Origin: a virus
DNA length: 45,215 nt
IMG/VR virus record: IMGVR_UViG_3300048549_000086
Location: 1 to 45,215 of that record
Strand: one strand, 5' to 3'
The notes under the pieces are model-generated. The model was given only the letters and a program-made list of their open reading frames with translations, was not told the origin of the DNA and did no database searches. This document shows positions 1-45,215 of this stretch, one piece after another. The position numbers and the translations under genes are program-made. Position 1 is the stretch's first letter; every line of letters starts with the position of its first letter.

Positions 1-1
1 C

Positions 2-292
2 AATGACGCATGGCTAGGATGGGTAAAGGTAGGTAAGGCAGTCAATGCTGATGACCGTTGTAACGGATACCAAACATCCTCACCATTCCGTGACTACCGT
101 ATCATCGCCCGTCTTGAGACAGACAACAGACACAGTAAAGAAGCTGAGATGCATAAGATATTCCAGCACTTTGCCGATGAACGTAAGGGTGAATGGTTTA
201 AGATTGATAATGTAAAAGCTATCAAGATATTCAATCATCAAACGAAGACACTGTTTAACGAGTTCAAAAAGGAGTTAGTAGATGCGGCGTAA
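2..292 (+). CDS. T5orf172/MUG113-type (GIY-YIG-like) protein, C-terminal part
   Basis: An open frame enters from the left edge and ends at 290-292; 96 residues are visible and the start is outside. Near its beginning it reads W-V-K-V-G-K-A, then R-C-N-G-Y-Q-T-S-S-P-F and an E-x-x-M-H-K-I-F segment. This order (K-V/I-G, then R..., then S-P, then E...H) is that of the T5orf172/MUG113 domain, a GIY-YIG-related fold in many phages that is thought to be a nuclease or DNA-binding module. The N-terminal part and any fused domain cannot be seen, so the activity is not assigned. The next gene starts inside its last codons (11-base overlap), which suggests coupled translation. Confidence 0.7.
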   Translation, partial: NDAWLGWVKVGKAVNADDRCNGYQTSSPFRDYRIIARLETDNRHSKEAEMHKIFQHFADERKGEWFKIDNVKAIKIFNHQTKTLFNEFKKELVDAA

Positions 293-524
293 TGGATTAA
301 CTAAGTATGATGCTCCACTGCGTATTCAATACCAGTGGGGCTATGATGCGTTTAAACGTGGCGGTAGGATGGTTAAAAAAGGTAAGATTCAAATCTTTGA
401 AGAGAATCGCCCTAACATTGATCCCAATACTATGCAAGCCCGTGAGTGGCAGCGTGGTTGGAACGATGCCTACTATGAGCAGCTAGACAAGGTACAAACA
501 AATGAAGCTAGAGAAAGAAGCTAA
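282..524 (+). CDS. Small RMF-like protein (80 aa)
   Basis: The ATG at 282 lies inside the end of the preceding gene, with AAGGAG at about 269-274 as ribosome binding site. The protein has two aromatic, glycine-containing segments, one near residues 17-27 (Y-Q-W-G-Y-D-A-F-K-R-G) and one near 55-67 (R-E-W-Q-R-G-W-N-D-A-Y-Y). Two such G-x-x-A/G-type halves, with W-x-x-G-W-x-x-A in the second, resemble bacterial ribosome modulation factor and its phage/plasmid relatives. This is pattern recognition only. If right, the protein could bind ribosomes or another RNA. It lies in a short rightward run with a MazG-like gene. Confidence 0.55.
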   Translation: MRRNGLTKYDAPLRIQYQWGYDAFKRGGRMVKKGKIQIFEENRPNIDPNTMQAREWQRGWNDAYYEQLDKVQTNEARERS

Positions 525-546
525 ACAATGGATGAAGGAGCGATAT

Positions 547-885
547 ATGAGTGATATTACAGCAACAGAATACCAGCGTAAGGCAGCAGAGACTGCCATC
601 TTTCCTAAAGAAAAAGCCCTTGAGTATTTAACTCTTGGGCTTGCTGGTGAGGCTGGTGAGATTGCTAACAAAGTAAAGAAGCTGATACGTGATGGTGCAG
701 ACAGGGAAGATTATCACGCTAAGTTAAATGCTATAGGCCATGAGTTAGGTGATGTGTTATGGTATTGCGCCATGCTTGCTAAAGAAGTGGACATGAACCT
801 TGGTAGAATCATGGAAGACAACTTGGAGAAACTTGCTGACAGGAAAGCTAGGAATCGCCTACAGGGTGATGGGGATAACCGATAA
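547..885 (+). CDS. MazG-like nucleotide pyrophosphohydrolase
   Basis: Members of the all-alpha NTP pyrophosphohydrolase (MazG) superfamily hydrolyse (d)NTPs or alarmones to monophosphates. The frame shows the metal-binding pattern E-A-G-E (E-x-x-E) followed about 40 residues on by E-L-G-D (E-x-x-D), in a helical protein of 112 residues, normal for single-domain phage MazG. The ATG at 547 is chosen because AAGGAG (535-540) sits 6 bases upstream; an in-frame ATG at 502 would add 15 residues but lacks a good site and overlaps the previous gene more. It is the last rightward gene before the terminator at 891-920. Phage MazG proteins are thought to adjust host nucleotide or ppGpp pools; the substrate here is unknown. 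Confidence 0.85.
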   Translation: MSDITATEYQRKAAETAIFPKEKALEYLTLGLAGEAGEIANKVKKLIRDGADREDYHAKLNAIGHELGDVLWYCAMLAKEVDMNLGRIMEDNLEKLADRKARNRLQGDGDNR

Positions 886-890
886 AAGTG

Positions 891-920
891 AGGGGGCTTA
901 ATTGCCCCCTTTATTTTATT
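891..920. terminator. Bidirectional rho-independent terminator
   Basis: A perfect 7-bp stem, AGGGGGC (891-897) and GCCCCCT (904-910), encloses a 6-base loop and is followed on the + strand by a T-rich tract (911-920). It lies between the end of the MazG-like gene and the stop codon of the convergent late gene (stop at 916-918), so it can end both transcripts. On the minus strand the downstream tract is less T-rich, so termination there may be weaker. Confidence 0.85.
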
Positions 921-3900
921 CAGCTTGTTTAGCTAATCTTCTTCCTATAGCTACTGCTTTCTTTAGATGGTTTACTTCAGGTTCAAGTTCTTGCATTTCT
1001 ATTACAGTCTTACCATCATGTTTATTTTTATAGTATTCATCAGCCATACGTGTTTCTAGGTCTGATAGCTTAGAATATTGCGCACGATCAAATGGTGTAT
1101 AAGGTTTTGTCTTATCCTGTTTAGCCTCAATAGTGGCAAGCTGCTTCGCCCTAGCTTTGTACATACGCATATATTGATTTAGCATTGCACGTTTTTCATT
1201 ATCAGACTTTGCTAGGTATCTTTCAGACGTAACCAAATCACTAATACGTTTCTCTACAATAGGCCCAAGTGCTTTCTTGACTGCCGCATCTGCCATCTTA
1301 TCACCTGACCCCGACACAATTTCAAACCTCTGGATACCAAACCTTTCAAACTCTTCCTCTGCAGGATTACGTTTAGCCTCACGGCGTAGACCAGTTATTT
1401 GACCAACTAAAGGACTCTGCCTGTAGACATCACCCTCACGTGTAGGGCTTTCCACTGCTGGTAAGTCCTTTGCAAGACCGGGTAAGTCTTTGGCTACAGT
1501 ATTCTTCAGTGCGTTAACAAATCTTTCACCGCCACCTACACCTTCAACCTGTCTTGCATCACGTACTACAGCAGCCTCTGTATCATAAGCAGCTTGTATG
1601 TCACGGACCACACGCAGAGGTGTCATAGCACCACCAAACATTTCACCTACATAACCACCCATCATTTCACTCAGGCGTTCAGACGTTATAGTGTCTCCTT
1701 CGGCACGGATCAACTCATCCATATTTTCTAACACATAGGAACTTGCACCAGTTCTAAACTGTGCGCCAGTAAACGCTTCAAGAAACTCTTTTACATCTAT
1801 CGGTTTACTATCTTCATTAGACAATTTAACTATAATATCTGCTAGTGCTAGATAAGGGGTAAGAGGAAAGAAAGGCCGCAAGTCGCTAGTACTACCATCG
1901 TCATTACGTGCTTCGTACAGTTTTATATCTTGATTATCAGCACGATATTTAATAGCACTGATTAATGCGGCTGTACCTACTAGGCTTTTAGAAAAGTCTG
2001 CACGTGCTTCAGCTAATGCCTTTGATGCTTTTGCTCCTTGTTTTTTAGCAAGGTCTATATCACCTGCAGCCTCTGCCGCTTTAGCCATATTCTTTACGTA
2101 CTTACCCATGCCTACTTTATATGCAGCGGTTACTGCGCTAGTAGGCATATACTTCATCTGGAACTGCAAAGCATTAACCATAAATCTACCGAATGGAAAT
2201 GCTGCTGTACCTATAGGGCCGGGAATAGGACCAAGTGCTTCATTAAACTTTAAGAAGTAATGCCCTACAGTATCACCTGCTCTGCCCGAACCCGGCTTTG
2301 GCATACGTGAAAACGTAAAGTCTAGTGAATCTTCTACAGCTTCTGATAATACTTTGGCTGGTAATGACCTACCTGCAGCAGCAAACTCTTCAAGGCTCTT
2401 GTACTGACCTGTTTTTTGTGGCTTGTCTACAATAACCCCTGCCCGTCTTAGGCGTTTATCAACAGCGTCTGTAAAGATTGCTCTACGGAAGAACAAATCC
2501 TGTGCAATGTTCAAGCCATTAAACATACGAGTTACTTTAGTAAGAGACTCACCTGCACCCTGTTCCTCTAGCGTTCTATCCATACGTGCAGCAAGGCGAG
2601 GGTTATGTTTCAACAGTGCATCAGTTAGTTCTGCTGTGCCTGTAACGTGACGCATACGGTCAAGTCTGCCAAACGCATCACGTATAATACTTGTGGGTGC
2701 TTTAACTGCACCAGTAGATGCGTTGCCTGTCATAGCAGCATCAAACCCCCTACCAAACTGGTACAAAGAAGATTCAATTAGGTCTGCTGCCATATCCATA
2801 GTAAGACGTGTACCTGCTGTGGCTACGTTACGAACTGTGGTAGCAACTTGTGTAACCATTAACGCTCTACGCTCACGGTCAACCCTGTGATACATCTCCC
2901 CTAATTTACCTAATGGACCAACTATACTATCTGCATCGCTATCACCTATAATCTGCTTGGCTAACTCAGGGTCAACTTCTTTAATGCCCTTCATAATCTT
3001 ACCAACCTTAGATGCTGTCTGTAAATATTTACCGGCATCACTAAAGCTAGTGCCAAACGCATTTACAAACTGTTCAGTTGTCAAACCTGCTTTTGATATA
3101 GCACCCTGTAAAGTATCGCCATCTACATCAAGATCTCCTAGTACATCGCCAAGACCTCTTTCTGTGTCTGTGCCACGCAACATACGTACTGTCTGTTCCT
3201 GTACACCCTCTGCTGATACGTCTTTAGACTTTTCTAACGCTTCAGATACAATCTTACCAATTACCTCTGATGCTTTAGTGTCTACATCCACCATTTGCCC
3301 AAGCTGACCGCTTTCAGCAAGGTCTTCTACTACATTAGTAACAACCCTGCCCATACGCTGCATGAGTTCTGTGTTAAACTCTGTTTGAGTTAGGCCACTT
3401 TCAGCCTGTCCACCTAACATATCTAGCGTTTCTCTACCTGCAGCAGTATCAAATATACCTGAAGCAGATAAAGTGGTAGCTTCCATAGCACGTTCACCAG
3501 CTTCTTTAGCAGCTAGTTCTTTATTACGGGATAGCAAATCTCTAGCTATTTTATTTTGTTTTCTACGGGCTTGTATGGAGTTTTTCACAAGTTGCCTACC
3601 ACCTAAACCACCAGACAACTTGACACCTAGCGCACCACCCGCTAAACCAACAGTGCCGACAAGACCTGCACGTAACAAACTCTTTTCATCTGGTGTAGCT
3701 TCACCATACTTCTGTGTAAGCATCTCTACTTCTTGTAGCTTCAAGTCCTGCACAGCAGCAGCACCTGCCTCTACAGCAATACCACCTGCAGCTATCTTGC
3801 CAGCTTTTGTACTAAGCATACGCTTTGCTGACAGCTTGGCTGCTTCTTCAAGTGCTAGTTTCTTACCGCCTTCTTTCAACGCCTTTGTAATAGCACGAGT

Positions 3901-4518
3901 AGCCACAGTACTGGCTACCTTACCAGCACCAAAGCCAATGTAGTTTAGTGGGTCAGTAATTAGTGCCTTACCAAAGTCACGCATAGCGGATATAGAACCT
4001 GTACCACCTTCTTCATAGAAGGATGGCAAGCGGTCAAGTTGACTGTACAGATAGCCAAACTTCATACGCTGCTCTTCATTTGCTGTACGTACCCAGTCTA
4101 ACTGCTGACCTAAGTCAATGCTATTGAACTCAAACTCACGAGTGTGAGACAGGAAGCGTTTGAGATAATCCTCATTGCTTTCGTCTTGCTCTTGCTTACC
4201 CTCATCGCCCATACGGTTTTCGCTGTACTCACGCAGCATGTCCATATAGTCACCATCAGACGCAAGTTCTTGGAACGACAGCATGTCATCTGTCTGTTGC
4301 TCTTCTGGTGTTTCATATGTTTTAGGTTTGGGGGGAGTTAGTTCAGCAGGTACAGGAACTTCTATAGGTTCCTCAACCACGGGCTGTGGTTCTTCTGCTA
4401 CTACAGGGGTAGGTACTTCGTCTTGAACAAATAAAGAGTTTGGGTCAAATATCCCTTGTTCTTTTTCTTCCTCATCCTCTTGCAAGAAGAGTGAGTTAGG
4501 ATCAAATTCTTCGTTCAT
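916..4518 (-). CDS. Very large internal virion/ejection-type protein (1200 aa)
   Basis: I recognise the general type, not a named family. It is the last gene of the late block, after other internal virion candidates. The start at 4518 has GAGG six bases upstream. The N-terminus carries a duplicated F-D-P-N-S-L-F motif (residues about 5-11 and 24-30) separated by acidic stretches, followed by a Pro/Glu/Val-rich linker to about residue 75. Most of the rest is helical, with Gly/Ala-rich hydrophobic stretches near 240-256 and 283-299 that could insert into membrane. Size, position and hydrophobic segments fit the large ejected core proteins of podoviruses (functionally like T7 gp16). No lytic transglycosylase motif is evident. 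Confidence 0.7.
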   Translation of the reverse strand: MNEEFDPNSLFLQEDEEEKEQGIFDPNSLFVQDEVPTPVVAEEPQPVVEEPIEVPVPAELTPPKPKTYETPEEQQTDDMLSFQELASDGDYMDMLREYSENRMGDEGKQEQDESNEDYLKRFLSHTREFEFNSIDLGQQLDWVRTANEEQRMKFGYLYSQLDRLPSFYEEGGTGSISAMRDFGKALITDPLNYIGFGAGKVASTVATRAITKALKEGGKKLALEEAAKLSAKRMLSTKAGKIAAGGIAVEAGAAAVQDLKLQEVEMLTQKYGEATPDEKSLLRAGLVGTVGLAGGALGVKLSGGLGGRQLVKNSIQARRKQNKIARDLLSRNKELAAKEAGERAMEATTLSASGIFDTAAGRETLDMLGGQAESGLTQTEFNTELMQRMGRVVTNVVEDLAESGQLGQMVDVDTKASEVIGKIVSEALEKSKDVSAEGVQEQTVRMLRGTDTERGLGDVLGDLDVDGDTLQGAISKAGLTTEQFVNAFGTSFSDAGKYLQTASKVGKIMKGIKEVDPELAKQIIGDSDADSIVGPLGKLGEMYHRVDRERRALMVTQVATTVRNVATAGTRLTMDMAADLIESSLYQFGRGFDAAMTGNASTGAVKAPTSIIRDAFGRLDRMRHVTGTAELTDALLKHNPRLAARMDRTLEEQGAGESLTKVTRMFNGLNIAQDLFFRRAIFTDAVDKRLRRAGVIVDKPQKTGQYKSLEEFAAAGRSLPAKVLSEAVEDSLDFTFSRMPKPGSGRAGDTVGHYFLKFNEALGPIPGPIGTAAFPFGRFMVNALQFQMKYMPTSAVTAAYKVGMGKYVKNMAKAAEAAGDIDLAKKQGAKASKALAEARADFSKSLVGTAALISAIKYRADNQDIKLYEARNDDGSTSDLRPFFPLTPYLALADIIVKLSNEDSKPIDVKEFLEAFTGAQFRTGASSYVLENMDELIRAEGDTITSERLSEMMGGYVGEMFGGAMTPLRVVRDIQAAYDTEAAVVRDARQVEGVGGGERFVNALKNTVAKDLPGLAKDLPAVESPTREGDVYRQSPLVGQITGLRREAKRNPAEEEFERFGIQRFEIVSGSGDKMADAAVKKALGPIVEKRISDLVTSERYLAKSDNEKRAMLNQYMRMYKARAKQLATIEAKQDKTKPYTPFDRAQYSKLSDLETRMADEYYKNKHDGKTVIEMQELEPEVNHLKKAVAIGRRLAKQAE

Positions 4519-4526
4519 AAACTACC

Positions 4527-5885
4527 TCACTGTGGCTGTGCAGATGCATCAAAAGGAATAAGTTCGTCTACTTCATACATAGGTACACCAGACTGTATCA
4601 AAGCCATTCTAAGTTCACCATCAGTTATATTAGTGTTGTTTGTTCTAACCGCATTTATATAGCCTATTGGATTATTTTTTACATCTTTTGCTGTACCGAA
4701 CCCGGCGTCAGCGGCAGTCTTTGGTGCTTCTGATGCACTAGCTGCAGGTGGTGGTGTATCATCTGCGGGTGGTGCTTGAACAAGGGACTCACGCACACTG
4801 CTTGCAATATCACCTAGACCAAGAGAACGTGCAGCAAAGTCAGCATCATTGCTTACATAGCCACCTGATTCGTCAAAGATATTTGTTTTTACAAAGTCAG
4901 ACTTCCATGCATTTTTTTGTTGTTTCCAATAAGACTGAGCCTCTGCCCCTTCTAATAATTCACCTCCGGGTGGCTGAATTGTCATAATACCCGTGGATGA
5001 GTTTATATCAAAACCTAAGTCTTTTTGTAGTCGAGACAGACCATCTCTATATGATCCACTAATTGCTGACAAAGATGGCCCACTATCTGTTGCAGCAGCT
5101 TCTGCTTTTGCAATTCCACCTATCTGCGTTAGTAGTTTAGCGTTTTCCATTTCTAGTCTGGTTACATCTGCCTCAGTCAAGTCTTTACCCATAAGGTCTT
5201 TACCATTATTAATTTGATAAAGGTTGGCAGACATCTGTGTTTTCATGTTAGGTACAGCAGCTACTACTTCACGCTTGTATCTTTCACTTGTAATCAAACC
5301 ACTACGATCAAGCACCCCGCCTGTAATACCTTCAATGGCCTCACGTTCACGAGCAGGTATAAGTTTGTTGATGCTTTCACTTATGCCTTTGCCCATATCC
5401 TTCATGCCAAGACCTAAATTAGCAAGACCAGACATATCTTGCATTTGAATATCGACACCTTTAACTTCTGTAGCAAACCCTTTGTATGCTCTTTCACGAG
5501 TTAGATCGCCGTACTGCGATAGATCAACACCATCTAACTTTAATTTATCTTGTACGTTGTATTCTAAACCAGCATTACGTGTCTCATCAAGTGCAGCAAT
5601 AAAGGCTTCTACTTGGTCTACATCTCCACCAGCAGCTTTAAATGCAGCTACACCTCCAGCTACATCACCGCCCATTTCATCTATCATACGATCTAATGCA
5701 CTATTAGTTCTTTTATCACGGGCTTCTGCAGCATCCATCTTTTGTGCTTGACGTTGCTGCCAAAATGTACGGGCTGCGCTTAGTTCTTTATCTCTTTTGT
5801 CCATTGCTGTGCGAAGAGATTTATCGACACTAGTTGCTAAACCTGTTACTAATCCTGTACCAAAGCTACCACTAAATAATCCCAT
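4527..5885 (-). CDS. Probable internal virion protein (452 aa)
   Basis: This is an unrecognised family. Residues 1-20 are a Gly-rich, mildly hydrophobic start, followed by a charged helix rich in K/R/D/E and Q (about 25-75) that probably forms a coiled coil. A Pro/Ala-rich linker (P-P-A-D-D-T-P-P-P-A-A-S region) precedes a short C-terminal domain with N-N-T-N-I-T-D-G-E-L-R. It begins in a TAATG overlap with the stop codon of the preceding gene (5885), with GAGG 8 bases upstream, and is followed by the 1200-residue protein after 8 bases. The position among virion genes suggests a virion or ejection component; no enzyme motif is visible. Confidence 0.65.
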   Translation of the reverse strand: MGLFSGSFGTGLVTGLATSVDKSLRTAMDKRDKELSAARTFWQQRQAQKMDAAEARDKRTNSALDRMIDEMGGDVAGGVAAFKAAGGDVDQVEAFIAALDETRNAGLEYNVQDKLKLDGVDLSQYGDLTRERAYKGFATEVKGVDIQMQDMSGLANLGLGMKDMGKGISESINKLIPAREREAIEGITGGVLDRSGLITSERYKREVVAAVPNMKTQMSANLYQINNGKDLMGKDLTEADVTRLEMENAKLLTQIGGIAKAEAAATDSGPSLSAISGSYRDGLSRLQKDLGFDINSSTGIMTIQPPGGELLEGAEAQSYWKQQKNAWKSDFVKTNIFDESGGYVSNDADFAARSLGLGDIASSVRESLVQAPPADDTPPPAASASEAPKTAADAGFGTAKDVKNNPIGYINAVRTNNTNITDGELRMALIQSGVPMYEVDELIPFDASAQPQ

Positions 5886-6373
5886 TATTTTTTCCTCGCC
5901 ATTAAGCCTGTAGGCTGATTATTTTCTTCTGTAGTATTTTCAGCCATTTCCTTTGTATCTATTTCTTTTAAAGTTTTTTTATACTTCATTGCATATTTTG
6001 CAAGTTGAGAATCTCTTGCTTTATTTCTGTCAGGATTTTGTAAGCCTGTTTCGTATTCAATGCCAGCACTATCGCCTAACATCATAATAAGTTCCATAAG
6101 CAACGGCACAACTAACATACCTACGTCAACAGTATGCTTACCTTCCATGACGTTAGATAGCTGCATACTATTTGCAATAGATGTTACAGGCACACCCATT
6201 TCCAACACATCAATAAGCTGTTCCATAAACTCTTCAGATGTCATGCTTGCCATATAATACTCAATGGCTTCATCTACAGTAGAAAACTGTGATGGTTGTT
6301 GCCAAGGTCTTGCCCCTAACTCATGCGTTAATGACATACCGGGAATGGGAGCATCAAATATTTCTTCAGCCAT
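5885..6373 (-). CDS. Unknown virion-associated protein (162 aa)
   Basis: The family is not recognised. The middle contains a hydrophobic, Met-rich segment (around residues 85-98, V-P-L-L-M-E-L-I-M-M-L) between predicted helices, and the C-terminus is Lys/Glu-rich and probably disordered. It overlaps the preceding gene by 8 bases and is joined to the next by a one-base TAATG overlap, so it is made with the internal virion protein genes. The sequence gives no function. Confidence 0.6.
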   Translation of the reverse strand: MAEEIFDAPIPGMSLTHELGARPWQQPSQFSTVDEAIEYYMASMTSEEFMEQLIDVLEMGVPVTSIANSMQLSNVMEGKHTVDVGMLVVPLLMELIMMLGDSAGIEYETGLQNPDRNKARDSQLAKYAMKYKKTLKEIDTKEMAENTTEENNQPTGLMARKK

Positions 6374-6584
6374 TTTTTATTTCATCCCTGTGTTTACGTA
6401 TAACCTGCATTTGTTTTGCTACACGAACTGCTGGATTAGATAAGTCTAACCCATCCTTCATTTTATTATTCATTGTTGTTTTAGACAGCAATCCACCTGT
6501 AGATTTTTCAGGCTTATCACTAGGCATATTTTCTATATCCATATTACGATATGCTTTAACTATATCAGTAAGCGCACGAGACAT
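6366..6584 (-). CDS. Small unknown late protein (72 aa)
   Basis: The ATG at 6584 has AAGGAG seven bases upstream and lies 20 bases inside the end of the 702-residue gene. The protein is short, charged and probably helical, with a Lys/Arg-rich C-terminal half ending in H-R-D-E-I-K-N-G. No family is recognised. The strong ribosome binding site and tight packing between virion genes support a real gene, perhaps a minor virion protein or a chaperone for a neighbour. Confidence 0.6.
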   Translation of the reverse strand: MSRALTDIVKAYRNMDIENMPSDKPEKSTGGLLSKTTMNNKMKDGLDLSNPAVRVAKQMQVIRKHRDEIKNG

Positions 6585-8673
6585 TATGCTTCTCCTTCTT
6601 TTTTTCTACTACCATATCCATAAGTTTCTTAGTTGCCCATTTTAATGGCGGTACTTTAGCTATTAGTTTAGCATAATTTTCACCGTGTGTCATGTATAAT
6701 TTTTTAAACCATTTTGGTGCATCATACTGTAACCATGTACGGAAGATAAACCATTGTACATTTTTGCTACCGTACACTTCACGTGCTACCCAGCAGGACA
6801 TAATCCATGCAGAGCCAAGTGTTCCAATCAAGCTACCAATAGCATTACCTGCAGCACCAGAGGATTGCTCACTAGCAATTGTACTACGTGTCTTAGCATC
6901 CAGTTCAGCAATAGCCAAAGCATTAACACGGTCTATCTGATTTTCAGCAGATGTCCATGCCCACTCCATCGTATCTGAATAGTAGTTCCATAAGTTACTA
7001 TATGCTTGCTTACTAATATCCAACACTGCTGAAGCATTAAGTTCGTTAGCACGATTGATAGCTGCAGTATCTGCAGTAGCAATCTGTCTACGCCACTGTG
7101 CATTTGCCTGTGCAATCACAAGTTGATTACCTGCATTAAATTGGTCACGTTGATTATTAAGTTCAGCGTTAAATCTTTCTACTGTATTAGCCTGACCTGC
7201 ATTAAACTGGCTCTGAGCATTTTGTTGCGTTGCATTAAACTGTGAAGTTTGAGATGCAAGACTGGCAAAGAACTGGTCAACTTGATTTTGTGAACTAGCA
7301 TTAAACTGTCTTGCAGCATTAGTAGCAGCAGCATCTGTAAACATAGACTGTACTCGTTGTTGTGCTTTAAACAATTCAGTCTGTTGATTGTTTGACAAGT
7401 TAGCCATGTCAACCTGCAAGAAGTTCTGTGCGTTCTGTACTGCGGCTTGCTGTCGATTACTTAAATTAGCTGTGTCTAACTGTGCCAGCGCAGAGGCTTC
7501 AGCCATTACAAGAGCCTGTGAGTTAGACAAGTTCTGCAAGTTCATTGTATTAGCAGCACGTGAGTTCTCTAGCTGTACCTGCTGCTCTGCTGTAAAGTTC
7601 TGGTTGGCAATGTCACTAATCTTACTAGCGTTCATTACCTTCATTTGGAATGTCTGGTCAAACTCCTGACCCATGAACCTAGCACGTTGTTCTGCAGCAA
7701 GCATCGCTGACTGCTGTCGGTTAGATAAGTTTTGTGATTCAAACTTGGCTACTGTCTGTGCATCTGCCATTGCGATAGGCATTGCAGACTCCATAGCAGC
7801 CTGTACAACCGCCTGACCAGCAATGGATGATGCACCTAGCCCACGAGAAGCCATAGCCGATGTAGCAGCCCTCATAGCCCCTGCAGCCCATGCTGGTGTA
7901 GCACCGCCTTGGAACTGCTGCATCAAACCGTCAAGCTGTGTAGCCACCATAGTTTGTGCTGAAGGGTTAGCCTGTGCAGCAGCAGCATCTGTCTGTGCAG
8001 TTACCTGTGCAGCTTTAGTAGCATCAACACCTGTACCGCTAATTAGTTCACCCTGCTGTATCTGACGCTGTACAGGATTATTAATAAGAATTGCGTTACC
8101 CTGTGCTGCTTGCAAGTTACCAACAGATGATTGAGTTTGTTGTGCTGCAGTTACTTGTAGTCTAGGATCATTTGGATCTGACTGTGCAGCTTGCGTGGCA
8201 GATACTGCAGCATCTACATTAGCAGCAGTAGTGTCTGCTTGCATAGTATTTGCTTGAGTAGGCTGTTGCATACCTGCTGTATATGCTGTAGCTAAATTAG
8301 TCCCTACATCAACTTGACCAGTAACTGTACCTGTACCGGGTTGTATTTCTTGCCCAGCATCATATTGTATTTGTTGTGGCGTAGTCACACCACCTGCTGG
8401 TAGTGTAGGGTCGTAGATACGGTTTACTGTCTCCTGTGTGATACCCGGTCCATCTGAAGATACTGCATTTGGCTGCACTGCGCCACCTGTTTGCATCTTA
8501 ACCATACCACCTTTAGCCATCTGCATAGCTTTATTTTGATACCCTTGCATCTTCTGTTGTTTCATGGGATCTTGTGCAAGGAAGTCTTGGAATCCCTGCA
8601 TATTACCTTGATAGCCCATAGACCGTGCTATTTTTTCCATGCCACTAGGTTTAAATGCTTTAAACATTGCCAT
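6565..8673 (-). CDS. Internal virion protein with N-L-S-N-R-Q-Q repeats (702 aa)
   Basis: The N-terminal third is Gln/Ala/Thr-rich and low in complexity. A central block has T-P-A-W-A-A-G-A-M-R-A-A-T and R-G-L-G-A-S-S-I-A-G-Q. A long helical repeat region follows, where N-L-S-N-R-Q-Q or close variants recur, then Q-F-N-A repeats; this predicts a long coiled rod. After a Gly/Ala hydrophobic stretch, the last 76 residues begin with C-W-V-A-R-E-V-Y-G, a conserved C-terminal unit I associate with virion proteins of many marine podoviruses. AAGGA lies seven bases before the ATG at 8673. I infer an internal or tail-associated ejection protein; the family association is from memory. Confidence 0.75.
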   Translation of the reverse strand: MAMFKAFKPSGMEKIARSMGYQGNMQGFQDFLAQDPMKQQKMQGYQNKAMQMAKGGMVKMQTGGAVQPNAVSSDGPGITQETVNRIYDPTLPAGGVTTPQQIQYDAGQEIQPGTGTVTGQVDVGTNLATAYTAGMQQPTQANTMQADTTAANVDAAVSATQAAQSDPNDPRLQVTAAQQTQSSVGNLQAAQGNAILINNPVQRQIQQGELISGTGVDATKAAQVTAQTDAAAAQANPSAQTMVATQLDGLMQQFQGGATPAWAAGAMRAATSAMASRGLGASSIAGQAVVQAAMESAMPIAMADAQTVAKFESQNLSNRQQSAMLAAEQRARFMGQEFDQTFQMKVMNASKISDIANQNFTAEQQVQLENSRAANTMNLQNLSNSQALVMAEASALAQLDTANLSNRQQAAVQNAQNFLQVDMANLSNNQQTELFKAQQRVQSMFTDAAATNAARQFNASSQNQVDQFFASLASQTSQFNATQQNAQSQFNAGQANTVERFNAELNNQRDQFNAGNQLVIAQANAQWRRQIATADTAAINRANELNASAVLDISKQAYSNLWNYYSDTMEWAWTSAENQIDRVNALAIAELDAKTRSTIASEQSSGAAGNAIGSLIGTLGSAWIMSCWVAREVYGSKNVQWFIFRTWLQYDAPKWFKKLYMTHGENYAKLIAKVPPLKWATKKLMDMVVEKKKEKHNVSCAY

Positions 8674-8676
8674 TGT

Positions 8677-8907
8677 TTAGTCCTTTTGTAATGCTCTATC
8701 TAATTTATCTTCAACACGGTGCAACGCTTCCATAACACGTGACATATCTTCACGTAATTCATTTTTGGTTGCATAATCTTCACGTGTTCTGTTTAATAAT
8801 ATGTCTATGCGTTTTACTTCTGCCATCATTGACCTAAACATCCAGAACGCAGGTGCTATGACCAGCGTAAGGATGACATTCCAAAACATGATGCTAGATA
8901 TTTCCAT
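8677..8907 (-). CDS. Small TM plus coiled-coil protein (76 aa)
   Basis: One N-terminal hydrophobic helix (residues about 5-25, with W-N-V-I-L-T-L-V-I-A-P-A-F-W) is followed by a charged heptad-like region to the end (R-I-D-I-L-L-N-R-T-R-E-D... V-E-D-K-L-D). This N-in membrane anchor with a coiled coil is common near phage tail or lysis genes and could be a spanin-like or holin-accessory protein. It lies between the fibre-associated gene and the 702-residue virion gene, separated by 2 and 3 bases. Function unknown. Confidence 0.65.
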   Translation of the reverse strand: MEISSIMFWNVILTLVIAPAFWMFRSMMAEVKRIDILLNRTREDYATKNELREDMSRVMEALHRVEDKLDRALQKD

Positions 8908-8909
8908 GA

Positions 8910-9479
8910 TTAAATCTCGTCAGGCCAATCATTAATTTTTGCTACGGCAGTTACATTGCCATCACTATCTCGTGTATCTTCAAACAACGCCATAAAAGCT
9001 GCCAAGTCTGCTGCACCATTTAAAGCTGTTTCTATCTCCCCGCATTTAGTACGGACAGCATCTCTATATGTAGTTACTGAACTGGGTATTGCAGTTGACT
9101 TTTCTGCTTTACGTGTAACCATCCAGTCATGCACTGAAAGTTTATCATTTGCTGTGCGCTTTGTTTGCGCAACCCATATCGTTTTTAGTCCGGGTGTTAC
9201 AACTTGATTGCCATTTTCATCCAAAATAGGATTGTCATCGTCATCGACTTCATTGATGTCAGTAAGAGAACGTGGTATCAAGGTACCATCAAGGTTACGC
9301 CCCCAGTAGAAACGATTGTCATAGGGCGTTTGAACTGCAGGTGGATTTTCCCATACAATATTATATCGTGTTTTAGATGCATCAGAATATCGTATCCATG
9401 TTTTTGGATGCATCCTATTTTCACTATCTGTCCAAGCCTTTCCCGGCTTTAAAGTTTGTAGTCCATGTTTCCACGGCAT
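8910..9479 (-). CDS. Tail-fibre-associated protein, possible assembly chaperone (189 aa)
   Basis: It directly follows the two fibre genes, with AGGAG eight bases before the ATG at 9479. The N-terminal half is W/Y/P-rich and probably beta. The C-terminal half has W-M-V-T-R-K-A-E-K-S-T-A-I-P, then a helical segment with Y-R-D-A-V-R. The R-K-A-E...A-I-P...Y-R-x-A-V-R pattern is one I associate with short proteins encoded next to fibres in roseophages and other marine phages, similar in place to fibre assembly chaperones. The chaperone role is inference from position. Confidence 0.6.
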   Translation of the reverse strand: MPWKHGLQTLKPGKAWTDSENRMHPKTWIRYSDASKTRYNIVWENPPAVQTPYDNRFYWGRNLDGTLIPRSLTDINEVDDDDNPILDENGNQVVTPGLKTIWVAQTKRTANDKLSVHDWMVTRKAEKSTAIPSSVTTYRDAVRTKCGEIETALNGAADLAAFMALFEDTRDSDGNVTAVAKINDWPDEI

Positions 9480-9490
9480 TCTATATTCTC

Positions 9491-12400
9491 CTATCGTGCA
9501 TTGGCGTATTTAAATGGGGCTTCGGCAAAGGCGAGGTAGATGTAGCTACCGCCTGATGCGTTTGTTTCACCATAAGTAGCGTTACGAACCTTAAAGCCAT
9601 TGCTTAAAAAATCTACATGAAGCAAGTTTGATGCATATTCATCATCAGCAAGGTCGGCAAATAAAGGGTATTGCATCTGATTATATATGTCTCTTTTATT
9701 ATCATAAATAAGCCAGCTTGCTGAGCTATCTATTCTTTTTAGCATAACCCACGCTGGTCTGAAACCTGTGTAATTAAAGGGGCCGTCTGTAGAATTGTTG
9801 CCAGTATATTTGCCGACCTTGCTGAAGCCATCAACGCTGTGAAAGCAGTGGGCCAAAAAACCATCGCCACCTTTATTTGTTGGCGTTTCAGTGCCTACAC
9901 CAAATGTTGTTGCGTTAAAGTCGCCTTCAATAAACGCACCTGCACTACTGAACTCTTGATTGGTTGCGTTGTAAGCCAGTACTTTATCCGCTGACATTTT
10001 ACCCGGCACATAAACATACCAACTTAATGCACTATCTCTAGACTTAGTTACCACCCATTCGGGTGTTTGGCTAAGACCGTGACCTACGGTGGCGTTAGAA
10101 CCTGTGCCAGTATATGTCACAATACTAAACCCTGCATCCTGATTAGCCGACACAACTGACGGTATAGAACCTTTTAAATTAGTAGACCCGTGTGTACTAT
10201 TAGTATTAGCCTGTCCACCCATACCGCTATGCACTGAACAATAGTAGTATAAAGTTGGCGCACCGTGTGCAACAGCTATAACTGTCTTTGCCCCCGCTGA
10301 ACCCGGTGTTCCTGAAGTCGTTACACCTACTGTATATTCTGAACCACTGCCATGAGTTCCGTCTGATGTAGTAGAAAAACGTAGCGGGTGTCCTGAGTTA
10401 CTGCTATCTGATTGGTCAAATGTATACGTGCCACCTTCTTGCAATTCTAGCGTTACTGCGCTTGTTCCGAAATCATCAAACCTATATTTGTTACCGCTAT
10501 CAGATACAACTTTCACTGTGTATGTCTGTGTAGGAGAAGGACCGCCAGCTTTCCAATTCCAAGCTACGTAAGTATCAGCAGAGCCGTTATGATTGCCCCT
10601 GTCACTTAGAGTAAAGCCGTTATTGTCAAAAGACAAAAGCCCGTCACTATACGTTGTTTCGTCGTCAGTTAAATTTGTGTGAAGACCCTCTGTTGCGCCT
10701 CGAATTGTGTCATAAACAAAGTTTGCGCCAGTTGAATTTCTTTGTTTCAGCCACACCCAATCAGGACTTGCTATACCTTCTTGTGGAATGTTGTCATCTA
10801 CCAAAGCAAGGAAGCCTGTAGGTGGTGTGTAGTAGAAGCTACCATAGCCATTACCATCTGCAGCACCTGCACCGCTTGAAGCATCTCCTACAAAAGTATC
10901 ATCAGCACCAAAGTTAAAAGTAATTTGAACATTAGTGCCACCTTGATAACCTGCGGTAGCAACTACTTCTGTTGGCATATTAAAATTAAAAGTTCCAATA
11001 GAAGTATTATTTTTAAAGAACTCTACTTCATTATTGTCAACATCAAAAGCCACACCAATTATATCTGCTGTACCCCAAGTTGCATAGCCAGTTAAGTTTA
11101 CAGGACTTCCATTTATAGGCGCATAATATCTTACATATCCAACATTACCATCATATACGATTGAATTACTGCCATCCCTTAAAGCAACACCAACCATAGG
11201 GTCGCCAGCTTGTGATTTTGTTTCAAAATAATATTTTCCAGATGAAACTCCAAACATACTGTTAACTCGTTTTGCTTGTAAAGCTGCAGCCTTTAAGTTA
11301 CCTTCAGAAAGAGTAACAGCATAAGAAACAAAGTTTGTTCCGTTTGGGTTAAGTGTAGCAAAGTTCTGTGTAGGACTGTCAATTTTTACATCATGTGAAT
11401 CAATTGTGCTACCTACAATACCAAAATTTCTTCCTGACCCAGATTGGTCGTCACCAATATTTGTTTGAGCCGTTGTTCCATCTGCTGTGGTGGCTGTTCC
11501 TGTTCCTTCATATGTTAATTTAAAACCTGTAGCACCGTATGTTCCACTGTACGCTTTAGGTATCCAGTATCCATTAGAGCCTACTTGTCCAAATTGCTCT
11601 GGTCCATATGCTTGTCCATCTACAAAAATAGTATCTGCTAAATACGCATCTAATCCATATCCCGTTGCAGAAGGATGCACACCAAGATTATGTTCAACTG
11701 CCGCATTTACTGCTTGATCGCCAGATAAAGATGATCTGCTGTCAGTAGCAAATGATGTTAATTCTGTACCATCTACATATAAACGCATTTTTTCAGCATT
11801 AGTTGCATTGTCTGAATCTAATACCCATACAATATGATACCAACCACTGGTATCCCCAAAAGAATTATTAGACTTTAACCATAATGTTGATTGACCAGTA
11901 ACTGCTAAAGCATCTGTTGCTCGCCAAACTAACATCATAAAAGTGCTATCAGCAGCACCTGTATGTGTACCAAATATATAATGGTCATTTCCACTCGATA
12001 AAAGAGCAGTTCGCTTTATCCAAGTGCTAAATGTCCACTTACGTCTATTGCCACCCGAACCAAATGTTCTAGCTAATTCGTGTTCACCTGCTCTATTAAA
12101 TGTAAGACTATTAGCAAGCGTAGTGACATCTTGAGGATGCTGTACGCCACCTGAACCAATGTGTTGTGTTCCACCATTACCTGTATACAATATAGTTTCA
12201 AAGTAATCATCAGCCTGTTCCGTGCTGTTAGGGCCGATGACTGGCTCTGGCAGGTTAGATGTGCAGAGGGCTAAGAAGCCAGATGGCGGTGTATAATAAA
12301 AATTGCCAATGCTGTTATCGTCTTGAGCCTCTGCTGAACCGCTAGTTATATTTCCAGCAAAAGTGTCATCCTGACCACAATTTATAACCATATAACCATT

Positions 12401-14404
12401 AGTCAGGTCTGGTCTGTTCAATATAGGCCCAAGCACCTCACCTTCGTAATTGGATATAGTACCCGCCTCGTTAGTGCCATTAGCGGGATCGCCACTATTA
12501 AACCACCCACTAGCATTACCAATCCAGACTTTTCCGTTAGACGCATCAAATGCTATTCTGATGACATCTAGTGCTGATGCGCTTGTTATGCCTGTTACTG
12601 TATTTGTGCTATCTGATTTAATGACAGTGTTATAAAGAAATACAGCACCATCATAGGTAGTATAACCAGTCGCTTTACTAGCATAACGACCAACGCCAAT
12701 GATATATCCAGAGCCACCAACATTTGCAATAAACTCAAAGTAAAACTTTGTGTCACTGGTGCCGCCAACAACACCGATAGTGGATTGGTTCCATTGCTTG
12801 TTTGACCAAGTTTGAGCAGATGAAAAGAGGTTGGTGTTACCATCTTTAAAAACACGAGTTTGGCTTGTGTTCACTAAAGGATTCCAAGTAGCAAAGTTAT
12901 TAGTCGGGCTGTCCGGCATGACATCGCTTCCAGCTAGGCTGATGGCATTAAAGTCATTGCCGTTGCCTGATGCATCGTCAAAAAAGTTAGAAGTTGTAAA
13001 TGGGCTATCATAACTTAGCGCAGGTGAACCACTTGTAGTAGCATCATTGTTTTCCGTGCTAATATCGTCGCCAAGTGTAGCATTAACTGCTGTCAGTAAC
13101 TTAGTGCCAGTAACTGCTGTTAAAGTTTCTGTTGGTACAGTAATGTTATTGTCATCATCCGCATAAACAGTATTACCAATTACATATCTAACATTACTTA
13201 TTGAGCCTATAATTGGGTTAGTTGTGTATATATTTCCAAGTCTAATATGGGCTAAATTATAAGCCTTATTAAAGTTAGTTGCCTTGCCATTGGACAAAGT
13301 CCAACTAGACGCTTCATTTGAAACAGACGTTAAACGTGTACCGTCTACATATGCTCGTAGTGTTGTACCATTTCTTTGGAATACTACATGATGCCAAGTA
13401 TTATTAACAATAGTAACATCACCACTAATATCCCACAGTAATGCCTGACCGTTGTTGGAGTAAAACCTTATTTTTCTAGTTGATGAATTTCTAAAATCAT
13501 AAGTAACTAAGTGGTGTGGACCACCTGTTGCATAATTACCTATCAGATGACCATGACCAGTTCCTACTTCGGATGTTTTAAAGAAAAACTCAATTGTAAA
13601 GTCATCTGATGCATCAATATCGTAGGCAGTGCTATCTGTATGTTGAACTCTATCTGAAGTGCCGCTAAAAGATATGCTATTCCCTGCTGTAAAATCTTGT
13701 GCAAACGGTAAGTAAAAACCATTTGTACCATAGCTACCGCTGTATTCTTTTGGCACCCAGACACCACCGATGGTTTCGCCAAAGCTAGTGGCATCTAAGG
13801 CAGTACCGTCAACAAAATTGACCTCTGCCATATAGCCATCAAAATCGTATGTGCCATTGTTATAACTACCTATATTATGTATATTAGTTCTATTTACTGC
13901 TGTTTCATAATCTTTAACCGGATAACTTGCTGCATCAAAACTGGTAATACGTTCACCATTTACATACACCTTAATTCGGTCAGTAGAATTATCATCTGTT
14001 GTATCTACTGCAACAACAAAATGATACCAACCACTTACATCACGAAATAGTTGATTTGTGTCTAGTATAAAATTAGCTGATACGGGATAATTATAAATAC
14101 GAAGTTGGTCATCATCAGTAGAGGTAAATTGAATCCAAAAATAATTTCCAAGTGACGCATCTTTTGCAGAAAAAAGAGTAAAATAATCATTACCTAACGT
14201 AGAGCGTTTAACCCAACCACTCCAAGTCCAAGTTCGTTGATTACTAGCACTGCTGGGAGTACGAGTTAAATATGGATTATCGCTCTGATTAAACCGCAGA
14301 GACTGACCAACAGAATGACTACCTAAAGGCGCATCGCTAGCAAGCGCACCTCCCGGCGCACCCGCACCGCCTAGTCCACCACCTGTTCCTTGAATAATAC
14401 TCAT
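9491..14404 (-). CDS. Giant tail fibre/adhesin with LamG-like, SPRY-like and cupredoxin-like domains (1637 aa)
   Basis: The protein is a string of carbohydrate-binding-type beta modules. After a Gly-rich start come LamG/concanavalin-like units at about 35-225, 240-450 and 765-960, each with the T-W-S-x-W-V/I-K-R or D-F-T-I-E-F type strand and W-Y-H-x-V. SPRY-like segments (about 530-715 and 1040-1205) each end with F-Y-Y-T-P-P-x-G-F-L-A-L. Residues about 1295-1400 look like a cupredoxin: H1339, C1389, H1392 and M1395. Two related W-V-x-x-K repeats fill the C-terminus, which ends A-E-A-P-F-K-Y-A-N. It is encoded one base after the 855-residue fibre gene. Role: receptor binding at the cell surface (inferred). 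The start has only a weak ribosome site. Confidence 0.85.
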   Translation of the reverse strand: MSIIQGTGGGLGGAGAPGGALASDAPLGSHSVGQSLRFNQSDNPYLTRTPSSASNQRTWTWSGWVKRSTLGNDYFTLFSAKDASLGNYFWIQFTSTDDDQLRIYNYPVSANFILDTNQLFRDVSGWYHFVVAVDTTDDNSTDRIKVYVNGERITSFDAASYPVKDYETAVNRTNIHNIGSYNNGTYDFDGYMAEVNFVDGTALDATSFGETIGGVWVPKEYSGSYGTNGFYLPFAQDFTAGNSISFSGTSDRVQHTDSTAYDIDASDDFTIEFFFKTSEVGTGHGHLIGNYATGGPHHLVTYDFRNSSTRKIRFYSNNGQALLWDISGDVTIVNNTWHHVVFQRNGTTLRAYVDGTRLTSVSNEASSWTLSNGKATNFNKAYNLAHIRLGNIYTTNPIIGSISNVRYVIGNTVYADDDNNITVPTETLTAVTGTKLLTAVNATLGDDISTENNDATTSGSPALSYDSPFTTSNFFDDASGNGNDFNAISLAGSDVMPDSPTNNFATWNPLVNTSQTRVFKDGNTNLFSSAQTWSNKQWNQSTIGVVGGTSDTKFYFEFIANVGGSGYIIGVGRYASKATGYTTYDGAVFLYNTVIKSDSTNTVTGITSASALDVIRIAFDASNGKVWIGNASGWFNSGDPANGTNEAGTISNYEGEVLGPILNRPDLTNGYMVINCGQDDTFAGNITSGSAEAQDDNSIGNFYYTPPSGFLALCTSNLPEPVIGPNSTEQADDYFETILYTGNGGTQHIGSGGVQHPQDVTTLANSLTFNRAGEHELARTFGSGGNRRKWTFSTWIKRTALLSSGNDHYIFGTHTGAADSTFMMLVWRATDALAVTGQSTLWLKSNNSFGDTSGWYHIVWVLDSDNATNAEKMRLYVDGTELTSFATDSRSSLSGDQAVNAAVEHNLGVHPSATGYGLDAYLADTIFVDGQAYGPEQFGQVGSNGYWIPKAYSGTYGATGFKLTYEGTGTATTADGTTAQTNIGDDQSGSGRNFGIVGSTIDSHDVKIDSPTQNFATLNPNGTNFVSYAVTLSEGNLKAAALQAKRVNSMFGVSSGKYYFETKSQAGDPMVGVALRDGSNSIVYDGNVGYVRYYAPINGSPVNLTGYATWGTADIIGVAFDVDNNEVEFFKNNTSIGTFNFNMPTEVVATAGYQGGTNVQITFNFGADDTFVGDASSGAGAADGNGYGSFYYTPPTGFLALVDDNIPQEGIASPDWVWLKQRNSTGANFVYDTIRGATEGLHTNLTDDETTYSDGLLSFDNNGFTLSDRGNHNGSADTYVAWNWKAGGPSPTQTYTVKVVSDSGNKYRFDDFGTSAVTLELQEGGTYTFDQSDSSNSGHPLRFSTTSDGTHGSGSEYTVGVTTSGTPGSAGAKTVIAVAHGAPTLYYYCSVHSGMGGQANTNSTHGSTNLKGSIPSVVSANQDAGFSIVTYTGTGSNATVGHGLSQTPEWVVTKSRDSALSWYVYVPGKMSADKVLAYNATNQEFSSAGAFIEGDFNATTFGVGTETPTNKGGDGFLAHCFHSVDGFSKVGKYTGNNSTDGPFNYTGFRPAWVMLKRIDSSASWLIYDNKRDIYNQMQYPLFADLADDEYASNLLHVDFLSNGFKVRNATYGETNASGGSYIYLAFAEAPFKYANAR

Positions 14405-14405
14405 A

Positions 14406-16973
14406 TTATGTTAATGCCCCTGATACAGAAACCAAAACTCTATTGTCACCTGTTGCAGCTTTTACAAAGTACGCTAGGTGATATACACCTGCAGTAGATA
14501 GTGCTGTTAGTGCAGATGCATTAATAGCCACCATAGCGTTAGCACTGATCGTACCACCACCAGTGGTCAAGAAAATGTTACCTGATTGACCTTCTACTGT
14601 GTTAGTAAATGTCAACTCATCATCTCCAGTTGTTGTAGCTTTAAAGTTGTTATTATCTGCTAAGTCAAATGTAATTACATTACTACTAGGTGCGTCCTCT
14701 GTAATAGCATCTGTACCATCGTGACTAGTTGCTCTTCCTGTTACCTGCACACCTGCTGCAACAGTTTCAAATCTTTTAGTATTGTCGTGGTATAATTCTA
14801 CTGCACCATCATCAATAAACTTAGCTAAAGTTTCACCTGAACCATCTATATTTAATGTAGATGAAGCAATTGAAATATGCCCATCTGTGCCATCCCAATA
14901 CATTTCTAGGTCATCACTGTCACCAAACCGTATGCGGTCATCTGTTGCTCCACCACTGTCACCTAACTCAATGTTATTGCCATTAGTTGTTAAAGCACTA
15001 GATAAGTTACCACCAATAGATGGTGCCGGAATAGCTTCAAGCTGTATTGTACCAGTAGTGTTGTTATATGTCAAGACATGATCATCAGTTTTTGTTGCAT
15101 CTGAATCAAATTCAAGATTGCCTATGGTTACATTACCCGTGCCATTAGGCACAATAGATATCGCACCATTAGCAGCATCAGCTATAGTTATACTTCCAGA
15201 GTCTGTTCCCCCGTTTGTATTTAATATTAAGTCGCCTGTGCCGTTGGTTGTAATAGTTGCATTAGCATTGCTATCACCAACACGAACCGTGTCAGCATCT
15301 AACTGCACATCTCCTGTTCCATCTGGTGTTAATGCAATGTTACCACCAGTGTCAGTGGATGTAATTGAGTTACCGTCTATTGTAATATTGTCAATTACAG
15401 CAGACTGACCTGTTATAGTGGTAAACGTACCAGCAGCAGCAGAGTTTGCACCTATTATTGCGCCGTCAATAGCACCGCCATCAATATCAACTTTTGATAT
15501 GTCAACTTCACCTGTGCCATTAGGTGTAATAGCAATGTTACCATTAGACCCATCAGCTATGGTAATTACACCTGAGTTTGTACCACTGTTTGTATTTAGA
15601 GTTAAGTCACCAGTGCCGTTTGTAGTTACTGTAACATTTGCGCCTGAACCACCTAACTGTATTACACCGTCCGACTTAATACGCATACGTTCTACCGCAG
15701 CGTCTGATGTATTTGTTTTAAATACAAGTGCTGTTGAATTAACGCTGGATGAAAATGTGTCTTCCGCTAATGCTTCAATAGCTGCACCATCCAGTAAAGC
15801 ATCTGTTCCTGCTGCCTCGTTGGGTGCATTAAATGTAATCTTACCTATTACATCTGCAGCTTCAACGGAAGTGTGTCCTGTTTGTAGATTAAGGTTAAAA
15901 CCGTCTGCAGCTTTTGCTTGTATACCTACATTGTGTTCGTGTGTAAGCGTTACTTCGCTATCTGCGCCAAGAGATATTATAGCACTATCTGACAACAATT
16001 TAATATCATCACCAAATACAGCGTTTTTAGCAACAGACAACCCACCGTCAGTTTGAAGTGAACCATCAGTTGTGCTTGTTGCCTGAGTCGTATCATCAGT
16101 TTTTAGAATACCACTAAATGTTCCTGCTGTACCGTTCAACTGTTGTGTAAGAGTAAGCTGTCCATCAGCGGCAATTGTAATTGCATCAACATCGCTTGTT
16201 GAACCAATAGTTTTTCCATCACCTATTATTATATCATCAGTAAAGGTTGCAATTCCAGTTATTGCTGCAGTGCCACTAATTTCTACGTTACCATTAATGT
16301 CAATTAGGGTTGAGTTTAACTCAATTTCAGAGTCAGCGTTAATATCCAACTCACCATCAGCCGGAGAACCAATATTAATTGCGTTGTCACGGAACTGAAC
16401 TACCATTGCATCGTTGACTAGCAAGCCTGTATCTGCAACGTGAGTCAGAGTTACATCTGTGTCTGCCCCAAATCCAAGAACGGCAGCATCAGACTTTAGT
16501 GTTAAGTCATCTCCAATAGTTGCATCAGCGGATATTTCCACTAGGGCAGTTGTTATTTCTACTTCTGCATCTGCATCAATGTCTAGCTGTCCATCTGTGC
16601 TAGAGTTTATACTTAGTGCAGTATCTCTAAACTGTATGGCTTTGTCTGTATCAACTAATAGAGTTTCACCAAGACCGTCAATGTATGCTTTACCATTAAG
16701 GTACATATCTTTAAACTGCAGTGCAGATGTACCTATGTCTAGTGTATTATCAGTCTTTGGTTTTACTTCCGTTGAACTAGCTACAAAATCTTGCACTGGA
16801 CCAAGCACACTAACAGGCGCACCTTCACCAGCCGTGCCGTCATGTGTGTGTCCACTAGTAGCATTAAAGGCTGCTTCAATGGCATCATATTCGCCATCAA
16901 AGTCAGCAGCGTTAATTACGTTACCGTCAGCAATATTATTAGCTGTATCGTTTCTAGTGTATCCTGTTCCCAT
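14406..16973 (-). CDS. Repeat-rich tail fibre protein (855 aa)
   Basis: The N-terminus (G-T-G-Y-T-R-N-D-T-A-N-N-I-A-D-G-N and G-H-T-H-D-G) resembles virion-anchoring ends of podoviral fibres. The body is a chain of short beta repeats. Units such as F-K-D-M-Y-L-N-G-K-A-Y-I-D-G, L-D-I-D-A-D and N-G-T-G-D-L-T-L-N-T-N recur many times, predicting an elongated beta-helical or beta-prism shaft. The C-terminal 90 residues (from about T-T-G-G-G-T-I-S) look like a compact cap. AAGG lies eight bases before the ATG. It sits between the nozzle gene and the larger adhesin, so it probably forms the shaft or a second fibre. Confidence 0.8.
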   Translation of the reverse strand: MGTGYTRNDTANNIADGNVINAADFDGEYDAIEAAFNATSGHTHDGTAGEGAPVSVLGPVQDFVASSTEVKPKTDNTLDIGTSALQFKDMYLNGKAYIDGLGETLLVDTDKAIQFRDTALSINSSTDGQLDIDADAEVEITTALVEISADATIGDDLTLKSDAAVLGFGADTDVTLTHVADTGLLVNDAMVVQFRDNAINIGSPADGELDINADSEIELNSTLIDINGNVEISGTAAITGIATFTDDIIIGDGKTIGSTSDVDAITIAADGQLTLTQQLNGTAGTFSGILKTDDTTQATSTTDGSLQTDGGLSVAKNAVFGDDIKLLSDSAIISLGADSEVTLTHEHNVGIQAKAADGFNLNLQTGHTSVEAADVIGKITFNAPNEAAGTDALLDGAAIEALAEDTFSSSVNSTALVFKTNTSDAAVERMRIKSDGVIQLGGSGANVTVTTNGTGDLTLNTNSGTNSGVITIADGSNGNIAITPNGTGEVDISKVDIDGGAIDGAIIGANSAAAGTFTTITGQSAVIDNITIDGNSITSTDTGGNIALTPDGTGDVQLDADTVRVGDSNANATITTNGTGDLILNTNGGTDSGSITIADAANGAISIVPNGTGNVTIGNLEFDSDATKTDDHVLTYNNTTGTIQLEAIPAPSIGGNLSSALTTNGNNIELGDSGGATDDRIRFGDSDDLEMYWDGTDGHISIASSTLNIDGSGETLAKFIDDGAVELYHDNTKRFETVAAGVQVTGRATSHDGTDAITEDAPSSNVITFDLADNNNFKATTTGDDELTFTNTVEGQSGNIFLTTGGGTISANAMVAINASALTALSTAGVYHLAYFVKAATGDNRVLVSVSGALT

Positions 16974-16978
16974 AGTTT

Positions 16979-19159
16979 TTACCTTCTTGAGTTAGTGGCA
17001 TATTCTACCGTTAATGCGTCAAGGGAAAACGGAGGTGCCTCTGTAGCAGAATCAAACAAGAATGAAACTGCAAATCCCGAACCAACAACTTGGCTTTCAA
17101 ATAGCTTAACTAGCTTGGCTCCATAGGATGTTACACCAAATGTACCTTGTCCAAAGAAACCAACAGTACCCTGTGTGTTTTGAATGTTAATAGGTGCTGG
17201 TTGTATTATACCCGATTCGTCAAAATCTAACTTTAAACTTAAATCAAATGCCACACTACCTTGTGGGTCTGTGTACAAAAATATCTTGTAAAAAGTTTTT
17301 CGTACACGTGGATCTTCAATTGGAATAAATGGCGTAGCAAAAGTAATTGTAATTGGTGTACCATCAAAATCACTTCCCGATTCCATTTGATACAAGTAGC
17401 CATCGTTATTAGCAAAGATCACAACTTCGTTATTTAAATGGTAATTACTGTCTGCTACATATGCTCGTATGCCTCTTGTTTCTGCATACTGCATATTTTC
17501 ACCACCTTGCTCTGCAAATTGTGTGGCAATAATTCCTTGAGCATTTTCCTGTGTAATATTATTATTGTATCCAAGTATTCTATACTGCGACTTTTCTCTA
17601 ATAACACAGCTTGAAAAATTTGTATTCGCTGAAATAAATGTTGTTAAGTTATCCTGTATTATCTTAGATACAACACCTAATCCAAAGTCACCAATTCTAT
17701 CTGTTGCACTTAACAGCCGCAGACCGTCAGGTGCTAAGAACATAACGTCACCGCCGACTTCTTGAATGGTGTCACTTTCAATACAACCAATGTCATTTGT
17801 TACTGGCTGCAATGTAAAGTCTGCGATAGTGTTACCAACTAATCTTTGTATAGATACTTCAGTAAAAATAATTAACTGGTCACGAAATACTTCTAAGCCT
17901 GTAATTGGCGAGCCTATGTTTATAGAACCAGCACCATTTGCTACAGAAAAATCACTATCAGTATATGGTGCAGTAAAATTAAGTATTGTGCCTTTGCCAA
18001 AGAATAAAGCATTTTTAAAATTAGATATAAATGCTGCGCCTTTTACATCTGCGGGTGCATCATTCAATGCAGTAAATACGCTAGTGTCGTATGTTGCAGG
18101 AGCATTTGCCCCATCCACTAATGCTATCTTTTGAGTGCCGTCATAGTTATACTTTGCAAATCGTGTTCTTGTAGCACCTTCTCTGCTTGTAGATATAAAC
18201 GTAATAGCAGCATTATCAGCAGGGCTTGATGCAAGTGCAGGATCAATACTTAAAGTAGAACCGCCAGAAGACACAGTTGCGGTGGCTGTTACTGTGTAAA
18301 TCTTTTCAACACCAGCTATTGTAAATTGGTCTTGTGCTTGTGGTGCTGCAGTTAAACCATCTACAATAAGAGATGAGCCTGTTTGACTTGCCCCATTCAC
18401 CAAAGCTGTTCCATAATTAGGAACATTTATTTTTATAAACCCTACCCCTGTTGATCTAAATATATCATCATTCTTTGCAATGATGGCTGAACTTTCCCAG
18501 CTTGCAACACCAAGTGCCAGATAGTTTAGCGTTGTTGAAACAAACGTAACATCGTCTTGATCTGATGGATTATGTACCATCGTTTGTGATAATGTTAATG
18601 TTGCTCTGTTTACACTTGCAGAAAAACTCACGCCGCCTGTGGCTATAGTATATCTAAAACTAAGTGCTGCATCATCAGCAGGTGTAGCAGCTAGTGCAGG
18701 TGTAATTGTTAAAGTAGAGTCTGTTCCTACTAAAGCAGTAGCACTGCTAACTGTGTAGACTGTAGAGTCACCTGCTATGGTAAATGTATCACTAGCAGAA
18801 GGCGCAACATCTAATCCATCTACAGTTAGTGTGGTGCCTGATTGTCCTGCACCGTCTACTTCACCGCCTACAAATGTTAACACGTCTGCAGCTACAGGTG
18901 TCTGATGTATGTTTGCTATAACAAGACTTGTACCACTCTGACTTGCCCCGTGTACCTTTGGCGCACCATATGGTGGAATTAAGTCGCTGTCGTACTTATT
19001 ATAACCCTCAATTCTACGATAGCCACCTTCAACAGATGGTTCAAAGTTACGTAGTATTCTTGCGCTACCCGGTGCGTTAATGCCTTGCTGCAGTGGTGAT
19101 AGATTACTTATTAATCCACCACGAAACTCAACGGCGTAGGTTTTCCATGCATCAGCCAT
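16979..19159 (-). CDS. Tail nozzle protein (tail tubular protein B-like, 726 aa)
   Basis: The protein directly follows the adaptor gene, as T7 gp12 follows gp11. The N-terminus (F-R-G-G-L-I-S-N-L-S-P-L-Q-Q and R-I-L-R-N-F-E-P-S-V-E-G-G-Y-R-R-I-E-G) is typical of podoviral nozzle proteins, where R-N-F and G-G-Y-R-R-I-E-G are conserved. Inserted between about residues 65 and 320 are three related units beginning G-A-S-Q-S-G-T-S-L, G-A-G-Q-S-G-T-T-L and G-A-S-Q-T-G-S-S-L, each followed by a beta stretch; these look like Ig-like decorations. The C-terminal part continues the nozzle fold. AGGGG lies six bases before the ATG. Confidence 0.85.
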   Translation of the reverse strand: MADAWKTYAVEFRGGLISNLSPLQQGINAPGSARILRNFEPSVEGGYRRIEGYNKYDSDLIPPYGAPKVHGASQSGTSLVIANIHQTPVAADVLTFVGGEVDGAGQSGTTLTVDGLDVAPSASDTFTIAGDSTVYTVSSATALVGTDSTLTITPALAATPADDAALSFRYTIATGGVSFSASVNRATLTLSQTMVHNPSDQDDVTFVSTTLNYLALGVASWESSAIIAKNDDIFRSTGVGFIKINVPNYGTALVNGASQTGSSLIVDGLTAAPQAQDQFTIAGVEKIYTVTATATVSSGGSTLSIDPALASSPADNAAITFISTSREGATRTRFAKYNYDGTQKIALVDGANAPATYDTSVFTALNDAPADVKGAAFISNFKNALFFGKGTILNFTAPYTDSDFSVANGAGSINIGSPITGLEVFRDQLIIFTEVSIQRLVGNTIADFTLQPVTNDIGCIESDTIQEVGGDVMFLAPDGLRLLSATDRIGDFGLGVVSKIIQDNLTTFISANTNFSSCVIREKSQYRILGYNNNITQENAQGIIATQFAEQGGENMQYAETRGIRAYVADSNYHLNNEVVIFANNDGYLYQMESGSDFDGTPITITFATPFIPIEDPRVRKTFYKIFLYTDPQGSVAFDLSLKLDFDESGIIQPAPINIQNTQGTVGFFGQGTFGVTSYGAKLVKLFESQVVGSGFAVSFLFDSATEAPPFSLDALTVEYATNSRR

Positions 19160-19168
19160 AAATTACCC

Positions 19169-19897
19169 CTATGTTACCGATGAATATCCGTACCTAAGAC
19201 CACCACCTGTGTTTTGCGGAATCATATAAGAACGCACATATCGTGTACGATTAATCAACATTGAACGCATGTACTTAATGCCTTCATCAAATTTTTCTTT
19301 CATTACCAACGCATCTTGTGTGTTGCCTCTAAACAGATATGCATAGTGCATTGCACCATCTACAATCACATGAGCAAATCTGTCTGGTATTACTATTGTG
19401 TCACCATGTGCAGACAAGTCTGATGAGAAGTTAAAGTATTCAAATACTAATATGTACGCTTTGTCTGGTTCTGGTGTAAGAATAAATTCAAGAGAAGGGG
19501 CGTGTACTACACGAGTAGGAACACCTTGAAAGCTGGTATTGTTATATTCTTGTGCTACAAATTTATCTAAATATTCTTCGTAAGTAAGGGGCATTATACG
19601 TGTTGTACTATTGCCTAAAGTAGAATCTTCTTTAATTCTAAAAGTATCAAAGTTAATTACTTTACAGTCAGCAGGAAAAGAATAACGGCTCTGATTAGCC
19701 GTTAGTGTGGTAGTCTGTGTGTTATGATTAAAAGGCCACTCAAATTCAGATTGATTTATATATCTAATAGATGAATTAACTGCGTCCTTTGCATGTGCAT
19801 AAAAACCTGTTGCACTCGCAAAGTTTGTAGAAGTCAGTTCGACTTCATTCAAACGCCGATTTACTTGATTAACTAATTGTAAAAATGTTGTAGCCAT
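19169..19897 (-). CDS. Head-tail adaptor (tail tubular protein A-like, 242 aa)
   Basis: The first residues, T-T-F-L-Q-L-V-N-Q-V-N-R-R-L-N-E, followed by K-D-A-V-N-S-S-I-R-Y-I-N and W-P-F, form the conserved helical start of podoviral adaptor proteins (T7 gp11-like), which join the portal to the nozzle. Length is close to the usual 190-240 residues. AAGGA lies seven bases before the ATG at 19897, and the nozzle gene follows after 9 bases. A terminator-like hairpin lies just upstream at 19910-19945, so expression requires read-through or a promoter I did not find. Confidence 0.85.
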   Translation of the reverse strand: MATTFLQLVNQVNRRLNEVELTSTNFASATGFYAHAKDAVNSSIRYINQSEFEWPFNHNTQTTTLTANQSRYSFPADCKVINFDTFRIKEDSTLGNSTTRIMPLTYEEYLDKFVAQEYNNTSFQGVPTRVVHAPSLEFILTPEPDKAYILVFEYFNFSSDLSAHGDTIVIPDRFAHVIVDGAMHYAYLFRGNTQDALVMKEKFDEGIKYMRSMLINRTRYVRSYMIPQNTGGGLRYGYSSVT

Positions 19898-19909
19898 TTA
19901 CGTTTCCTT

Positions 19910-19945
19910 AAAAGAAAGAATGAAGGGGCAAGTTGCCCTGCCCCC
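19910..19945 (-). terminator. Probable rho-independent terminator after capsid/decoration genes
   Basis: Read on the minus strand, GGGGCA (19944-19939) and TGCCCC (19930-19925) form a 6-bp stem, and an alternative GGGCAA/TTGCCC pairing overlaps it. A pyrimidine-rich, T-rich tract follows on the minus strand (19924-19910). It sits in the 57-base gap between the decoration-like gene and the adaptor gene. Partial termination here would raise capsid output over tail output, as in many phages; that consequence is inferred. Confidence 0.65.
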
Positions 19946-19954
19946 TCAAGTTAT

Positions 19955-20434
19955 TTAGGCAAGCGTATCACGGTCTACTTCGTTAGCAGCCGTATCACCT
20001 TGGTCACTGATGTCCATCATTACAGCGTAAGCACGTAGCTTACCTGCTGTAAATGACGCACCACTACCCGCCAATACAAAGTCAATTGTATCAGCAGTTG
20101 TAGATGGTGCTAACCCATCAATTGCAACCTGTGGAGCGTAAGCACCATCAGATGCACCGTCAATGTCCAGTGCCGCAGCAAACTCATCAACATCACCACC
20201 AGTGAAGCCAAGAGCAGCAGTTGCATCTGTAGCCGTATTCATAGTTGCAGATTCTACAACTTGAAAACCTGCTGCCATGATTAGTGTGTTAGCAGGTACG
20301 GTAATTGCCTGAATAGTATCGCCGGGAGCAATGCTATTTGTAGTCAGGTCAATTGTCACATCAACATAGTACGGGTTACGTCCACGCTGTGAGTTCCCTG
20401 AAGCGGGATGAAGAAGTGCAGTAATGTTAGCCAT
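19955..20434 (-). CDS. Probable capsid decoration or head-associated protein (159 aa)
   Basis: It lies 13 bases downstream of the major capsid gene with a strong AGGGGG site eight bases before the ATG. The protein is Thr/Ala/Asp-rich, without Cys, and predicted to be mostly beta. It has the segments Y-Y-V-D-V-T-I-D-L and V-P-A-N-T-L-I-M-A-A-G-F-Q-V-V, and A-L-G-F-T-G-G-D-V-D-E-F. I have seen this layout in small proteins next to the capsid gene of marine podoviruses, where they are taken as head decoration or cement proteins. The role is from position, not from a named domain. Confidence 0.65.
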   Translation of the reverse strand: MANITALLHPASGNSQRGRNPYYVDVTIDLTTNSIAPGDTIQAITVPANTLIMAAGFQVVESATMNTATDATAALGFTGGDVDEFAAALDIDGASDGAYAPQVAIDGLAPSTTADTIDFVLAGSGASFTAGKLRAYAVMMDISDQGDTAANEVDRDTLA

Positions 20435-20447
20435 GTCTTATTCCCCC

Positions 20448-21503
20448 TTAAACCAAGTTAAACTTAGCGTTCACAAGTGCTTCTGGACGAAGAATCTTGC
20501 GACCGTACAAATGCATACCACGAACAATGTCAGCAAAGCTGTCAGGGTCACGATATGTCTCAGTCTTGTTAATCTGCTCTGCAGTGGCTACAGCAGATGA
20601 ATGTCCACCAACAATCACACCGTAGTTGGATGCGTTAGTACCGCCAGTGGTATCTGAACCCGTTCCAATTGAAGGTAAGTTGTTTGAAACATACACTTGG
20701 AAGCCGTGCAAGTTACTGATTACCAGACCGTTTTGAAGGCCAGAACCACCAAAGTCTGAGTTTAGAAGTTTTGAATCTTCGTCCTTCAGTACTTCCATGA
20801 ATACTGGGTCAATTACGAGCCAGCGGCCTTGCGAGTCTACATTTTGCTGGTCTAGCTTACGAGCCATACGAGCAATAATCATGGTTGGATTAGCATTACC
20901 TGAACCCGGTACTGAAGAAGCACCCGGCAAGCGTGGCTGAATACCAATTGATGAACCACCTGAACCGCCAAAGTCATCGGCTTCCAGTTTCATTGAAGAC
21001 AGTAGTTCGTCTGTACCTGCAGTTGAAACAGCAACAGAACCGTTTACAGTTGTGTTAACTGTGTCTGGTGCGCCGTGAATTGCAGATTGTTTAAAACCGC
21101 ACAGGTAACCAAGAACGTCTTGGTCAAACTGGTCAGCAAGGCGATACGCAGCACGGTCGCTTGCCAGTGACTGGAAGTTTACGTGTGAGTGTGCCTCTTC
21201 AATGTCGTCAACCTTAAATGCAAAGTAGTTAGCTTTGTCAACTGTCAGGTTGAAGTCTTCGTCATCAAGGTCTTGAGGAGTGATTGTAGTACCACGCTCA
21301 TATGCCTTAACTGTAATCTCTGGTTCTTTGATGATTTTAACTGAATCGCCCATTGAAGCGATTTCACCAAAGTAATCAGAGTTGGTGATTGCCTCACAAA
21401 CAGCGGCCTTGCGGAAAGCAAGTTGCACCTGTTTGGAGTAAATTACTGGTGAGAAATTACCATTAGGCAGGTTCCCATATCCAGCAGCGGAAGTAAAAGC
21501 CAT
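20448..21503 (-). CDS. Major capsid protein (HK97-fold type, 351 aa)
   Basis: It is the first gene after the 21706-21733 promoter and directly follows scaffold, the usual place for the coat protein. Features typical of podoviral coat proteins are an N-arm with Y-S-K-Q-V-Q-L-A-F-R-K-A-A-V, then G-D-S-V-K-I, I-T-P-Q-D-L-D-D-E-D-F-N and D-D-I-E-E-A, and a late R-P-E-A-L-V-N-A-K-F. Length fits. I place the start at the second of two close ATGs (21503) because AGGAG then lies six bases upstream; the first ATG (21509) abuts that site directly. No chemistry beyond shell assembly is expected. Confidence 0.88.
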   Translation of the reverse strand: MAFTSAAGYGNLPNGNFSPVIYSKQVQLAFRKAAVCEAITNSDYFGEIASMGDSVKIIKEPEITVKAYERGTTITPQDLDDEDFNLTVDKANYFAFKVDDIEEAHSHVNFQSLASDRAAYRLADQFDQDVLGYLCGFKQSAIHGAPDTVNTTVNGSVAVSTAGTDELLSSMKLEADDFGGSGGSSIGIQPRLPGASSVPGSGNANPTMIIARMARKLDQQNVDSQGRWLVIDPVFMEVLKDEDSKLLNSDFGGSGLQNGLVISNLHGFQVYVSNNLPSIGTGSDTTGGTNASNYGVIVGGHSSAVATAEQINKTETYRDPDSFADIVRGMHLYGRKILRPEALVNAKFNLV

Positions 21504-21659
21504 TTCCATCTCCTGTTATTAGCTTTACAGATGCAAACATTACAAGTCTTAGCAGAGGCTGAACAACGTAGGGTGTGTATTCTAGTTAGGTGGCCGCCCA
21601 ACTATTCAACAGGCCATGTTTATCAGGTAATCCGAAAGGGTTATTGTTGTTTGCTGATT

Positions 21660-21696
21660 ATAAGTGTAACCAAGTAGCTACCTCAGTTACACTTAT
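21660..21696. promoter_or_regulatory. 11-bp inverted repeat in capsid leader (operator or RNA hairpin)
   Basis: ATAAGTGTAAC (21660-21670) and GTTACACTTAT (21686-21696) are perfect inverted repeats separated by 15 bases. They lie just downstream of the minus-strand promoter, at roughly +3 to +40 of the expected transcript. That position suits an operator, or a 5'-end hairpin protecting the capsid mRNA. The half-site AAGTGT also occurs near the other late promoter. Confidence 0.6.
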
Positions 21697-21705
21697 CTGA
21701 CTATA

Positions 21706-21733
21706 GTTATATGTAAAAATAACTGCTTGTCAA
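21706..21733 (-). promoter_or_regulatory. Sigma70-type promoter for capsid/tail unit
   Basis: On the minus strand the sequence is TTGACA (21733-21728), 16 bases, then TATAAC (21711-21706). The -35 box is a perfect match and the -10 box matches at five of six positions. It faces the capsid gene and sits in one of the largest gaps of the late block. It implies that host sigma70-like RNA polymerase transcribes the virion genes. Confidence 0.75.
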
Positions 21734-21748
21734 CCTTTTTTTACACTT

Positions 21749-22624
21749 TTATCTAGCAGAGCCAGATACATCATAGATAAACTTACCAGAACGGATAGCT
21801 TCCATAATTTCGTCAGAACGCTTTTCGTATTCTTGTGCTGACATTTTTTGTACCTGTGATTCTTTTAGATACGTAGTGCTTTCTTGTTCTTGCGGCTTAC
21901 TACGTGAGTTCTTTGTAGACACAGACTTAGCTGCATCTTTATCCGCCTTGGGTTTTTCTTTACCAATACCCATGTCGGCTTTGTACAAATCTATGGCTCG
22001 TGCAGCAGAACGTGCGTCATTGTCATTGTCATACAATGCATCCTGTACCCATTTAGGCTGTTCGTCAGCCCACTCGTGAAACTCATCGCTGTCACGAATC
22101 TCACCAAAGTCAGGATGTATGCGCATTAATTCTACTTCAGCTTTTTCTTTAGTAGCATTTGTCTGCAACTCATCAATTGCTTTCATTCGTTCTTCAAGGG
22201 CAGTAGATTGCTCACGTGCCTTTTTCATTGCAATTGTTTCAACGATAGCTGCTACATCTGGATAGTCTGCCGCCCACTGTTCGATGTCCTCATCAGACTT
22301 AGGCAGTTTCATTTCTTTCTGTGTAGCTTGACTGAGTTGAGATTTGAGTGCTTCAATCTCTTTCTTTAATTCTTCAGACTGCTGTTGTTGATGCCTACGC
22401 AAGTCAGAGTAACGCTTCTTAAATGTTTTCTCTTCTGCGCTAGTAGGTTCAGCTTCTTCTGGTTCAGCAGCGTTTTGCTCTACTTCACCCTTCTGTTCCT
22501 TCATCAACTGTTCTAGTTCTTCTTCTTCCATCTTGCGTTTTTCTTCGTTAGTGTATTTACGATTTGCAAACGCAATCTTCTTTTCAGGCTGCATTTCTTC
22601 AGCCATAATAGCTTGTTCTGCCAT
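21749..22624 (-). CDS. Scaffolding protein (291 aa)
   Basis: It lies immediately upstream of the major capsid gene and downstream of the portal group. The protein is extremely charged (E/K/Q-rich), predicted to be almost wholly helical with long coiled coils (residues about 25-165), and contains no Cys. The C-terminus is basic and serine-rich before a short ordered end, I-M-E-A-I-R-S-G-K-F-I-Y-D-V-S-G-S. These are the hallmarks of capsid scaffolds, which bind coat protein through the C-terminal end and leave the head during maturation. AAGGAAG lies seven bases before the ATG. Confidence 0.82.
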   Translation of the reverse strand: MAEQAIMAEEMQPEKKIAFANRKYTNEEKRKMEEEELEQLMKEQKGEVEQNAAEPEEAEPTSAEEKTFKKRYSDLRRHQQQQSEELKKEIEALKSQLSQATQKEMKLPKSDEDIEQWAADYPDVAAIVETIAMKKAREQSTALEERMKAIDELQTNATKEKAEVELMRIHPDFGEIRDSDEFHEWADEQPKWVQDALYDNDNDARSAARAIDLYKADMGIGKEKPKADKDAAKSVSTKNSRSKPQEQESTTYLKESQVQKMSAQEYEKRSDEIMEAIRSGKFIYDVSGSAR

Positions 22625-22701
22625 TGTGTGCTTCCTTTTGTTGGGGCCAACGTAGCCACGCCGGGGTGGGGGATGGGTAGGCCAACTGATTTGCAGCTAT
22701 A

Positions 22702-25413
22702 TTATGCTGCTTCTTCTACGACCTCTTGTAGATTCATCATTTCAAGAAGTTCTTCTTCTATACCATCTTCATCTACCATGTCGTAATCTGAGTATACTAC
22801 TTTGTCTTCTGCAACCATTCTATGATTTTCATTGGTTATAGTGTACAACAAATCTTCTGTTTCTGCGGGGGTTGCATTTTCTGCATTACGAGTAAATTTC
22901 CATACCCCTTGTTCCCGCACAGGGTGTGTACCTGTTACTTTTGTTGTTCCGTACATATACCAATCTGATTTAGAGCCATCTCCTATAATAGCTAGTCGAA
23001 CTTTACCACCATCCATCATAGTGTCTCCAACTTTAATATTTTCCACAGATTTAAGAGAACCGTCTTGCATGAAGAATTTAGTTCCCGCAGCAAAACAACC
23101 GGGGCCACCGCTAGAGCTACCGCTGGCACTGTTGTCCTCTTTACCAACTGCTGCATCTCTATCTTCTGACCTTACGCCGCCACCAAATGATGCATCCAAA
23201 TCTTCTGACCTTACGCCGCCACCTTTGCCAGTAGCCACATCAGCTTTACCGAAATCTGCAGCAGATTTTCCAGAGGTGTGGCTAAAGCCTCTATCTTCTC
23301 TGCCATTGGCTTTGTCTCGTTGTATCTTTGCTTGTTGTCGTTTCTTTTCTGCCAAACTTTTATAATATGATCCAGCTTTAGTATAAGCATTTTTTATAGG
23401 CTCCATCAATCCTGTTTTAACATTTCTTGACATTGCTCTTGTTTTATAACCATTAATTTCTTCGCCCGCTTCAATTGAGTCAAGTTCAGCCTGTGCTTCT
23501 TCCATAACATTTTCCATTGATTTAGCATAGTCGCTATTACTAAGAGTGCCACCATTAAGCATAGACCGTGGTAAACTATCACTTCTTGGTGTATCTGAAT
23601 CTGGTCCAAATTCTGAATTAAGATAATTTTCATACCCTTTTTTCATTGCTTCATATGCGTCTATTTCTATTTGTTTAGCTTTAGTAGAACTAAGAACACC
23701 AGAAATAGCTGCATCTACATTTTCACCAGCTTTTGCCGCTGCGTGTGCTGCATTTATGGCTTCTGCTACAAGATCAGCTTGAGCATTAGACATCATTTGA
23801 TCTGTATTAATCATACCCATGTGTTCTAGTGTATTTGTTTTACCAGTATGCCCAGCTATAGCCATATCATTTAAACTAGAGTCCAAAAACCCTATACCTT
23901 TTCCTAGCGCTGTTGCCGCACCCGTTACACCAAAAGACCCAGCTTGATACATTCCTTGTTTAGCTATAGCTTTTTTGTAATTATCGTTACTGAATCCAAA
24001 TTCAACATTTCCTCCATATGCTTCAGTAGTAGAGTCAAAACCTTGAAAGGGAGATTGCACTCTTGCTGTTTGTCCTACGGGTGTGGTTGAAGTGGTCGTT
24101 CCAACACTAGTAGAAGGCGTAGTAACATCGGTCATATTTGGGCCTTTATCATCCCTATCTGTAACGGTAGTAGTTGGTCCACTTAATTGAGTAACAGGTT
24201 GTTCTTGTTTAGGTTGATTTTCTTGAGGTCTATACCCATCAGGAATAGGGTAAACAGGCTTACCGTCTACAAATGCTATCTGTAATACTTGTCCTGCGTC
24301 ATTTACATAAGTGCGCAACTCTGAACCCTGATAACCCGAACCAACCATTTGACCAAAGGTAGGTATATTAGTTGTTTGATCTGCTGTAGTATATTGCGTA
24401 CCCGTATATTGCAAAGGTTGCATATATGGTTGTGTGCCTGTATATGGCGTGTATCCCGTATTAGGTGTTTGTTGACTTGGTTGAAAACCGCCTATACCTG
24501 TTCCGGGCATACTATATGTACCTGTCTGCGGATTATAGGTAGGAACCATACCGCCAACATTCATTCTTAATGAATCATTATTCTCACCATCATCTTCTAC
24601 TTCAAGGTCATACATATCAAATGGTAGATCATCTGGCATAGTAGCTTCTTCACTATTACCCATTTGACCCATCTCTTCCATTTGGGCTAGACCCATCTTA
24701 GCTTCCTGACGCATACGCATCAAGTTCTCAAGGCCAATATAACGAACTACGTCTGCAGGAAATACAAATTCACCCTCACTGAGTTGAGCAGGAATGTCAT
24801 CACGGACTTCTTCTTGTGTTGAGCCGGGTGGTACATCATTACCAGACACAGGGTCTACTGTGCCACCTTCGTCCATAAGTCCACCATCGTTAAAGCCACG
24901 TTCTACTGGCTCAAAGAGTTCCATTTGTTTTGCAAGACCGCCTGTTTTCATTTCAATTTCCCTTCGCCCTTCAGTGCTTCTACGAGGACTTGTACCTTCA
25001 CTTTTATCTTCAAAGTCCTGAAGTTTCATCTGTTCTACCGCAGCTTTTGCAGCTTTAATAAATCCCTCTTCACTAGAATCTCCAGAGTCAATAAGTCTAT
25101 CTCTAAGCCTACTACCATACTTATTATTGTTTATATCTATTTCGCTTTCCTTGCCATCTGATTCCATCAATTTAGTATTAATAAATTTACTAGCAATTGT
25201 TTTACCCATATTATTTTCTTGACCGGGTACATTTTTAATTAACCCACCTAAAAGAATATGACGCAAAGTATCTTCATATGAATCATCTTGTTTTGTTTGT
25301 GCGGAGTAATCTCTAGCATCTTTAGTTGCACGTGTTGTAGCGTCACGCACACCTAAAAAATCTGCAGCATCTCTTCTAGCTTGACGTATGCTGTACTCTT
25401 TTTTATCCGCCAT
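22702..25413 (-). CDS. Virion-associated protein ending in a Hint (intein/hedgehog) domain (903 aa)
   Basis: The ATG at 25413 is preferred to one at 25422 because AAGGG then lies nine bases upstream. The N-terminal 150 residues are charged helices. Residues about 175-275 carry D-G-G-L-M-D-E-G-G-T-V-D-P-V-S-G, then L-S-E-G-E-F-V-F-P-A-D-V-V-R-Y-I-G, a block I know from many marine podovirus virion proteins. A Gly/Thr/Gln/Tyr-rich low-complexity stretch and an Ala-rich helical region follow. The last 131 residues are a Hint domain starting G-P-G-C-F-A-A-G-T, with D-G-S-L-K-S-V-E-N-I-K-V-G-D (block A) and T-G-T-H-P-V (block B). No extein and no terminal H-N are present. It lies between portal and scaffold, so the protein may act in the head or portal vertex. 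Confidence 0.8.
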   Translation of the reverse strand: MADKKEYSIRQARRDAADFLGVRDATTRATKDARDYSAQTKQDDSYEDTLRHILLGGLIKNVPGQENNMGKTIASKFINTKLMESDGKESEIDINNNKYGSRLRDRLIDSGDSSEEGFIKAAKAAVEQMKLQDFEDKSEGTSPRRSTEGRREIEMKTGGLAKQMELFEPVERGFNDGGLMDEGGTVDPVSGNDVPPGSTQEEVRDDIPAQLSEGEFVFPADVVRYIGLENLMRMRQEAKMGLAQMEEMGQMGNSEEATMPDDLPFDMYDLEVEDDGENNDSLRMNVGGMVPTYNPQTGTYSMPGTGIGGFQPSQQTPNTGYTPYTGTQPYMQPLQYTGTQYTTADQTTNIPTFGQMVGSGYQGSELRTYVNDAGQVLQIAFVDGKPVYPIPDGYRPQENQPKQEQPVTQLSGPTTTVTDRDDKGPNMTDVTTPSTSVGTTTSTTPVGQTARVQSPFQGFDSTTEAYGGNVEFGFSNDNYKKAIAKQGMYQAGSFGVTGAATALGKGIGFLDSSLNDMAIAGHTGKTNTLEHMGMINTDQMMSNAQADLVAEAINAAHAAAKAGENVDAAISGVLSSTKAKQIEIDAYEAMKKGYENYLNSEFGPDSDTPRSDSLPRSMLNGGTLSNSDYAKSMENVMEEAQAELDSIEAGEEINGYKTRAMSRNVKTGLMEPIKNAYTKAGSYYKSLAEKKRQQAKIQRDKANGREDRGFSHTSGKSAADFGKADVATGKGGGVRSEDLDASFGGGVRSEDRDAAVGKEDNSASGSSSGGPGCFAAGTKFFMQDGSLKSVENIKVGDTMMDGGKVRLAIIGDGSKSDWYMYGTTKVTGTHPVREQGVWKFTRNAENATPAETEDLLYTITNENHRMVAEDKVVYSDYDMVDEDGIEEELLEMMNLQEVVEEAA
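23161..23223 (-). repeat. Short tandem repeat before the Hint domain
   Basis: A 24-base unit occurs twice at a 39-base period (23161-23184 and 23200-23223). On the minus strand it encodes the repeated peptide G-G-G-V-R-S-E-D in the flexible linker ahead of the Hint domain. It probably arose by a recent local duplication. Confidence 0.75.
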
Positions 25414-25612
25414 TGACTGCATCCCTTAGTGTTTTAATACTACGTAACACTGCAATCGCCCCTTGCGCACGATGCATAAAAACTGTGTTATCGCCTTGTT
25501 CTAATGTACGATGTTGCTGTTCAATCAGCGCATCTAAATACTTATTGAAGTGGTCCCATTGGCGGCTGTTGCTGACCATTGGCTTCAGCTTGCTGAGTAT
25601 TTCCTTGTCCAT
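25403..25612 (-). CDS. Small protein coupled to portal (69 aa)
   Basis: The helical protein has W-D-H-F-N-K-Y-L-D-A-L-I-E and Q-G-A-I-A-V-L-R-S-I-K-T-L-R-D-A-V-N. Similar short proteins sit just after the portal in many marine podoviruses. It overlaps the portal gene end by 71 bases and the next gene by 11. I use the ATG at 25612, with AAGGA ten bases upstream; a GTG at 25633 would add seven residues. Function unknown; co-translation with portal suggests a portal or packaging accessory. Confidence 0.65.
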   Translation of the reverse strand: MDKEILSKLKPMVSNSRQWDHFNKYLDALIEQQHRTLEQGDNTVFMHRAQGAIAVLRSIKTLRDAVNGG

Positions 25613-27683
25613 TCGCACTAAATCCTTGTTCACCCGGCACAGGAGCCTGTCCAGTACCTACGTTGCCACCACCCGCACCTGTCGGGTCCATTGCATCCGC
25701 ACCCGGCGGTGGTGTCATACCACCCTGCTCTGGTTGCATTGGCTGCTGGAAGCCCTTCATAATTTCTGCTTGCAGTGCAGCTTCGTCCATATTGTTGGTT
25801 ACTTTGTCGGGGTCTAAGTCCATAGACTTTGCAATCTCACGGATTACATACTGGAACTTAGCAAAGGGTGCGAGTGCAGGATTACTTGCAATTTGCAAGA
25901 ACTGCATTAGACGTTGGCTACGCACTTCGTTAGCCATAAGACTTTCTGTACCCCGTGCTTTAACTTCCAAGTCTCCTTTGATTTCTGGGTCAAAGTCAAA
26001 CTGCATATTAAAGCGGAAGAAGCCTTCACCAAGTGGGCGAAGCAGATAGTCGTCTACATTCTTAATAACTGTTTTGGTGCTACCTTGTGCGGCACCCATT
26101 AGCATTGAGATACCTGAAGCTGTACGGCCTACACCAGATACACCTGTCTGTCCATGCGCAAATGATGGGAAGCCTGTGCTTTCATCTGCCAGTACACGTG
26201 CCTTGTCAAACAGCATCATGTTTTCAGATGACACGTTAGGGAACTTTGTGCCAAAAATAGCTTGACCCGGTGCGCCACCCTGTCTGCGGAATACCTTGCC
26301 CGGATACAGTGACAAGTCCTGACCCGGCACTAGGTTTGTTTCGTCTACTTCAACAATCAAGTTGCCTGACAACACAGCATTATCAACAGCCATACGCATA
26401 AAGCCATTCATCAGCGTCTGTGTATCGTCCATGTTTTCTGCAATACCTACACCGAAGAATGAATATGGGTTTAGTTCATATGGTGAAGCAGAGTATGGAA
26501 TCTTAGATGGCTTGAATGGATTAAGAACCATACGCATTAGTTTGTTATTACAAATCCACACATTCGCTTGTAACTCATCAAACTCTGTCAGTTCTTTTGG
26601 AATGTCAATACCCTGCTCTTCCAGCAGTTCTGTATCAACCATGCCCCAGTACTCAAGTACCTCAAAGCGGTCTACACCATGTTCTGGTGCATAGTCAGAT
26701 AAATCATCTTCCCAATATTGCTTGGTGTAGTTCTCACCCATAGCAATCACTTCATTGATAACTTCACCACGGAAGTATGGACGCTTCTTTAGGTTACGTA
26801 ATTGTGTACGAGACATCTTGTGACGTTCAATTACATACTGTGCTTCATCCATGTTGTTAGCATCTGGGTCTGGATAGAAGTTCCAAACAGATACATGGTT
26901 TACTTGTGGGATTGTTTTAAACAGTGGGTCATACTCGCCATCGTCATTCCAGTTAGGATATTCTTTGTCTACAGCAAACGGCCCCTTCATAACACCTGTA
27001 CCAAACAATGCCATTTCAAATGCTGCATTGCGAAGATGTTTAGTAGCACCAGATTCTTCTAGTTGGTCATGTATCTTCTTTTGCATTTTCTTTGCGGCAA
27101 TTAATGCTGGGCTAAATGCAATAGAGGTAGGTGTCTTACCCGGCCCTTCTTTTAATTTGTCAGAAACAGGTTCCAGTTTGCTTTCCAGCACCCCAAGTTT
27201 TTCTTGTAAGGACTGCGCTGTGGCTCCCGGCGGTAAGTCTTTTCCGTCACCTGCAAAACCGTAGGGACTAGAAATAGCAGTTTCACCACGTAATTGTTCT
27301 GGTTCTTTAGGGTCAAAATGTACATCGGCAACAACCCCCTCTGGTAATTCAGTCGGCTCAATAGATAAAGGAAAACGCTGGTTAGCAAACAAGACATCAA
27401 CAATCTGTCCATATGCCGCCAGCGTTTTGGTTTTTGTTACTTTAATAAATACTCGTGACTTTTCCGATTCGGTAAACTGTACATCCGGCCCGTACAAACC
27501 ACGATAGTTACGATAGGCTTTTAGCCAACGTTGTTCATCATCATAACGATAATCTTCAGATCGCTTATAACGATCTAACACAAATGGAATAATGTTACTT
27601 ACGTCTACGTCCGAAACAGATGTATCATCACTATCTTCTAGTGCAATAGCATCATCTTCAATCATAATATCATCTTCGTTCAT
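25542..27683 (-). CDS. Portal protein (713 aa)
   Basis: It follows the terminase large subunit after 10 bases. Features include an acidic start, then a helical region D-Y-R-Y-D-D-E-Q-R-W-L-K-A-Y-R-N-Y-R-G-L, and K-S-R-V-F-I-K-V-T-K-T-K-T. The middle has V-S-V-W-N-F-Y-P-D-P-D-A and Y-V-I-E-R-H-K-M-S-R-T-Q-L, typical of large portals of the P22/HMO-2011 kind. The C-terminus is Gln/Gly/Pro-rich and looks disordered. The ATG at 27683 is preferred because AAGGA lies seven bases upstream; the longer frame would need a TTG inside the terminase end. The ring is expected at the packaging vertex. Confidence 0.85.
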   Translation of the reverse strand: MNEDDIMIEDDAIALEDSDDTSVSDVDVSNIIPFVLDRYKRSEDYRYDDEQRWLKAYRNYRGLYGPDVQFTESEKSRVFIKVTKTKTLAAYGQIVDVLFANQRFPLSIEPTELPEGVVADVHFDPKEPEQLRGETAISSPYGFAGDGKDLPPGATAQSLQEKLGVLESKLEPVSDKLKEGPGKTPTSIAFSPALIAAKKMQKKIHDQLEESGATKHLRNAAFEMALFGTGVMKGPFAVDKEYPNWNDDGEYDPLFKTIPQVNHVSVWNFYPDPDANNMDEAQYVIERHKMSRTQLRNLKKRPYFRGEVINEVIAMGENYTKQYWEDDLSDYAPEHGVDRFEVLEYWGMVDTELLEEQGIDIPKELTEFDELQANVWICNNKLMRMVLNPFKPSKIPYSASPYELNPYSFFGVGIAENMDDTQTLMNGFMRMAVDNAVLSGNLIVEVDETNLVPGQDLSLYPGKVFRRQGGAPGQAIFGTKFPNVSSENMMLFDKARVLADESTGFPSFAHGQTGVSGVGRTASGISMLMGAAQGSTKTVIKNVDDYLLRPLGEGFFRFNMQFDFDPEIKGDLEVKARGTESLMANEVRSQRLMQFLQIASNPALAPFAKFQYVIREIAKSMDLDPDKVTNNMDEAALQAEIMKGFQQPMQPEQGGMTPPPGADAMDPTGAGGGNVGTGQAPVPGEQGFSANGQGNTQQAEANGQQQPPMGPLQ

Positions 27684-27693
27684 ATCGTTTTCC

Positions 27694-29262
27694 TTAGTAT
27701 CCAAAGGTTGCGTCTGCTACTTGCATACCGCCACCGGGTCTACCCATTGGATCATAATCAAATATACTAAACCTTGGTCTGGACATTATACCATACCTAA
27801 GAGCATCATACAAGTGGTCTTCACTCTTTGTATCAATGTCTTCTGGGTTTTTCTTGTCCAACGGTATTGAGGGAAGTTGGGCCGTGAGGTTTGTGCAAGT
27901 ATCAAAGAAAACAAGTCTAGGCTCCTCTGTAAATTCATCTATCTGTAGTCTGCGGTGTACTTCGTTCTTGCCAGCTACACGACTGCCCCTGCTTCTATCT
28001 GACGGACGCCAGCGACACCCACGACTAATCATTTGCTCCGCAAGAGAAGGACCAGTATCACCACGCTTATGCCAAAGAGAACTGTCCAAAACACCGTACT
28101 TAATATTGCCATCTTCCGCTTCCAAATCCAGAATCATATCTGCCAAGTCTGTGGCAAGGACTTTAGAAACGTAGAGTTCTCTATATACCACAAGTTGCTC
28201 AGAAGGCGCAACGGCAAACCAAACAACACCACTGTAGCTGCCGTAACCGTAATCGCAAGCACGAAACTTAACCCAGTTACTAGGTATACGATAAGGCTCA
28301 ACAACATGAACCCGCCTATCAAACTCAGTAAAAGCAGCACCTTCTTTAATATCCCAGTCGCCCTCAAGAAGCTGCCTACGCTGCTGTTCTGGAAGCGATA
28401 GGAGCATGGCTTCGTAGTCACCTGCATTCGCAAGGTATGGGTTATCAGAAAGTCTTGCGGGTATAAATCTTCTCTTGAATAAAGATTTTCCAGCCTTGCT
28501 ATGTCCTGCTGGATAGCGGAGAACTTCTCCTGTGTCTGTGTCTGTTGCATCAAAGGCTCTATTATATGGCGAAGGGTCAATGAACATTTTCTTGACCCAG
28601 TGATGACCTCTTCCGCCGGGGTTAGTCGTAGCCCTCATAAATATTGGCAAATCAGGTGCAGTAGACCGTAGACGAGAACGCATATAATTCCATGCGTATG
28701 GTGTGGCCCATTGTGTTAACTCGTCAAAGCCTATCCAGCTAAAGGCTAGACCCTGATAGCGCAATACATCATCATCTCTGTCGAGATAAGACATCCACAA
28801 TCTTGCACCAGATGGCGCAGTCCACTGCATTTTTCTTTCTGACCACTTAATACCGGGCCAGATTTTCGGGTACAACTCCTGCGACTTAAATATAAGTTCC
28901 CGCAACTCTTCCGTTGTGTGTCGCAGTAGAAGCCCACTAAACTGTGGATGCCCCATGTAACGTAGTGGGTCAGCAAGCATGGCATATGATTTACCACCAC
29001 CTGCTGAACCACCGTATAGTACTTCACGTTCTGCCGCCGCTAGGAACTCTGTCTGTGGCCCTGCATTTGGCTTGAACAAAACATTAGCGTGTTGTTCTAT
29101 CTCGCTGCTGTCATATTCAGGTGATACAGTTTCCTGTATCTCAACCTTCGGCTTTTGAGCCTGTTCTTTGGTTACTGATTTCTTCCGCTTTGGCGATTGC
29201 CGTTTTCGCATATTCTGCCCACTTGCGGAGGCTTGCAGCTTGATTCTTACGTCTTCGTTCAT
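27694..29262 (-). CDS. Terminase large subunit (522 aa)
   Basis: This is the ATPase/nuclease motor that packages DNA through the portal. Visible motifs are Walker A G-G-S-A-G-G-G-K-S (residues about 84-92), Walker B S-W-I-G-F-D-E (about 175-181) and coupling motif A-T-T-N-P-G-G (about 211-217). RNase H-like nuclease acidic residues are seen in R-A-C-D-Y-G (D337), V-L-D-S-S (D393) and E-D-H-L-Y-D-A-L-R-Y near the C-terminus. The N-terminal 60 residues are a basic, probably disordered extension (R-K-R-Q-S-P-K-R-K-K-S). The first 122 bases overlap the preceding gene; no close strong ribosome site is seen, so coupling is likely. An internal ATG at 29211 is an alternative start. Confidence 0.92.
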   Translation of the reverse strand: MNEDVRIKLQASASGQNMRKRQSPKRKKSVTKEQAQKPKVEIQETVSPEYDSSEIEQHANVLFKPNAGPQTEFLAAAEREVLYGGSAGGGKSYAMLADPLRYMGHPQFSGLLLRHTTEELRELIFKSQELYPKIWPGIKWSERKMQWTAPSGARLWMSYLDRDDDVLRYQGLAFSWIGFDELTQWATPYAWNYMRSRLRSTAPDLPIFMRATTNPGGRGHHWVKKMFIDPSPYNRAFDATDTDTGEVLRYPAGHSKAGKSLFKRRFIPARLSDNPYLANAGDYEAMLLSLPEQQRRQLLEGDWDIKEGAAFTEFDRRVHVVEPYRIPSNWVKFRACDYGYGSYSGVVWFAVAPSEQLVVYRELYVSKVLATDLADMILDLEAEDGNIKYGVLDSSLWHKRGDTGPSLAEQMISRGCRWRPSDRSRGSRVAGKNEVHRRLQIDEFTEEPRLVFFDTCTNLTAQLPSIPLDKKNPEDIDTKSEDHLYDALRYGIMSRPRFSIFDYDPMGRPGGGMQVADATFGY

Positions 29263-29542
29263 TCGTTAACCGTTTCCTCAACCCTACGTGTGAGATGTAT
29301 CTGCCAGTCTGTGTACTCAGCCAATTAGCTACTTCACGGTAGCTGTATTGATTTACGTGCTGTCTAGCTTTCTCTAACAAGTCCAATTCAATTTGGATAG
29401 GTTGAAGAATGTCGGGGTCTTCATCATCCTGTTTATATCCGAATGGTACAGTACGTGCAATACGTGGGATGGGTATCCATTCGTTTTCTTCTTTAATGTC
29501 TGTTGGCTGTGGTAGCTTCCACTTGCCTATGCTTCTAGTCAT
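29141..29542 (-). CDS. HTH-type DNA-binding protein between TerS and TerL (133 aa)
   Basis: The N-terminal half has V-P-F-G-Y and D-E-D-P-D-I-L-Q-P-I. The C-terminal half contains Y-S-Y-R-E-V-A-N-W-L-S-T-Q-T-G-R-Y-I-S-H-V-G-L, which reads as a helix-turn-helix like that of recombinase or resolvase C-termini, followed by basic K-R-L-T-N-E-R-R-R-K-N. Similar proteins lie next to terminase genes in marine phages. It overlaps TerS by 8 bases and TerL by 122. It could help recognise the packaging site; that role is inferred from the motif and position. Confidence 0.7.
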   Translation of the reverse strand: MTRSIGKWKLPQPTDIKEENEWIPIPRIARTVPFGYKQDDEDPDILQPIQIELDLLEKARQHVNQYSYREVANWLSTQTGRYISHVGLRKRLTNERRRKNQAASLRKWAEYAKTAIAKAEEISNQRTGSKAEG

Positions 29543-29909
29543 CGTCTTCCACTACAGCTTTAGGTGGCATAAGCATGACACCGCCTGATGCTTCTACCTG
29601 CATCTTTTCTGTTTTCACCAGACCTACACGGTCAAGCAGTTCTTTAGCTGCAGACATCTTATCACGAATACCCAACTCAGTCGGGTCATACAATGCACCT
29701 GTCATCGCCATCGCAGCTTTTGGCGCATTGCGAGCCATGTACATTTGTGTTGCCTCAAGGATTTCTTCTTTAAGACCTTTAATAATTTCCGAAGTACTAG
29801 AAGAGTCAGCATATCCCGCAATCTTTTTAGCTTGTACCATATCGCCGTTTGCCTGTTCAAACAAAACGTCTAAGAATACTTTTTGCTTCATTGTAAGTTC
29901 TCTAGCCAT
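29535..29909 (-). CDS. Terminase small subunit-like protein (124 aa)
   Basis: The start has L-T-M-K-Q-K-V-F-L-D-V-L-F-E-Q, then A-K-K-I-A-G-Y-A-D-S-S-S-T-S-E-I-I-K-G-L. This gives the small-terminase pattern of an N-terminal helix-turn-helix with A-G-Y, followed by a helical oligomerisation region (A-R-N-A-P-K-A-A-M-A-M). Small subunits bind the packaging site and stimulate TerL. The gene starts in a TAATG overlap with the 52-residue gene and ends in an 8-base overlap with the HTH gene before TerL. Length is within the normal range. Confidence 0.75.
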   Translation of the reverse strand: MARELTMKQKVFLDVLFEQANGDMVQAKKIAGYADSSSTSEIIKGLKEEILEATQMYMARNAPKAAMAMTGALYDPTELGIRDKMSAAKELLDRVGLVKTEKMQVEASGGVMLMPPKAVVEDDD

Positions 29910-30067
29910 TAATCTGTAAGTTCCTTTACAAACTTCTTTACATTTTTTGCTGCCTTATTAATTTTATCCTCAATAGTATGAGGTAAAAAACTGGTTGTCT
30001 TATTTGGATTTTTACCCGTATGATACATTTGACCTTTAGTACCTTTTACTTTAGTAATATATCCCAT
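29909..30067 (-). CDS. Small basic protein between lysozyme and TerS (52 aa)
   Basis: The ATG at 30067 shares a base with the lysozyme stop (TGATG), with GGAG seven bases upstream; the stop shares a base with the TerS start (TAATG). The 52 residues are Lys-rich, beginning M-G-Y-I-T-K-V-K-G-T and ending V-K-K-F-V-K-E-L-T-D, with a helical second half. The exact coupling at both ends and the good ribosome site make it a real gene. No family recognised. Confidence 0.7.
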   Translation of the reverse strand: MGYITKVKGTKGQMYHTGKNPNKTTSFLPHTIEDKINKAAKNVKKFVKELTD

Positions 30068-30552
30068 CAAAATTCTCCATTGTGCATTGCATTAGCCAGC
30101 TTTGTAGCCCGACCTTTTACCTGCCTAGCCCATCTGCTATCCAACATTTCTTTTGCGGCTACGTCATACTGTTCTTCGTGGATAGCCGCCCACATCTTTT
30201 TAAATTTACAAAGTCTAGGTACACCCAGATTAAATGCCATATCTATAACTATAAGTTGACGTACAGAGTCCAACCTGTCCACGCAAGGGTGCGCACGTAC
30301 CAGTTCTTCCTCGACAATCTGCACGTCATTTGTTGCTAGATAGACCGCATCAGCTTCAGTGATTCCATATTCATATACATGGTCAATACTAGGAATATCT
30401 AATTCATCTAGTTCCTGCTTTGTAATGCCACGGTCTTCTAGGTTTCGTCCAATACCAATAGTATCAATTCCAAGAGTGTCTTTATATACTTGCAGCTTTA
30501 AACCTTCTGCGGCTATAAGTTTTTCAATTAAGTAGTCTCTACGATATTTCAT
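30067..30552 (-). CDS. Endolysin, T4-type lysozyme (GH24, 161 aa)
   Basis: This enzyme cleaves the glycan strands of peptidoglycan for release of progeny. The GH24 catalytic triad spacing E-x8-D-x5-T is present as E16, D25 and T31 in A-A-E-G-L-K-L-Q-V-Y-K-D-T-L-G-I-D-T-I-G. The helical C-terminal lobe has D-M-A-F-N-L-G, as in T4 lysozyme relatives. Length matches the family (about 150-165). The start at 30552 overlaps the preceding stop as ATGA. No signal peptide is seen in this frame, so a holin is needed, and two holin candidates lie just upstream. Confidence 0.9.
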   Translation of the reverse strand: MKYRRDYLIEKLIAAEGLKLQVYKDTLGIDTIGIGRNLEDRGITKQELDELDIPSIDHVYEYGITEADAVYLATNDVQIVEEELVRAHPCVDRLDSVRQLIVIDMAFNLGVPRLCKFKKMWAAIHEEQYDVAAKEMLDSRWARQVKGRATKLANAMHNGEF

Positions 30553-30743
30553 ATACCAACAGCCCCTATTATACCACACGTATAATTAATAGTTTTCCAA
30601 GCACCATCAGATGGTATGCTTTCATGTATAGCCTTTATTTCCAAACACTCAGGCTCACCATCAAACCACTGAATAGTCTGTTTATAACATTCTCCTTGCG
30701 GAGTACAGGCTGTTAGTACCAATGCCCAAATTATAGCAGTCAT
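30549..30743 (-). CDS. Small lipoprotein-like exported protein (64 aa)
   Basis: The N-terminus M-T-A-I-I-W-A-L-V-L-T-A-C is a short hydrophobic segment ending in L-T-A-C, a plausible lipobox. Three further Cys follow (about 19, 33 and 56). It lies between holin candidate and endolysin, with 4-base overlaps on both sides. That location and a lipid anchor would fit an outer-membrane spanin subunit, but there is no Pro-rich stretch of the Rz1 kind, so the role stays open. Confidence 0.6.
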   Translation of the reverse strand: MTAIIWALVLTACTPQGECYKQTIQWFDGEPECLEIKAIHESIPSDGAWKTINYTCGIIGAVGI

Positions 30744-30946
30744 TTTTGTTCATGCCCCATCCATACAGCAAAGGCACCAGTCATTGCACCAACTACAGTA
30801 GATACGAATGCAGTCTGCTGTGTTGTAGCTGCTGGGCCTAAGTCCATAAACCACTGCACAACTTGATAAGCCATTAATGTCATCGCCAACATCATTGCTC
30901 TAGGTAGCAGTTTCCACGCTAGAATCTTTTCCATTGTGTACGTCAT
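30740..30946 (-). CDS. Holin candidate with two TM helices (68 aa)
   Basis: Two hydrophobic helices are visible, at about 13-33 (M-M-L-A-M-T-L-M-A-Y-Q-V-V-Q-W-F-M) and 43-62 (T-A-F-V-S-T-V-V-G-A-M-T-G-A-F-A-V-W-M-G), with a basic N-terminus. Size and topology match class II holins, and it is coupled (ATGA) to the 3-TM holin gene upstream and to the lipoprotein and endolysin genes downstream. A holin or anti-holin role is likely. Confidence 0.7.
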   Translation of the reverse strand: MTYTMEKILAWKLLPRAMMLAMTLMAYQVVQWFMDLGPAATTQQTAFVSTVVGAMTGAFAVWMGHEQK

Positions 30947-31326
30947 TTTTTACCAAAGAATTTTGTAGCTGAACGTACCCCAAAAGAAGCGGCAACGATA
31001 ACTCCCAAGGAATATTGATACCACTCAGGCATTGCTTGTAACTGTAAGAATCCATTTGCCACCACCTCTTCCATGCCGGGAATAAATGCCAGTATCAACG
31101 GTATGCTGAAAAGAATAGTAAGCCACTCATCTTTCCATGAAGATGCGCTACCTTTAGCCATCTCCAAATCCCAGTCAATTTCACCCGTAGCTTTTTTCTG
31201 CATCACGATAGCTTCCGCTTCTGCCTTGGCTACACGTGTCTTTGCTTGGGCTTTCTTTTCTTCTACCTTGCCTGACATCCATGTGCCAGCAAGTTCAGCA
31301 ATAGGTCCAATAAGTAAATTAAGCAT
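30943..31326 (-). CDS. Holin of the 3-TM/gene-transfer-release type (127 aa)
   Basis: After a charged helical N-terminal region (K-V-E-E-K-K-A-Q-A-K-T-R-V-A-K-A-E-A-E), the protein has W-K-D-E-W-L-T-I-L-F-S-I-P-L-I-L-A-F-I-P-G. This is followed by a linker with P-E-W-Y-Q and a final hydrophobic helix L-G-V-I-V-A-A-S-F-G-V-R. The W-K-D-E-W...I-P, W-Y-Q and A-S-F-G-x-R landmarks fit the family named holin of 3TMs for gene-transfer release (GTA_holin_3TM). It would open the inner membrane to let the GH24 enzyme out. The next gene overlaps by ATGA. Confidence 0.75.
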   Translation of the reverse strand: MLNLLIGPIAELAGTWMSGKVEEKKAQAKTRVAKAEAEAIVMQKKATGEIDWDLEMAKGSASSWKDEWLTILFSIPLILAFIPGMEEVVANGFLQLQAMPEWYQYSLGVIVAASFGVRSATKFFGKK

Positions 31327-31574
31327 TAGGCTCCCCGTCTGAACTTTGCGGTTTTCTTTGATATACTTTTAGGCTGCTTGACGAATTGCTTACCAGCAGC
31401 AGTTCCTTTTCTTTTAGCAGCGGTGGTGGCTGCGTACTCCTGCGACGAAAGCGATTTGATAGCAGCCTCTGGTAAGTAACGCTCACCTGTTTTGGCGGAA
31501 GGTTTCCCACTCTTGGTTCTCCACTTTTGCTTCGTCCAGTTCTTTAAACTTTGTTGTGGTGATTTTAATGCCAT
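31326..31574 (-). CDS. Small Lys-rich protein (82 aa)
   Basis: The highly basic protein contains L-K-N-W-T-K-Q-K-W-R-T-K-S-G-K-P-S, then G-E-R-Y-L-P and L-S-S-Q-E-Y-A-A-T-T-A-A-K-R-K-G. I have seen this short W-R-T-K-S-G-K-P...Y-L-P pattern in many T4-like cyanophages and other marine phages; its function is not known to me. High charge suggests binding to nucleic acid. It shares one base with the holin start. Confidence 0.65.
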   Translation of the reverse strand: MALKSPQQSLKNWTKQKWRTKSGKPSAKTGERYLPEAAIKSLSSQEYAATTAAKRKGTAAGKQFVKQPKSISKKTAKFRRGA

Positions 31575-31594
31575 GAATAAGTTATACCATTATC

Positions 31595-32068
31595 CTACAC
31601 AATTGTCAAGAGAAAAATTAAAAGACCTATACCTATAGCAGCTATTAGTCCTATACCTGCAGCAATCTTTATGTTCTCCATCATTTCATTGTGCCGCTTT
31701 ATTGCTTCACGTTTTGCTTGCAGCGCAGCTTCTTTTGCTTCTTGTATACGCTTGGTTCTAATATCTACAATACTTTGCCACGTACCGGGGCCAAAACGTA
31801 AGTCAATCATAGTGCGCATCTCTTGTATTTTTTCTTGCGCTAGTCTAGCATCTATAACTTCTTGTGCTACAGATTGTATTCCAAACTGGTCGGCTATACC
31901 TGAACCAGATTTCTTAGCCCTTTGTTGCTGTACTTGCTTTTCGCCCTCAAGTAGATTGTCTACGTATTTTGCGATGTCGCCAATATCGTTGGCGGTATTG
32001 ATGGTAGATTTAATACCATCTACGGCACTCTTTACCAGTGCAATACCCGCAAGGGCTTCTGCAATCAT
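31595..32068 (-). CDS. Tail-anchored helical protein (157 aa)
   Basis: The N-terminal 40 residues (A-L-A-G-I-A-L-V-K-S-A-V-D-G-I-K-S-T-I-N) are amphipathic. A long charged helix follows (about 90-130, Q-E-A-K-E-A-A-L-Q-A-K-R-E-A-I-K-R-H-N), and the C-terminal 22 residues are a clear TM helix ending F-L-L-T-I-V. The type is familiar from cyanophage and other marine phage genomes but unassigned. A membrane-bound coiled coil next to lysis genes could serve lysis or virion entry. Confidence 0.6.
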   Translation of the reverse strand: MIAEALAGIALVKSAVDGIKSTINTANDIGDIAKYVDNLLEGEKQVQQQRAKKSGSGIADQFGIQSVAQEVIDARLAQEKIQEMRTMIDLRFGPGTWQSIVDIRTKRIQEAKEAALQAKREAIKRHNEMMENIKIAAGIGLIAAIGIGLLIFLLTIV

Positions 32069-32105
32069 CTCTGTTCCTCATTGGTTGGTTGATAGTCATT
32101 TGTTT

Positions 32106-33176
32106 TTACGCTGCCAGTGCGGGATTACTAGCATCCAGTTGCATCCACTTAGACCACTCTGCGTAGTAGTGTCGCATACCTACTTCATCGTGGATTGTGC
32201 TATTCTCATGTCGTCCATGCAAGATGTTACGGGGTTCTGTGCCTTCTCGCATTGTAGTGCCTTGACCTGCGACACCAATCAGGTCTTCATGTAAGTTTCT
32301 ACCAAACGGCCCCCAGATTGAGTTATGGTGTTTGATACGTGTCTGTCTTTCTTCGGGGGTATCTTTCTTTAAGCCATAGCCACGGAACTCAATCAGTACT
32401 TTGTTTGGTCCTAGCGGTGTTACGCTGTCACTACGATATGCACTGCCACGTAAGTTAAAGTTGTAGCCGGGAAATAAATCTACCATATACCACTGGTTAG
32501 GTGGAAGGTTAGGGAAACTAAGTTCTCCTCTGTCTTCAAAACCATCGTACTCTTCGTAGTTAACTGTAAAGCTACTGACGTTGACGTGTCCGTTATCAAA
32601 TGGGATATTTTTTCTAGCAAAGTACTCATCGTTAAATCCTGACACACGGTTAAAGTAATGCATAAAGTCGTGGTAGAACTCTGAATTAGTATCATGCCAC
32701 AGTTTGTAATTAGTATCTATTACTGCCTTGTGGTAATGAAACACTTCCATCTCTTCAGTGTCAATAGCATCAGCAATACAATCAAACGCACCTGCTGTCC
32801 ATTCGTCTACGCTTTGTGTTGGATTAGGGTCTAGTGTCACCCAGACCATTCCGCCGTGTTTTATTTCGCAGTGTAGTTCTGGTTCAAGCGATACCATAGG
32901 TACAGCCAATGTTCCACTTGGTTTACTTATAGTGTGGTTTTTATATGCTTTGACGCCATCGCCTGTATTCCATGCAATAACATTTACACCAGCTATTTGC
33001 GTTGTTCTAAAGTTACCCTTGTTGTACATCTCACTGATGTGACACATAGGCACCCATACTTTGGAAAATATGTTTTCTTGTTCCTGCTCATATAGGCTGT
33101 GGTCTGAATATATAAGCGAATTGATGTGTTCTACTTTAGGTTTCTTTGTCCAGTCTTTATGATTACGTGGTGCCAT
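32106..33176 (-). CDS. Rieske-oxygenase alpha-subunit-like protein lacking the Rieske cluster motif (356 aa)
   Basis: The fold order is that of ring-hydroxylating oxygenase alpha subunits: I-F-S-K-V-W-V-P-M-C-H, then G-N-F-R-T-T-Q-I-A-G-V, and W-V-T-L-D-P-N-P. Then comes N-Y-K-L-W-H-D-T-N-S-E-F-Y-H-D-F-M-H, which holds two iron-ligand histidines (H169, H173); late E-D-L-I-G-V-A-G-Q (D298) supplies the acidic ligand. Between about residues 79 and 101, where the family has C-x-H and C-x-x-H about 16-20 residues apart, only N-H-T-I-S-K-P-S-G-T-L is found; neither cysteine is present. So the mononuclear iron site looks intact but the 2Fe-2S site is gone. An HMO-2011-type phage is remembered to carry a methanesulfonate monooxygenase-like gene; this may be its relative. 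Start has no strong ribosome site. Confidence 0.8.
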   Translation of the reverse strand: MAPRNHKDWTKKPKVEHINSLIYSDHSLYEQEQENIFSKVWVPMCHISEMYNKGNFRTTQIAGVNVIAWNTGDGVKAYKNHTISKPSGTLAVPMVSLEPELHCEIKHGGMVWVTLDPNPTQSVDEWTAGAFDCIADAIDTEEMEVFHYHKAVIDTNYKLWHDTNSEFYHDFMHYFNRVSGFNDEYFARKNIPFDNGHVNVSSFTVNYEEYDGFEDRGELSFPNLPPNQWYMVDLFPGYNFNLRGSAYRSDSVTPLGPNKVLIEFRGYGLKKDTPEERQTRIKHHNSIWGPFGRNLHEDLIGVAGQGTTMREGTEPRNILHGRHENSTIHDEVGMRHYYAEWSKWMQLDASNPALAA

Positions 33177-33179
33177 AGT

Positions 33180-33374
33180 TTACTCTACAATCTCCAATAT
33201 ATTACCATCTTCTATTTTAACTTTTAATTCTTTGCAAGACCACTTTTCTGAATAGCCTACATTACGATGTATTTTTCTTCGGATAGAAAGACATTCAGAA
33301 AGCGAAGGGTACGGTGTGTATTCAACCTTTTCACCATTCATTACCAATAATAAAACAAAAGTAAGTTCAACCAC
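33180..33374 (-). CDS. Small exported Cys-containing protein (64 aa)
   Basis: The frame opens with GTG at 33374, inside the end of the preceding gene (8-base overlap). Residues 1-12 are hydrophobic (V-E-L-T-F-V-L-L-L-V-M), like a short signal or anchor. The rest has Y-T-P-Y-P-S-L-S-E-C-L and W-S-C-K-E-L-K-V-K-I, with two Cys 28 residues apart that could pair in the periplasm. It is one of several similar small exported proteins in this block. Function unknown. Confidence 0.6.
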   Translation of the reverse strand: MVELTFVLLLVMNGEKVEYTPYPSLSECLSIRRKIHRNVGYSEKWSCKELKVKIEDGNILEIVE

Positions 33375-33762
33375 CGTTCCGCAACTTCTCTATATTCTCT
33401 TCAAGGCTAGTAATCCGTTTCTCATAAAACTCTAGCGTTAGTTTTTGTTGCTGGTCATAAGGTGCTTTGCCACCTTCTATCTCATTCTGCAACTTTTCTA
33501 GTTCACTAGCTATATGCTCAATCAACATAAACTGTTCACTGTCTGCTGGTAAGCTACCCATCTCACCACGAGGCCACTTAATGCGGAACTCTGTATTCTG
33601 TTCCAAGTCAGCCTTCATCATAGTGAGGTTAGTTTCTAACTGATTCAACCGTTCTATAATACCAAAGTATGCCCACGTTGCCACAGAAGCGGCAGCAACC
33701 ATGCTTATGATATTACGTAGAGGTAATGCAACCTCTGTATTCTCATTGAGTTTCGTTGGCAT
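33367..33762 (-). CDS. N-anchored coiled-coil membrane protein, spanin/lysis candidate (131 aa)
   Basis: One TM helix lies near residues 15-35 (I-I-S-M-V-A-A-A-S-V-A-T-W-A-Y-F-G-I-I), followed by coiled-coil heptads (E-R-L-N-Q-L-E-T-N-L). Then comes the unusual conserved segment E-F-R-I-K-W-P-R-G-E-M-G-S-L-P-A-D-S, and a C-terminal coiled coil. Topology is N-in with a periplasmic helix, as in inner-membrane spanins. The middle motif recurs in marine phages by memory. It lies among small exported proteins upstream of the lysis genes. Confidence 0.65.
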   Translation of the reverse strand: MPTKLNENTEVALPLRNIISMVAAASVATWAYFGIIERLNQLETNLTMMKADLEQNTEFRIKWPRGEMGSLPADSEQFMLIEHIASELEKLQNEIEGGKAPYDQQQKLTLEFYEKRITSLEENIEKLRNGG

Positions 33763-33934
33763 TTGGTGTCACTGTTGTGCAAAAGCACTCTTCCTTTGTG
33801 TTGTCAAACCCATGCTCTGTCAATGCCACATGGCATTTAGACAGCCATTCATGGGTGTCATATACTTTTGTTTCCACCTCTACTGCATTGGCAGTTATGA
33901 CGCAGAACATTACAACGCTAAGATTTGTAACCAC
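33743..33934 (-). CDS. Small exported Cys-containing protein (63 aa)
   Basis: I place the start at a GTG (33934) because AAAGG lies six bases upstream; the upstream frame would need TTG. The signal-like N-terminus runs V-V-T-N-L-S-V-V-M-F-C-V-I-T-A-N-A with a plausible A-N-A cleavage site. The mature part has W-L-S-K-C-H and E-E-C-F-C, three Cys. It overlaps both neighbours (17 and 20 bases). Function unknown. Confidence 0.5.
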   Translation of the reverse strand: MVTNLSVVMFCVITANAVEVETKVYDTHEWLSKCHVALTEHGFDNTKEECFCTTVTPNANETQ

Positions 33935-34103
33935 CGCCAGCCTTTTTATAAGCAGACGCAAGCATTTGCGCTTTACGTGCTGACCACTGACCTGCGCCGC
34001 CGCCTTTAGTGCCAGCTTTAATACGTTGGAATTGCCGCTTACGCATTGCAGGTTTTGTGTAGTTACCTGCTTTATTTACAGTGCTTTTCTTTCTAGGTGC
34101 CAT
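33918..34103 (-). CDS. Small basic protein (61 aa)
   Basis: The strongly basic protein M-A-P-R-K-K-S-T-V-N-K-A-G-N-Y-T-K-P has M-R-K-R-Q-F-Q-R-I-K-A-G and G-G-G-A-G-Q-W-S-A-R-K-A-Q-M-L-A. The Q-W-S-A-R-K-A-Q-M-L-A...Y-K-x-x-G-G-G-Y ending is widespread in marine phages from memory. A nucleic-acid-binding or DNA-condensing role is possible. AGGAG lies just before the ATG. Confidence 0.65.
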   Translation of the reverse strand: MAPRKKSTVNKAGNYTKPAMRKRQFQRIKAGTKGGGAGQWSARKAQMLASAYKKAGGGYKS

Positions 34104-34109
34104 AATCTC

Positions 34110-34481
34110 CTACCTTGCTGGATCAAAATATTCTTCTACAGATACTGTAACATCTAAAGTCATACCACTTTCTATATATGATAATATTTTATCTTTCTGA
34201 TGTAAAGTAAAAAAGTTACCAGACACTACGTCATGTGTACTGTGACCCGACATACTTAAACCATTTACTAGATTATAGTATGATGTGTCATCGTTGTGGT
34301 AAAATTGTATATATGCTTTCTTGTTACTATTAGTGCCATTGCTTAAATGTAAAAATCTAACAATAGCACTATAGTTATCTGGCACAGTATAAACAACATC
34401 AGCACTTGCATCAGCAGAGGTGCTTGTTACTGTTTTACTTTCTGTGGTAAACTTAGATACACTAAGGTCTGGCATTATCAT
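34110..34481 (-). CDS. Probable beta-rich structural protein (123 aa)
   Basis: This is a Ser/Thr/Asp-rich protein with alternating hydrophobic residues (V-V-Y-T-V-P-D-N-Y-S-A-I-V-R-F-L-H-L-S-N) and D-K-I-L-S-Y-I-E-S-G-M-T-L-D-V-T-V-S-V-E-E. This predicts a compact beta sandwich like small virion decoration or fibre-head proteins. No enzyme motif or signal peptide. A second ATG lies two codons in. It overlaps the 43-residue gene by 20 bases. Confidence 0.6.
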   Translation of the reverse strand: MIMPDLSVSKFTTESKTVTSTSADASADVVYTVPDNYSAIVRFLHLSNGTNSNKKAYIQFYHNDDTSYYNLVNGLSMSGHSTHDVVSGNFFTLHQKDKILSYIESGMTLDVTVSVEEYFDPAR

Positions 34482-34593
34482 TCCAGTCTAATACACGCTT
34501 GTGCATTTTCCAAAACCAGTTACCGATACGGGTAAAAGGCTTGCCCATATAAAGCAAAGCCCACCCAAAGTATTTTACTGCTTGCTTCCTCAT
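34462..34593 (-). CDS. Small amphipathic basic protein (43 aa)
   Basis: The ATG at 34593 overlaps the stop of the preceding small gene as ATGA. The 43 residues are Trp/Tyr/Phe-rich and basic: K-Y-F-G-W-A-L-L-Y-M-G-K-P, then I-G-N-W-F-W-K-M-H-K-R-V. This would lie along or in a membrane. The end overlaps the next gene by 20 bases. Short, but the coupling and composition support it. Confidence 0.55.
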   Translation of the reverse strand: MRKQAVKYFGWALLYMGKPFTRIGNWFWKMHKRVLDWNDNARP

Positions 34594-34748
34594 TTCTTCT
34601 TTGCCATTCCGCCACGCATCATTTTCTTTTTAGCCATCTTAGCCATGCCGCCGCCACGCATCTTCTTGGCTGCTACACCACCACCACGCATCTTTTTAGA
34701 TGCCATTTTAGCCATTCCACCGCCACGCATTTTTTTCTTAGCTACCAT
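34590..34748 (-). CDS. Met/Gly/Lys repeat protein (52 aa)
   Basis: The protein is built of repeats of K-K-M-R-G-G-G-M-A-K or close variants (about five copies) and contains only M, V, A, K, R, G and S. The ATG at 34748 has a GGGA-type site about eight bases upstream and overlaps the previous gene by 11 bases. Related K-M-R-G-G stretches occur at the ends of the 131- and 146-residue proteins nearby. The composition suggests binding to nucleic acid or membrane; no function is known. Confidence 0.65.
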   Translation of the reverse strand: MVAKKKMRGGGMAKMASKKMRGGGVAAKKMRGGGMAKMAKKKMMRGGMAKKK

Positions 34749-35265
34749 TTCTAAGTTCCCTTCTATCTAATACTAGACTCTTATACACTTCTTCTGGAAA
34801 GTGTTCGTAATACCCAGACTTCTCCAGACTTAATGCTGCATCGTCTAGTGTAGACAGTCTCTGTACAAACACCATGCAGTACACAAGACCCTCATCTGTT
34901 GCGTCCTCATCAACTAGGAAATCCAGACCCGCCTCTTCAGCGTCATAGTCTGGATGAAACACCATGAGATGCATATCTTTACCTGCTATGGACATGGCTT
35001 CGTTTATGCCATCACAATATCCATCTAGGTATTCCATGTCAGGTAGGTATTGATTTGCCCACACTACTATATCATAGTCGTGCTGTTCAAACTGTTTGAC
35101 TTCAGATACTAGCCCCTCTAGTCCTGTATTGATACTGAAGGATACTTTATTATCTAACCACGCTTGTTTAGCATAGGGACAGGGTGGTAGGCCGTTTAGT
35201 TTTGCATTTGGTACTTCTAGGAAGTCGTGCGACCACTTACGTATGTCAGCTTCTACTGGATGCAT
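34738..35265 (-). CDS. Conserved phage protein of unknown function (175 aa)
   Basis: The N-terminus has I-R-K-W-S-H-D-F-L-E-V-P-N and L-N-G-L-P-P-C-P-Y-A-K-Q-A-W. The L-P-P-C-P-Y-A-K-x-A-W pattern is memorable from cyanophage and marine phage proteins and recalls C-P-F-A-K in DUF1415-type proteins, though the link is weak. The rest is acidic and alpha/beta. The start is in a TAATG overlap with the gene before it. A soluble cytoplasmic protein; possible metabolic or regulatory role unknown. Confidence 0.65.
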   Translation of the reverse strand: MHPVEADIRKWSHDFLEVPNAKLNGLPPCPYAKQAWLDNKVSFSINTGLEGLVSEVKQFEQHDYDIVVWANQYLPDMEYLDGYCDGINEAMSIAGKDMHLMVFHPDYDAEEAGLDFLVDEDATDEGLVYCMVFVQRLSTLDDAALSLEKSGYYEHFPEEVYKSLVLDRRELRNGS

Positions 35266-35660
35266 TACGAGTTTTTAATTTTGTTATATGCTTCCAAACC
35301 TTTTGGGCCACTAGCCTTTAATGCACGTAGACCAGCATTGTCGGTGACAGCACCGCCATTAGAATACATATGTGGCTTGCCGTTTGCCATACCACCACGC
35401 ATCATCTGTGCTTTCTTTTTACCTTTAGGAAACTCAGCCATACCTATGCCAATAGAGATGACAGGCACTTTCTTTGTAGCCTTGCCACCTTTAGACATTT
35501 CTCTACGCCCACCCATTACAAGAGAAGGCGGCGGTGTATCTTCACCACGCTTCTTTAGTTCTGTAATAGCAGCACGTACTTCTTTTTGTGACGCACCACT
35601 ACCTTTGTTTAACATAGCATTTAGTTGGGACGTAGATTTGTCGGATAGTTTATCAGCCAT
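35265..35660 (-). CDS. Basic Gly/Met-rich protein (131 aa)
   Basis: A helical N-terminal region (S-T-S-Q-L-N-A-M-L and A-A-I-T-E-L-K-K-R-G) is followed by basic, Gly/Met-rich sequence K-K-A-Q-M-M-R-G-G-M-A-N-G-K and a C-terminal L-R-A-L-K-A-S-G-P-K-G-L-E-A-Y. It is coupled by TAATG overlaps at both ends. The M-M-R-G-G motif is shared with the repeat protein at 34590-34748. Function unknown; a virion or DNA-associated role is possible. Confidence 0.65.
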   Translation of the reverse strand: MADKLSDKSTSQLNAMLNKGSGASQKEVRAAITELKKRGEDTPPPSLVMGGRREMSKGGKATKKVPVISIGIGMAEFPKGKKKAQMMRGGMANGKPHMYSNGGAVTDNAGLRALKASGPKGLEAYNKIKNS

Positions 35661-36100
35661 TACTTTTTCTTTCTATTGTCTACAATTTTAACTGGGTTCA
35701 CATAGTTTTTGGTAGGCATACCACCACGATTCATATCGGTAGTAGGCTTAACCCCAGCACCATATCGCTTTTCCAAATCTTTTAGTTTGCGAAGCATAAT
35801 TTCCATTTGCTCATCAGATAGATTAGGGTCTTTATCTAGTTTATTTAAAGTAGCTTTGTACTCACGCTTTGCACCAGCCAATGCTTTAGCACGTTCACCC
35901 GAAGTAATACGTGTTTTACTTGCTGTACCCATACCCGATTCTTTTTGTGCAGTCTTATCTTTGCTTTGTAAAGTATTAGCTGGTTTCTTTTGATTTTCTT
36001 TTAGCTTTCTTGCTTTAGCAGCTTCTCTAGCCAGCTTTGCTTTATCAGCTTTGGACAGTACTTTGCTTGCACCTTTTGTGAACAGTTTTCCCAATCCCAT
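35660..36100 (-). CDS. Basic helical protein (146 aa)
   Basis: The ATG at 36100 has AAGGGG seven bases upstream and is preferred to earlier in-frame starts. The N-terminus (G-L-G-K-L-F-T-K-G-A-S-K-V-L-S-K-A-D-K-A-K-L-A-R-E-A-A) is a basic helix and the C-terminus has D-M-N-R-G-G-M-P-T-K-N-Y. It is rich in Lys and Ala, like phage histone-like proteins. It follows the LysM gene after 4 bases. No family recognised. Confidence 0.6.
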   Translation of the reverse strand: MGLGKLFTKGASKVLSKADKAKLAREAAKARKLKENQKKPANTLQSKDKTAQKESGMGTASKTRITSGERAKALAGAKREYKATLNKLDKDPNLSDEQMEIMLRKLKDLEKRYGAGVKPTTDMNRGGMPTKNYVNPVKIVDNRKKK

Positions 36101-36104
36101 AATA

Positions 36105-36635
36105 TTACCCCTTGTTCTTTTTAGATGAACGAATAGCAGAAGCAACTAAGTTTTGTGTTTTCTTAGCTGCTTTCTTTTTATTTGCTAGTGCCGTAGGCTT
36201 TTTCTTTTTCATAGCAATCGCAGCCATCTCAGACTTTGACATACCTGCATATGGGTTTCTGCTTTTAGGCAGAGCAGATGCTGTGGTAGTTGTAGTTTTA
36301 CCACCTGTACGTTTTACAATTTTAGAATTAGGATTATCAATGTTTGCCTGTTGTAATTTAGACACAGGGTTCTTTGCAAGCGTACCATCTTTCTTTACAC
36401 GATAATGTTTACCACCTACTTTTTTAACTTGTACGTCCTTACCAAATACACTGATGGTTGTTGTACCCGGAGTAGTTTTGGTTGTAGTCTTGGTAGGTGT
36501 CTTAATAGACTGTCCCGGTTTAATCTTGTTAGCATTTTTAATTTGAGGATTTGCTGCCATCAATGCTTTTAGTGTAGTCCCCATATTTTTAGCGATTTGT
36601 GACAACGTGTCACCGCTTTTAACTTTGTAAGCCAT
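36105..36635 (-). CDS. LysM-domain protein (176 aa)
   Basis: Residues 1-47 are one LysM domain: Y-K-V-K-S-G-D-T-L-S-Q-I-A-K, then A-N-P-Q-I-K-N-A-N-K-I-K-P-G-Q-S-I. LysM binds N-acetylglucosamine chains of peptidoglycan. A Thr/Lys-rich linker, a short beta segment (G-K-H-Y-R-V-K-K-D-G) and a strongly basic tail follow. No signal peptide or hydrolase domain is present, so it is more likely virion-borne or baseplate-like than a lysin. It is among the first genes of the late block. Confidence 0.8.
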   Translation of the reverse strand: MAYKVKSGDTLSQIAKNMGTTLKALMAANPQIKNANKIKPGQSIKTPTKTTTKTTPGTTTISVFGKDVQVKKVGGKHYRVKKDGTLAKNPVSKLQQANIDNPNSKIVKRTGGKTTTTTASALPKSRNPYAGMSKSEMAAIAMKKKKPTALANKKKAAKKTQNLVASAIRSSKKNKG

Positions 36636-36653
36636 AGGTGAGTTCCTTTCAAA

Positions 36654-36947
36654 TTACCATTTAACTTTATGCGACCAATATTTTGCAGACAGCTTTGTGG
36701 TCGGCTTACCCTGCGCATCGTGTCTTGCGTAGTACGACTTCTTACGTGCTTTGTCCTTTGCTGTCGTAGGACTCTTGCCAGCACCTTTCACGCCCTGCTG
36801 ACCGAAGCGTATAAACTTATACTTGCCACCCTCTGATGCCATCACGCAATGTGACTTAGTTGGATGCTTGGGTGTCCGTTTGGGTTTGTTAACGCCAGAC
36901 AGACCTTCCTCTTTCATTTTGTTTTTGACACGTTCAGGTATTGCCAT
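36654..36947 (-). CDS. Conserved basic phage protein (97 aa)
   Basis: The segment K-Y-K-F-I-R-F-G-Q-Q-G-V-K-G-A-G and then K-D-K-A-R-K-K-S-Y-Y-A-R-H and L-S-A-K-Y-W-S-H-K-V-K-W give a distinctive conserved pattern I have seen in several phage genomes without a function. It is highly basic and aromatic. The start is in a TAATG overlap with the preceding gene. Nucleic-acid binding is a reasonable guess. Confidence 0.7.
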   Translation of the reverse strand: MAIPERVKNKMKEEGLSGVNKPKRTPKHPTKSHCVMASEGGKYKFIRFGQQGVKGAGKSPTTAKDKARKKSYYARHDAQGKPTTKLSAKYWSHKVKW

Positions 36948-37159
36948 TACGTACTTAATCCTTTTTGTGGCATAGCCATATCTAAGTCAACCTTAGTACA
37001 CCTTGCTCGCCAGTCAATTATATCGCCAGCATCTACCATTGACTGATGATACTGCATAACATACTCTGTGCTAGGGCATTCCTGTACAACGTCACTGTGG
37101 GCTTTAACTTGACCATCAGGAGTTATGATTACGGATAGGTATAGGAAGAATGAAACCAT
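36947..37159 (-). CDS. Small exported protein (70 aa)
   Basis: The start M-V-S-F-F-L-Y-L-S-V-I-I-T is hydrophobic like a signal or anchor, followed by a mature part with V-V-Q-E-C-P-S and W-R-A-R-C-T, two Cys. It is coupled by one-base TAATG overlaps at both ends. It resembles in layout the other small exported proteins of this block. Function unknown. Confidence 0.6.
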   Translation of the reverse strand: MVSFFLYLSVIITPDGQVKAHSDVVQECPSTEYVMQYHQSMVDAGDIIDWRARCTKVDLDMAMPQKGLST

Positions 37160-37371
37160 TATTCATCTTTCTCTGTCCATCCCTCTGCTCGCATAGCATC
37201 TTCTACGTGCTTCAAAGTAAATGAACGCCCGTAATGGGCTTCAACTGCACTACGCACATAGAATACATCACTATGAGGTATATGCAGTCGGTCTAATGAA
37301 TTGTTACGAATAGCATCGTAGAATGCTTCAAGAACATTATCTGTGTATAGTTTTACAGATTTCTTAGCCAT
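37159..37371 (-). CDS. First gene of the late block, small unknown protein (70 aa)
   Basis: The ATG at 37371 gives a helical, soluble protein (M-A-K-K-S-V-K-L-Y-T-D-N-V-L-E-A-F-Y-D-A-I) with H-I-P-H-S-D-V-F-Y-V-R and a C-terminal W-T-E-K-D-E. A longer GTG-initiated frame from 37440 would start inside the dyad at 37428-37443 and has no better ribosome site. It is the first gene after the strong promoter, with a leader of about 195 bases. Unknown family; its place would suit a DNA-binding or early regulator, but no clear HTH is seen. Confidence 0.6.
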   Translation of the reverse strand: MAKKSVKLYTDNVLEAFYDAIRNNSLDRLHIPHSDVFYVRSAVEAHYGRSFTLKHVEDAMRAEGWTEKDE

Positions 37372-37427
37372 TGTCAAGAACTTTCTTTGTATAGGCACGG
37401 ATAATCTTTGCACAAAGGAGTACACTG

Positions 37428-37443
37428 TAAGTGTTATCACTTA
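37428..37443. promoter_or_regulatory. TAAGTG/CACTTA dyad upstream of first late gene
   Basis: TAAGTG (37428-37433) and CACTTA (37438-37443) form an inverted repeat with a 4-base centre. It lies about 60 bases before the first late gene and resembles the dyad at 37539-37551. It is likely to be a protein-binding site. Confidence 0.5.
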
Positions 37444-37487
37444 GAGTGCATTAACAAAGAAAATTTAGTAGAGACTAACTTATAGTA

Positions 37488-37560
37488 CATTTAAGTGTTA
37501 TAGTTAATAAGTTTTTTAAGAATTATTATATAACATTTAAGTGTATCACTTTAAGTGTGT
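37488..37560. promoter_or_regulatory. AAGTG/CACTT dyad and CATTTAAGTGT direct repeats below the late promoter
   Basis: AAGTG-TAT-CACTT lies at 37539-37551. CATTTAAGTGT occurs twice (37488-37498 and 37534-37544), and TTAAGTGTG follows at 37551-37559. All lie within about 80 bases downstream of the minus-strand -10 box. Their position and repetition fit an operator array that could block or activate the late promoter. Confidence 0.6.
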
Positions 37561-37573
37561 TTAGTTATACATA

Positions 37574-37602
37574 ATTATACCAGATTTTTTATAGGCTGTC
37601 AA
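37574..37602 (-). promoter_or_regulatory. Perfect consensus sigma70-type promoter for the late block
   Basis: On the minus strand, TTGACA (37602-37597), a 17-base spacer and TATAAT (37579-37574) match the bacterial housekeeping consensus at all 12 positions. It points into the 37371-22702 gene block. Such a strong, host-type promoter usually needs negative control, and the dyads just downstream are candidates. Confidence 0.85.
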
Positions 37603-38037
37603 CCCCCCTTTTGCAAAATAGTTCAAATGGTCCATACACCCCCTTACAGTTGCCTATTATTTAGGCAGTTGCACAATACTTGTGCATATAGATATTGACA
37701 GTTGCTCTTGTGGTTAACAGTCAATTTACCTAATCTGTGTATTTATGTGTATATACGTACCGCTACCCCCGGCATGGCTCCTGCCTACCCCCTTGCCTTA
37801 TGCGTCATGTGTGCGCATGTGTGCCTGTGTCTGCGCATAATGTGGGCATGATGTGTGCATGAGGCACAACATGATGTGTGTATCATGTGCTGTGTGTCCA
37901 TATATGCGAGGCAGTCAACTGTTATGGTATCAGTTGCCATCACGATATGTCACAGTGTGTTGCAAATATGTCACAATGGGGTAACGGAGCAAGGCGGAGC
38001 ATATGTACCCCCATAGGGGGTGGTGGCTGACTTAACA
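37603..38037. other. Divergent intergenic region with short repeats (possible origin/regulatory region)
   Basis: I find no convincing gene here. CAGTTGC occurs four times in the same orientation (37647, 37666, 37699, 37931). ATATGTCACA occurs twice, 21 bases apart (37945-37954, 37966-37975). A TG-rich tract at about 37805-37900 has repeated ATGTGTGC/ATGATGTGTG words. A 6-bp hairpin ACCCCC-ATA-GGGGGT lies at 38007-38021. Such a repeat set between divergent modules is typical of a replication origin or control region, but no origin can be proved from sequence. Confidence 0.5.
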
Positions 38038-38053
38038 AGTCCGATGTCGGACT
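38038..38053 (+). repeat. Palindromic element copy 1 (AGTCCGATGTCGGACT)
   Basis: First of five identical 16-base copies. Arms AGTCCGA and TCGGACT enclose TG. It lies about 210 bases before the first rightward gene, upstream of the leader hairpin. Confidence 0.9.
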
Positions 38054-38087
38054 AAGCAAAGCCTCGTGAGTTTAGCGCAGGTATTTC

Positions 38088-38105
38088 GGAATAACTTGTT
38101 ATTCC
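38088..38105 (+). repeat. Short hairpin GGAATAA-CTTG-TTATTCC
   Basis: A perfect 7-bp inverted repeat with a 4-base loop in the leader region upstream of the first rightward gene. There is no T-tract, so it is not a simple terminator. It may be part of a larger folded leader. Confidence 0.55.
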
Positions 38106-38167
38106 TGCAATCACATGAAACGGCTTGGGCAGAGGATCACACACAAGGCTTCAACCCAAAACCTTAA

Positions 38168-38247
38168 CTATCTTCTTACGGTTTTACGGGATATAAACCC
38201 CTTGAACGTAGTGAAAGGGGATATATCCCTATAAAACCTAAAGATAG
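38168..38247 (+). promoter_or_regulatory. Long leader hairpin (candidate structured 5' UTR)
   Basis: Four paired blocks nest around one 11-base loop. CTATCTT (38168-38174) pairs with AAGATAG (38241-38247), and GGTTTTA (38180-38186) with TAAAACC (38232-38238). GGGATATA (38188-38195) pairs with TATATCCC (38222-38229), and CCCCTT (38198-38203) with AAGGGG (38215-38220). That is 28 base pairs over 80 bases with small internal loops. It ends just before the ribosome site AGAGGA of the gene at 38264. A role in mRNA stability, processing or translational control is likely. Confidence 0.7.
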
Positions 38248-38263
38248 ATAAGAGGATACCGAA

Positions 38264-38860
38264 ATGCAAAACTCAACTCAAACTGCCAACACTTTGGAAA
38301 TCCAAGGCAAGGAACTTGCCGCAGAGTACAAAACTCGTACAGCTAAAGCTGACCGGATTATGTTCAACTTCAAGAACGACACCGCCGAGAATGGCTTCGA
38401 CACACGGCTTGGAAAGCTGATGCAAAGCCTACGTTTGGAGGGTGGTCAGCGTATTTCGACTGACAGACTTCGTGACTGTGGTATTGCTTCAATACCAAAG
38501 CAAAGACGTTCCGATGCTGAGTGGTATGTAAATACCAAAGCCGAAGCAGATGCTTTCAACAAGAAAGCAAAGAAAGGTTTCAAGAACCTTTCAGCTTTGC
38601 GTAAAGCAATGGCACAAGCTGTTAAAGCAGATGAGCCAAAGCAACCTACAGAGTCTACTGACTCTGATGTTAAGTCCGATGTCGGACTAGACAACAACGT
38701 AGTTGAGGTTGTTGAAAAGCTGACTCCCGAAGAAATCGGCATCAAGATGGTTGACATGTGCCAAGAGAACAGCGTAAACCTTGCAGATGTTCTTGCACTA
38801 TTCATGGTTCCAAAGGCAGAATATGCTGAGTTGCCAAACAACAAAAAGGCAGTAGCTTAA
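38264..38860 (+). CDS. First rightward gene, unknown protein (198 aa)
   Basis: AGAGGA lies seven bases before the ATG, directly after the long leader hairpin. The protein is soluble and charged: K-A-D-R-I-M-F-N-F-K-N-D-T, R-I-S-T-D-R-L-R-D-C-G-I, R-R-S-D-A-E-W-Y-V-N, a Lys-rich helix, an acidic linker and a helical C-terminus. The linker contains K-S-D-V-G-L, encoded by copy 2 of the palindromic element (38673-38688). I do not recognise the family. As the first gene after a structured leader it may be highly expressed early. Confidence 0.7.
   Translation: MQNSTQTANTLEIQGKELAAEYKTRTAKADRIMFNFKNDTAENGFDTRLGKLMQSLRLEGGQRISTDRLRDCGIASIPKQRRSDAEWYVNTKAEADAFNKKAKKGFKNLSALRKAMAQAVKADEPKQPTESTDSDVKSDVGLDNNVVEVVEKLTPEEIGIKMVDMCQENSVNLADVLALFMVPKAEYAELPNNKKAVA
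38673..38688 (+). repeat. Palindromic element copy 2, inside a gene
   Basis: Identical 16-base copy lying in frame inside the gene at 38264-38860, where it encodes K-S-D-V-G-L in an acidic linker. The protein reads through it without a break. Confidence 0.9.
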
Positions 38861-38904
38861 TGCTACTGTCTACCTTTTCTAAAACCTTTTACGGAGTAAA
38901 TACT

Positions 38905-39072
38905 ATGATTGATTTTATCATCGCATTGTTTCTAATCGTTACCAGTGCAGTCATTGGCTTGCTATCTGTCATGTCACTAGCGGCTGGTGTGCCGGGTATG
39001 GGTTGGGTTGCCCTTGGCTGTGTGGCTTGCTTTGTCGGTGGCTGGGCAATCATTGCAACGGAGTTATCATAA
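38905..39072 (+). CDS. Small two-TM membrane protein (55 aa)
   Basis: CGGAG lies eight bases before the ATG at 38905. Two hydrophobic helices are seen, I-I-A-L-F-L-I-V-T-S-A-V-I-G-L-L-S-V and W-V-A-L-G-C-V-A-C-F-V-G-G-W-A-I-I-A. An alternative ATG at 38860 overlaps the previous stop (TAATG) and would add 15 residues. Function unknown; an inner-membrane protein, perhaps for superinfection exclusion. Confidence 0.65.
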   Translation: MIDFIIALFLIVTSAVIGLLSVMSLAAGVPGMGWVALGCVACFVGGWAIIATELS

Positions 39073-39314
39073 TGGCTAGACAATTCATCACCCCAATGGG
39101 TCGCCACAAGCCTATTCGCTCAAGCTGGGCGGCTATGGATACACAGGCTTTCAGCCGGTCATATGAGCCTGAGACACGGCCTGAGTTTCGGGTTTATGTG
39201 ACAGGTCAAGCTGATGCCGCAAAGCGTGACTATGAGGATCGTGTCAAGCGTGACGCACAACGAAAACAGCTTGCAAAACGCATTGCCGAATTGCAAGAAC
39301 TTGGCTTGGCTTAG
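39072..39314 (+). CDS. Small charged protein (80 aa)
   Basis: The ATG at 39072 shares a base with the previous stop (TAATG) and has CGGAG eight bases upstream. The N-terminal half is basic and aromatic (Q-F-I-T-P-M-G-R-H-K-P-I-R-S-S-W). The C-terminal half is a charged helix (A-A-K-R-D-Y-E-D-R-V-K-R-D-A-Q-R-K-Q-L-A-K-R) likely to form a coiled coil. No family recognised. Confidence 0.65.
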   Translation: MARQFITPMGRHKPIRSSWAAMDTQAFSRSYEPETRPEFRVYVTGQADAAKRDYEDRVKRDAQRKQLAKRIAELQELGLA

Positions 39315-39322
39315 TGTGTAAC

Positions 39323-39360
39323 GTGTAATACACTAGAACACTAGTGATAGTGTATTACAC
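39323..39360. promoter_or_regulatory. Perfect 13-bp inverted repeat with internal palindromes
   Basis: GTGTAATACACTA (39323-39335) and TAGTGTATTACAC (39348-39360) are perfect inverted repeats separated by 12 bases that include CACTAGTG. Each arm holds a near-palindrome GTGTA-N-TACAC, so the site could bind two repressor dimers. As RNA it would be a strong hairpin after the 80-residue gene, but there is no T-tract. Confidence 0.65.
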
Positions 39361-39393
39361 TTATACAACACTTAACAGAAAGGTGATTGACCT

Positions 39394-39504
39394 GATTCCA
39401 TGATGACTTAATGCCGCTATGAAAGCGTAATACATTTACCTATTGCTTCCCGTTAGTAAGCATGGTATATGGGCGAGACAAGATGCCTTTGGCGTCATGG
39501 AATC
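39394..39504 (+). ncRNA. Candidate multi-branched structured RNA
   Basis: GATTCCATGA (39394-39403) and TCATGGAATC (39495-39504) are perfect 10-bp arms 91 bases apart. Between them are small hairpins: CGCT/AGCG, TGCTT/AAGCA and GCC/GGC. Together they can draw a closed, three-branched fold in the 239-base gap without a gene (39315-39553). I cannot compute its energy, and the short inner stems could be chance. Confidence 0.35.
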
Positions 39505-39518
39505 CGGTGAATTACCTT

Positions 39519-39534
39519 AGTCCGATGTCGGACT
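39519..39534 (+). repeat. Palindromic element copy 3
   Basis: Identical 16-base copy just upstream of the ribosome site CGGAG of the gene at 39554. Here the flanks (TT before, TAA after) lengthen the symmetry slightly. Confidence 0.9.
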
Positions 39535-39553
39535 TAACCAAACGGAGTTTGAT

Positions 39554-39826
39554 ATGCAAAATCGTAAAGATGAATTGATACAAACATTGTGGGACTTGTT
39601 CAAGGATGTACACGGTGTACGTCCTCGTGGCAGGGACTATGACCGTTGGTCAGTGACTGACCTTGAGTGGGAAGTCGCCATGCTACAGCGTCAGCTTGAG
39701 GATGACTTGCGCTGGGAGCGTGAGCAGGAAGACCGTGCAATCAATGCTTGCATGGACTGTGGTGCCAGTGACATAGCTACGGCTATGCGTTGGCTGGAAG
39801 ATGCTTATGAAATGGAGTGGGTGTAA
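39554..39826 (+). CDS. Small conserved phage protein (90 aa)
   Basis: CGGAG lies six bases before the ATG. The acidic helical protein begins with L-I-Q-T-L-W-D-L-F-K-D-V-H-G-V-R-P-R-G-R-D-Y-D-R-W-S. The G-V/I-R-P-R...W pattern near the N-terminus is common in small proteins of marine and other phages. It has a C-M-D-C pair but no second zinc pair. The next gene starts at its stop (TAATG). Function unknown. Confidence 0.7.
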   Translation: MQNRKDELIQTLWDLFKDVHGVRPRGRDYDRWSVTDLEWEVAMLQRQLEDDLRWEREQEDRAINACMDCGASDIATAMRWLEDAYEMEWV

Positions 39827-40530
39827 TGACTTATCAGATACTAGGCGTTGGCAATAATGCCAAAACAATCAAGGGTGATGGCTCAGAATATGTCACAGCT
39901 ATCCGCTATCTCAAGCCGTTCAAGACCATGTTCAAGGGCAAGGTGCATAACCTATGTGCTATGGCTGAGACAGCCAAGTGCCATGTGGGTTGCCTGAATA
40001 CCGCAGGGCGTGGTGCTATGAACGCTGTGCAACGTGGTCGTGAACGCAAGACTATGTGGATGCTGTCTGACCCTATCGGGTTCTATGATGCCTTGAACAA
40101 GGATATTGAGACATTCATTCGCCGCCAACTCAAGAATGGCATCACGCCGTGTATCCGTCTGGGTGGCACGGATGACAAGGGTGACGCTATCAAGCTGGCA
40201 CCAAATTATCCTGATGCACAGTTTTATGATTACACAAAGGTAATCAAACGTGCCTATCAAAAGTTGCCTGACAACTACCATATCACCTTGTCATACAGCG
40301 AAGCGGATATGAAGTATGCTGATGCTGTGGTCATGGCTGTGGTCAAGACAGGTGTCAACATGGCTGTGGTATTCCGTGACAAGCTACCTGATACATTCCG
40401 TGGCTTGCGTGTCATTGACGGCGACAAGGATGACTTGCGCTTCCTTGACCCGAAGGGTGTAGTCGTTGGCTTGATTGCCAAGGGCAAGGCTAAGAAGGAT
40501 ACGTCAGGCTTTGTGATTGACACAGCTTAA
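39826..40530 (+). CDS. GP88-family phage protein (234 aa)
   Basis: The start at 39826 overlaps the previous stop, with GGAG eight bases upstream. The sequence follows a family widespread in phages (named after mycobacteriophage gene product 88). Landmarks are Y-V-T-A-I-R-Y-L-K-P, then C-H-V-G-C-L-N-T-A-G-R-G, I-R-L-G-G-T-D-D, F-Y-D-Y-T-K, N-M-A-V-V-F, V-I-D-G-D-K-D-D-L-R-F-L-D-P and G-L-I-A-K-G-K-A. The conserved C...C-L-N-T-A-G and D-x-x-D-x-R-F-L-D-P suggest an enzyme or metal site; the function of the family is not known to me. Confidence 0.8.
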   Translation: MTYQILGVGNNAKTIKGDGSEYVTAIRYLKPFKTMFKGKVHNLCAMAETAKCHVGCLNTAGRGAMNAVQRGRERKTMWMLSDPIGFYDALNKDIETFIRRQLKNGITPCIRLGGTDDKGDAIKLAPNYPDAQFYDYTKVIKRAYQKLPDNYHITLSYSEADMKYADAVVMAVVKTGVNMAVVFRDKLPDTFRGLRVIDGDKDDLRFLDPKGVVVGLIAKGKAKKDTSGFVIDTA

Positions 40531-40549
40531 CCTCTTATGTATATCTTAT

Positions 40550-40591
40550 GTAACATATATACTGATACTTTAGTGAAGTATATATTGTTAC
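40550..40591. promoter_or_regulatory. Near-perfect inverted repeat GTAACATATATACT...AGTATATATTGTTAC
   Basis: Arms 40550-40563 and 40577-40591 pair over 14 bp with one bulged T and a 13-base loop. It lies in the gap between the GP88-like gene and copy 4 of the palindromic element. It may act as an operator or as a weak transcript-end hairpin. Confidence 0.55.
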
Positions 40592-40607
40592 TTAGATATA
40601 CTAGACA

Positions 40608-40623
40608 AGTCCGATGTCGGACT
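40608..40623 (+). repeat. Palindromic element copy 4
   Basis: Identical 16-base copy two bases before the CGGAG ribosome site of the small gene at 40637. This is the tightest link of the element to a translation start. Confidence 0.9.
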
Positions 40624-40636
40624 AACGGAGATTACA

Positions 40637-40777
40637 ATGCGTATCAGACCTATCAATCCTGTGGCGAAGGCAGTGGCACAGTCACGCCGCAGGACAACCG
40701 TTGTGCCAGACAAAACTAAATACAATCGTAAAAAGGATAAAGACGATGCTAACAAAACACGAAAAGCTAATGACTGA
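40637..40777 (+). CDS. Small basic protein (46 aa)
   Basis: The ATG has CGGAG six bases upstream, right after copy 4 of the palindrome. The protein is R-I-R-P-I-N-P-V-A-K-A-V, then R-R-R-T-T-V-V-P-D-K-T-K-Y-N-R-K-K-D-K. The V-V-P-D-K-x-K-Y-N-R-K-K pattern recurs in short marine phage proteins from memory. The next gene starts inside it (32-base overlap). Function unknown; probably binds nucleic acid. Confidence 0.65.
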   Translation: MRIRPINPVAKAVAQSRRRTTVVPDKTKYNRKKDKDDANKTRKAND

Positions 40778-40922
40778 GTTTGACCACGATTGGAATGACT
40801 TGTCACTCTTTGAGAAATTGCCAGTGCGTAAGACTGCTAATCCAAAGCGTGACAACTGGAAGCGTGACCGCAAGGCGGCTCGTAATGCAAAGCGCACAAT
40901 GCAGGAGAAAAGCTATGGGTAA
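40746..40922 (+). CDS. Small basic protein (58 aa)
   Basis: AAGGA lies eight bases before the ATG at 40746. The N-terminal half is acidic and helical (L-M-T-E-F-D-H-D-W-N-D-L-S-L-F-E-K-L-P), the C-terminal half basic (R-D-N-W-K-R-D-R-K-A-A-R-N-A-K-R). It overlaps both neighbours. No family recognised. Confidence 0.65.
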   Translation: MLTKHEKLMTEFDHDWNDLSLFEKLPVRKTANPKRDNWKRDRKAARNAKRTMQEKSYG

Positions 40923-41301
40923 GTATAGACTTTATTGGAATCTACACAAAAAGAAATGGTCACTGCAAGACCGCAAGACTGGTCGTGTTCAGCAACACGT
41001 TACTGCGTTCACAATGTATGACGCAAAGTTTGTGGTGCGTCCTGCTGGGCAAGCCAAGGTGCGTAGCGAAGGCAGAAAGAATGTTCATGCCTTTGCTGTC
41101 GGCACTGCTGGCTTTCGTGATGGCATTGCTATTCGTGGTCATGGCAGACCAGTCACATACAACCCATATGTGAATGACACGTTTGTATTCGCTGACACTG
41201 GTGAGCCAGTGACTGAGGTGCAAGCTATCTCTGTATACACTGAGAATGGTAAACCCAAAGTGTATGCAATCCCTAAGTCCGATGTCGGACTAACAAACTA
41301 A
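40915..41301 (+). CDS. Conserved phage protein (128 aa)
   Basis: AGGAG lies seven bases before the ATG at 40915. The start, Y-R-L-Y-W-N-L-H-K-K-K-W-S-L, and the core A-G-Q-A-K-V-R-S-E-G-R-K-N-V-H-A-F match a small family seen in many phages (N-L-H-K...A-G-R/Q-x-x-V...R-K-N-V-H-A), function unknown. The C-terminal half has extra beta sequence. The last residues, K-S-D-V-G-L-T-N, come from copy 5 of the palindromic element running through the end of the gene. Confidence 0.7.
   Translation: MGKYRLYWNLHKKKWSLQDRKTGRVQQHVTAFTMYDAKFVVRPAGQAKVRSEGRKNVHAFAVGTAGFRDGIAIRGHGRPVTYNPYVNDTFVFADTGEPVTEVQAISVYTENGKPKVYAIPKSDVGLTN
41276..41291 (+). repeat. Palindromic element copy 5, at a gene end
   Basis: Identical 16-base copy that encodes the C-terminal K-S-D-V-G-L of the gene ending at 41301 and lies about 30 bases before the next gene. 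It is in the same frame as copy 2 (AAG-TCC-GAT-GTC-GGA-CTA). Confidence 0.9.
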
Positions 41302-41324
41302 CCAACCATAAAGGAGATATTACT

Positions 41325-41738
41325 ATGACAACATTCAACATCGAGAACACAATCAAAGCTGGCACATACTTCAAGCGCACTACAGGTAAGAAGGGACAGG
41401 TGCAGGGCAGTGCTGAATTGTCTGCTAAGTTCCTCAAGGTAGAATCCTTGTATCTGGAATTGCACGGCAAGCGTATGGGGCGTGAAGCATTCTATGATAT
41501 GTGCCTCAAGTATGCTCGTGCTACAAAGGCAGATGTTGGTGGATACCTACAGTACATGGCACAGGACATTGCTGGCATCTTCCTCGACAAGATGCACAAA
41601 GAGATTGGCAAAGAGGTGCGCCTCAATCGTCAACGCAAAGAGCAGCGCAAGAATGGTATCACGATTCATCTGGGTACACATGAACTGTATACTGTAGACT
41701 TAGCTAGAGCCAAGACTGGCAGAAAGGTAGCATCATAA
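41325..41738 (+). CDS. Unknown soluble protein (137 aa)
   Basis: AAAGGAG lies just upstream of the ATG. The protein is basic and helical in the middle (F-Y-D-M-C-L-K-Y-A-R-A-T-K-A-D-V-G-G-Y-L-Q-Y-M-A-Q-D-I-A-G), with R-L-N-R-Q-R-K-E-Q-R-K after it. The N-terminal G-T-Y-F-K-R-T-T-G-K-K-G-Q looks like a short beta hairpin. No family recognised. The next gene starts in its stop codon. Confidence 0.65.
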   Translation: MTTFNIENTIKAGTYFKRTTGKKGQVQGSAELSAKFLKVESLYLELHGKRMGREAFYDMCLKYARATKADVGGYLQYMAQDIAGIFLDKMHKEIGKEVRLNRQRKEQRKNGITIHLGTHELYTVDLARAKTGRKVAS

Positions 41739-41917
41739 TGTATTGGGAAGTTGGAATCAAAATGAATGGCATCAGTGGTGTGTACAATGTACACCCACAG
41801 CCACTTGACCAGCCTGTGTGGAATAGCGCAGTTGAACATGCACTTGACATGGCACAGGCATTGTATCCACAGTCACACATTGAACTTGAGTTCGTCAAAG
41901 AGTTTGACGGTGACTAA
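41738..41917 (+). CDS. Small acidic protein (59 aa)
   Basis: The ATG at 41738 shares a base with the previous stop (TAATG). The protein begins M-Y-W-E-V-G-I-K-M-N-G-I and ends E-F-V-K-E-F-D-G-D, with a predicted beta-alpha-beta pattern (W-E-V-G-I-K..., A-L-D-M-A-Q-A-L, H-I-E-L-E-F). This looks like a small ferredoxin-like fold. No family recognised. It was found by reading the frame directly. Confidence 0.65.
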   Translation: MYWEVGIKMNGISGVYNVHPQPLDQPVWNSAVEHALDMAQALYPQSHIELEFVKEFDGD

Positions 41918-41936
41918 TTGTGTGACTGCATTATGC

Positions 41937-42050
41937 ATGTACAATCAGATGCCGTGGGATGATGTATTCATTGGCGGTTATCTGGTTGTATCTGTAGTTG
42001 GAATATGTTATATAATATATAAACTGTTTAAGGATGAAGATGATGGCTAA
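41937..42050 (+). CDS. Single-TM mini protein (37 aa)
   Basis: The predicted protein is M-Y-N-Q-M-P-W-D-D-V-F-I, a TM helix G-Y-L-V-V-S-V-V-G-I-C-Y-I-I-Y and an acidic tail K-D-E-D-D-G. No clear ribosome site is present; a GTG at 41922 is an alternative. The frame overlaps the next gene start, as is usual here. Moderate support only. Confidence 0.45.
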   Translation: MYNQMPWDDVFIGGYLVVSVVGICYIIYKLFKDEDDG

Positions 42051-42222
42051 CCTAGTCAAACATATTTGCGTATACTGCAAAAGTGTGCAGTACATACCAA
42101 CACGATTGCGTAACCTGATTAGCAAGATGTATTGCTACATATGTGGCAAGAGCATTGAGGAAACAGAGGCAGAGATACCTAAGTATCTGTCTGGAAAAAA
42201 TAAGGAGAATGGTGATGACTGA
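42034..42222 (+). CDS. Zinc-ribbon protein (62 aa)
   Basis: Two Cys pairs, C-V-Y-C and C-Y-I-C, 18 residues apart, form a zinc ribbon. Three ATGs lie close together (42034, 42040, 42043) after AAGG, so the exact start is uncertain. The C-terminal third is acidic. Small zinc ribbons in phages often bind nucleic acid or host RNA polymerase; the target here is unknown. Confidence 0.65.
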   Translation: MKMMANLVKHICVYCKSVQYIPTRLRNLISKMYCYICGKSIEETEAEIPKYLSGKNKENGDD

Positions 42223-42499
42223 CGATTCAACACTACACATACCAGAGTTTGCACATGGCTACCTGCTTGCCTACTCATTGTATTTCTCTGTCGAAATCAA
42301 AGACGCAGGTGATGATACATGGGAGCAGGTAATGGATGTACCTACATTTGCAGGTGAACACTGCGACTACCAGACGTATGATTTGAATTTCTGGTATGAT
42401 GACCTTGAAGATGCATGGCATTGTACTGCATATGAAGTGTGGTTCGATGAAGCTAATGAAGCACACACTAAGGTGCAGGAACACAGGAGATTGTGGTAA
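42215..42499 (+). CDS. Acidic aromatic protein (94 aa)
   Basis: AAGGAG lies seven bases before the ATG at 42215. The protein is rich in Asp, Glu, Trp and Tyr (Y-Q-T-Y-D-L-N-F-W-Y-D-D-L-E-D-A-W-H), with a predicted beta fold. High acidity recalls DNA-mimic proteins, but that is only a thought. It overlaps the zinc-ribbon gene by 8 bases, and the next gene starts in its stop. Confidence 0.65.
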   Translation: MTDDSTLHIPEFAHGYLLAYSLYFSVEIKDAGDDTWEQVMDVPTFAGEHCDYQTYDLNFWYDDLEDAWHCTAYEVWFDEANEAHTKVQEHRRLW

Positions 42500-42660
42500 T
42501 GAACTGCTGGCACTGTAATACAGAACTAATATGGGGGTGTGACCATGATGCAGAAGCGTATGGATGTGAAGATACATACTCAATAGTGTCTAATTTGCAT
42601 TGCCCCAACTGTGGCTGTGATGTAGATGTATACTTACCAAAGGAGATTGATGATGATTAA
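42499..42660 (+). CDS. Zinc-ribbon protein (53 aa)
   Basis: The ATG at 42499 shares a base with the previous stop. M-N-C-W-H-C-N-T-E-L-I-W-G-C-D-H-D and L-H-C-P-N-C give a clear C-x-x-C...C-x-x-C zinc ribbon. This short C-W-H-C-x-T-E-L-I-W-G type is found in many phages and phage-like regions, function unknown. It was found by reading the frame directly. Confidence 0.75.
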   Translation: MNCWHCNTELIWGCDHDAEAYGCEDTYSIVSNLHCPNCGCDVDVYLPKEIDDD

Positions 42661-42934
42661 ACTATACAACCTAATCATGGACACAAGGTATAATCCGCTG
42701 TCCAACATACCTGACACAAACACACGGCACATGGTCATGCAAATACTGGCATGGATGTGGTGCATTATCTTCTCTATGTGGGTAGGCTCTGTCGTTGTGT
42801 TCGGTATCAGTGCCGCACTACACGCCTTGTTGATAGCTGGTGTGTTCATTACGGCAGGTGTATTTGAAACAGCAAGACGCAAGCCTAACTATTTCGGTGG
42901 GCTTGGCAGAGGCAATGGAGGTGAGCATGAGTAA
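42653..42934 (+). CDS. Two-TM membrane protein (93 aa)
   Basis: AGGAG lies seven bases before the ATG at 42653. The segment N-P-L-S-N-I-P-D-T-N-T-R-H-M-V-M-Q-I-L-A-W-M-W precedes two hydrophobic helices (I-I-F-S-M-W-V-G-S-V-V-V-F-G-I-S and H-A-L-L-I-A-G-V-F-I-T-A-G-V-F). Similar proteins occur in marine phages. Function unknown. It overlaps neighbours on both sides by 8 bases. Confidence 0.65.
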   Translation: MIKLYNLIMDTRYNPLSNIPDTNTRHMVMQILAWMWCIIFSMWVGSVVVFGISAALHALLIAGVFITAGVFETARRKPNYFGGLGRGNGGEHE

Positions 42935-43070
42935 GCTATGGCACAAAGTGAAATATTATTACCTCACGCATGATGGCATTGAAATGTTTTTGTTTGCCTG
43001 TATCTTTGCCTTTTTGGGCTGGATGGCTTATCATGCAGTAGCAGGTATCATAGGAAGGATAATGACATGA
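42927..43070 (+). CDS. Single-TM small protein (47 aa)
   Basis: GGAGG lies five bases before the ATG at 42927. A basic start (S-K-L-W-H-K-V-K-Y-Y-Y) precedes one TM helix (M-F-L-F-A-C-I-F-A-F-L-G-W-M-A). The stop overlaps the next ATG (ATGA). Function unknown. Confidence 0.65.
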   Translation: MSKLWHKVKYYYLTHDGIEMFLFACIFAFLGWMAYHAVAGIIGRIMT

Positions 43071-43582
43071 ATAGATTTCTAATTGAACAGGAGCCTAATG
43101 ACATAGCCAAGTCACTATGTGACCAGCATATTGTCAAGATGCCACTGGAAGAAGCACAGATGCTATGCACTAGCGTATGGCATCATGCACCAGAGTATGC
43201 AAGGGAGTTGGAGTTGTACAAACCTGTGCATCAGAAACATCCTTGCACCCTATGGGCAATGAAGACACGAGCAAACTTTGTGTTCGCCTTTAACCTATAC
43301 ACATCAATGCTGTGCGAGTATCACCACAGGTATGAAAAGTGGCACGGTGCAGGTAACCCAAGCACAACCAACAAGAATGCAAGGCCACAGCATTTGCTTG
43401 AGGCACAGTACTTCATACCCGAAGGTGCATTGACTGCACACCCACAGTGCTTCAGTGGACACGATGACTGCAAGACAGATGAGGATTGGCCTATCGTTGC
43501 ATATCGTGCGTTCTACAAGGTTGACAAGTCTAGCTTTGCTAGGTATAACAAGGGAAGGAGTATGCCGGAATGGATGCAATAG
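43067..43582 (+). CDS. Conserved His/Cys-rich phage protein (171 aa)
   Basis: AAGGA lies seven bases before the ATG. The pattern C-D-Q-H-I-V-K-M-P-L-E-E-A-Q-M-L, then K-P-V-H-Q-K-H-P-C-T-L-W-A, Y-H-H-R-Y-E-K-W-H and A-Y-R-A-F-Y marks a family present in many phages and some bacteria, whose function is not known to me. Conserved His and Cys suggest a metal site. The protein is mostly helical and cytoplasmic. Confidence 0.75.
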   Translation: MNRFLIEQEPNDIAKSLCDQHIVKMPLEEAQMLCTSVWHHAPEYARELELYKPVHQKHPCTLWAMKTRANFVFAFNLYTSMLCEYHHRYEKWHGAGNPSTTNKNARPQHLLEAQYFIPEGALTAHPQCFSGHDDCKTDEDWPIVAYRAFYKVDKSSFARYNKGRSMPEWMQ

Positions 43583-43626
43583 TATTTATATTCGTAGTGT
43601 TACCACTATTAACTTTATTATTATAA
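43570..43626 (+). CDS. Possible 18-residue membrane peptide
   Basis: An ATG at 43570, nine bases after AAGGAG, opens a frame for M-D-A-I-V-F-I-F-V-V-L-P-L-L-T-L-L-L and a stop at 43624-43626. It overlaps the end of the preceding gene. The peptide is almost wholly hydrophobic, long enough for one short TM helix. It could be chance. Confidence 0.3.
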   Translation: MDAIVFIFVVLPLLTLLL

Positions 43627-43638
43627 AGGAGATATGAT

Positions 43639-43917
43639 ATGGCGAAGAAGCTAGAGAACATGACAACAGATGAACGCATTGCATATTGGGCAGAGCAGCG
43701 TGAAAAGGAACGTATCCAACGCCGTGACCGCATAGGCAAGCTGTCCATTGAACAACGTGCGGCTGTTATATCGGTATACAATTTGCTCGACAGTGTACTA
43801 GACGTTGCACTGTACCCAGACATGGGCGGCATCAAGATGGTGTCTGCGTATGACCTACAAGAACTGTCCGATGCAAAGGACACACTTGAATTTCAATTCA
43901 ATCTGAAAGGAGAATAG
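43639..43917 (+). CDS. Small unknown protein (92 aa)
   Basis: AAGGAG lies eight bases before the ATG. The first half is a charged helix (T-T-D-E-R-I-A-Y-W-A-E-Q-R-E-K-E-R-I-Q-R-R-D-R), the second half a helical domain (A-A-V-I-S-V-Y-N-L-L-D-S-V-L-D-V-A-L-Y). No family recognised. It precedes the DUF932-like gene by two bases. Confidence 0.65.
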   Translation: MAKKLENMTTDERIAYWAEQREKERIQRRDRIGKLSIEQRAAVISVYNLLDSVLDVALYPDMGGIKMVSAYDLQELSDAKDTLEFQFNLKGE

Positions 43918-43919
43918 AT

Positions 43920-44753
43920 ATGCCATTAGAATATATCCCTGAGAACCTCGACTTTGATGTAACCTTTGAGCCTACTCGTGTAGCTGACAAGAAGTATGTC
44001 ATCGACAATAACACTGGCGAACCTATTGCTATCGTGGGCAAGGACTTCACCTGTGCATCACATGGTGATTTCTTTCGTGACGTTATGTCAACAGTGACAG
44101 ACAACCTGACTGATGAGCAGACAGATGGTGCGTCTATTGTGTGGCGTGATGCTCACCGCAATGGCTGGGCTATGATGGACATGACCCTGCCTAACATGAA
44201 GCATACTATCGTGACACCCAAGCACGAGACTGAGATTGCACAGCGCATCATTGCATTGCATGGTGTGGATGGCACGTGTTCAAACACGGTGCTGTTTGGT
44301 GCTATTGATTTCTTCTGCACCAATGGTATGATTCGTGGTGAGCATGACAAGGTACGCCGTAAGAACACTAGCGGCTTCAGCCTTGACCGATTCATCACAC
44401 AGTTGGGCAAGTCAAACGATGACTTCACTAACTACCATCAGCAGATGCAACGCTGGGCAAACACCCCTGTGCTTGTGAGCAATGTCAAAGCTATGCTTGA
44501 ATCACTGCTCAAGTCTGACCGTACAGCAGACAAGATGCTTACCTTGTACAACCAAGAAGCTGGTGTGCGTGGTGAGAATGCATGGGCATTGTACTCTGCC
44601 TTCACCAACTATGCCAGCTATGCTGATGAGCGTAATGGCTTCAAGCTGCGTAACACTGGCGGTGATACCAACGCTGTTAACATGTTCAAGCGTGAGCATG
44701 AAGTGTCACAGTGGATTGAAAGCAAGCAGTTCAAGGAGTTGATTGCAGCATGA
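43920..44753 (+). CDS. DUF932-family protein (277 aa)
   Basis: AAAGGAG lies seven bases before the ATG. The order of landmarks fits the DUF932/phage-plasmid-like family: Y-V-I-D-N-N-T-G, then D-F-F-R-D-V, W-A-M-M-D-M-T-L-P, then D-F-F-C-T-N-G-M-I-R-G and the helical C-terminal region with M-L-T-L-Y-N-Q and W-A-L-Y-S-A-F-T-N-Y-A. These proteins occur on phages and plasmids near replication genes; their activity is not established. The end overlaps the next gene as ATGA. Confidence 0.8.
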   Translation: MPLEYIPENLDFDVTFEPTRVADKKYVIDNNTGEPIAIVGKDFTCASHGDFFRDVMSTVTDNLTDEQTDGASIVWRDAHRNGWAMMDMTLPNMKHTIVTPKHETEIAQRIIALHGVDGTCSNTVLFGAIDFFCTNGMIRGEHDKVRRKNTSGFSLDRFITQLGKSNDDFTNYHQQMQRWANTPVLVSNVKAMLESLLKSDRTADKMLTLYNQEAGVRGENAWALYSAFTNYASYADERNGFKLRNTGGDTNAVNMFKREHEVSQWIESKQFKELIAA

Positions 44754-45007
44754 CACGTCACATTATCATAGACCATGATGACAACGAAAAGGTATCTTAC
44801 TGGACACTCAGTGAGATACTTACCGAAATCAATCGGGATAGGTCTTCCGAATGGACAGACTATGATGAGTCCGATTGGCGTGAGGGATTAGAACACTGGA
44901 CTAATCTTGAGTACGTTGGCAAGGAAATTGAGAAGCAATTTTGGACTGACCTCGCAGACAAACGAGATAGTATGCTTCTTAAATATAAGAAGGAGATGGG
45001 TTTATGA
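44750..45007 (+). CDS. Small acidic protein (85 aa)
   Basis: The start overlaps the previous stop (ATGA). The protein is acidic and helical, with Y-W-T-L-S-E-I-L-T-E-I-N-R-D-R, then D-W-R-E-G-L-E-H-W-T-N-L-E-Y-V-G. No family recognised. It is directly coupled to the integrase start, which overlaps its last codon. Confidence 0.65.
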   Translation: MTRHIIIDHDDNEKVSYWTLSEILTEINRDRSSEWTDYDESDWREGLEHWTNLEYVGKEIEKQFWTDLADKRDSMLLKYKKEMGL

Positions 45008-45215
45008 AGACTGTAAAACATCTTGTGGATAAGTACTACAATTCCAATGATTTCAAGATGTTACGAAGCAGAACTAAGAAAGACTATAAATACTTTCTTG
45101 GCATCATGCTAGATGATTTTGGCTCTGTGAAATTTTGTGAACTCACAAGTAAGCAAGCCAAACATGCATACGAAGGCTGGGTTGAGCGAGGCATTAGCCT
45201 TGCCAACCACGTCTG
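45004..45215 (+). CDS. Tyrosine recombinase (integrase), N-terminal part
   Basis: The ATG at 45004 overlaps the previous stop as ATGA, with AAGGAG upstream. The 70 visible residues read V-K-H-L-V-D-K-Y-Y-N-S-N-D-F-K-M-L-R-S-R-T-K-K-D-Y, then F-L-G-I-M-L-D-D-F-G, and L-T-S-K-Q-A-K-H-A-Y-E-G-W-V-E-R-G-I-S-L-A-N. This is the SAM-like core-binding domain of phage integrases (L...Y...S-x-x-F...T...Y...L...G...A...W...G...A-N). The catalytic domain with R-H-R-Y lies beyond the window. If complete, the phage may be temperate. Confidence 0.75.
   Translation, partial: MKTVKHLVDKYYNSNDFKMLRSRTKKDYKYFLGIMLDDFGSVKFCELTSKQAKHAYEGWVERGISLANHV

Follow-up and report, generated by a model that had tools for sequence, protein, structure and literature searches.

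A Rieske-less MsmA-like subunit encoded by marine phages, probably completed by a Rieske-reductase half of the SAR116 host

In Rieske oxygenases, electrons pass from the cluster of one subunit through an acidic bridge to the iron of the neighbouring subunit, and because this transfer runs between subunits, a chain that has only the cluster and a chain that has only the iron can each supply what the other lacks at the interface. Canonical alpha subunits of methanesulfonate monooxygenase (MsmA; e.g. at loci L100 and L106) carry the CxH-X26-CxxH motif as well as the iron site on one chain, and the reductase MsmD is a separate protein. The caffeine N7-demethylase NdmC/NdmD/NdmE consists of an oxygenase subunit devoid of a Rieske domain and a reductase chain on which the Rieske domain resides (PMC4408171). 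A phage gene presumed to be an auxiliary gene of methanesulfonate oxidation is known from HMO-2011, which ranks among the most abundant marine phage types (PMC4928673), and according to a 2015 paper (PMC4433239), the Rieske motif is missing from the HMO-2011 protein and from one of the two "MsmA" proteins of the host IMCC1322. Loss of the iron site in the other MsmA of this host is not described in the available parts of the HMO-2011 literature, which do not include Kang et al. 2013, and two genome surveys of SAR116 mention msmA and describe no split.

The stretch of DNA analysed here (the window) is a virus record of 45,215 bases and a close relative of Puniceispirillum phage HMO-2011 (terminase 87% identical). 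It contains a strongly selected relative of the gene for MsmA, initially annotated as an intact frame of 356 residues, a description that holds for the frame running from 33176 to 32106 on the minus strand. The gene and its relevant sites are:

32106..33176, minus strand: Rieske-less MsmA-like catalytic (iron-site) subunit, 356 aa
32943..33059, minus strand: residues 40-78, beta scaffold kept from the former Rieske domain (AlphaFold2, block pLDDT ~91-97)
32874..32942, minus strand: residues 79-101, short and variable substitute, free of Cys, for the lobe that binds [2Fe-2S] (alignment with canonical MsmA)
32679..32681, minus strand: E166, acid at H-3, corresponding to the bridging Asp in Rieske oxygenases (alignment)
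32670..32672, minus strand: H169, mononuclear iron ligand (alignment)
32658..32660, minus strand: H173, mononuclear iron ligand (alignment)
32283..32285, minus strand: D298, mononuclear iron ligand (alignment)

The location within a late virion/lysis block, which had been called odd, is real and common to HMO-2011; in both genomes a host-type metabolic gene, as expected of an auxiliary metabolic gene, lies within the structural/lysis block. The product of HMO-2011 gp61, designated "methanesulfonate monooxygenase" (NC_021864.1, YP_008320323.1), is 75% identical to the window protein, is encoded at the same gene position in a shared neighbourhood, and also lacks the Rieske motif and the cluster, which settles whether the HMO-2011 copy has the same defect. 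Two other window proteins have unusual ends: a 906-aa virion-block protein (22702-25422, minus strand) has a terminal stretch resembling a Hint/intein-like start (GCFAAGTKFFMQDGSLKSVENIKVGDTMMDGG), and a 702-aa repetitive protein (6565-8673, minus strand) has a distinct tail, from SCWVAREVYG, that is unlike the remaining chain.

Against Pfam, the 356-aa protein scored 31.0 bits (cut-off 24.9) for the ring-hydroxylating alpha catalytic domain, PF00848, and gave no match to the Rieske domain PF00355. In the alignment with canonical MsmA, H169, H173 and D298 fall in the iron-ligand columns, as had been proposed, and E166 aligns with the acid three residues before the first histidine. Of the hallmarks of a Rieske-type oxygenase alpha subunit, the 2-His-1-Asp site and the H-3 acid are thus present and CxH-X26-CxxH is absent. 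The canonical proteins have CPH-X26-CMFH at the position of residues ~79-101; in the window protein this region is deleted and replaced by a Cys-free segment with a mean column conservation of just 0.445 among viral copies, so that Pfam, alignment and viral copies agree with the initial annotation on the loss of the C-x-H...C-x-x-H pair. A hidden cluster site was considered and rejected, since residues 60-128 contain no conserved set of Cys and His, and none of H102, C103 and H107 is constant among phages. The alignment and structure prediction proposed earlier lead to the same picture of a Rieske oxygenase fold with the cluster lobe missing: in the AlphaFold2 model (mean pLDDT 82), the beta scaffold of the Rieske domain persists and is well predicted, the lobe that holds the cluster is gone, and the iron-site helix (residues 168-186) is modelled with low confidence. 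The nearest solved structures are alpha subunits of Rieske oxygenases, the best being terephthalate dioxygenase (7q04, E 4.4e-20).

The gene matched at least 599 viral stretches, and 202 full-length viral copies (141 distinct) were extracted for motif counts. The deletion recurs throughout these related phage sequences, as the Rieske motif occurs in 0/202 copies; EFYHD[FY]MH and HEDL are kept in all 202. The 141 distinct intact sequences exclude a sequencing error, chance or a lone oddity. Median dN/dS was 0.028 for the catalytic domain as compared to 0.22 for the N-terminal domain, values that are rough because synonymous changes are near saturation; the catalytic domain is under strong purifying selection. 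Neither a Rieske half nor any other MsmA-type Rieske lobe was found on any viral contig, and MsmB and MsmC were likewise not found in the viral loci or scans. Matches labelled "Acinetobacter phage MD-2021a" were considered as a phage-borne Rieske half and discarded, as they are distant dioxygenases, probably from bacterial DNA in those records. For phages carrying the gene, the known host is IMCC1322; the gene is absent from other HMO-2011-type isolates, which infect Roseobacter and Pelagibacter. It also occurs in phages unlike HMO-2011 (L098 8001-9089; L276 6001-7065; L267 6001-7059; L274 6001-7080), one of these contigs being 221 kb in size, where it lies close either to genes for ribonucleotide reductase, glutaredoxin and nucleases or to genes for redoxin and DNA ligase; L276 and L098, with copies near nrdA/nrdB, glutaredoxin and nuclease genes, represent a second phage type.

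A genome scan for relatives of the protein returned two main kinds. Canonical MsmA proteins of ~415 aa with CxH-X26-CxxH are mostly 53-58% identical to it, and SAR116 proteins of ~362 aa, from which the motif is absent, are mostly 77-81% identical. The SAR116 loci also contain a fusion gene of ~800 aa comprising an MsmA-like part and a pyridine nucleotide-disulphide (FAD) reductase. In most of them, transport genes are followed by the genes for the Rieske half-reductase, MsmB, MsmC, a 281-aa protein and the short MsmA, with one-carbon genes adjoining; in a few genomes the halves are ~10-12 kb apart or on separate contigs. The transport genes are of the ABC type (sulfonate-type), and on reading of the sequences the loci also appear to hold sulfite-exporter-like, formate-tetrahydrofolate ligase and FolD-like genes. 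MsmC is a Rieske ferredoxin that keeps its Rieske motif and matches PF00355. The separate reductase MsmD is present in canonical loci, and none was seen in split loci. The 281-aa protein has no Pfam or PDB match; considered as a possible analogue of NdmE, it proved not to be specific to split loci, since it occurs in canonical msm loci too. This protein without a known family could matter for the enzyme.

Some loci deviate from this arrangement. In G005 (L178 12689-15075), Rieske half and reductase are two separate frames with a 4-base overlap, without fusion. The MAG G004 has the split set in duplicate, with ~12 kb between the Rieske half and the short form in each case (L179 1625-3988 and 15071-16162; contigs C16 and C45). 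G088, a single contig of 2,753,527 bases which we take to be IMCC1322, the host of HMO-2011, has its split msm row broken up by genes for a molybdopterin oxidoreductase, an iron-sulfur protein and a DmsC/NrfD-like anchor (L177 10912-15502). Such genes were named dmsABC in a SAR116 survey (PMC8547437). The set resembles sulfite dehydrogenase or DMSO reductase, of which the former would fit the pathway.

Comparison of the two kinds of SAR116 protein revealed reciprocal losses. C/H/C/H is intact and E/H/H/D is lost in all Rieske halves examined, which come from SAR116 and from three MAGs binned elsewhere; the short forms keep E/H/H/D and have lost C/H/C/H; canonical MsmA has both sets. The ligand helix is deleted in most Rieske halves, and in that of G088, where the catalytic domain can still be aligned, E is replaced by K and H by Q, with the remaining two ligands absent. 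Pfam assignments are complementary, the Rieske half matching PF00355 and not PF00848, the short form PF00848 and not PF00355. Relative to canonical MsmA, the Rieske halves are 82% identical in the Rieske lobe and 33% in the catalytic domain, and the short forms 75-77% in the catalytic domain and 40-43% in the N-terminal scaffold. The catalytic domain of phage copies is ~77% identical to that of canonical MsmA, with a near-identical iron-site helix, and 91.5% identical to that of the host short forms. The AlphaFold model of the Rieske half is poor (pLDDT 65). In part of the SAR116 clade, MsmA thus exists as two reciprocally decayed paralogues.

The halves also occur together. Among 136 genomes of the order, scanned at E <= 1e-40 and not independent of each other within the clade, the short form was matched in 13 and the Rieske half in 12; 11 genomes have both and 123 neither. 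Each of the remaining cases has its own context: in G097, the short form adjoins a fusion gene cut by the contig end, leaving the Rieske half incomplete, and G133 has one canonical one-piece MsmA matching both queries. MAGs labelled Hellea and Rickettsiales each gave a short-form match and no Rieske half at E <= 1e-40. Locus L098 lies among phage genes and is therefore a viral contig that was binned with bacterial sequence; L083 has no neighbouring genes in common with the bacterial loci.

These observations make it probable that the phage gene specifies only the catalytic part of a methanesulfonate monooxygenase that is split in two, and that the Rieske-reductase half of the SAR116 host completes the enzyme. 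Late in infection, the phage subunit would join the host Rieske half, MsmB and MsmC. Electrons would flow from NADH via FAD, possibly with MsmC as an intermediate Rieske ferredoxin, to the Rieske cluster of the first chain and through E166 to the iron of the second, short chain, which would oxidise methanesulfonate to formaldehyde and sulfite. The retained E166 fits the arrival of electrons from the cluster of a neighbouring chain. Homology and operon content make methanesulfonate the most likely substrate. As for the phage, increased sulfonate oxidation might yield energy or reducing power, and also one-carbon units from which nucleotides could be made at a late stage of infection. It speaks against such an assembly that a plain mixed-chain trimer can have at most one productive Rieske-to-iron junction. 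Of the possibilities raised by the initial annotation, an external supply of electrons is supported, the likely source being the host Rieske-reductase paralogue that has no iron site of its own. A different reaction with a co-substrate is disfavoured by an active-site region near-identical to that of MsmA and by the retained bridging acid.

Alternatively, the phage protein might be an active iron oxygenase fed directly by MsmC, or another host ferredoxin, docked in the vacated lobe, which would render the Rieske half dispensable. MsmC does keep a Rieske motif, and deletion of the lobe would be expected to open a docking site; but direct feeding leaves unexplained why the host Rieske half has an 82%-identical lobe and a lost iron site, and why both halves co-occur, and we regard it as unlikely. 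It is very unlikely that the phage subunit serves as a decoy or dominant-negative which titrates the host Rieske half and blocks methanesulfonate oxidation by the host. Mixing with the host enzyme, as suggested initially, is indeed expected, and the phage gene is carried without partner genes; inhibition as its outcome is at odds with the iron ligands, bridging acid and surrounding active site kept in 202/202 copies and with the catalytic dN/dS of ~0.03, because a poison subunit would not need to keep iron ligands, and the host's own short copy has the same architecture. Least probable is a shift in substrate, whereby the phage copy would still pair with the host Rieske half and act on a different small sulfonate or a methylated compound; this would accord with differing residues outside the core and a fast-evolving N-terminal domain and tail, but not with a catalytic domain 91.5% identical to that of the host short forms.

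The split enzyme proposed here, with a catalytic chain lacking the Rieske domain and a Rieske-reductase partner, resembles NdmC/NdmD, and is best read as convergent with it. SAR116 hosts encode both chains, the phage only the first. NdmCDE differs in demethylating a methylxanthine and in having the GST-like NdmE. Unlike NdmD, the SAR116 Rieske half derives from an entire alpha subunit, now decayed, and is fused to a reductase of the pyridine nucleotide-disulphide type, and unlike NdmC, the catalytic half is also borne by phages.

The Rieske-less form has a single origin on the tree (branch support 100/100, length 0.92). The host clade falls among the phage copies, and a single phage clade is not rejected (AU p 0.61). 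Since the host copies form one clade and the phage copies are more diverse, the catalytic half may have been shaped in phages and then returned to hosts.

The "MsmA" of HMO-2011 is a cited auxiliary gene of the sulfur cycle, whose function has been in doubt because a part thought essential is missing. The host data explain the missing part and lead to the prediction that the phage protein works only with the host Rieske-reductase. Neither SAR116 half alone should be annotated as a complete MsmA, and the Rieske-less gene is very common among marine viruses. We lean towards the view that a globally abundant marine clade has one of its enzymes divided between two complementary decayed paralogues, only one of which is spread by phages, giving rise to virus-host chimeric oxygenases during infection. 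If so, Rieske oxygenases would provide another, apparently independent, example of division across chains, and here half of a host enzyme would come from a virus.
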